A stretch of DNA of 33,005 nt, taken from Cryomorphaceae bacterium. Its GTDB lineage: Bacteria > Bacteroidota > Bacteroidia > Flavobacteriales_D > SKUL01. Positions 1 to 33,005 of this stretch are shown here, piece by piece (within the stretch, counting starts at the first letter, position 1; every line of letters starts with the position of its first letter). The translations under genes and the position numbers were made by a program. Below the pieces are notes generated by a model that was not told where the DNA came from, did no database searches, and worked only from the letters and a program-made list of their open reading frames with translations. The stretch spans positions 1 to 33,005 of the forward strand of contig REDV01000133.1 of NCBI GenBank assembly GCA_007695365.1, written 5' to 3'.

Positions 1-495
1 ATTGATATGCTCACGCACCACCGCGCCCACGAAGATCATTTTCCACTCGCAGCAGCCTGGTTCAGGAGGTTTGGTGCTGGGGAGTTTTGAGGTGGGGTTG
101 CGAGCGTTGCGGCTAAACCCATTCTTTTTTCGGTGACTCCTTGAAGTATAGACCTATAAAGAGATTTCCCCCCTCCACTTCTCGTTTCTCGGCGTTCCGG
201 TCGAAATGACAAGAGGGTGTTATTTGGGTTTATGCTTGACCGCTTTCTCTTTGTCATTTCGACCGAAGCAACGACGATAGGAGTTGCGCCCCGAAATGCT
301 TCGGGGGGCGAAATCTCATTCTATTTCCGAATGAAACCGAGAGTTCTCCCCTGAAACCCATTGGGTCAGAATGGCAAAACGAGAAAACCAGGGGCGCACC
401 ACCCAATCCCCAATGCTCTATTCACAGTTTTCGGGCAAGGCATGCCTCAAGTTGTCTTGAAATGCCTAACTTGTGCAACCAAACAGAACCAACAT
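1..495. other. Non-coding stretch at the window edge
   Basis: Apart from the palindromic repeat at 161-317 I see no convincing gene here. The open frames are short and of unnatural composition. One minus-strand ATG at 39-37 opens a frame of 13 codons running off the left edge (MIFVGAVVREHIN). It could be the start of a gene outside the window, but that is too little to call. Confidence 0.5.
161..317. repeat. Imperfect palindromic intergenic repeat
   Basis: Two arms face each other. The left arm runs from gagatttc (161-168) to tcgaaatgacaa (201-212). The right arm runs from ttgtcatttcga (251-262) to gaaatctc (310-317). The outer octamers and inner dodecamers are exact reverse complements, while the bases between them match only loosely. 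Similar GTCATTTCGAnCGAAG...GAAATCTC elements are scattered between genes in many Bacteroidota genomes, from general knowledge. No coding signal was seen inside. It could fold as a long RNA hairpin or be a REP/MITE-like element. Confidence 0.7.
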
Positions 496-609
496 ATGGA
501 CGAGTTGTACAAAATCCTGGTTGCAGGCGGACTGATTCTCGCTCTTATAGTTTTCGCCAAGGTCATAAACAAGCGCCACGAAAACAAGAAGAAGCGTAAA
601 AACCGCTAA
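496..609 (+). CDS. Small single-pass membrane protein (37 aa), hypothetical
   Basis: The product begins MDELYKIL, has one hydrophobic helix at about residues 6-24 (ILVAGGLILALIVFAKV), and ends in a strongly basic tail of Lys, Arg and Asn. This gives a small inner-membrane protein with the tail probably in the cytoplasm. The frame stays open upstream to 361, but the upstream residues look non-coding, so I chose the ATG at 496. No family is recognised. It lies about 90 bp before the LolD-type ATPase gene and may be independent of it. It could still be a chance frame; the clean helix plus basic tail is the main support. Confidence 0.45.
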   Translation: MDELYKILVAGGLILALIVFAKVINKRHENKKKRKNR

Positions 610-696
610 AGAGGCTCACTGCTATACCCGACCAAAAGTCCTATCTTCGCGCACCCCGCAGCCCGCGGTGTGGAAATTTGACTTTTAACCCAGGCA

Positions 697-1377
697 TTGA
701 CTTCATCCCCAAATCCGGTATTGGTTGCCAGCAACATTCACAAGTCGTACGGCGATGTGGAAGTGCTGCGCGGAGTTGACCTATCTGTAAACCGCGGCGA
801 AGTAGTAAGTATTGTAGGACGCAGCGGTGCCGGTAAAACCACCCTGTTACAAATTGCCGGAACCCTAGACCGACCTGACAGCGGCCAGCTCTTCATCAAC
901 AACGAAGATGTGCTGAAGCTCAACAACCGCAAAATGGCCGGTTTTAGAAACAAGCACATCGGTTTTATATTTCAGTTTCACCACCTGCTGCCCGAATTTA
1001 CCGCCATTGAAAATGTGTGTATCCCGGCATTTATTGGTGGTGTGGGTCGCGCGGAAGCCTCAAAGCGAGCGGAAGAGTTGCTGCAATTTTTGGGGCTTTC
1101 TCACCGGCTTCAGCACAAACCTTCGGCACTTTCGGGGGGCGAACAGCAACGTGTGGCCGTGGCACGCGCACTCATGAACAAGCCCGATATTGTGTTTGCC
1201 GACGAGCCCTCGGGGAACCTCGATTCGGTGAACTCCGAAGAGCTGCACAATCTGTTTTTCAAACTGCGCGACGAATGGGGTCAAACCTTTATCATCGTTA
1301 CGCACAACGAATCGCTGGCAAAAATGGCCGACCGCACGCTGGTGATGGAAGACGGCCGAATGGTACACACTCAGTGA
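697..1377 (+). CDS. lolD: ABC transporter ATP-binding protein, LolD type
   Basis: This cytoplasmic ATPase of the MacB/LolD class is predicted to drive extraction of lipoproteins from the inner membrane or a related FtsX-type permease. Visible motifs are Walker A GRSGAGKT at 41-48, Q-loop Gln93, signature LSGGEQ at 145-150, Walker B DIVFADE at 164-170, the D-loop SGNLD, and switch His203. Length (226 aa) fits the family. No permease gene is adjacent, as is common for lolD in Bacteroidota, so the partner is unknown. The start is uncertain: no in-frame ATG exists near the N-terminus, and TTG at 697 or TTG at 721 (giving [11 protein letters not shown]) are the options. The stop overlaps the GTG start of the next gene, which suggests translational coupling. 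Confidence 0.88.
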
Positions 1378-2132
1378 ATCAGAAAGACAAGCAGTTAAGG
1401 GGTTTTCTCAACGCCAAGGTGGTGCAGTACAACCAACCCGGTTTTATTGCCAACGACCCTATTAGCCTGCCTCACCGCTTTTCGGAACCCCGCGACATTG
1501 AAATCATTGCCCTGCTGGTAGCAACCATTGCCTGGGGGCAACGCACAAGCATTATCCGCAGCGGAGAGCGCATACTGGAGTACATGAACCATGAGCCCTA
1601 CCAGTTTGTGAGTCAATTTACCCCACACGACCTAAAACCCTTTGAGCAGTTTGTTCACCGCACCTTTCAGCCTTACGACATTCAGTTTTTTCTGCTCCGA
1701 TTGCAGCATATTGTGCGCACTTTGGGGTCGGTTGAAGCCGCTTTTAAAGGCCACAACGCCGCCGAAGCCATTGCGCATTTCAGAACCGTAATGCTCGCAA
1801 CACCCCATGAAGCACGCGTGGCCAAGCATATTCCCGACATTGCCCGCGGTGCAGCGGCCAAACGTCTCAATATGTACCTGCGCTGGATGGTGCGAAAAGA
1901 TGCGTCCGGGGTAGATTTCGGCATTTGGAACAACCTTAGCCCGGCCGGGTTATTCCTGCCGCTCGACGTTCACACAGCCACCGTTTCGCGCAAGCTGGGT
2001 CTGCTGCAACGCAAAGCCAACGACTGGTTGGCGGTTCAAGAAGTAACATCCGCACTGCGAAGATTCGATCCCGACGACCCCGTGAAGTACGACTTTGCGC
2101 TCTTCTCACTCGGCGCGGAGGAACAATTTTGA
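1374..2132 (+). CDS. DUF2400 / TIGR02757 family protein
   Basis: This 252-residue protein matches the conserved TIGR02757 family of Bacteroidota and other bacteria, whose function is not established. I chose the GTG at 1374, which overlaps the lolD stop by 4 bases and gives [11 protein letters not shown]; the frame is open further upstream but there it is only the shadow of lolD. Two segments resemble the HhH-GPD DNA glycosylase fold of endonuclease [17 protein letters not shown] at 46-59, like the LLIAxxLSAQTTD helix, and [15 protein letters not shown] at 196-210, like VDTHVxRVxxRLGL, with Asp198 at the catalytic Asp position. That relationship is my inference. It is translationally coupled to lolD and 44 bp from the BatA-like gene. 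Confidence 0.85.
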
Positions 2133-2161
2133 AGCCCTGCCATCCGTAATCAATCAATTCC

Positions 2162-2169
2162 TATCTTTG
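2162..2169 (+). promoter_or_regulatory. Bacteroidota -7 element TATCTTTG before the BatA-like gene
   Basis: TATCTTTG matches TAnnTTTG exactly. No good -33 TTTG lies at the usual distance. Only 7 bases separate it from the ATG at 2177, so a transcript from here would have essentially no leader. Confidence 0.5.
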
Positions 2170-2176
2170 AGCCTCG

Positions 2177-4228
2177 ATGAAATTTCTCTACCCAGAATTT
2201 CTTTATGCGCTGTTTGCGCTGGCTATTCCCCTGATTATTCACCTTTTTAACTTTCGCCGTTACAAGCGGGTGTTGTTTACCAACGTGGCTTTTTTGCGCG
2301 AGGTAAACGAAAGAACGCAAAGTACACGCCAGCTTAAACATTTGTTGGTGCTCCTGAGCCGGATGCTCCTACTTGCTGCCTTGGTACTGGCATTTGCCCA
2401 ACCTGTCATTCCGCGCAAGGACGCGGCCGCCGTGCAGGCCGAAAAGGCCATCAGCATATTTGTGGACAACAGCTTCAGTATGCAGGGCGAAAACGAAGAC
2501 GGGCTACTCTTTCTTCAGGCGCTGGAATCGGCCCGGAGCATTGCCGCTGCCTACCCGCCCTCTGCCTCGTTTCAGTTGCTCACCCACCAGTTTGAAGGTC
2601 GGCATCAACGTTTTCTGGCGCGCGAGGACTTTCTCAACCAACTCGACGAAATTGAAATAGGGCCGCAAGCCCGAAGTCTTAGCGAAATCATTGCCCGTCA
2701 GCGCGACCTCCTCAAAACCGCCGACAACAAGGACGCACAGCTTTTTGTGGTGTCGGACTTCCAACAAAATATGTGCGACTTCGACGCGTTGGAACCCGAC
2801 ACGTTGGTTCAAATGCACTTTGTCGTCATCCCTACGCGAGCATCTGACAATGTGTACGTGGACTCTGTGTGGTTCGAAACCCCCTTTCACAACCTCACCC
2901 AGCAGGAAAAACTCAACATCCGCATCCGCAATCACAGTGAAAAACAGGTGGATGACATGCCTCTCACCCTTTGGCTCGACGGCCGGCAGGCTGCCGTGGG
3001 TTCGTTCAACACCTCACCGCAGAGTTACACCGATACCGCACTGTATTTCAGCAACGACGAGCCAGGCTTCCGCTTTGGCTATGTGGATATTGACGACTAC
3101 CCGATTACCTTCGACGATCGCTACTACTTTGCTTTCAATGTAGATTCAACCTTGAAGGTGATGGAAATTACCGGTGATCTCCCTCCCGACGGTGCGGATT
3201 ATTTTTCCAAGCTTTTTGGCGACGACCCGCTCTACGAGTTTGTGCAAACAGGTGTGCGCATGATTGATTACACGGTGATGGAATCGCAGCATTTCATCAT
3301 TCTGAACCAGCTGAACAGCATCAGTACAGGTCTGACGGATGCGCTTGAGCGCTTTGTGGATCAGGGAGGTGCGGTGTTTTTGGTGCCCGGACTTTCCGTT
3401 GACGCCGGGAGCCTCAACGCCGCCATGCTGCGGTTTCGCGGGCCTACTTTCGAAAACGTGGTGCAAAGCGATGCCCGGGTGAATTACCTCGATGCCGAAT
3501 CGCCATTTTTCGCCAATCTCTTTGAACGCATTCCGCGTAACATGGATTTACCAAGGGTGCTCAGCTACTATAAAATGGTGAGCCGCACCACCAGCAACGA
3601 CCGCACTTTGATGCGCCTTCAAACCGGCGATGCTTTCCTGAGTCACGTGCCTTTTGGCAGCGGCAGTCTCTACATTTCGGCCGTGCCGCTGCACACCGAA
3701 AACAACAACTTTGCGCGTCACGCCACTTTTGTAACCTCGGTATTGAGGATGTCGGAACTCAGCCGGCCTTCCGGTGCCATCAGCTACAACCTGGGGCGCG
3801 AAACAGCCATCCCCGCAGGCTCGCGTATTCCGGCCGATCAGGAGGTGTTTACGGTAGAGAGTATGGACGGCAACCTGTCGTTTATTCCGGATTTTGCAAA
3901 TTTAGAAGGGCGCGGATTCATCTTTGTGCGCGACCATATAGAAGAGGCCGGCCATTATGTGCTCAAGCTCGGCGAAACTGTTGTGGCGGGGCTTGCCTTT
4001 AACTACCCCCGCACCGAAAGCGCACTGGATTACTACAGTGGCTCGCAATTACGCGATCAGCTGGATGCCAAGGGCATGCAGGACACGGCGGTGCTCGACA
4101 AAACCGGCGATGCATTGGAGGCCAGTCTGCTGCAACTGGAATCAGGACAAAAACTTTGGAAATGGCTCATTTTATTAGCCTTGCTATTCCTCCTTGTTGA
4201 AATACTTTTGCTCAAATTCTGGAAATAA
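2177..4228 (+). CDS. BatA/VWA-type membrane protein
   Basis: The N-terminus (MKFLYPEFLYALFALAIPLI) is the BatA-type domain found in Bacteroidota aerotolerance-like proteins. It has membrane helices at about 8-24 and 56-77, flanking a basic loop. A von Willebrand A-like domain follows from about residue 91, with a metal-site DxSxS at Asp97-Ser99-Ser101. The long middle part looks periplasmic, including a region at about 330-480 resembling a glutamine-amidotransferase-like fold. A last helix near the C-terminus (LWKWLILLALLFLLVEILLL) ends in KFWK. At 683 aa it fits the large BatA-domain proteins of this phylum, whose function is unknown. Its stop overlaps the next start as TAATG, indicating an operon with the dihydroorotase-like gene. 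Confidence 0.85.
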   Translation: MKFLYPEFLYALFALAIPLIIHLFNFRRYKRVLFTNVAFLREVNERTQSTRQLKHLLVLLSRMLLLAALVLAFAQPVIPRKDAAAVQAEKAISIFVDNSFSMQGENEDGLLFLQALESARSIAAAYPPSASFQLLTHQFEGRHQRFLAREDFLNQLDEIEIGPQARSLSEIIARQRDLLKTADNKDAQLFVVSDFQQNMCDFDALEPDTLVQMHFVVIPTRASDNVYVDSVWFETPFHNLTQQEKLNIRIRNHSEKQVDDMPLTLWLDGRQAAVGSFNTSPQSYTDTALYFSNDEPGFRFGYVDIDDYPITFDDRYYFAFNVDSTLKVMEITGDLPPDGADYFSKLFGDDPLYEFVQTGVRMIDYTVMESQHFIILNQLNSISTGLTDALERFVDQGGAVFLVPGLSVDAGSLNAAMLRFRGPTFENVVQSDARVNYLDAESPFFANLFERIPRNMDLPRVLSYYKMVSRTTSNDRTLMRLQTGDAFLSHVPFGSGSLYISAVPLHTENNNFARHATFVTSVLRMSELSRPSGAISYNLGRETAIPAGSRIPADQEVFTVESMDGNLSFIPDFANLEGRGFIFVRDHIEEAGHYVLKLGETVVAGLAFNYPRTESALDYYSGSQLRDQLDAKGMQDTAVLDKTGDALEASLLQLESGQKLWKWLILLALLFLLVEILLLKFWK

Positions 4229-5496
4229 TGGACTTGCTTATCAAATCGGCAGTGGTGGTGCACAACGGAAGCCCGCACCACATGAAAAAGCGCGACATCC
4301 TGATTCGCAAGGGTAAGATTGAAAAAATTGCCGCGCGTATTGAGCACGAGGGCCAGGTATTCAAGGCCTCCAATCTGCACGTGTCCATCGGTTGGTTCGA
4401 TCTGAGGGCCAATTTCTGCGACCCGGGAAATGAACACCGCGAAGACATCTGCACAGGACTTCAGTCCGCGCGGAAAGGGGGCTTTACAGGCGTGTGCATT
4501 GTACCTGAAACTTCGCCGCCGCTTTGCACCAAATCACACATTGATTATGTGCGCAATCGCTCAAAAGGATCTTGTGTGGAGCTGTATCCCTGTGGAACAG
4601 TGAGCGCTAACAGAGAGGGCAAGCAAATGGCCGAGCTGTTCGACATGCGCGCATCCGGTGCAGTGGCCTTTACCGACGGCAAGCAGCCCATGGCCAACGC
4701 AGCCTTACTGAGCACGGCCATGCTCTATGCCCGCAATTTTAACGGGCTGATCATCACTTTTCCGCTCGAACCTTCACTGAGCAACAAAGGACAAATGCAC
4801 GAAGGAGATGTAAGCACCCAATTGGGCATGAAAGGAATTCCGGCGCTGGCAGAAGAACTCATGGTAGCCCGCGATTTAAAACTTTGCGAATACAACGAAG
4901 CGCGCATTCACTTCACAGGAGTTTCTACAGAAGGAGCACTGAGCCTGATACGCGAAGCCCGCAAGAAGGGCCTGAACGTGAGTTGCGACGTGTATGCACA
5001 CAACCTGCTGCTCACGGATAAAGACCTCAAAGATTTTGACCAGCAAAAAAAAGTAATGCCGCCTCTGCGCGATGAGCCGCACCGCAAAGCCTTGATTAAG
5101 GCACTGAAAGACGGAACCATCAGCGCCATTTGCTCCGATCACTCGCCCTACGAGGTAGAGCGCAAAAATGTAGAGTTTGAGCACGCAGCATTTGGAATCA
5201 TCGGCCTGGAAAGCTCTTTTGGGGTGCTCAATAAAGCACTTCACAAAGCGCTTCCGCTCGACGCGATTATCGAAAAAATCAGCTCCTCACCGCGCGAAGT
5301 GCTCGGTCTGGCGGTACCCGAAATAACCGAGGGTGCTCCGGCAAACCTCACGCTCTTTGACCCTGATGCTGAATGGGTACTGAACAAAAGCGAATTGCGA
5401 TCTAAAAGCATCAACACACCGTTTTTGGGCGAAACTCTCAGAGGCAAAGCGCTTGCCATTTACAACGATGGCCGCTTGGACCCCTGTGAGAGGTAA
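4228..5496 (+). CDS. Dihydroorotase-like amidohydrolase, probably non-catalytic
   Basis: Overall sequence is that of the class I dihydroorotase / aspartate-transcarbamoylase-associated DHOase family (422 aa, normal length). Recognisable landmarks include FCDPGNEHREDI at 63-74, GMKGIPA at 200-206 and SDHSPY at 303-308. The metal-binding HxH after the first strand (usual DxHxH) is replaced by Asp58-Leu-Arg60-Ala-Asn62. The His usually found in HVST is Gly231 (TGVST). The late Asp304 is kept. This resembles the degenerate DHOase homologues of other flavobacteria, which may be structural partners of PyrB or have another role; the pyrimidine function is inferred, not shown. Its 3' end overlaps the convergent MBL gene by 37 bp. 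Confidence 0.85.
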   Translation: MDLLIKSAVVVHNGSPHHMKKRDILIRKGKIEKIAARIEHEGQVFKASNLHVSIGWFDLRANFCDPGNEHREDICTGLQSARKGGFTGVCIVPETSPPLCTKSHIDYVRNRSKGSCVELYPCGTVSANREGKQMAELFDMRASGAVAFTDGKQPMANAALLSTAMLYARNFNGLIITFPLEPSLSNKGQMHEGDVSTQLGMKGIPALAEELMVARDLKLCEYNEARIHFTGVSTEGALSLIREARKKGLNVSCDVYAHNLLLTDKDLKDFDQQKKVMPPLRDEPHRKALIKALKDGTISAICSDHSPYEVERKNVEFEHAAFGIIGLESSFGVLNKALHKALPLDAIIEKISSSPREVLGLAVPEITEGAPANLTLFDPDAEWVLNKSELRSKSINTPFLGETLRGKALAIYNDGRLDPCER

Positions 5497-6251
5497 AGCT
5501 CCAAACCATCATAGGCCAACTCCACGTTTTCGGGAAGCTCGGCAGCTACCTCCTCGTGTTTGCCCATCAGGTGCGAAATGTGTGTGAAGTAAGCCTTTTT
5601 AGGCTTCAGTTCTTGTACTAGTGCAATGGCTTCCTCAAGGTTAAAGTGAGAAATGTGTTTCTGTTTACGCAAGGCATTCAGCACGAGCACTTCCGAGCCG
5701 TAAGCCTTTTCCTTCTCTTCGTCAGATATGTAATTGGCGTCGGTGATGTAAGTAAAGTCGTCGATACGAAATCCGAGTACAGGCATGCGGTGGTGCATCA
5801 CTTCAATCGGCACAATGCGCTGCCCGAAATAGTCAAAAGGCTGGCTAGTGATGGGAATCAGGTTAATTTGCGGCACCCCCGGATAGGGATCCTCCTCAAA
5901 CACGTAATAAAACTCACGGCGGAGAGCCTTCTCCACGGCAGCACTGGCCATTATATCTACCTTCCTTTTCATCAGAAAGTTAAACGAGCGCACATCATCC
6001 ATTCCCGCTATGTGGTCCTTGTGCTCGTGTGTAAAAAGTACTCCGTGTAATTCGCGCACTCGGGTTTGCAACATTTGCTGCCTGAAATCCGGACCGGAAT
6101 CAATGGAGATGTTGTGGCCATTGTCCATCTCCACATACACAGATGTTCTCAGGCGTTTATCGCGGGGGTCGCCGGAGGTGCACACCGCACAATTGCAACC
6201 AATAACAGGAACCCCCTGTGAAGTACCTGTTCCTGTGAAAACAACTTTCAT
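5460..6251 (-). CDS. MBL-fold metallo-hydrolase, PhnP-like
   Basis: This 263-residue cytoplasmic protein has the metallo-beta-lactamase fold of the PhnP/YycJ-like group, often phosphodiesterases. It shows the metal motif THEHKDH (His75, His77, Asp79, His80), the later ligands His153 (MHHRMPV) and Asp171 (TDANYIS), and FTHISH at 222-227. The N-terminal GCNCAVC at 18-24 resembles the structural zinc site of PhnP. No phosphonate genes are nearby, so PhnP function is not implied and the substrate is unknown. The gene is transcribed on its own from a promoter that overlaps the divergent promoter of the following gene. It ends inside the 3' end of the dihydroorotase-like gene. Confidence 0.85.
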   Translation of the reverse strand: MKVVFTGTGTSQGVPVIGCNCAVCTSGDPRDKRLRTSVYVEMDNGHNISIDSGPDFRQQMLQTRVRELHGVLFTHEHKDHIAGMDDVRSFNFLMKRKVDIMASAAVEKALRREFYYVFEEDPYPGVPQINLIPITSQPFDYFGQRIVPIEVMHHRMPVLGFRIDDFTYITDANYISDEEKEKAYGSEVLVLNALRKQKHISHFNLEEAIALVQELKPKKAYFTHISHLMGKHEEVAAELPENVELAYDGLELYLSQGSKRPSL

Positions 6252-6279
6252 TTCCTGTGATTTGCGTGGTGAAGGTGGC

Positions 6280-6311
6280 CAAAAATAATCCTAAAAAATT
6301 TGATATTGCAA
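6280..6311 (-). promoter_or_regulatory. Promoter of the MBL-fold hydrolase gene
   Basis: On the minus strand, -33 TTG (6311-6309) and -7 TATTTTTG (6287-6280) are separated by 21 bases, a usual Bacteroidota spacing. The start codon is at 6251. The site interleaves with the divergent promoter at 6299-6328. Confidence 0.6.
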
Positions 6312-6328
6312 CGAAGCCTGTACCTTTG
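6299..6328 (+). promoter_or_regulatory. Promoter of the 488-aa conserved protein gene
   Basis: -33 TTTG (6299-6302) and -7 TACCTTTG (6321-6328) are separated by 18 bases, a close match to the Bacteroidota housekeeping sigma consensus. The GTG start follows at 6349. Confidence 0.7.
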
Positions 6329-6348
6329 TCGAAAGCAAAACCTGAACT

Positions 6349-7815
6349 GTGGAGCGCGTCATTCTTTCCCCCAAGCAAAAAGCACTTAGAATTAACCTCG
6401 ACCCTGAGATTTACGGGATTTTCGCTGAAATTGGAGCCGGGCAGGAGGTGGTGCGCCACTTTTTCCGGGCAGGAGGCGCTTCGGGTACCATCGCTAAAAC
6501 CATGTCGGCTTACGACAAAGACTTTAGCGACGCGATATACGGACGCGAAAAGTTTGGCCGCTATGTATGTGAGCCTCGTTTGCGCCAGATGCTCGACCAC
6601 GAGTACCAGCTTATTATTGAACGATTAAGCCGGGAGAAGCATCCCACCAAGCGCTTTTTTGCATTTGGCAACACCATGGCAACCATCGATTTTCAAAAGC
6701 GCTTTCAGGGTCACGGCTGGATGGGGATGAAGTTTCAAACTGCCCCCGACAAAGAGCCCAACACCGTGGTGGTTCACATTCGTTTGCACGAACCTGAATC
6801 CGGACTGCAACAGGAGACCATTGGTGTAATCGGCGTAAACCTTATTTACGGTTGCTACTTTTACCACAACAACAGCAAAGAACTACTTAAATCACTGTAC
6901 GACAACCTTAACCGCGATCAGGTAGAGATTGACATGGTACAGATGGACGGCCCCGATTTTGTCAATGTGGACAACCGCATTCTGAGCTTACAGCTTGTGA
7001 AAAACGGAATGACCGATGCGGTGATTTTCAACCCCGACCGCACCAATATGCAAGCGGCAGACGTACTTTACAAGAAAAACATCCTGACGATTCGCGGAAG
7101 TTTCCGCCCGGTAACAAAGGTCAATTTCGATATGATTCTGAAGGGGTACAACAAATTTGTAACAGAGCCCCGGGTTGACAAAGAAAAGCTACAGGTGTTG
7201 TTTGAAATCACCCTGAACAACCTCAGTGCCGACGGTGAAATTGACGAGCAGGACTTTATTGACCGCGCCGACATACTGTGTACCCTGGGTCAAACTGTAC
7301 TGATTTCCAACTACCAGGAGTACTACAAACTGGTAGATTACTTCTCGCACCACACCAAAAACCGCATGGGTCTTATTATGGGTGTGGACAACCTATTGGC
7401 TCTTTTCAACGAAAAGTACTACCGGGATTTGAAAGGAGGCATCCTTGAAGCGTTTGGAATTCTATTTACCCGCGACCTGAAGATATACCTCTACCCTCGT
7501 CGTGAAAGTGATGACAGTGAACTAATTACAACTAATAACTTTCCGGTTCACCCGCGCATCAAGCCACTCTACGACTACCTGGTGTACAACGGGCGGATTG
7601 TGAACATTGAAGACCACGACGAAAGCGTTTTACAGATCTCATCACGCGAGGTATTGCGCATGATTCGTGAAGGGGAACCGAATTGGGAGCCCATGGTTCC
7701 GAACTTTGTGGACACCATCATTAAAAGCAATCAGCTTTTTGGTTACCACCCGGATAACGGCAGCGGAAAACCAGGTGATGAGCAGGTGGAAAACCCCGAA
7801 GAGAAAGAGGCCTGA
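6349..7815 (+). CDS. Conserved protein of unknown function, 488 aa
   Basis: I recognise this as a conserved large cytoplasmic family, seen in Bacteroidota and some other phyla, with the hallmark FAEIGAGQEVVRHFF at 25-39 followed by AGGASGTIAKTMSAYD and YVCEPRLRQMLDHEY. Database names for it are inconsistent, and I see no motif such as HxGH that would support a nucleotidyltransferase call. It has no signal peptide or membrane helix. The segment at 155-170 (ETIGVIGVNLIYG) is another conserved block. The GTG at 6349 is chosen because it lies about 20 bp after a strong promoter. The gene is monocistronic, and its stop directly abuts the stop of the convergent cysteine desulfurase gene. Function is unknown. 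Confidence 0.85.
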   Translation: MERVILSPKQKALRINLDPEIYGIFAEIGAGQEVVRHFFRAGGASGTIAKTMSAYDKDFSDAIYGREKFGRYVCEPRLRQMLDHEYQLIIERLSREKHPTKRFFAFGNTMATIDFQKRFQGHGWMGMKFQTAPDKEPNTVVVHIRLHEPESGLQQETIGVIGVNLIYGCYFYHNNSKELLKSLYDNLNRDQVEIDMVQMDGPDFVNVDNRILSLQLVKNGMTDAVIFNPDRTNMQAADVLYKKNILTIRGSFRPVTKVNFDMILKGYNKFVTEPRVDKEKLQVLFEITLNNLSADGEIDEQDFIDRADILCTLGQTVLISNYQEYYKLVDYFSHHTKNRMGLIMGVDNLLALFNEKYYRDLKGGILEAFGILFTRDLKIYLYPRRESDDSELITTNNFPVHPRIKPLYDYLVYNGRIVNIEDHDESVLQISSREVLRMIREGEPNWEPMVPNFVDTIIKSNQLFGYHPDNGSGKPGDEQVENPEEKEA

Positions 7816-8949
7816 TCAGGCGGGCACGGGGCAAAGCTGACGCACCTTGTCGGCAGCATAATCAATTTCTTCTTCCGTATTGAATCGGCTGAAAGAGAAG
7901 CGCACGCTGGTATTTTTCATCATGCCATACACGCCTTGCAGAACATGCGATCCCGAGGTTGCCCCGCTGTTGCATGCGCTCCCTCCAGACACGGCCACGC
8001 CTTCTATATCAAGCATAAACAGGAACATTTCTGCGTTGCTGCAATCGGCAAATCGCGCGTTTAACACCGTGTAGAGTGATTGGTTTACACAACCGTTAAA
8101 ATCAATACCGGGCACTTGCTCTTCGAGAAGTTTGCGCATTTTGTTTTTGAGTGCCGTGATGTGGCGTTGATGCTCATCCATGTGCGCCCAGGCCCGATCA
8201 AAAGCAGCTCCGAGGCCCACGATGCCGTAGAGGTTTTCGGTGCCGCCGCGGTGATTCCGTTCCTGACCGCCGCCCACAATCAATGGCTGCAATTGCGACG
8301 GGTTTCGGGCATAGAGAAATCCCACACCTTTCGGACCATGAAATTTGTGTGCCGAAGCGGTGACAAAATCCACAGGAAGTTCTTTAAGATCAAAGCGATA
8401 ATGCGCCATGGTTTGCACTGTATCCGAGTGAAAAAGGGCGTCGTACTGGCGACACAGCATTCCTACAGCGTGTATGTCTGTGAGGTTTCCGATTTCATTG
8501 TTGGCGTGCATGAGCGATACAAATGAGCGCTCACCGGCATCGCGAAGCAATTCTTCGAGGTGGTTCATGTCCACGTGCCCCACTTCGGTGAGGTTGACAA
8601 AAGACACCTTGATAAGACCACGGCTGGCGTAGCGCTCCAGCGTGCTCAAAACAGCCTTGTGCTCAATACGCGAGCTGATAAAATGCTTAATACCCGCGTC
8701 GAAAATTCCGCAGTGAATGGCCATGTTGTCGGCCTCGGTACCTCCTGAGGTGAAGACAATCTCAGCGGGGGTACAATTCAAAGATGCAGCGATGCGACGG
8801 CGCACTGTTTCAATTCCGGCGCGTGCACGTCTGCCAAACTGGTGGCTTGACGAAGGGTTTCCGAACTCGTTTTCCAGAAAGGGCAACATGGTTTTGAGCA
8901 CCTCCGGATCGAGCGGTGTGGTGGCAGCGTTATCGAGATATACCTTCAT
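7816..8949 (-). CDS. Cysteine desulfurase, NifS/IscS family
   Basis: This PLP enzyme removes sulfur from L-cysteine for Fe-S cluster or thio-cofactor synthesis. Seen are the N-terminal YLDNAATTPLD, the PLP-contact SGGTEADN at 68-75, His97 in RIEHKAVL, the PLP lysine Lys202 in SAHKFHGPKG, RGGTENL at 234-240, and the catalytic loop SGGSACNSG with Cys326. Length (377 aa) is that of a group I enzyme. No iscU or other Fe-S assembly gene is adjacent, so which of the NifS-like enzymes it is remains open. It begins 34 bp after glmM on the same strand and is likely co-transcribed with it. Its stop touches the stop of the 488-aa protein gene. Confidence 0.93.
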   Translation of the reverse strand: MKVYLDNAATTPLDPEVLKTMLPFLENEFGNPSSSHQFGRRARAGIETVRRRIAASLNCTPAEIVFTSGGTEADNMAIHCGIFDAGIKHFISSRIEHKAVLSTLERYASRGLIKVSFVNLTEVGHVDMNHLEELLRDAGERSFVSLMHANNEIGNLTDIHAVGMLCRQYDALFHSDTVQTMAHYRFDLKELPVDFVTASAHKFHGPKGVGFLYARNPSQLQPLIVGGGQERNHRGGTENLYGIVGLGAAFDRAWAHMDEHQRHITALKNKMRKLLEEQVPGIDFNGCVNQSLYTVLNARFADCSNAEMFLFMLDIEGVAVSGGSACNSGATSGSHVLQGVYGMMKNTSVRFSFSRFNTEEEIDYAADKVRQLCPVPA

Positions 8950-8983
8950 TTTGAGCAGTGTTTTCGGCAGACATCATGCGAAG

Positions 8984-10372
8984 TTACCCAATTTCTGCCT
9001 GAATTCGGCGGCCAATTTCGTCGGCCAATTGGATTGCTTTGGACTCCGAAATTCCCTCGCTGTAAATCCTGATAATGGGTTCGGTGTTGGATTTCCGCAA
9101 ATGCACCCATCCGTCTTCAAAGTCAATTTTCACGCCGTCGGTAGTATTGGGCTCAAGGTCTTTATAGGAGTCTTTGATGGTGATCAGCAGGGCATCCACA
9201 TCCATTCCAGGTCTCAGTTCAATCTTGCGCTTGGTCATGTAGTAAGCTGGCAGGGCTTTTCGCAGCTCGGACGCTGCCTTTCCGGAACGGGCCATATAAC
9301 TCAAAAACAAGGCTATTCCAACCATTGCATCACGTCCGTAGTGCAGTTCAGGATATATGATTCCGCCGTTTCCTTCGCCACCGATTACCGCATTGCTGTG
9401 CTTCATAGCTTCCACCACATTCACTTCGCCCACTGCGGCTGCGCGGTACTGTTGGTTGTACTTTCGCGTAACATCACGCAGAGCCCGTGAGGACGAAAGA
9501 TTGGACACCGTATTTCCGGGTTGGCGGCTCAAAACGTAATCTGCCACCGCCACAAGGGTATATTCCTCGCCAAACATGGTTCCGTCTTCGCAAATCAACG
9601 CAAGCCGGTCCACATCGGGGTCTACCACAATGCCAAGGTCTGCTCTGCTTTCAACCACCCTGGCCGAAATTTCGGTAAGGTGCTCCGGTAATGGTTCCGG
9701 GTTGTGCGGAAACTCGCCTGTAGGTTCACAGTACATGGGAATGACTTCATCCACGCCCAGGCGCTCGAGCAAAGGCAACAAGGCCAGTCCGCCGGTGCTG
9801 TTTACCGCATCAACCACCACTTTGAGATTGGCATTGGCGATTGTATGCGTATCCACCAGAGGCAGTTGAACAATGGCGTCTATGTGCGCTTCAATGGCGT
9901 CTTCAAGTTCCGTTACGGTTCCGAGAGCATCCACATCGGCAAATCCGAAATCCTCCTTTTCGGCGAGTGAAAGCACGTCCGCTCCATCCTGACCAGAGAT
10001 AAACTCACCCCGCTCGTTAAGAAGTTTTAAGGCGTTCCATTGACCGGGGTTATGACTGGCGGTCAGAATAATACCTCCCTGGGCCCTTTCGCGCACCACA
10101 GCCATTTCTACTGTGGGGGTTGTGCTCAGACCTGCATCCAGCACATCTATTCCCATTCCCTGTAGCGTAGCCGAAACCAAAGCAGACAGCATGGCTCCGC
10201 TTTTTCTGGCATCGCGACCAACAACAACTTTGCAGGGTGCTCCGGCGTGCCGCTTCCTGAGCCATTGCCCATAGGCGGCTGAAAATCTCACAATATCAAT
10301 GGGCGTCAGGTTATCGCCAACCGGGCCTCCAATGGTACCCCTGATGCCTGAAATGGATTTTATTAACGTCAT
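8984..10372 (-). CDS. glmM: Phosphoglucosamine mutase-like phosphohexomutase
   Basis: This enzyme of the alpha-D-phosphohexomutase family probably converts glucosamine-6-P to glucosamine-1-P for UDP-GlcNAc synthesis. Motifs seen are the phosphoserine loop TASHNP with Ser106, metal loop DPDVDR at 251-256 (Asp251, 253, 255), sugar loop GGEGNGG at 331-337, and the phosphate-binding RKSNTEPIIR near the C-terminus. The GEGNGG form, in place of GEQSGH of proteobacterial GlmM, is usual for Bacteroidota and archaeal-like members, so sugar specificity (Glc, Man or GlcN) cannot be fixed from sequence. I start at ATG 10372 (MTLIKSISGIRG). The frame is open 21 codons further, but a -7 promoter element lies there. 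Confidence 0.9.
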   Translation of the reverse strand: MTLIKSISGIRGTIGGPVGDNLTPIDIVRFSAAYGQWLRKRHAGAPCKVVVGRDARKSGAMLSALVSATLQGMGIDVLDAGLSTTPTVEMAVVRERAQGGIILTASHNPGQWNALKLLNERGEFISGQDGADVLSLAEKEDFGFADVDALGTVTELEDAIEAHIDAIVQLPLVDTHTIANANLKVVVDAVNSTGGLALLPLLERLGVDEVIPMYCEPTGEFPHNPEPLPEHLTEISARVVESRADLGIVVDPDVDRLALICEDGTMFGEEYTLVAVADYVLSRQPGNTVSNLSSSRALRDVTRKYNQQYRAAAVGEVNVVEAMKHSNAVIGGEGNGGIIYPELHYGRDAMVGIALFLSYMARSGKAASELRKALPAYYMTKRKIELRPGMDVDALLITIKDSYKDLEPNTTDGVKIDFEDGWVHLRKSNTEPIIRIYSEGISESKAIQLADEIGRRIQAEIG

Positions 10373-10389
10373 GGCGCGAAATATTTGTG

Positions 10390-10397
10390 CAAAGGTA
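10390..10397 (-). promoter_or_regulatory. -7 element TACCTTTG of glmM
   Basis: On the minus strand TACCTTTG matches TAnnTTTG, 17 bases before the ATG at 10372. A -33 match is weak. Confidence 0.5.
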
Positions 10398-10489
10398 CCG
10401 TTCCGTGTGGAAACCTGCCGTTTCGAGTTATTCAAAAGCCCATTGTGGAAAATAAAACCAGACCCCGTGCGCAGCGCAGGTGGATTGAT

Positions 10490-10497
10490 TACATTTG
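10490..10497 (+). promoter_or_regulatory. -7 element TACATTTG of the TPR-comA-rhodanese-popT-aroE operon
   Basis: TACATTTG matches TAnnTTTG, 22 bases before the ATG at 10520. The -33 element is not obvious. It is the only candidate promoter ahead of the five-gene run. Confidence 0.45.
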
Positions 10498-10519
10498 TTA
10501 GCGACCGAATCTAAACCGC

Positions 10520-11929
10520 ATGACGGAATTTTCAGATGATTTTCACGCAGAGGAACAAGAGAGCATCACGCGATTTTTGCAGGCCCTGAAACACGGTGAA
10601 GTGCCTTATTTTGATGTTCATGAGTTCGAAAACATCATAGATTATCTCCTTGAGCAGGGCGAGCACAGCCAGGCCAAAAAAGCAGCATCGGTTGCCCGTC
10701 GTATTCATCCTCAATCCGTTGACCTCAAGCTGATGGCTGCCCGTGTACACAGCGTACACGGAGAGCTGGATCTGGCACTGCACCTGATTAACGAGGTTCA
10801 AAAAGTGGACAGGCAAAACGAAGAACTCTTTTACCTCAAGGCCGGCATCCACGCTCAAATGAAAGACCACAACCGATCCATTGAAAATCTCAGGATTGCC
10901 AAAGAACTAAGTGGTGATTTTAAGGACGAAATCCTTCTTGATATCGCCTACGAGCAAGAAAACCTTGAAGACTTCAGCAGTGCCATTGACAGTTTACGGG
11001 AAGCACTCTCCATCAACCCGAACAATGAAGCTGCATTACACGAACTGGCACATTGCTACGAATCCATGAATAAGCTGGATGAGCTTGTGATTTTTTACCA
11101 ACAGTTCATTGATAATCAACCATACTCAGGTACCGCGTGGTACAATTTAGGCAATGCCTTTTTCAAGCTGGAAGATTACGAGCGGGCCATGGAGGCATAC
11201 GATTATTGTTTGGCCATTGACGAAAATTACACGCTCGCTTTGTACAACCGGGCCAACTCTTTGATACAACTGGAGCGCTATCCGGAGGCTGTGCGCGAAT
11301 TTGAAGCGGTAATGGCTGCCGAGGGCATAGGCGCGCATACATTGTGCTACATCGGTGAGTCCTACGAGAAAATGAACGACCTGCAGGCGGCATCTGAGCA
11401 TTATTTGCACGCCCTCGAGATTGACGACACCTTTACCGATGCCATGATTGGAATGGCGGTAGTGAATGAAATGCTCAACGAGCAAGAGGCCGCTGCACGA
11501 TGGCATAAAAAAGCGCTGAAAATTTGTCCCGAGTCGGCTGCGTACTGGCATATGTACGCCATGTGGGCCGTGAAAAACAAGCGTCAAAGGCTGGCTACAA
11601 AGGCGTTCAAGCAGTCGCTGAAGCTGGATGAGCTCCAGGCCGACGCTTGGGAAGACTACGGCACTTTTCTGGCAGAAACCGGAAAAACAGACGAAGCGTG
11701 TGAAGTACTTGCCAGAGGATTTCAGCTGAATCCCGATGACTGGAACCTTGTGTACCGCATGATTTGGTACAGCCAAAGCAACGCAAAGTCGGAAGAAGTG
11801 GGGGAGTTACTATCTTTGGCGGCTCAAAACGACCCCGAAGGACTGACGCAATTCCTAAAAGATAACCCCGAGGCATTAAGGTGTTCTTCCTTTGCCACCC
11901 ATTCGGGGTCGCTCAAACCAAAAGAATGA
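10520..11929 (+). CDS. Tetratricopeptide repeat protein, 469 aa
   Basis: Helical repeats of the TPR type fill the protein from about residue 40 to 450. Typical TPR cores are AWYNLGNAFFKLEDYERAMEA and ALYNRANSLIQLERYPEAVRE, with Ala/Gly and aromatic residues at the expected TPR positions. There is no signal peptide or membrane helix, so it is a cytoplasmic scaffold. No enzymatic domain is visible and the N-terminus is acidic. It leads a five-gene operon: its TGA overlaps the ATG of the phosphosulfolactate synthase gene (ATGA), suggesting coupled translation. Similar TPR proteins are widespread in Bacteroidota with no assigned partner. Confidence 0.88.
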   Translation: MTEFSDDFHAEEQESITRFLQALKHGEVPYFDVHEFENIIDYLLEQGEHSQAKKAASVARRIHPQSVDLKLMAARVHSVHGELDLALHLINEVQKVDRQNEELFYLKAGIHAQMKDHNRSIENLRIAKELSGDFKDEILLDIAYEQENLEDFSSAIDSLREALSINPNNEAALHELAHCYESMNKLDELVIFYQQFIDNQPYSGTAWYNLGNAFFKLEDYERAMEAYDYCLAIDENYTLALYNRANSLIQLERYPEAVREFEAVMAAEGIGAHTLCYIGESYEKMNDLQAASEHYLHALEIDDTFTDAMIGMAVVNEMLNEQEAAARWHKKALKICPESAAYWHMYAMWAVKNKRQRLATKAFKQSLKLDELQADAWEDYGTFLAETGKTDEACEVLARGFQLNPDDWNLVYRMIWYSQSNAKSEEVGELLSLAAQNDPEGLTQFLKDNPEALRCSSFATHSGSLKPKE

Positions 11930-12717
11930 ATTTTACCCTACCATACATTCCCGAGCGCACTGCTCACCCCCGCAACAACGGGTTAACGATGATGATGGAC
12001 AAAGGGCTTAGCTGGAGAGAAGCTGAGAACTTTGTGGCTTCTTCGGCCCCCTATTGCGACCTTGTAAAGTTTGGCTTCGGCAGTTCCATGATTACGTCGG
12101 ATCTTGAGAAAAAAATTGCCATCTACCACGAGGCCGGAATGAAAGTCTATTTCGGCGGAACGCTTTTCGAAGCTTTTGTAGCGCGAGGTATGTTTGACGA
12201 TTACCGGAAGCTACTCAAAAAGTTTAAGCTTCAGTGCGCCGAAGTTTCGGATGGCTCCATCGAAATCAACCACAAGCAGAAGTGCACCTATATCAAGCAA
12301 TTGTCTGAAGACTGCACCGTTCTTTCTGAGGTTGGCTCCAAGGAAGAAGGCATTTTGATTAGTCCGGCCAAATGGGTGCGCATGATGAGCAACGAGTTGA
12401 AGGCGGGATCCTGGAAAGTAATTGCCGAAGCCCGCGAGAGTGGGAATGTGGGTATTTACAGGCCAAACGGGACAGCACACAGCATGTTGGTGAACAAGAT
12501 TCTCAACAAAATCAAGGCTGAAGACATTTTGTGGGAAGCGCCTCAGAAACCACAGCAAGTGTGGTTTATCAAGCTGATTGGAGCAAACGTTAACCTCGGT
12601 AACATTGGCCCTCACGATGTGATTGCACTCGAGTCGCTCAGGCTGGGGCTCAGAGGTGACACCTTTTTCGACCACTTACCTGAAGAGGTGGGCGAAAAAC
12701 TGAAACAAATTCAATGA
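11926..12717 (+). CDS. comA: Phosphosulfolactate synthase, ComA-like
   Basis: The family adds sulfite to phosphoenolpyruvate to give phosphosulfolactate, the first step of sulfolactate and coenzyme M-type C3 sulfonate synthesis. Family landmarks seen are the TMMMDKGLS segment at 21-29, DLVKFGFGSS at 45-54, YFGGTLFEAF at 75-84, EVSDGSIEI at 106-114 and SEVGSKEEG at 134-142. At 263 aa the length is normal. The ATG at 11926 is chosen because it overlaps the upstream TGA as ATGA and begins with conserved sequence. Later pathway genes (comB, comC, comDE) are not nearby. In Bacteroidota the product might feed sulfolactate or sulfonolipid (capnine) precursors; that is inference. It is followed by a rhodanese gene, again with an ATGA overlap. 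Confidence 0.85.
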   Translation: MNFTLPYIPERTAHPRNNGLTMMMDKGLSWREAENFVASSAPYCDLVKFGFGSSMITSDLEKKIAIYHEAGMKVYFGGTLFEAFVARGMFDDYRKLLKKFKLQCAEVSDGSIEINHKQKCTYIKQLSEDCTVLSEVGSKEEGILISPAKWVRMMSNELKAGSWKVIAEARESGNVGIYRPNGTAHSMLVNKILNKIKAEDILWEAPQKPQQVWFIKLIGANVNLGNIGPHDVIALESLRLGLRGDTFFDHLPEEVGEKLKQIQ

Positions 12718-13031
12718 AAACCATAACGGCAGAAGAACTCAGGGAGAAACTTTTATCGGGCTCTCCGGTTCAGGTTATTGACCTGCGCGAGGCGTATGAA
12801 CGAGATATTTGCAGCCTGAACAGCGAGCATATTCCGTTGGGCGATTTGCTCACCCAGTTGCATCAATTGAGAAGAGATGTTCCTGTTGTGCTTCACTGCA
12901 AAGGCGGAGACCGAGCCAAAGCGGCCGTTGCTGCGCTGCATCAAAAACACGGTTTCGACAATGTGTACAACCTTGAGGGTGGTATTATGGCTTGGGCTGA
13001 GCGCATAGACCCTTTGATGGAAAAATACTGA
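12714..13031 (+). CDS. Single-domain rhodanese-like sulfurtransferase
   Basis: This 105-residue cytoplasmic rhodanese domain carries VIDLREAYER at 21-30 and an active-site loop beginning at Cys62 (HCKGGDRA), with Arg67 at the end of the loop. The C-terminal NLEGGIMAW is typical. The catalytic Cys is present, so it is probably active in moving or releasing sulfane sulfur. It overlaps the comA-like gene as ATGA and precedes the popT gene by 5 bp. Proximity to a sulfite-using enzyme invites a functional link, but single-domain rhodaneses are common and often unlinked. Confidence 0.9.
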   Translation: MKTITAEELREKLLSGSPVQVIDLREAYERDICSLNSEHIPLGDLLTQLHQLRRDVPVVLHCKGGDRAKAAVAALHQKHGFDNVYNLEGGIMAWAERIDPLMEKY

Positions 13032-13036
13032 GCACT

Positions 13037-14026
13037 GTGAGCCGAACGCTTTCTCAAAAGTTACTGCTAAGCGCCAAAGGTCTGGCCATGGGTGCCGCCG
13101 ACGTTGTTCCCGGCGTGAGTGGTGGAACCATTGCGTTCATCACCGGCATCTATGAGGAACTACTCTCAAGCATCGCCCAGATCAACATGGAGGCCTATCG
13201 CGTACTGCGACAATCGGGCTGGAAGGCATTCTGGGAGCGAATCAATGGCACCTTTTTTCTGTTTCTCTTTGCCGGAGTCGGAATCAGCATTGTAAGTCTT
13301 GCCCATCTCATTCAAAAACTGCTTACCGACTACCCCATTCCTACCTGGTCGTTTTTCTTTGGGCTCATCATGGCCTCGGTGGCGGTGGTTTATCAAAGAA
13401 TCAAGAAACCCGGGTTACCACAGGTATGGGCAGCTCTGGCACTCGGCGCTATTGTGGCCTATTTCATTACACTGGCCACCCCCGCGGCCGGCACCGACAA
13501 TCTGTTCTATCTGTTTTTCTCCGGCTCCATCGCCATAGTGGCTATGATACTGCCGGGCATATCGGGTAGTTTTATTCTCCTTTTGCTCGGTGTGTATCTC
13601 ACGGTGATGGAGACCATCAGCCAATTTACAGGAGCCATCAAAAACATGGACAGCGCAGCTCTTGTGGGTTCAGGCAGTAAACTCATTGTATTTGCGTTGG
13701 GGTGCGCAGTGGGGCTGATGCTCTTTGCCCGCGCACTGAAGTGGCTGTTTCAAAAGGCCCACGACCTAACGATTGCCGTTCTCACAGGGTTTTTGATTGG
13801 CTCGCTGAATAAGGTCTGGCCCTGGAAAAAAGTGGTTAGTACTTTTGTAAAATACGAAGGAACACCACGCGAAAAAGTAGTACCACTCGTAGAACGCAAC
13901 GTGTGGCCCGGGCAGTTCACCCATCTCACAGACAACGACAACCAGCTCATTTTTGCCGGGTTGGCTGCTTTTGCCGGTCTCGCACTGGTACTGATTCTCA
14001 ACCGGTATTCACCCAAAAAAGCATGA
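13037..14026 (+). CDS. popT: DUF368 / PopT-type polyprenyl-phosphate translocase
   Basis: This polytopic membrane protein belongs to DUF368. Members are reported to recycle undecaprenyl phosphate across the inner membrane, alongside the DedA/UptA family. The two family signatures are visible: GAADVVPGVSGGTIAFITG near residues 19-37 and the internal repeat ILPGISGSFILLLLGVY near 171-187. About eight hydrophobic segments can be traced. The start is GTG at 13037, 5 bp after the rhodanese stop. The aroE start overlaps its stop as ATGA. The specific function is taken from the family, not proven for this protein. Confidence 0.88.
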   Translation: MSRTLSQKLLLSAKGLAMGAADVVPGVSGGTIAFITGIYEELLSSIAQINMEAYRVLRQSGWKAFWERINGTFFLFLFAGVGISIVSLAHLIQKLLTDYPIPTWSFFFGLIMASVAVVYQRIKKPGLPQVWAALALGAIVAYFITLATPAAGTDNLFYLFFSGSIAIVAMILPGISGSFILLLLGVYLTVMETISQFTGAIKNMDSAALVGSGSKLIVFALGCAVGLMLFARALKWLFQKAHDLTIAVLTGFLIGSLNKVWPWKKVVSTFVKYEGTPREKVVPLVERNVWPGQFTHLTDNDNQLIFAGLAAFAGLALVLILNRYSPKKA

Positions 14027-14766
14027 GGGTATACGGGCTCATAGGCTACCCGCTGCACCATTCGTTCTCCAAAACTTATTTCGCGGCAAAATTTGAGCGT
14101 GAAGGCATAAAAGATGCCGTTTACAGGAATTTTGAGATAGAAGATATCCGGGATTTCACATCATTGCTTGAGTCCAATAGAGCGTTATGTGGACTGAATG
14201 TTACGATACCATACAAACGAGCAGTCATTCCATTTCTCGACGGGCTCGATCCTCATGCTGAGACCATAGGTGCTGTAAACACCATCCACTTTTCAGACGG
14301 GAGAAAAACCGGATACAACACTGATTGGATCGGGTTTCGGCAAAGTTTGGAGCCTTATTTAAAACCTTATCACGACAAAGCCCTTATTTTGGGCAGCGGT
14401 GGTGCGTCTCTGGCTGTTCAGTATGCTTTGAAACAGATGCGCATTGATTTTCTGGTCGTGTCACGGAGCCTGGGCACCCACCACCTATCCTATTCGGACC
14501 TCAGCAAAGATTTGTTGAAAGACCACAGGCTTATTCTGAATACCACGCCACTGGGAACAACACCCAATGTTGAAAGCATGCCCCCCATCACTCTTGAAGG
14601 CATCGGAAGCAAACATCTTGTTTTCGACTTGATATACAACCCTCCTCAAACCCGGTTCATGATAGAATCTGAAAAACTTGGCGCCCAAACCTTGAACGGA
14701 TACCAAATGTTGGTTGCACAGGCCGAGGCTGCGTGGGACATATGGCTACATGGTTACCAACCCTAA
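14023..14766 (+). CDS. aroE: Shikimate dehydrogenase
   Basis: The enzyme reduces 3-dehydroshikimate to shikimate with NADPH. Seen are shikimate-binding Ser14 and Ser16 (HSFSKTYF), catalytic Lys65 in NVTIPYK, Asn86 in GAVNTI, catalytic Asp101 in GYNTDW, the dinucleotide loop GSGGAS at 124-129, and the C-terminal NGYQMLVAQA. At 247 aa it is a compact, normal AroE. The ATG at 14023 overlaps the popT stop. The frame is open upstream to 13903, but that part is the popT shadow. It is the last gene of the five-gene run. Confidence 0.93.
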   Translation: MRVYGLIGYPLHHSFSKTYFAAKFEREGIKDAVYRNFEIEDIRDFTSLLESNRALCGLNVTIPYKRAVIPFLDGLDPHAETIGAVNTIHFSDGRKTGYNTDWIGFRQSLEPYLKPYHDKALILGSGGASLAVQYALKQMRIDFLVVSRSLGTHHLSYSDLSKDLLKDHRLILNTTPLGTTPNVESMPPITLEGIGSKHLVFDLIYNPPQTRFMIESEKLGAQTLNGYQMLVAQAEAAWDIWLHGYQP

Positions 14767-14771
14767 AACAA

Positions 14772-14790
14772 CTGCTCTTTGGATGAGCAG
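14772..14790 (+). terminator. Weak hairpin after aroE
   Basis: CTGCTC (14772-14777) and GAGCAG (14785-14790) can pair around a 7-base loop, just after the aroE stop. No T-run follows, so it may not be a true intrinsic terminator. Confidence 0.3.
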
Positions 14791-14936
14791 ACAATATCTA
14801 AAAAAACCTAAATTGATTCACAAAAAATAGCGCCAATCCGAATAATTGGCTTATCTTGTATTTAATTTCATTTGAAATTCAAACATCCAAGCGCCCCCTT
14901 ATTCATAGCAGGGCACGTAAAGAAAGTTCAAGAACG

Positions 14937-15161
14937 ATGGGAAGACCTCCAACAAGACCGGTTAAGCTCAAAGATGGTTATTACATAGAAGTGCGCAATA
15001 AAGGCTCCAAGGCCGGCGTGAAGATCCGCAGGGATACCGAGGAAGAATTGAAACAGTCTATCAAGAAGTACGAGAAATCTAAAGAGGTTATCATTTTGGG
15101 TGAGTCCAAAAATGGCAAGTGGGTGAACGATAACCCTGTAGTTCATAAGCCCTCATCGTAA
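14937..15161 (+). CDS. Small conserved basic protein (74 aa) of unknown function
   Basis: The product begins MGRPPTRPVKLKDGYYIEV and contains KIRRDTEEELKQSIKKYEKSKE, with high Lys/Arg content and a GYYIEVRNKG core. I recall similar proteins of about 70 residues across Bacteroidota, beginning M(G/A)RPxxRP, without a known role. The short beta-rich start followed by a charged helix could be a nucleic-acid-binding module, but no motif proves this. I chose the ATG at 14937. The frame is open another 27 codons upstream with less natural residues. It stands between aroE and the OMP gene, in its own transcription unit as far as I can see. Confidence 0.75.
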   Translation: MGRPPTRPVKLKDGYYIEVRNKGSKAGVKIRRDTEEELKQSIKKYEKSKEVIILGESKNGKWVNDNPVVHKPSS

Positions 15162-15221
15162 CCTTACTTTAAGATGGTGAGCAAATCTGTTACAGGCATC
15201 CCCTTTTTGCTTGTGACCTGG

Positions 15222-15250
15222 TTTGTCATATCCAATAATGCGTACTTTCG
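15222..15250 (+). promoter_or_regulatory. Promoter of the outer-membrane protein gene
   Basis: -33 TTTG (15222-15225) and -7 TACTTTCG (15243-15250, one mismatch to TAnnTTTG) are 17 bases apart. The -7 element ends 6 bases before the ATG at 15257, so the mRNA may be leaderless. Confidence 0.5.
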
Positions 15251-15256
15251 GATGTG

Positions 15257-16084
15257 ATGAAACGCTCCGAAAGTCCTTGTCTTTTCAAATCTATTGTGTT
15301 ATTTGTGTGCATCATGTCTTCCGACATGATCTTCGGCGCTCAATCAGACACCCTGCGCTTTTTGACCATTCGTCCGGGTTACTCATGGATGCAGGGGCGC
15401 GACGTTGGAATGTCGCCGTTGTTGTACAGTGGCAGCCATTTTCACGGTCAAATTGGACTGGAAAAGACCAAGGACAGGTGCTTGAAGGTGCTGCAACTGG
15501 ATCTGACCTTTGGAGAAATGACCACACCGTCGCTGCCCAAAGGGCGCCGCTCCCGTGCCTTAAGCGGGCAGGTTCAAATGAACTATGCACAACAGTATAA
15601 CCTGAAGTCCTGGAAAGAAGGCCGGCTGCAATGGTTTCTGGGCGGATCCTGGATGAACTTCCTCACCTTGAGGTTCCATCAGCGATACCTCAACAACAGC
15701 CTCAATTACGAATTCAGCTCCTCTATAGGGCCCTCAAGTAGTTTGCGATACAACACCGAAATATTTGGTAAGCCCTATGAATGCTTTGCTAGAATGGATG
15801 TCCCCTTGCTGGCTTTTAACCTTCGGCCATCGTTCGCCAGCTCAATTCCTGAGGGGTATATTGCTCAGGAAAGAAGTGATGTGCGCGCTTTTTTTGACAG
15901 CGGTCGATTGCAAACCCTCAATCGCTTTTTCAGGGTCCGCAACGAACTGGGGATTGCCCGCGTGTTGAATAATAAAAACAGATTGGTTATTAGTTACGTT
16001 TGGGACTACTACCACATCAGCCACATACACCCGGTTGACGTGGCCCAACACCAAATTTTAATGGGATGGTACTTTTCATTTTGA
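15257..16084 (+). CDS. Outer-membrane beta-barrel-like protein, hypothetical
   Basis: An N-terminal signal peptide (KSIVLFVCIMSSDMIFGAQS, cut near residue 28) is followed by alternating aromatic/polar stretches typical of barrel strands. The C-terminal strand ends QILMGWYFSF, with a final Phe as expected for a BAM-recognised protein. No family is recognised at the 275-residue length. GTG at 15254 is an alternative start, one codon earlier. The stop overlaps the start of the S41 lipoprotein gene, so both are likely expressed and possibly act together at the envelope. Confidence 0.7.
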   Translation: MKRSESPCLFKSIVLFVCIMSSDMIFGAQSDTLRFLTIRPGYSWMQGRDVGMSPLLYSGSHFHGQIGLEKTKDRCLKVLQLDLTFGEMTTPSLPKGRRSRALSGQVQMNYAQQYNLKSWKEGRLQWFLGGSWMNFLTLRFHQRYLNNSLNYEFSSSIGPSSSLRYNTEIFGKPYECFARMDVPLLAFNLRPSFASSIPEGYIAQERSDVRAFFDSGRLQTLNRFFRVRNELGIARVLNNKNRLVISYVWDYYHISHIHPVDVAQHQILMGWYFSF

Positions 16085-17100
16085 GCCAAAATAACAAAAG
16101 ACTTCTGCCCGTGATTCTGGGCATAGCGTGTTTCACAATAGTAAGTTGCGAAAAGCTGTGGATGGGTTCGGATCCTGCCGACGAACCACTTGAAAACTTC
16201 GAGGCGTTCTGGAAGACCATGGATGAGAAATACGCATTCTTCACTTTTAAAAACATTGATTGGCAGGCCGTTTACAACGAGTACAGGCCAGAGATCACCG
16301 ATGACATGTCTAACCTGCAACTATTTAACGTGTTGCGAGACATGATATACAAGCTGAACGATGGCCACACTACCCTGAGCACGCCTTTTAACGTTGCTAG
16401 AAACAACAGCTGGTACCTAAGTTCTCCTCCCAACTACAATTACGACGTGATTGAGAGGCATTATCTGGGCGAAAATCACCTTATCATCGGACCGCTTCTG
16501 GCCACCGTCATAGATTCGGTTGGCTACGTTCACTACCGCAGTTTTTCGTCGCCTGTTGGTGAGGGTAATCTGAACACTCTGCTCTCAGCGATGCGCAATA
16601 CGAGGGCGATGATTATAGATGTGAGAAACAACCCGGGTGGCGAAACGCGCTTCGCCGAGCGCGTCGCGGCACGCTTTACCGAGGAGAGAGCTCTAACCCA
16701 GTACTGGCTGTACAAGAACGGCCCGGGTCACGATGATTTCAGCCAACCCGAAGAGCGTTACCTGGAGCCTTACGATGGCACGAGATACAACAAACCCGTG
16801 GCAGTACTAACCAATAGGCGCAGCTATAGCGCAGCCAATGATTTTGTACTGATCATGAAAGCACTACCGAATGTTACGTTGGTTGGCGACACAACTGGTG
16901 GCGGTGGCGGTTTTCCTTTTAACGCCGAGTTGCCCAATGGTTGGCAATATCGTTTTTCCTCGTCGATGACGCTCGCTCCGGACGGTTTTAACGTAGAGCA
17001 TGGAATTCCGCCGGATGTTCAGCAGGACATGGATCCTGCCGATGAGGCAAACGGTGTGGACACCATCATAGAAAAAGCCCTTGAGCTTCTTAATCAGTAG
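16066..17100 (+). CDS. S41 family peptidase, predicted lipoprotein
   Basis: This is a tail-specific/tricorn-like S41 protease core (344 aa). The N-terminal hydrophobic segment ends at a lipobox-like TIVSC (Cys28), so the protein is likely lipid-anchored. Core motifs are DGHTTL near 99-104, IDVRNNPGG at 184-192, nucleophile Ser255 in RRSYSAAND, and GDTTGGGGGFPF at 275-286. There is no PDZ domain as in CtpA, so substrate entry differs. The start is either ATG 16066 or TTG 16081; the latter gives a standard signal peptide and a TTGA overlap with the upstream stop. It is the partner of the OMP gene in a two-gene unit. Its stop is one base from the convergent glutathione peroxidase stop. Confidence 0.85.
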   Translation: MVLFILSQNNKRLLPVILGIACFTIVSCEKLWMGSDPADEPLENFEAFWKTMDEKYAFFTFKNIDWQAVYNEYRPEITDDMSNLQLFNVLRDMIYKLNDGHTTLSTPFNVARNNSWYLSSPPNYNYDVIERHYLGENHLIIGPLLATVIDSVGYVHYRSFSSPVGEGNLNTLLSAMRNTRAMIIDVRNNPGGETRFAERVAARFTEERALTQYWLYKNGPGHDDFSQPEERYLEPYDGTRYNKPVAVLTNRRSYSAANDFVLIMKALPNVTLVGDTTGGGGGFPFNAELPNGWQYRFSSSMTLAPDGFNVEHGIPPDVQQDMDPADEANGVDTIIEKALELLNQ

Positions 17101-17101
17101 C

Positions 17102-17656
17102 TTACTTAATAAGAGAGGTGATGTCGTTATCCATTGGGTCAGTACGTGAGCCGAAGTAAGCCAGCCACTTGCCTTCTGGAGAGACCAGGAACTTGTTGAA
17201 ATTCCACCCTACCGTTTCGCTGGCTACACCGTTGAGCTCTTTGTTGGTGAGCCACTGATACACCGGGTGTTGATCTTTCCCTTTGACGTCAATTTTAGAG
17301 GTCATCGGAAAGGTTACGCCGTAGTTTTTCTCGCAAAACTGAATAATTTCCTCCTCGGTGCCCGGCTCCTGCTTCATGAACTGATTACTAGGAAAACCAA
17401 TCACAACGAGATTATCCGGGAACTTCTCTGCCAGTTCCTGCAATGGAGCGTACTGCTTGGTAAATCCACATTTGGAGGCCACATTTACGAGTAGTACGTA
17501 CTTACCCTTGAATTGCTCCATTTTCATTTCCTCACCGTAAATATCCATTACTGTGAGATCGTAAAAGTCCGTGGGTTCCATGGTTTTGTCCTGAGCGCCT
17601 ACGCAACCTGCCAGCACAAGCATGAGCGCGGTAAAAGTGTGTGTGAGTTTTTTCAT
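17102..17656 (-). CDS. Glutathione peroxidase family lipoprotein
   Basis: This is a thiol peroxidase of the GPx family (184 aa), in bacteria usually thioredoxin-linked, reducing peroxides or lipid hydroperoxides. Seen are the peroxidatic Cys63 in NVASKCGFTKQY, Gln92 in PSNQF, and Trp151-Asn152 in GWNFNKF. The N-terminus MKKLTHTFTALMLVLAGC is a lipoprotein signal with lipobox Cys18, so it is predicted to sit at the envelope rather than in the cytoplasm. The ATG at 17656 is chosen for the signal peptide. It lies 63 bp after the sigma-protease fusion gene on the same strand, but has its own candidate promoter. Confidence 0.93.
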   Translation of the reverse strand: MKKLTHTFTALMLVLAGCVGAQDKTMEPTDFYDLTVMDIYGEEMKMEQFKGKYVLLVNVASKCGFTKQYAPLQELAEKFPDNLVVIGFPSNQFMKQEPGTEEEIIQFCEKNYGVTFPMTSKIDVKGKDQHPVYQWLTNKELNGVASETVGWNFNKFLVSPEGKWLAYFGSRTDPMDNDITSLIK

Positions 17657-17662
17657 GATTTT

Positions 17663-17696
17663 CAATTGTAAGTTTGAAACAAACACGTAGGCAAAA
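17663..17696 (-). promoter_or_regulatory. Candidate promoter of the glutathione peroxidase gene
   Basis: On the minus strand, TTTTG (17696-17692) and TACAATTG (17670-17663, one mismatch to TAnnTTTG) are 21 bases apart. The -7 element ends 6 bases before the ATG, again predicting a leaderless mRNA. Confidence 0.45.
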
Positions 17697-17719
17697 GGTT
17701 TGCCTCAAAGGGCGGAGCA

Positions 17720-19285
17720 TCAGTAAAAAGGTACAACCTCAAGAATGAATGGCTCCATTTTCAGCTTTTGGTCCTGTCTTTCAAAGCCGGCAAGGCGGTT
17801 GTCTTCCGAACGCACGTAATTACGCATCTCTGCTACTGACGCGTTGGCCCCCAATGAGCCCACCACCTGTGTTGATTTCAGTACTTTGGCATTTCCATCA
17901 GCATCCACAAGACAGATCCCCACAACATTTCCGTTTTGAGAAACCACAGGGGCTCCCGAAGCATGAGGCGCAGCATGTAAGTCGGTTTGGTAAAAACGTG
18001 CATCCCCATCCAACTCGAGACCGGTAATACTGCCGAGGTACATTTCTCCTCCCGTAGCTACCATAATGGGCGTACCCACGGATGCTTGCAAACCCGACAG
18101 GCGATAGGGAATGCGCAGTGTGTTTTCCCACGCCGGACTTGTTACGTGGTAGATGGCTATGTCCAATGCTGCATCGTAAAAAACCGCTTGTGTCCTGAAA
18201 TCGAGCGTATCGCCCCTTCTTAGCCGTATGGATTTCGCATCCTGCACTTTGCTGTGCTGGGTAATAAAAAAACCTGCCTGACTTATCATAAACGACCTTG
18301 CGTTTAGTTTTGGGGCTTCACTCTCCACGACATCCGGTTCATGTATCAGGTTTTCATCGCTAACGGCAGCACCATTTTCTTCAGCCAGGTTATTTGTTGC
18401 TGAATCTACGGCTGCTTCAGATAAAGCAGGTGAATGAAGGTAGATTTGTCTGGTGGCAAAAAAAGTAATCACTCCTGTAGCCAACACAACCAGCAGCCAA
18501 AACACCAGCCCCGGACGCTTTCCGCCTCCTTCCACAGATGCCAATTGGGGTTCCGACCAATCACGGGATTTGAAAATCTCATCCAATTTTTCGTGGAGCT
18601 GTTGATAGACCTTGAGTGCAGCAATAGAATCTCGTAATGCGCTGTAAGCCAAAAAAACTTGCTCCAAAGCACCATTCTCCCTGCGGGCCTCAGCAAAACC
18701 ACTTTTCTCGTCTTCGGTTGCCTGGCCGGTATAGTGTTTCCTGAATTCCAATAGCTGTTCTTGCGTCACATCGAGTTCGTCACCATCCAGAAGCTTTGCG
18801 ATGGCCTTGAAGTAATTTTTGGCAGCGCTTGTGCTATCGCTAAAGCCCATACGCATTCCAATCTCTTCCAGGGGAACGTCATGAGCCAGGTGCTCGTTGA
18901 CAAATGTACGGCCCGGTTCTGCGAGGTTTTTGATCCGTTCTTCGGTGGCTTTCACAGTATGCAGGGTTTTCCTGAGAAAGCCCGGATCCATCTCAAGAAA
19001 CTCCGAGACATGAAGCATGGAGGTTGGGTTGGCCTTTTTGGAGCGCATTTGTTCTTGCCACAACACGCGCACTACCGAGTACATAAACACCCCCATATCT
19101 TTCTGACCATCGGAGTGATGTACAAGAAGAAACACCGCGTCGTGGAAGCAGTCACGCGCTTCATCCATGGTTCCCTTGTTCAAGGTTACAAAACGCAACA
19201 CTTCAGGAAAATACTGTGCATACAACCTCCCCAGAGCTTCAGAGCTTCCGTTTTGAATATCAGATAGCTGGATGGAATCTTTCAT
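17720..19285 (-). CDS. ECF sigma / anti-sigma / transmembrane / trypsin-like fusion protein
   Basis: One continuous 521-residue frame. Residues 15-85 look like ECF sigma region 2 (core-binding DEARDCFHDAVFLLV at 41-55, and FMYSVVRVLWQEQMR at 67-81, matching YLYSVxRNLWLxxLR of Bacteroidota ECFs). Residues 112-166 look like region 4 with the helix-turn-helix VPLEEIGMRMGFSDS and AAKNYFKAIAKL. Residues 174-225 resemble the cytoplasmic helices of anti-sigma factors (FRKHYTGQATEDEKSGF). A single helix spans about 258-278, preceded by KR, then an acidic linker. Residues 330-475 resemble an HtrA/trypsin domain with candidate triad His344 (FFITQHS), Asp375 (LDIAIYH) and Ser443 (HASGAPVV). There is no PDZ domain. 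It probably anchors sigma to the membrane with the protease domain in the periplasm. Sigma activity and proteolysis are inferred. Confidence 0.8.
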   Translation of the reverse strand: MKDSIQLSDIQNGSSEALGRLYAQYFPEVLRFVTLNKGTMDEARDCFHDAVFLLVHHSDGQKDMGVFMYSVVRVLWQEQMRSKKANPTSMLHVSEFLEMDPGFLRKTLHTVKATEERIKNLAEPGRTFVNEHLAHDVPLEEIGMRMGFSDSTSAAKNYFKAIAKLLDGDELDVTQEQLLEFRKHYTGQATEDEKSGFAEARRENGALEQVFLAYSALRDSIAALKVYQQLHEKLDEIFKSRDWSEPQLASVEGGGKRPGLVFWLLVVLATGVITFFATRQIYLHSPALSEAAVDSATNNLAEENGAAVSDENLIHEPDVVESEAPKLNARSFMISQAGFFITQHSKVQDAKSIRLRRGDTLDFRTQAVFYDAALDIAIYHVTSPAWENTLRIPYRLSGLQASVGTPIMVATGGEMYLGSITGLELDGDARFYQTDLHAAPHASGAPVVSQNGNVVGICLVDADGNAKVLKSTQVVGSLGANASVAEMRNYVRSEDNRLAGFERQDQKLKMEPFILEVVPFY

Positions 19286-19298
19286 TTACACAGCAATG

Positions 19299-19316
19299 GC
19301 TTTCGCATTTGAAAGC
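19299..19316 (-). promoter_or_regulatory. Hairpin between the T9SS cargo gene and the sigma-protease gene
   Basis: GCTTTC (19299-19304) and GAAAGC (19311-19316) pair around a 6-base loop, starting right after the cargo stop codon and 14 bases before the fusion ATG. No T-run follows in the minus direction, so it may tune read-through or translation rather than end transcription. Confidence 0.35.
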
Positions 19317-22121
19317 TTATTTTCTCAATACGAGTTTAAGGGTTTGTTCTTTGCCGGTTGCAGGCTCCACTACCCGAACAAAATACAATCCGGTATTGAG
19401 CCCGGTTGGCAAATCAATCTCCCAGTTGGTTCCCTCATTGGCAGGTTCCTGCATTCTAAAAACCTCTCTACCGCTGACGTCAATTACAACAACCTGCAAT
19501 TGATCGAGTGTACGCGGAATAAAGAGCCTGAAAACGTCAGTAGCCGGGTTCGGGAAAATGGAATAACTCAGCTCCGGCTCCGGAATCACAGAAGCAAAGC
19601 CATCACAGAAGTCGTATTCAATGGTCACAGTCGCTTGATCCTCATTGCACGGCCCGGAAACAGTGTAGGTAAACTGATACACTCCCGGAGCTTGAAGTGA
19701 GTTCAGAAACAACACGTTGCCAAGTAGTGCCCCGGTATCATCATCATCCGTCCATATACCTCCGGAGGTTTCACCATCCAGTAGGCCAGGCATCACAATA
19801 GAGCCTGTATTGCTTTGGCAAACGAAGACGGTTGTATCGCTTCCAGCACTAACGACGGTTTCCTCTTGCTCAATCATAAACACCCCAATCCCGAATTCCG
19901 CATCACTTGTGCTACCAAGCCGCAAAACGTACGTGGAGCCTTGAAAGGTGGGGAAAGTCACCGAAGCTGACAGGTCATTACAATCCGCCTCATCGCTACA
20001 TGCCAGTACGGTCAAATCGTCGTTTTCGCAGGTACCCTCAAACACTACCATCCTTGTGTTGAAGGTACTCAAAGCGCAATTGGTCCAGGTGGCCTCTCCG
20101 GTACAGGGAGCTGTAAAGAAATACCACAGGTCGTTGTGCACCTGATCGAAGCTACAATTACCGCCTTCAAGAGGCTCGCCCCATGTAGAAGAGAACTCAA
20201 GAGTAAATGAATTCCATTGATTGCTGAACACCTGATCAATATCAAGGCAACCCACATTGAAGTTTTGCGGGTAGCAATCAGCTGAAAGAAAAGGCGATCC
20301 GCTTATGCAAGCCGCATTTGAAAGGGATTGCAAGGATAGGGACACCTGGCTGTTGTTGGGAAAGGGCCCGAAGGTATATATCCCGGGAACATCCACAAAA
20401 ACAGTTGAGTCAGTGCCGTTAACCACAAGTTCATACGGAGGGTTATTACCTATGTTTACAACAGTGGCGCTTACAAAAAACCCGTCAAAATCGTCAATTC
20501 CGGTACACATCGTTTGATAGCCGACCACGGGCATCACGCAGTTATCTTCCATACATGTTTCAACCAGGTTGAAAGTTCCGGAGCCCCCTCCTGAACCCGG
20601 AAATTCACCAAGACGCAGGTAGTACGTCTCTCCCTCCAGCACATCCCAGGTAACAGCAGATTGAAGGCTACCACTAACATCGTCATTGCAGGCTACGACG
20701 TTAATCATGTTTTCAGGACAATAGGCAGCATATACAGCAATGCGGGTATCGAGAAAAGTGCCGTTTAACGTTGAAAATTCAGCCTGTCCATCGCAAGAAG
20801 CCGTATAGCTGTACCAAACGTCTTTATCTATTTGATTGCCTCCAAAGAATGTACATGTCTGGTCTCCAAAGTGAGAGGGGCCTGTAGTGGTAGCAGTAAA
20901 GGTATTGAAAGGGATTCCGAAAGATGGTGTAATCACCTCAGCCCCTTCGCAGGCATCATTAGGCGGGGGTTCCTGACCACAAACTTCTTCCAAAGAAAAG
21001 GTACCTGCTCCACCGTTGCTAAAAGGACTGTTTCCGATTCGTATGGTGTACTCCTGCCCTTGTTCCACATCCCAGTTCACAATGCTCTGCCCAAAACCCT
21101 GGAAATCATCATTGCAATCAATGAGGGTTGACAGATCTTCCGGGCAGCCTCCAAGGTACACCGCAATGCGTGTGTCTAAGGTGGTTCCTCCTAGTGTGCT
21201 CACGGATGCCAATCCGTCACAGGAGGCGGTATATGAATACCAAATATCATTGGGGAACTGATCATCATCCCACAAAAAGCAGGTAAAGTCTCCTTCGTGG
21301 CTCGGGCCATCGGTTGATGCACCCAGGGTACTGAAAGGAATTGCCGCTGATGGCGTAACAAACTCAGCATCTGAACACAAATCATTTGCAGGCGGATCTT
21401 CTCCGCCGCAAGATTGAATCAGGTTGAAAGTTCCGTTTCCGCTTCCCGGGCCGGGAGATTCACCGATACGAATGGCGTACACACCATTGTTAACAATAGG
21501 CCAACTCACAGAGCTTTGCAAGGAGCTACCAAAGTTATCGTTACAAGCAAGCAGGTCATTGGTAGTGGGAATACAATTGAAATTGTAAACCGCAATCTTA
21601 GTATTGAGCGTGGTGCCTCCTACGGTTGAGACCGTTGCCTGCCCGTCGCAAGTGGCGGCATAAATGTACCACACGTCATTCTCAATCTGGGCTTCTCCGT
21701 TTACCTCACAATTTTCTTCACCGAAATGTGGAAGTCCGTCCGTTGTTGCGCCAAATGTGGTAAAAGGAATACCGTTGGCAGGATTGATAAACTGAGCATC
21801 CCAACAGTTGTCATTGGCCGGTGGCCCGGGGCAATTTATCATGGTGATTTCTACGGTTGAAGATTCGGGGCCTGCGCCCACGTCAACCGTGTAGGTGTAG
21901 ATTCCACCCTCACTTGTTCCGGGCACGAAAGTACCATCGGGCACTTCTATTCCTGAGGGGTCAACCCAAGAACCACCTGGGCTGGGATTGCCCTGCAGGG
22001 CATCAATAAGTTGAAAAGGATTATGTTGGATGCAGACACTGATGGAAGTGCTCACACCGGGATCAGCCAGTAACCCAAGGGGTAATGACAAAAGAACGAG
22101 GGCGGCAAAGGTTCGATACAT
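19317..22121 (-). CDS. Secreted repeat protein with T9SS type A sorting domain, 934 aa
   Basis: A signal peptide (MYRTFAALVLLSLPLGLLA) starts the protein. Residues 97-238, 241-381 and 385-523 are three repeats with the pattern PPANDxC...IPFxTxGATTDG...DVWYxYTAxCDGxA...LDTRIAVY...ACNDD...IRIGExPG...GTFNL. Residues 625-752 are a fourth, decayed copy (NDLWYFFTAPCTGEA). Each repeat carries several Cys, probably in disulfides. Residues 853-934 are a T9SS type A C-terminal domain (IFPNPATDVFRL ... GLYFVRV). It is thus predicted to be exported by T9SS and attached to the surface or released. Similar DVWYxYTA domains occur in other surface proteins of Bacteroidota and Planctomycetes. No enzymatic domain is seen; an adhesin or binding role is a guess. 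It starts the likely operon with the sigma-protease gene. Confidence 0.88.
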   Translation of the reverse strand: MYRTFAALVLLSLPLGLLADPGVSTSISVCIQHNPFQLIDALQGNPSPGGSWVDPSGIEVPDGTFVPGTSEGGIYTYTVDVGAGPESSTVEITMINCPGPPANDNCWDAQFINPANGIPFTTFGATTDGLPHFGEENCEVNGEAQIENDVWYIYAATCDGQATVSTVGGTTLNTKIAVYNFNCIPTTNDLLACNDNFGSSLQSSVSWPIVNNGVYAIRIGESPGPGSGNGTFNLIQSCGGEDPPANDLCSDAEFVTPSAAIPFSTLGASTDGPSHEGDFTCFLWDDDQFPNDIWYSYTASCDGLASVSTLGGTTLDTRIAVYLGGCPEDLSTLIDCNDDFQGFGQSIVNWDVEQGQEYTIRIGNSPFSNGGAGTFSLEEVCGQEPPPNDACEGAEVITPSFGIPFNTFTATTTGPSHFGDQTCTFFGGNQIDKDVWYSYTASCDGQAEFSTLNGTFLDTRIAVYAAYCPENMINVVACNDDVSGSLQSAVTWDVLEGETYYLRLGEFPGSGGGSGTFNLVETCMEDNCVMPVVGYQTMCTGIDDFDGFFVSATVVNIGNNPPYELVVNGTDSTVFVDVPGIYTFGPFPNNSQVSLSLQSLSNAACISGSPFLSADCYPQNFNVGCLDIDQVFSNQWNSFTLEFSSTWGEPLEGGNCSFDQVHNDLWYFFTAPCTGEATWTNCALSTFNTRMVVFEGTCENDDLTVLACSDEADCNDLSASVTFPTFQGSTYVLRLGSTSDAEFGIGVFMIEQEETVVSAGSDTTVFVCQSNTGSIVMPGLLDGETSGGIWTDDDDTGALLGNVLFLNSLQAPGVYQFTYTVSGPCNEDQATVTIEYDFCDGFASVIPEPELSYSIFPNPATDVFRLFIPRTLDQLQVVVIDVSGREVFRMQEPANEGTNWEIDLPTGLNTGLYFVRVVEPATGKEQTLKLVLRK
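20553..21833 (-). repeat. Three consecutive ~140-residue repeats within the T9SS protein gene
   Basis: Coding segments 21833-21408, 21401-20979 and 20969-20553 encode the three well-matched repeats. They are similar in protein, but diverged in DNA. A fourth weak copy lies at about 20249-19866. Confidence 0.75.
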
Positions 22122-22136
22122 GCTACTGATTGTTTG

Positions 22137-22156
22137 GATAACTTCCGAAAGTTATC
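22137..22156. promoter_or_regulatory. 20-bp inverted repeat, possible operator
   Basis: GATAACTT (22137-22144) and AAGTTATC (22149-22156) form perfect 8-bp arms around a 4-base centre. They cover the predicted -7 element of the cargo gene promoter. No T-run follows in either direction, which argues against a terminator and for a protein-binding site. Confidence 0.55.
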
Positions 22157-22179
22157 TACAATAATCCAATCAGCGCAAT
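22147..22179 (-). promoter_or_regulatory. Candidate promoter of the T9SS cargo / sigma-protease unit
   Basis: On the minus strand, ATTG (22179-22176) and TAACTTTC (22154-22147, one mismatch to TAnnTTTG) are 21 bases apart. The ATG lies at 22121. The -7 element is inside the inverted repeat. Confidence 0.45.
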
Positions 22180-22195
22180 TTCAGATAAAATTCTC

Positions 22196-23887
22196 TTAGT
22201 GCCTTGCTACTCGCTGGCTCGTTGATTTACCGCTAACAAATTCAAAAGTAACGAGGTACAAGCCTGATGCAACACCAGAAAGATCGAGTTGCAGCAGATT
22301 TTCGTTGGCGGGCATGCGCGCTACAATTACACCTACCAGGTTCCGAACAATTACTTCGTGCACTTCGCGGTGGTAATCGCCCAAATCCACATTAAAAATG
22401 CCCGATGTAGGATTGGGGAACAACTTGAATTGGCTGGCCATTTCTAGTTCCGTTTCTTCTACACTACTCACCTGGCTGCATGGAGCATAAGTTCCAACGA
22501 GTACCGACTGGCCTGTATTGAGCGGATCTAATTTCGTCTTTAGGTGAATGGTAGCGTTGCCGGGGTTTTGATCCCAGTGGTAGGAAACTTTACCGTACCA
22601 GTCGGGCTGGTTCTGCCCTCCTGACTGCACTTCATTGCAGAATGAACTTCCACCGGCCAGCGTACCCACAACCAATCCGTTACCGTCATAAAGCGGTGAG
22701 CCGGACGAACCTCCTTCGGTTACACCATGACCAGATTCCGTTCCGGTCCAAATCACCCGCCAGTATCCCTGGTTGCTACCACCTCCCCAGGAGGATGTGA
22801 TGTAGTTGTTGGTTGAGGTGGAAATCTTCTTGACATCGCTTGAGGGGTGATGAATCCCAACTCCACCTCCAAATATGGTGGTTGACTGCGTGTTCCAACC
22901 GTTGTAATAAGCGTTGTAGGCCTCCGGCACGTCGTTTCCGAGTTCAATTAACGCAAAGTCCGAACCAAGTGACATATTTTGATGGCCGCGGGCAACGATG
23001 CTACCGCCCATCATAATGTTGGTAAGAGGTGCGTTTCCTTCGTCACACTCCGGACGCTCATAATTGAACCAAAAACGCAATTGATCCTGATCTGCCTGAC
23101 TGTTGACCACCCCGCTGATACAGTGAAAAGCTGTGAGAATGTACGGGGTGCAATCCAACGCTGTGTTGTTCATTAAAACCCCTGAGCACCAAAACGTCCC
23201 TCCACCTTCGGTAATGCGCATACGCACCACACCGCGTTTCTGGTCTTGCCAATCGTCGCCTTCGGGGCAGTTTATGTCAACCTGGCAGGGATCTGAACTA
23301 CGGGCGCTGGCAGCCAGATCGCGATATTGATGCCCAAGTGCTTCAATAACCAAACGCCCTTTACCGGCAGCCGATACAGGCTCGTAGTACTCAAGAATGA
23401 TCTCATCACTGGCCATTAAATTGGTGGCAAATGATCCCGATTGAGTATTAAAAACAGAGGTATATCCTCCTTCTATCACGGTTTGATCCGGGCTGTAGAA
23501 AAAGAGCTCTGCACCATCCGGCAGATAAAAGTCACTGAAGTACAACTCTGTAGCAATAGCTCCCGGAGAGGCAATGCGGAGCTTCCATACCATATCACCA
23601 TTGGGAAGTGTAAACCACTCACCCGCATTCTCATGCGACAATCTCAATTCAATTTTTCTACCGTCAAAAGGCAATTCCCCTTTGCTCTCGCGCAACTCAT
23701 CTTCAGCGGCTACAGCGTTCATGTCAAGAGCGGGAACTTCGTATACCAGTAGGTCGTTATCAAAAACGTCAAGGCCCTGGCGAAAACTCACCGGCGTACC
23801 ATCTGTTAAAAGTTGACCTTGGGCAATTGGGGCAATAAAAAATAAGGTGGCTGCCATGGCCAAAGCAGATATTCTTGCAAATGTCAT
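22196..23887 (-). CDS. Lysyl-endopeptidase-like serine protease with T9SS sorting tail
   Basis: This is a secreted trypsin-fold protease (563 aa). I start at ATG 23887, giving signal peptide MTFARISALAMAATLFFIAPIAQGQ; the frame stays open 40 codons upstream, but a promoter element lies there. Numbering from this start, the triad is His255 (ILTAFHCIS), Asp310 (GSDFALIEL) and Ser395 (EGGSSGSPLY). GGSSGSP is the active-site form of the Achromobacter lysyl endopeptidase group. An N-terminal region of about 200 residues may be a propeptide. The last 80 residues (LFPNPTSGIFNV ... SGLYLVTFEF) are a T9SS type A sorting domain. It is probably an extracellular digestive or processing protease. It lies upstream of the cargo/sigma genes, 74 bp away, on the same strand. 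Confidence 0.92.
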   Translation of the reverse strand: MTFARISALAMAATLFFIAPIAQGQLLTDGTPVSFRQGLDVFDNDLLVYEVPALDMNAVAAEDELRESKGELPFDGRKIELRLSHENAGEWFTLPNGDMVWKLRIASPGAIATELYFSDFYLPDGAELFFYSPDQTVIEGGYTSVFNTQSGSFATNLMASDEIILEYYEPVSAAGKGRLVIEALGHQYRDLAASARSSDPCQVDINCPEGDDWQDQKRGVVRMRITEGGGTFWCSGVLMNNTALDCTPYILTAFHCISGVVNSQADQDQLRFWFNYERPECDEGNAPLTNIMMGGSIVARGHQNMSLGSDFALIELGNDVPEAYNAYYNGWNTQSTTIFGGGVGIHHPSSDVKKISTSTNNYITSSWGGGSNQGYWRVIWTGTESGHGVTEGGSSGSPLYDGNGLVVGTLAGGSSFCNEVQSGGQNQPDWYGKVSYHWDQNPGNATIHLKTKLDPLNTGQSVLVGTYAPCSQVSSVEETELEMASQFKLFPNPTSGIFNVDLGDYHREVHEVIVRNLVGVIVARMPANENLLQLDLSGVASGLYLVTFEFVSGKSTSQRVARH

Positions 23888-23935
23888 TAATGGAAATTTA
23901 AACGGTTGAAAAAATGCATTCAAAATGCTCTTTCG

Positions 23936-23943
23936 CAAAGATA
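23936..23943 (-). promoter_or_regulatory. -7 element TATCTTTG of the T9SS protease gene
   Basis: On the minus strand TATCTTTG matches TAnnTTTG exactly, about 48 bases before the ATG at 23887. The -33 match is poor. It supports the shorter start. Confidence 0.55.
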
Positions 23944-24088
23944 CGAAAAACAGAGGACTTTTTTGTAACATCCCGCACCATCCTTGAATTGCTGAGAGCA
24001 CAAACACCCCTTCCTTAACATTGATTAACTGGCATGAAGTTTTCAGCTCTGCAGTAATAAAGGTATCTTAGCACTTTAAACGCTTTCC

Positions 24089-25678
24089 ATGAAAAATATT
24101 CTTTCCCTTATTTTATTCGCAGCAACATTGATTTCTGCGCAAGCCCAACCCGCGCGTGATCTCGGGCCTGTAGAGAAGTTCAATGCGCTGATGTTTCACA
24201 TTCAAAGATCTTATGTTGATGAAGTGGATGCGGACAAACTTGTTGAAGCAGCCATAGAGGCACTGCTCGAAGAGCTGGATCCACACTCGATGTATATTTC
24301 TGCTGAGGAAATCAGGGAAATGAATGAACCGCTGGAAGGTAATTTTGAAGGCATTGGCGTGCAATTCAACATTATGCGAGACACCATCGTGGTTGTTTCG
24401 CCCATAGCAGGCGGACCTTCAGAGAAACTTGGAATTCTAAGTGGCGACCGGATCGTACAGATTGAAGGTGAAAACGTGGCCGGAGTGGGCATTAAAAACC
24501 GTGATGTGATGCGTTTACTGAAAGGCAAAAAAGGCACCCAGGTTAAAGTGGGGATTCGCAGAAAAAGCACTCCGGAGATTCTTGACTTCACCATTACCCG
24601 CGACAAAATTCCTATTTACAGTGTGGATGCCCACTACATGGCCGCGCCGGAAATCGGATACATCAAGGTTAACCGATTTGCGGCTACCACCATGGATGAG
24701 TTTAGAAAAGCGCTCAAGGAATTGAACGAGCAAGGAATGCAGGACCTGATTCTCGACTTGCAAGGCAACGGCGGCGGCTTGCTCAAAGCGGCTGTTGAAA
24801 TGGCTGACGAGTTTCTGGAAGGCCAAAAAATGATTGTTTACACCGAAGGAAGAGCCTATCCGCGACGAGATACCAAAGCGCGGGTGAATGGAAATTTTGA
24901 GAAAGGCCGCCTGGTCATTTTGATTGACGAAGGCTCAGCGTCAGCCAGTGAGATTGTTTCGGGAGCTGTACAGGATTGGGATCGCGGATTGATTATTGGC
25001 CGACGGTCTTTTGGAAAAGGTCTCGTTCAAAGACCCATTGAACTACCTGATAGCTCCGTGGTTCGTCTTACGGTTCAGCGCTACTACACCCCTTCGGGCC
25101 GGAGTATTCAAAAACCCTATACAGAAGGTGTTAAAGCATACAAAAGCGAAAAGTTCGAGCGCTTCTTTAAAGGGGAACTCACCAGTGCCGATAGCATCAA
25201 TTTACCGGACTCGTTGAAGTACTACACCAGCAGAAACCGCTTGGTTTACGGTGGAGGAGGTATCATGCCGGATATATTTGTACCGCTCGACACAACTGCT
25301 TTCAGCGATTTCAATACAGCACTCATCAGAAAGGGTGCCTTCAATCAATTCAGCCTTGATTATACCGAAAAGCACAGAAAAAGCCTGCTCAAAAAGTTCC
25401 CAACTGTTTCTGACTTCATTGAGGGCTTCGAGATGCAAGAAAGCATCATTGACGAGTTTTTCTCTTTTGCCGAAAAAGAAGGGGTGGAATTCAATGAAGA
25501 GGAGTACAACAGGTCTAAATACCTAATTGACAACAGGCTCAAAGCTCTTATAGCACGAAACCTTTGGAATACCAGTGCATACTACCAGGTGTACAATCCT
25601 TTTTGGCCCATCTACCAACGGGCCATTGATGTGCTTGAAGGTGACGCATACAACGCTGTGAACCTCGCTGATTATTAA
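24089..25678 (+). CDS. C-terminal processing protease, S41 family (CtpA type)
   Basis: This periplasmic protease of 529 aa has signal peptide MKNILSLILFAATLISAQAQ. The N-terminal helices with YVDEVDADKLVEAAIEALLEELDPHS are typical of CtpA. A PDZ domain covers about 86-170 (GIGVQF ... GDRIVQIEG), and the S41 core carries nucleophile Ser285 in EGSASASEI and general-base Lys310 in RRSFGKGLVQ. The C-terminal part of about 150 residues is the helical extension common in Bacteroidota. CtpA proteases trim or degrade envelope proteins. It is transcribed divergently from the T9SS protease gene across 200 bp. A weak -7 (TATCTTAG, 24064-24071) precedes it. Confidence 0.93.
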   Translation: MKNILSLILFAATLISAQAQPARDLGPVEKFNALMFHIQRSYVDEVDADKLVEAAIEALLEELDPHSMYISAEEIREMNEPLEGNFEGIGVQFNIMRDTIVVVSPIAGGPSEKLGILSGDRIVQIEGENVAGVGIKNRDVMRLLKGKKGTQVKVGIRRKSTPEILDFTITRDKIPIYSVDAHYMAAPEIGYIKVNRFAATTMDEFRKALKELNEQGMQDLILDLQGNGGGLLKAAVEMADEFLEGQKMIVYTEGRAYPRRDTKARVNGNFEKGRLVILIDEGSASASEIVSGAVQDWDRGLIIGRRSFGKGLVQRPIELPDSSVVRLTVQRYYTPSGRSIQKPYTEGVKAYKSEKFERFFKGELTSADSINLPDSLKYYTSRNRLVYGGGGIMPDIFVPLDTTAFSDFNTALIRKGAFNQFSLDYTEKHRKSLLKKFPTVSDFIEGFEMQESIIDEFFSFAEKEGVEFNEEEYNRSKYLIDNRLKALIARNLWNTSAYYQVYNPFWPIYQRAIDVLEGDAYNAVNLADY

Positions 25679-25741
25679 TGCGGATTTGTTAATGATTCGT
25701 TAATTGGCAGGCCGCATTTTTAGGTGCTGCCCCAGAATGGT

Positions 25742-25749
25742 TAGCTTTG
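25742..25749 (+). promoter_or_regulatory. -7 element TAGCTTTG of the DUF1573 gene
   Basis: TAGCTTTG matches TAnnTTTG, 26 bases before the ATG at 25776. A TTTT stretch at 25717-25720 may serve as a poor -33. Confidence 0.55.
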
Positions 25750-25775
25750 CATGTAACATAAAAATCAAGATTATC

Positions 25776-26294
25776 ATGAACAGTACATTGAAATACGGAT
25801 TGATGGGGGTAATCGCAGTGGCATTGATTGCCAACGTGTACCTCATGATGACTGGCGCCTATTCAGGTGATTCAAGTGCACCCAAACCTTCTTCGAGCGC
25901 TGCAAGTGCAGCAGCCAGCAAAGCAGAGCGCACTGCAACAACAACGTCGCCTGTTACTGAGGAAGCCTACACCGGCCCGATTACAGTGATAAATTTTGCG
26001 CAGCCCATGCACGACTTTGGTGCTATCAAGCAAGACACTGAGAACGCTCACACCTTTACCTTTACCAACACAGGTACAGAGCCGTTAATTATTGAGAATG
26101 CGAAAGGTTCATGTGGCTGCACCGTGCCTAAGTATCCCAAAGAGCCTATTCCTCCCGGTGGAACCGGAGAAATTGACATCGTGTACAAGCCCGGTAAGCA
26201 GAAAAACAAGCAGACTAAAACTGTTACAATTACCGCTAACACCGAGCCCCGCACTACCACTCTTACCATCAGCGCGAACGTTGAGGAAGTGTAA
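25776..26294 (+). CDS. DUF1573 domain protein, membrane-anchored
   Basis: The product of 172 aa has a membrane anchor at about 8-26 and a Ser/Ala/Pro/Thr-rich linker at 31-62. A DUF1573 domain follows (HDFGAIKQDTENAHTFTFTN at 79-98, SCGCTVPKYPKEPIPPG at 112-128, then TVTITANTEP), an Ig-like beta-sandwich common in Bacteroidota. The paired Cys in SCGC are conserved in the family. Its role is unknown, presumably envelope-related and periplasmic. The ATG at 25776 is chosen because the promoter is just upstream; the frame is open earlier. A strong terminator follows. Confidence 0.9.
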   Translation: MNSTLKYGLMGVIAVALIANVYLMMTGAYSGDSSAPKPSSSAASAAASKAERTATTTSPVTEEAYTGPITVINFAQPMHDFGAIKQDTENAHTFTFTNTGTEPLIIENAKGSCGCTVPKYPKEPIPPGGTGEIDIVYKPGKQKNKQTKTVTITANTEPRTTTLTISANVEEV

Positions 26295-26481
26295 GAAAGG
26301 GGTTTTCAAAAATCAAACGAGCCTCTGATTCAGGGCTCGTTTTTTTTTTGCCTGTTAGCAAGCACAACCAACAGAAAAAGCTACCTGTGTTCAATAGAAG
26401 GGCCACCGCAAGCCACGAACCGGAAAATAAAACACCGCGCTCACCAGAAGAAACAGGTGAATCTATCTTCTCTTCCGCCAT
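26269..26481 (-). CDS. Doubtful small membrane-protein frame opposite the terminator
   Basis: A minus-strand frame starting MAEEKIDSPVSSGERG (or a few codons earlier) has one hydrophobic stretch (LFSGSWLAVALLLNTGSFFCWLCLL) followed by GKKK. The tail is encoded by the terminator hairpin of the DUF1573 gene and overlaps its last 26 bases. No good promoter or homologue is known to me. It may be chance. It is the only gene-like object in the 415-bp gap before the histidine kinase gene. Confidence 0.2.
   Translation of the reverse strand: MAEEKIDSPVSSGERGVLFSGSWLAVALLLNTGSFFCWLCLLTGKKKTSPESEARLIFENPFLTLPQRSR
26315..26349 (+). terminator. Rho-independent terminator after the DUF1573 gene
   Basis: AAACGAGCC (26315-26323) pairs with GGCTCGTTT (26334-26342), followed by a run of T to 26349. 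It starts 20 bp after the stop codon. Confidence 0.88.
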
Positions 26482-26764
26482 GGGTGTTTCATTCATCTTT
26501 ATCTGCATTCCTCAAGCACCGGATGATAACCAGAATAGGTCAGGCGTCAATCAAATGCTACATACCGAAAAGTGGCCTATGGTTGCCACCAACACGGTTG
26601 TATATCTGCGAAATGTAACCGCTTTTCACCGTAACGACAGCATGGTAGCAATGACAGACGGGGAGCAAACATCTGTAAGCCGATTACGTAAGGCGGAGTT
26701 TCTGAATAAATCCATCTAAGAAAGACCTCCAGGCCTTCCAAATCAATCATCTCCGCTCGACTTC
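26350..26764. other. Gap between the DUF1573 and histidine kinase genes
   Basis: I see no convincing gene in this gap apart from the doubtful minus-strand frame. A plus-strand frame of 123 codons from 26348 starts inside the T-run of the terminator and has a random-looking composition, so I reject it. No clear terminator for the kinase gene was seen. Confidence 0.5.
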
Positions 26765-28933
26765 TTAGTTCATCACCAACCCCGCTCTGGGTAGCTCAAC
26801 CCTCACGGTGGTGCCTCCATTGCTGTTTCGTTCTATGGTGAGTTTACCACGATGGGCTTCAACAAGGTCGCGAACAATAATCAGCCCTACCCCGGTTCCT
26901 TTTTCCCCAAAAGTGCCCACGGCAGAGCTCAGGCGCTCACGATGCGGCAGCGCATCAATCAAATTTTGCTCCATGCCCTCACCGGAATCCTCAACTTCCA
27001 ACACCGTGAAAGTGGCGGTTTCGCTGATGGTGACCGTCACCGTTCCGCCACGCGGACTAAATTTAAGTGCGTTGGTAATGACATTGGTAGCAATGCTTTT
27101 GAGTTGGGTTTCATCAGCATGGATGAGTGCACAACCCCTGTTCACAAACTTCAGATTAACATCTTTGAGTCGGGCACTATTGTCAAACAACTCTTTGAGC
27201 GTTTCAATAAAACCATCTGTGCGGATATCGCTCGGTCGGCTCACCACCTGACCCTGAGCTGTATGCGACCAGTTGAGAATATTGTTGAGCGTTGTAAGGC
27301 TGGTTTCCGTTTGGTTCTGAAGCATACCCAGCCATTCTTTGAACTGTTTTTCATGCAGGCTTTGGTCATCCATCATTCGCAGCAATGAAGAAATATTAGC
27401 CAACGGAGCCCGCAAGTCGTGCGAAAGCACCGAAATAATGCGATTTTTAAGCCTGTTCGATTCCATCAACTCGCGCTCCTGACGTTTAATTTCCTCATGC
27501 TGTGCACGCAAACGACCATGAGCTTCCTTTTCTATCAACAAGGATTTTTTCCGCATTCGCACCAACCTTGTGAGCAAGACCACAACCGTTGCCAAAAGCA
27601 CCCCCAGTAAAGAGAGCGCAATAATAACTTTACGCTGAAAGAATACACGTTCCGGCTCGTGGGCAGTTTCAGAAGGATTTCCACCTGAACCATCGAGCAG
27701 GGAGCCCGTTTGATACCGTTGCATTGCAGCTGCCAACTCCTGTCGCGCCAATTCATTTTGAAGACTGTCGTTGAATGCCTTAAGCCGCTCGTGATACACC
27801 AACGCGTCTTTAAACTGCCCGGTTTCTTTAAAGAAGGTTACCAGTCGCTCCAGCATTTCGCGCTTTAATTGGAACGCGCCCATTCGTTGAGCAGCCATCA
27901 GAGCTTGCTCGAACCTACTCTGAGCACGTTGTACGTAGTTCTTTCGGAGATAAACCTCGCCCAATCCTTTGTTGGCGTGGTAAAAACCGGGATCTATTCC
28001 ATGTTCTTCGCTAAGTCTGAGTGTTTCTTTAAAAGCCTTTTCGGCAGAATCCAAATCGTTATTTTCAATGTGCAGGTATGCAAGTCCGTTTAAGGCAATC
28101 GCCATTGCAGCAGGCATTTCCAATTCCTCTCGAAGTGCTATGGAACGCCGGGCATAGTAAAATGCACTGTCCAAGGCCCCCTTTTTCTGATACATCAACG
28201 ACAGGTTGTGCTTATTCTGAGCTAATCTGTAGGTATTTTCCGTTTCAATATTCAGTACTCTCGCACGATGAAAATGGCGTGCTGCAAGATCAAACTCGCG
28301 GAGGTCACGGCTATATAAATCCCCCAGGTTGTTTTCAATCACAGCCAGTCGGTCTTGATTTTCTGTTTGTTGAAAAAAGTGACGAACCTCCAGAAGAATT
28401 TCGAGGGCCTTACTGTACTGATCTGTATGTTGGTATGTTGATGCCAGATTGGTTTTGAGCTTTTGCAGAAAGTCCACATCTCTGTCGCCACAATACTCTA
28501 CTGCTCTTTGAAAATGTTCGAGGGCGTCATTGTGACGGTTTTGAGAACTAAGAATGGTAGCTACCTCGGCGTGTGCATCAGTGAGCATGATTGTATCGCC
28601 ACGTTGAACAGCGATGCTGAGTGCCCGTTGTGCGGCCTCCATGGCATCCTTAAGCTGCCACCCGTGTCGCAACCACCTGGCTTTGTTGTGGTAAAAGCGA
28701 AAACGCAACTCAGAATCAGCATGATCGTAAAGCCAAGCTGCGGCAGATTCCAGCAGACCATCAGCCAACGACATCTCTCCGGCATCGATAGCCGTTTCAA
28801 TGGAGTCAAGCAATTGCGAAGCTTCAGATTTGTTGTCAGAGGCTATTAACCCATGATTGAGAATCAACCCAACAAAAAACACAAGAGTAACCCGGAAATA
28901 CATCCATTCCCTGGAAAAATGCTGAAGCCGCAT
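26765..28933 (-). CDS. TPR-sensor histidine kinase, orphan
   Basis: A 722-residue membrane sensor kinase. A signal peptide or first helix (about 13-31, FRVTLVFFVGLILNHG) is followed by a periplasmic region of TPR repeats (about 80-400), one helix at about 436-456 (VIIALSLLGVLLATVVVLL), a coiled coil, then HisKA with His505 in SVLSHDLRAP and a HATPase_c domain with N-box Asn621 (NVITNALKF), Asp649 (EDSGEGM) and GEKGTGVGL. This TPR-HK form is common in Bacteroidota. No receiver domain or response-regulator gene is nearby, so the partner is unknown. The start is uncertain: ATG 28933 (chosen), ATG 28903, or TTG 28963. Two direct repeats upstream may be its operator. Confidence 0.9.
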   Translation of the reverse strand: MRLQHFSREWMYFRVTLVFFVGLILNHGLIASDNKSEASQLLDSIETAIDAGEMSLADGLLESAAAWLYDHADSELRFRFYHNKARWLRHGWQLKDAMEAAQRALSIAVQRGDTIMLTDAHAEVATILSSQNRHNDALEHFQRAVEYCGDRDVDFLQKLKTNLASTYQHTDQYSKALEILLEVRHFFQQTENQDRLAVIENNLGDLYSRDLREFDLAARHFHRARVLNIETENTYRLAQNKHNLSLMYQKKGALDSAFYYARRSIALREELEMPAAMAIALNGLAYLHIENNDLDSAEKAFKETLRLSEEHGIDPGFYHANKGLGEVYLRKNYVQRAQSRFEQALMAAQRMGAFQLKREMLERLVTFFKETGQFKDALVYHERLKAFNDSLQNELARQELAAAMQRYQTGSLLDGSGGNPSETAHEPERVFFQRKVIIALSLLGVLLATVVVLLTRLVRMRKKSLLIEKEAHGRLRAQHEEIKRQERELMESNRLKNRIISVLSHDLRAPLANISSLLRMMDDQSLHEKQFKEWLGMLQNQTETSLTTLNNILNWSHTAQGQVVSRPSDIRTDGFIETLKELFDNSARLKDVNLKFVNRGCALIHADETQLKSIATNVITNALKFSPRGGTVTVTISETATFTVLEVEDSGEGMEQNLIDALPHRERLSSAVGTFGEKGTGVGLIIVRDLVEAHRGKLTIERNSNGGTTVRVELPRAGLVMN

Positions 28934-28994
28934 ATCGGAAAGCGCGATTTGCATCAAGCTCAATTTTTCTGTTTCTAAACTAAAACGCCAAGGT

Positions 28995-29025
28995 TGTGAA
29001 AGGTTGTCTTACAAGTGTGAAAGGT
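28995..29025. promoter_or_regulatory. Direct repeat TGTGAAAGGT x2, 21 bp apart
   Basis: TGTGAAAGGT occurs at 28995-29004 and 29016-29025, two helical turns apart. On the minus strand the upstream copy overlaps TACCTTTC (29026-29019), one mismatch from TAnnTTTG. This looks like a tandem activator or repressor site ahead of the kinase gene. Confidence 0.45.
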
Positions 29026-29262
29026 AATATAAGCGAATGAGAACAGACTCCACCGCGCAATCCTGGCTCAACTCACCTGTATGGCCACGCGGTAAACATC
29101 CAAATAGTCTCGCTCGATGTTTTTGACGGGTTGTCCGTATCCTTTTACCACCGTAGCTGTGAGTAAGCTCGGTTGGTGACCACTTTGGTCTCTTGATACG
29201 ATGCAAAGTCAAGAATTTTCTGCTTGCGTTTTTACCGGAAGCCTTTCTTTGCTTATTGACCT
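29026..29262. other. Gap between the kinase and oxidoreductase genes
   Basis: The two genes diverge and about 350 bp separate their start codons. Besides the direct repeats and the oxidoreductase promoter, one minus-strand stretch (29176-29068) reads as a protein-like C-terminus (VVKGYGQPVKNIERDYLDVY) ending in TGA, with no start. It may be a gene remnant. Confidence 0.35.
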
Positions 29263-29270
29263 TAACTTTG
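29263..29270 (+). promoter_or_regulatory. -7 element TAACTTTG of the DsbA-family gene
   Basis: TAACTTTG matches TAnnTTTG, 18 bases before the ATG at 29289. The -33 match is weak. It supports the start with the signal-like N-terminus. Confidence 0.6.
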
Positions 29271-29288
29271 CAAAAGGAACAAAACGAA

Positions 29289-30077
29289 ATGAATCTTCGC
29301 TGCAATCTGAAAATATGGGCGTTGGCGCTTTTATCGGGCTTTACCTGGGGTTCGTGCGAAAGCCAGAGTTCACCCGCTGTCAGTAACGGCATCAAAACAC
29401 AGCCAAACGAACAAAGAAAAATGAGAGTAGAAATCTGGAGTGATGTAATGTGCCCTTTTTGTTACATGGGCAAACGAAAATTTGAGAAGGCGTTGATGCA
29501 GTTTGAGCATTCAGAAAAAATTGAAATCGAGTGGAAAAGCTTTCAGCTTTCTCCTGATATGCAGACCAATCCGGATATAAGTGTGCACGAATCGCTGGCC
29601 GCCATGAAGGGGATGAGCACCGAACAGGCGCGATTGCTGGGTGAGCAGGTTGCGGCCCGCGCAGCGCAGGAAGGACTTATCTATAACTTTGATCAGGCCG
29701 TAGTGGCCAATTCATTCAATGCACACCGCTTTTCGCACCTCGCTAAAAAGCATGGCCTGCAGGATGAAGCCGAGGAAGCGCTTTTTAAGGCCTATTTCAC
29801 CGAGGGTAAAAACATTGACGACCATGAAACACTGGCCGAACTGGGTGCTTCGCTGGGGATTGACCACAGCGAGGTCCTCGGCATGTTGAACAGCGATGAA
29901 TACGACGATGAAGTTCGCATGGATGTGCACGAAGCCCGACAAATAGGCGTAACGGGTGTACCGTTTTTTGTGTTCAACAGAAAATACGCGGTATCAGGTG
30001 CGCAGGAATCAAGCGTTTTTCTGGAGACTTTACAGAAGTCGTTTCAGGAGTGGACGGCAGACGGCAGCAGGAATTGA
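29289..30077 (+). CDS. DsbA-family oxidoreductase, FrnE-like, exported
   Basis: The product (262 aa) carries a thioredoxin-fold DsbA domain of the FrnE/2-hydroxychromene isomerase branch. The redox motif CPFC is at Cys55-Cys58 in SDVMCPFCYMGKRKFE, the inserted helical domain includes FNAHRFSHLAKKHG, and the cis-Pro loop is TGVPFFVFN near the end. Cytoplasmic FrnE proteins begin at the equivalent of Met45 (MRVEIWSD). Here an upstream part (MNLRCNLKIWALALLSGFTWGSC) looks like a signal or lipoprotein leader. The promoter at 29263 favours the longer start, so the protein is probably exported. The lipobox (WGSC) is atypical, so lipid attachment is uncertain. A start at 29421 giving the short cytoplasmic form remains possible. 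Confidence 0.85.
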   Translation: MNLRCNLKIWALALLSGFTWGSCESQSSPAVSNGIKTQPNEQRKMRVEIWSDVMCPFCYMGKRKFEKALMQFEHSEKIEIEWKSFQLSPDMQTNPDISVHESLAAMKGMSTEQARLLGEQVAARAAQEGLIYNFDQAVVANSFNAHRFSHLAKKHGLQDEAEEALFKAYFTEGKNIDDHETLAELGASLGIDHSEVLGMLNSDEYDDEVRMDVHEARQIGVTGVPFFVFNRKYAVSGAQESSVFLETLQKSFQEWTADGSRN

Positions 30078-30186
30078 CGCCTTTTTTTGCTTCAAAACGA
30101 TTGATCAATGACAGCGAATTTTTGCCTGCTCAACTCCTCCATTTCATTTCTCAAGAAAACGGACCATCCATTCATACCCCAAGCCG

Positions 30187-32964
30187 TTAGGAACCCAAAA
30201 ACTGCCGCAAAACGTAGTGGAGTATTCCGCCATTGAGGTAATAATCAACCTCTATACGCGAATCCAGCCTGCAAAGCACTTCAAAATCCACTTTGCTGCC
30301 ATCATTGCGCACAGCCGAAACCACCAGCTTTTTTTGAGGTGTGAGCCCAGCTGAAATGCCGCTGATCGAAAACTTTTCCGTTCCGTCGAGTTGCAGTGTA
30401 TGGGCTGATTGACCGGTTAAATATTCGAGAGGCAATACACCCATGCCCACCAGGTTGCTGCGGTGAATGCGCTCGTAACTTTCCGCTATGACCGCTTTAA
30501 TACCCAGCAACGTGGTTCCTTTGGCAGCCCAATCGCGCGATGAACCCGAGCCGTATTCTTTTCCGGCGAGCACGATCAGCGGTGTATTGTCGGCTTTGTA
30601 TTTCTGCGCAGCGTCAAAAACAGTCATCTCCACCCCGCTCGGAATATGCGTGGTAAATCCACCTTCATTCTTAGCCAGTTCGTTCTTGATACGCACATTG
30701 GCAAAAGTACCGCGTACCATCACTTCGTCGTTTCCGCGGCGTGAGCCGTATGAGTTGAAGTAGCGTTGCTCTACCCCACGATTGATGAGGTATTGCCCTG
30801 CCGGACTTGTGGCCGCAAAAGAACCTGCGGGCGAAATATGGTCGGTTGTAATCGAGTCACCGAGCTTAAGCAACACATGCGCACCCTCGATATCTTTTCC
30901 TTCGGGAGCTTCATCTGAAATTCCCTTGAAGAAAGGTGCTTCCTTGATATAGGTAGATTCGTCACTCCATTGATATACCTTTCCGGCCGGAGGTTGCATA
31001 CGCTTCCACTGATCGTTGCCCTCAAATATTTCTCCGTAGTTTTTATCAAAGTCATCCGGTGACAGCACTTTGGCCATCAGCTCATTGATTTCGTCATTTG
31101 AAGGCCATATGTCCTTGAGGTAAACCGGCTCAAGATTGGGGTCGTAGCCGAGCGGTTCGGTATTCAGGTCAATATCCACCCTTCCGGCTAAAGCATACGC
31201 CACCACCAACATGGGCGACATCAGGAAATTCATCTTTACTTGCGGATGCACGCGGGCTTCAAAGTTTCGGTTTCCCGACAGCACTGATGACACAACAAGA
31301 TCGTGATCGGTAACCGCTTTGGCGATATGGCGGGGTAGAGGACCCGAGTTACCGATACAAGAAGTACAACCATAGCCGACGGTGTGAAAACGCAGGGCCT
31401 CCAGATCATCCATCAAACCCGCTTTTTCGAGATAGTCCGTCACAACTTTAGACCCCGGAGCCAGCGATGTTTTGACCCATGGCTTTACGCCTATCCCGCG
31501 CTCAACGGCTTTGCGGGCCACGAGCCCGGCTCCAATCATTACGCTTGGGTTAGAGGTGTTGGTGCACGAAGTAATGGCTGCGATAACAATGGATCCGTCG
31601 CTCAAAGAGAAATCGTCATTGTGAAGACTTACCCGAACTGTTTTGAGTCCGTCCTTCAACCGGGTATCCATTTCGGCCGCAACGCACTGGTTGTCTACTC
31701 CTTTGTCGGGCTGTGAATTTCCTCCCTCGGATTTCCAGCGGCCCACTTCGCGCTCATCAATGGGAATGTATTTACGGTGATGGGCCGTTTCGAGCAATTC
31801 ACCAAATTTCTGCTTAAAGTTGCGCATCAGGATTTTGTCCTGCGGGCGTTTGGGGCCCGAAACCGTAGGCTCAACAGTGCCCAGGTTGAGCTCCACAACC
31901 GAACTATAGCCAATTTGCGATTCATTTTCGCGCCACAACATGTTCGCCTTGCAGTATTTCTCCACAAGATCTATCTGCTCCTTGCTGCGGTTTGTTTTAG
32001 CCATGTAGTCAAGCGTACGGTCGTCGATGGGGAAGTAGGTTACTGTACAACCAAATTCAGGCGACATGTTGGCGATGGTGGCCCGGTCAGGCACAGATAG
32101 ATTGTCGAGACCATTGCCAAACACTTCTACAAATTTCCCAACCACACCGTGTTCGCGCAGTAATTGTGTAATGGTGAGCACCATATCTGTAGCCGTGGTT
32201 CCCAGCGGCAATTTCCCGGTCAGTTTCAGCCCAACTACCTTGGGCATAATAAAGTAAATCGGTTGACCAAGGATGGCAGCCTCCGCTTCTATTCCGCCCA
32301 CGCCCCAACCTACCACACCAATTCCGTTAACCATGGGTGTGTGGGAATCAGTTCCTACAAGCGTATCGGGAAATACATTTCCGTCGCGCTCAATGACACC
32401 TTGCGCCAGGTATTCGAGATTCACCTGGTGACAAATGCCCATTCCGGGCGGCACAACCGAAAAGTTGGCGAAGTTTTGCTGTGCCCATTTCAGAAATTCG
32501 TAACGCTCGCCGTTGCGTTCGTATTCGGTTTCCACGTTTTTCTCGTAGGAAGCGGATGTTCCGAAAAAGTCCACCTGCACACTGTGATCAATGACAAGGT
32601 CCACAGGAATGAGCGGATTGATTTTGTCGGGATCCTTTCCTTTGCGGGTGGCTTCGGCGCGCAAGGAGGCAATGTCTACCACCGCGGGTACTCCGGTAAA
32701 ATCCTGCATCAGGACCCGGGCCGGCTTGTAGGGAATATCTTTGTTGGAAGCTACTGGTTTCCAACCGAGAAGGGTTTCAATATGTTCTCCGGTGATGGCG
32801 AAATCGTCATAATTCCTCAAAGCGTTTTCGAGCAGAATCCGGATTGAAAAAGGGAGTTTATCAATCGAATGACCTTGATCATGGAGTGCTTTCAGGCTCC
32901 AGTATGTTTTATCTCCACGGGGAGTTTCAAGTTTCTTTTTGGCGTTGTACGGGTCTTGACTCAT
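30187..32964 (-). CDS. acnA: Aconitate hydratase, AcnA/IRP type
   Basis: This TCA-cycle enzyme interconverts citrate and isocitrate with a [4Fe-4S] cluster. At 925 aa it has the length and order of AcnA/IRP-type aconitases. Seen are the N-terminal LPFSIRILLENALRNYD, GTDSHTPMVNGIGVVGWGVGG, the cluster Cys in TSCTNTSNP (near residue 466) and in GYGCTSCIGNSG (two Cys near 533), and the C-terminal swivel domain with GDSITTDHISPAG and KEYGSGSSRDWAAKG. It is transcribed alone toward the DsbA-family gene, with about 110 bp between the stops. A -7-like TATATTTA lies just upstream near the window edge. Confidence 0.97.
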   Translation of the reverse strand: MSQDPYNAKKKLETPRGDKTYWSLKALHDQGHSIDKLPFSIRILLENALRNYDDFAITGEHIETLLGWKPVASNKDIPYKPARVLMQDFTGVPAVVDIASLRAEATRKGKDPDKINPLIPVDLVIDHSVQVDFFGTSASYEKNVETEYERNGERYEFLKWAQQNFANFSVVPPGMGICHQVNLEYLAQGVIERDGNVFPDTLVGTDSHTPMVNGIGVVGWGVGGIEAEAAILGQPIYFIMPKVVGLKLTGKLPLGTTATDMVLTITQLLREHGVVGKFVEVFGNGLDNLSVPDRATIANMSPEFGCTVTYFPIDDRTLDYMAKTNRSKEQIDLVEKYCKANMLWRENESQIGYSSVVELNLGTVEPTVSGPKRPQDKILMRNFKQKFGELLETAHHRKYIPIDEREVGRWKSEGGNSQPDKGVDNQCVAAEMDTRLKDGLKTVRVSLHNDDFSLSDGSIVIAAITSCTNTSNPSVMIGAGLVARKAVERGIGVKPWVKTSLAPGSKVVTDYLEKAGLMDDLEALRFHTVGYGCTSCIGNSGPLPRHIAKAVTDHDLVVSSVLSGNRNFEARVHPQVKMNFLMSPMLVVAYALAGRVDIDLNTEPLGYDPNLEPVYLKDIWPSNDEINELMAKVLSPDDFDKNYGEIFEGNDQWKRMQPPAGKVYQWSDESTYIKEAPFFKGISDEAPEGKDIEGAHVLLKLGDSITTDHISPAGSFAATSPAGQYLINRGVEQRYFNSYGSRRGNDEVMVRGTFANVRIKNELAKNEGGFTTHIPSGVEMTVFDAAQKYKADNTPLIVLAGKEYGSGSSRDWAAKGTTLLGIKAVIAESYERIHRSNLVGMGVLPLEYLTGQSAHTLQLDGTEKFSISGISAGLTPQKKLVVSAVRNDGSKVDFEVLCRLDSRIEVDYYLNGGILHYVLRQFLGS

Positions 32965-33005
32965 TATTTTGGGCTTTGCCTAAATATACAAACTTTTAGG
33001 GCATA

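Follow-up and report, generated by a model that had tools for sequence, protein, structure and literature searches.

How can a single gene that joins an ECF sigma factor to an anti-sigma segment, a membrane helix and a protease-like domain work as a switch: does the protein carry its own protease, or is the cut that would free the sigma factor made by another enzyme? The gene in question lies at positions 17720-19285 on the minus strand of the window, by which we mean the whole 33,005-nucleotide stretch of DNA analyzed here, from a Cryomorphaceae bacterium. A preliminary description of the locus had leaned toward the former answer: a tethered sigma factor with its own inhibitor and an on-board protease or sensor, which would act as a one-protein switch for envelope stress.

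Domain architecture of the fused protein

The gene is a single open frame of 521 codons running from ATG to TGA, which agrees with the uninterrupted frame described earlier, where no strand had been given. ECF sigma regions 2 and 4, recognized through ECF models and a family profile, occupy residues 1-166 (18788-19285). The cytoplasmic anti-sigma domain follows at about residues 181-242 (18560-18745), which can be aligned gap-free with the cytoplasmic part of anti-sigma factors encoded by separate genes (hhalign probability 93, E-value 2.8e-7). Hydropathy indicates one membrane helix at about residues 258-278 (18452-18514), a position common to all fused homologues read. Beyond it come an acidic, fast-evolving linker (residues 279-328, 18302-18451), an HtrA/S1C-like domain (residues 332-457, 17915-18292) and the C-terminal part of the ectodomain (residues 458-521, 17723-17914), which according to alignments ends near a P-F-I-x-E-V segment conserved in the family. 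Sigma factor, anti-sigma segment and membrane helix are all within one chain, and the sigma, anti-sigma, membrane and trypsin-like parts named in the preliminary description are each confirmed. As far as sequences can establish it, this single-chain architecture is real. An AlphaFold model built from two sequences only had a pLDDT of 34, too low to be informative.

The protein is 75% identical to its homologue in a congener (G001; also L006, a Flavobacteriales MAG), with 85% identity in the sigma part, 82% in the ectodomain and 21% in the linker. Between the two, dN/dS is approximately 0.04 in the sigma part, compared with 0.12 in the ectodomain, both rough values with synonymous sites near saturation; judging from these ratios, purifying selection is acting on both parts between the congeners.

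Fused and split relatives

Scanning 399 genomes of the order for the single-chain form, we found it in two genomes of the window's genus and in all eight genomes of a second family (f3), where one fused gene ends at a contig end and another has a broken frame near its C terminus. In this second family the anti-sigma segment was not detected by profile comparison. Overlapping samples of 395 genomes of the class and 395 of the phylum, in which the best few candidates per genome were considered, yielded no further fused form. The congener was the sole match in a search of genome contigs, and a search of plasmids returned distant partial matches only.

Elsewhere in Bacteroidia, the same modules are encoded by two adjacent genes, one for a sigma factor of about 190 amino acids and one for an anti-sigma factor of about 340-400 amino acids with a membrane helix and an HtrA-like ectodomain. 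In some of these split pairs both genes are in the same frame with a single stop codon between them, which offers a simple path to fusion. The same arrangement might suggest that a sequencing or assembly error has joined two genes in the window, the objection that the preliminary description had itself raised. Two-gene homologues do exist, as that objection foresaw; however, the fused frame is carried by ten genomes from two families with conserved neighboring genes, and the chance of an artifact is negligible.

On the sigma tree the fused proteins form one group (support 100/99) on long branches. The ectodomain tree did not recover a single fused clade, nor was such a clade rejected (p-AU 0.41); its branches are very long, and it gives no clear answer for that reason. 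The best explanation of these data is that the fused protein derives from an operonic Bacteroidia sigma/anti-sigma pair in which the HtrA-like ectodomain of the anti-sigma factor had an intact catalytic triad.

Some further features of the split pairs were recorded. Pairs with an intact-triad HtrA-like anti-sigma factor were collected at loci L014, L015, L021, L022, L024, L025, L028, L030, L031, L034 and L103-L122. Split pairs in one family (f8) adjoin DUF5686 and YfbK-type VWA genes. At locus L045 (6814-7897) the split anti-sigma gene is broken into two ORFs, and the residues where they meet are ambiguous (X); this is probably an assembly problem.

Divergence of the sigma domain

Residues 9-165 match NCBIfam ECF models over their full length, but with scores below the curated cut-offs (TIGR02952, E-value 2.4e-5; general ECF model, 15.4 bits against a cut-off of 42.9), and a Pfam profile search gave no sigma match in the fused protein. 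The domain can be tied to true ECF sigma factors through its homologues. It scores 186 bits against a family profile built with the split sigma factors and the window protein itself; this profile matches SigW in the PDB (E-value 4.8e-8), and the sigma factor of an adjacent-gene relative (L014) reaches 76.8 bits on the general ECF model, well above the same cut-off. The fused sigma domain is strongly diverged, and we infer its sigma activity.

A serious rival to the sigma reading is that the domain has been repurposed and does not transcribe. The protein would then have lost both its sigma and its protease activities and would span the membrane as a regulator or adaptor that could act, for instance, on the S41 protease encoded nearby (see below). 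The evidence for this reading includes the core-binding motif of region 2.2, D-x-x-Q-[ED]. Its Gln, replaced by His in the window protein, is absent from all ten fused sigma factors and kept in 30 of 30 split relatives; the long branches of the fused sigma factors, and the failure of the general ECF model at 1e-6 to detect them in three genomes, point in the same direction. Nevertheless, the loss of Gln carries less weight as proof of a dead sigma factor, since the ordinary sigma factors of these genomes vary at this position too (5/17 lack Gln, four having Ile and one His). Regions 2 and 4 of the fused proteins can also still be aligned, together with the helices of region 4 and a basic stretch that follows region 2.3, and the low dN/dS of the sigma part speaks against decay. 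We consider a scaffold of this kind rather unlikely.

An HtrA-like ectodomain without a catalytic triad

Residues 332-457 match Trypsin_2 above the Pfam gathering score (E-value 1.5e-8), and among solved structures HtrA proteases and the ectodomain of RsgI9 come closest to the ectodomain. Judged by sequence, the ectodomain has an HtrA-like protease fold. No PDZ domain and no RsgI N-terminal anti-SigI domain were matched in the fused protein by Pfam models.

The catalytic residues proposed for this domain, His344, Asp375 and Ser443, do not form a triad. In an alignment with DegQ, the catalytic His position corresponds to Ser345, the Asp to Asp375 and the Ser to Ser443, which leaves Ser-Asp-Ser in the window protein. 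His344 precedes the catalytic position by one residue and is thus a neighbor rather than a catalytic residue. Ser443 is set in HASGAP, as compared to GNSGG/A. The congener has Tyr344, Ser345 and Ala443, its triad positions reading Ser, Asp, Ala. Overall, the His-Asp-Ser triad is present in none of the nine fused proteins that are readable at these positions, whereas it is present in all 29 split ectodomains read.

The proposal of an active on-board protease draws on the presence of an HtrA-like domain and on the Asp375 and Ser443 of the window protein. With a Ser at the catalytic His position, an Ala at 443 in the congener and the triad lost in all nine readable fused homologues, a built-in protease is unlikely, and self-activation as originally envisaged is very improbable. 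An on-board protease finds no support in the fused protein; on their sequences, it would fit the two-gene relatives. While apparently dead as an enzyme, the ectodomain is still maintained, as its dN/dS and its identity between the congeners indicate, and it would be better described as a protease-derived sensor than as a protease.

Gene neighborhood

Both in the window and in the congener, the fused gene comes third in a run of genes that point the same way. This likely three-gene unit begins with a gene for a T9SS-secreted Trypsin_2 protein (22196-24007, minus strand) and continues with a gene for a T9SS-secreted protein with galactose-binding-like domains (19317-22121, minus strand), which has the same orientation as the fused gene, is separated from it by 31 bp on its upstream side and has the same place in the congener. 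On the other side of these two T9SS genes, which stand between it and the fused gene, is a gene for an S41 C-terminal processing protease of the Prc/CtpB type with a PDZ domain (24089-25678, plus strand), followed by its partner gene encoding a DUF1573 protein (25704-26294, plus strand). The protease is unrelated to the HtrA-like ectodomain; its Ser motif (GSASASE) and Lys motif (GRRSFGKG) are intact, and we regard it as a candidate site-1 protease.

Neighboring genes are conserved among the homologues: genes for the S41 protease and the DUF1573 protein are near all ten fused loci, usually in divergent orientation. The pair was never seen in the sequence read around the approximately 30 split loci, for the most part some 6 kb per side. 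Six genomes of the order with the split form do have it, but no sigma gene was found in the roughly 1.5 kb read on each side of it. The S41 linkage therefore belongs to the fused lineage. Since the fused loci share descent, this association is not independently replicated, and the fusion, the loss of the triad and the S41 linkage may each represent one single event. RseP was detected above the cut-off in all six fused genomes tested.

Several additional elements were noted nearby. A TTAAC-N5-TTAAC repeat with a -7-like box (TATCTTAG; 24015-24071, plus strand) precedes the S41 gene at a fixed spacing and is found before this gene at all ten fused loci; the exact composite occurs once per genome of the second family (twice in one), in the intergenic region upstream of the S41 gene. 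It may be a site at which an activator of the S41 gene binds. We do not propose it as a promoter of the fused sigma factor, because its box resembles the -7 element of housekeeping promoters in the phylum and two genes intervene in the window. About 0.6 kb past the end of the fused gene and opposite to it, the window encodes another S41 peptidase (16066-17100, plus strand), which differs from the first and has a Tricorn C1 domain. Farther away, a SAM-I/IV riboswitch scoring above the gathering threshold (29109-29204, minus strand) unexpectedly precedes a gene for a TPR histidine kinase (26765-28963, minus strand); it also overlaps the called start (29193) of a DsbA-like gene that runs in the opposite direction.

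Proposed mechanism

The closest precedent for a switch of this kind is IutY of P. putida, a single-chain ECF sigma/anti-sigma protein that is cut by Prc and then by RseP; Prc first shortens its periplasmic part to some 50 residues, after which RseP releases the sigma factor (PMC8999054, PMC9249621, PMC5411451). An order of parts like that of IutY, the length of the linker, the nearby S41 gene and the presence of RseP together favor proteolytic release with the S41 protease acting first. Our main reading, to which we assign a probability of roughly 0.45, is that the fused protein is a membrane-tethered ECF sigma/anti-sigma hybrid with a dead HtrA-like sensor, and that it is freed by S41 and then RseP cuts.

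Such a protein would have originated by fusion of adjacent sigma and anti-sigma genes, its HtrA-like ectodomain being catalytically dead. In the resting state, the sigma factor would be retained at the membrane by its anchor and by the anti-sigma segment. A change in the state of the pseudo-protease domain, caused by a ligand, the loss of a partner or unfolding, might then expose the protein to processing from its C terminus. The nearby S41 enzyme is the most likely protease for this step, which would trim the ectodomain to the linker of about 50 residues. RseP would next cleave the membrane helix and set the N-terminal sigma fragment free. That the S41 protease acts on the fused protein we infer from the gene neighborhood.

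An uncut switch would give the dead protease domain a possible role as a binding module: the sigma factor would stay tethered, and ligand binding by the pseudo-HtrA domain would lift the anti-sigma inhibition across the membrane. However, a divergent and presumably flexible linker of some 50 residues would be a poor transmitter of conformational change, and the S41 linkage and the presence of RseP point to proteolysis. We find this alternative improbable. Returning to release by S41 and RseP, it is possible, although we lean somewhat against it, that in the fused lineage the built-in protease lost its activity and turned into a sensor, and that the neighboring S41 protease took over the cut. 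If this is true, a cis-acting protease has been replaced by a trans-acting one within a signaling pathway. Compared with each other, fused and split forms provide a natural experiment on the rewiring of a proteolytic signaling switch, and they raise two questions: whether the anti-sigma factor of the split form cuts itself, and whether another protease cuts the fused form once the built-in one has been lost.

Comparison with known systems

A search of the literature for anti-sigma factors with a trypsin-like or pseudoprotease domain returned nothing relevant, and in the papers searched we found neither a sigma/anti-sigma hybrid with a protease-derived ectodomain nor the widespread two-gene relatives with an apparently intact HtrA-like protease in the anti-sigma factor. 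Sigma/anti-sigma hybrids as such are already known; among those described in the papers searched, a protease-derived ectodomain would be new.

Like the window protein, IutY (Pseudomonas putida, ECF243) is a single chain that contains an ECF sigma factor, one membrane helix and a regulatory domain outside the cytoplasm, and the genomes studied here encode both kinds of protease that process it, Prc (S41) and RseP. The periplasmic domain of IutY, however, is FecR-like and answers to a TonB-dependent receptor, whereas the ectodomain of the window protein is a dead, HtrA-like Trypsin_2 domain; the window protein also differs in having a separate cytoplasmic anti-sigma segment and in coming from another phylum. 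In ECF48, ECF52 and ECF53 of Actinobacteria (e.g. SCO4117), an anti-sigma extension that spans the membrane follows the sigma factor at its C terminus (PMC8999054). They share this feature with the window protein, but differ in what the extensions contain, namely zinc-finger anti-sigma domains and ectodomains of other kinds. RsgI9 of Clostridium thermocellum, the best PDB match, is an anti-sigma factor with an S1C/HtrA-like extracytoplasmic domain, in the aligned segment of which the His is kept and Thr replaces the catalytic Ser; unlike the window protein, it is a separate protein with a SigI-type anti-sigma domain, and it belongs to Firmicutes.

Finally, the analogy with RpoE/RseA/DegS of E. 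coli drawn in the preliminary description stands with respect to the list of modules, namely sigma factor, anti-sigma factor, membrane anchor and HtrA-like domain. It does not extend further: E. coli uses three proteins, with an active DegS that has a PDZ domain, whereas the window protein is one chain with neither PDZ domain nor triad. The split Bacteroidia pairs with their intact-triad anti-sigma factors are a better fit, and they are closer than the fused form to the E. coli system.
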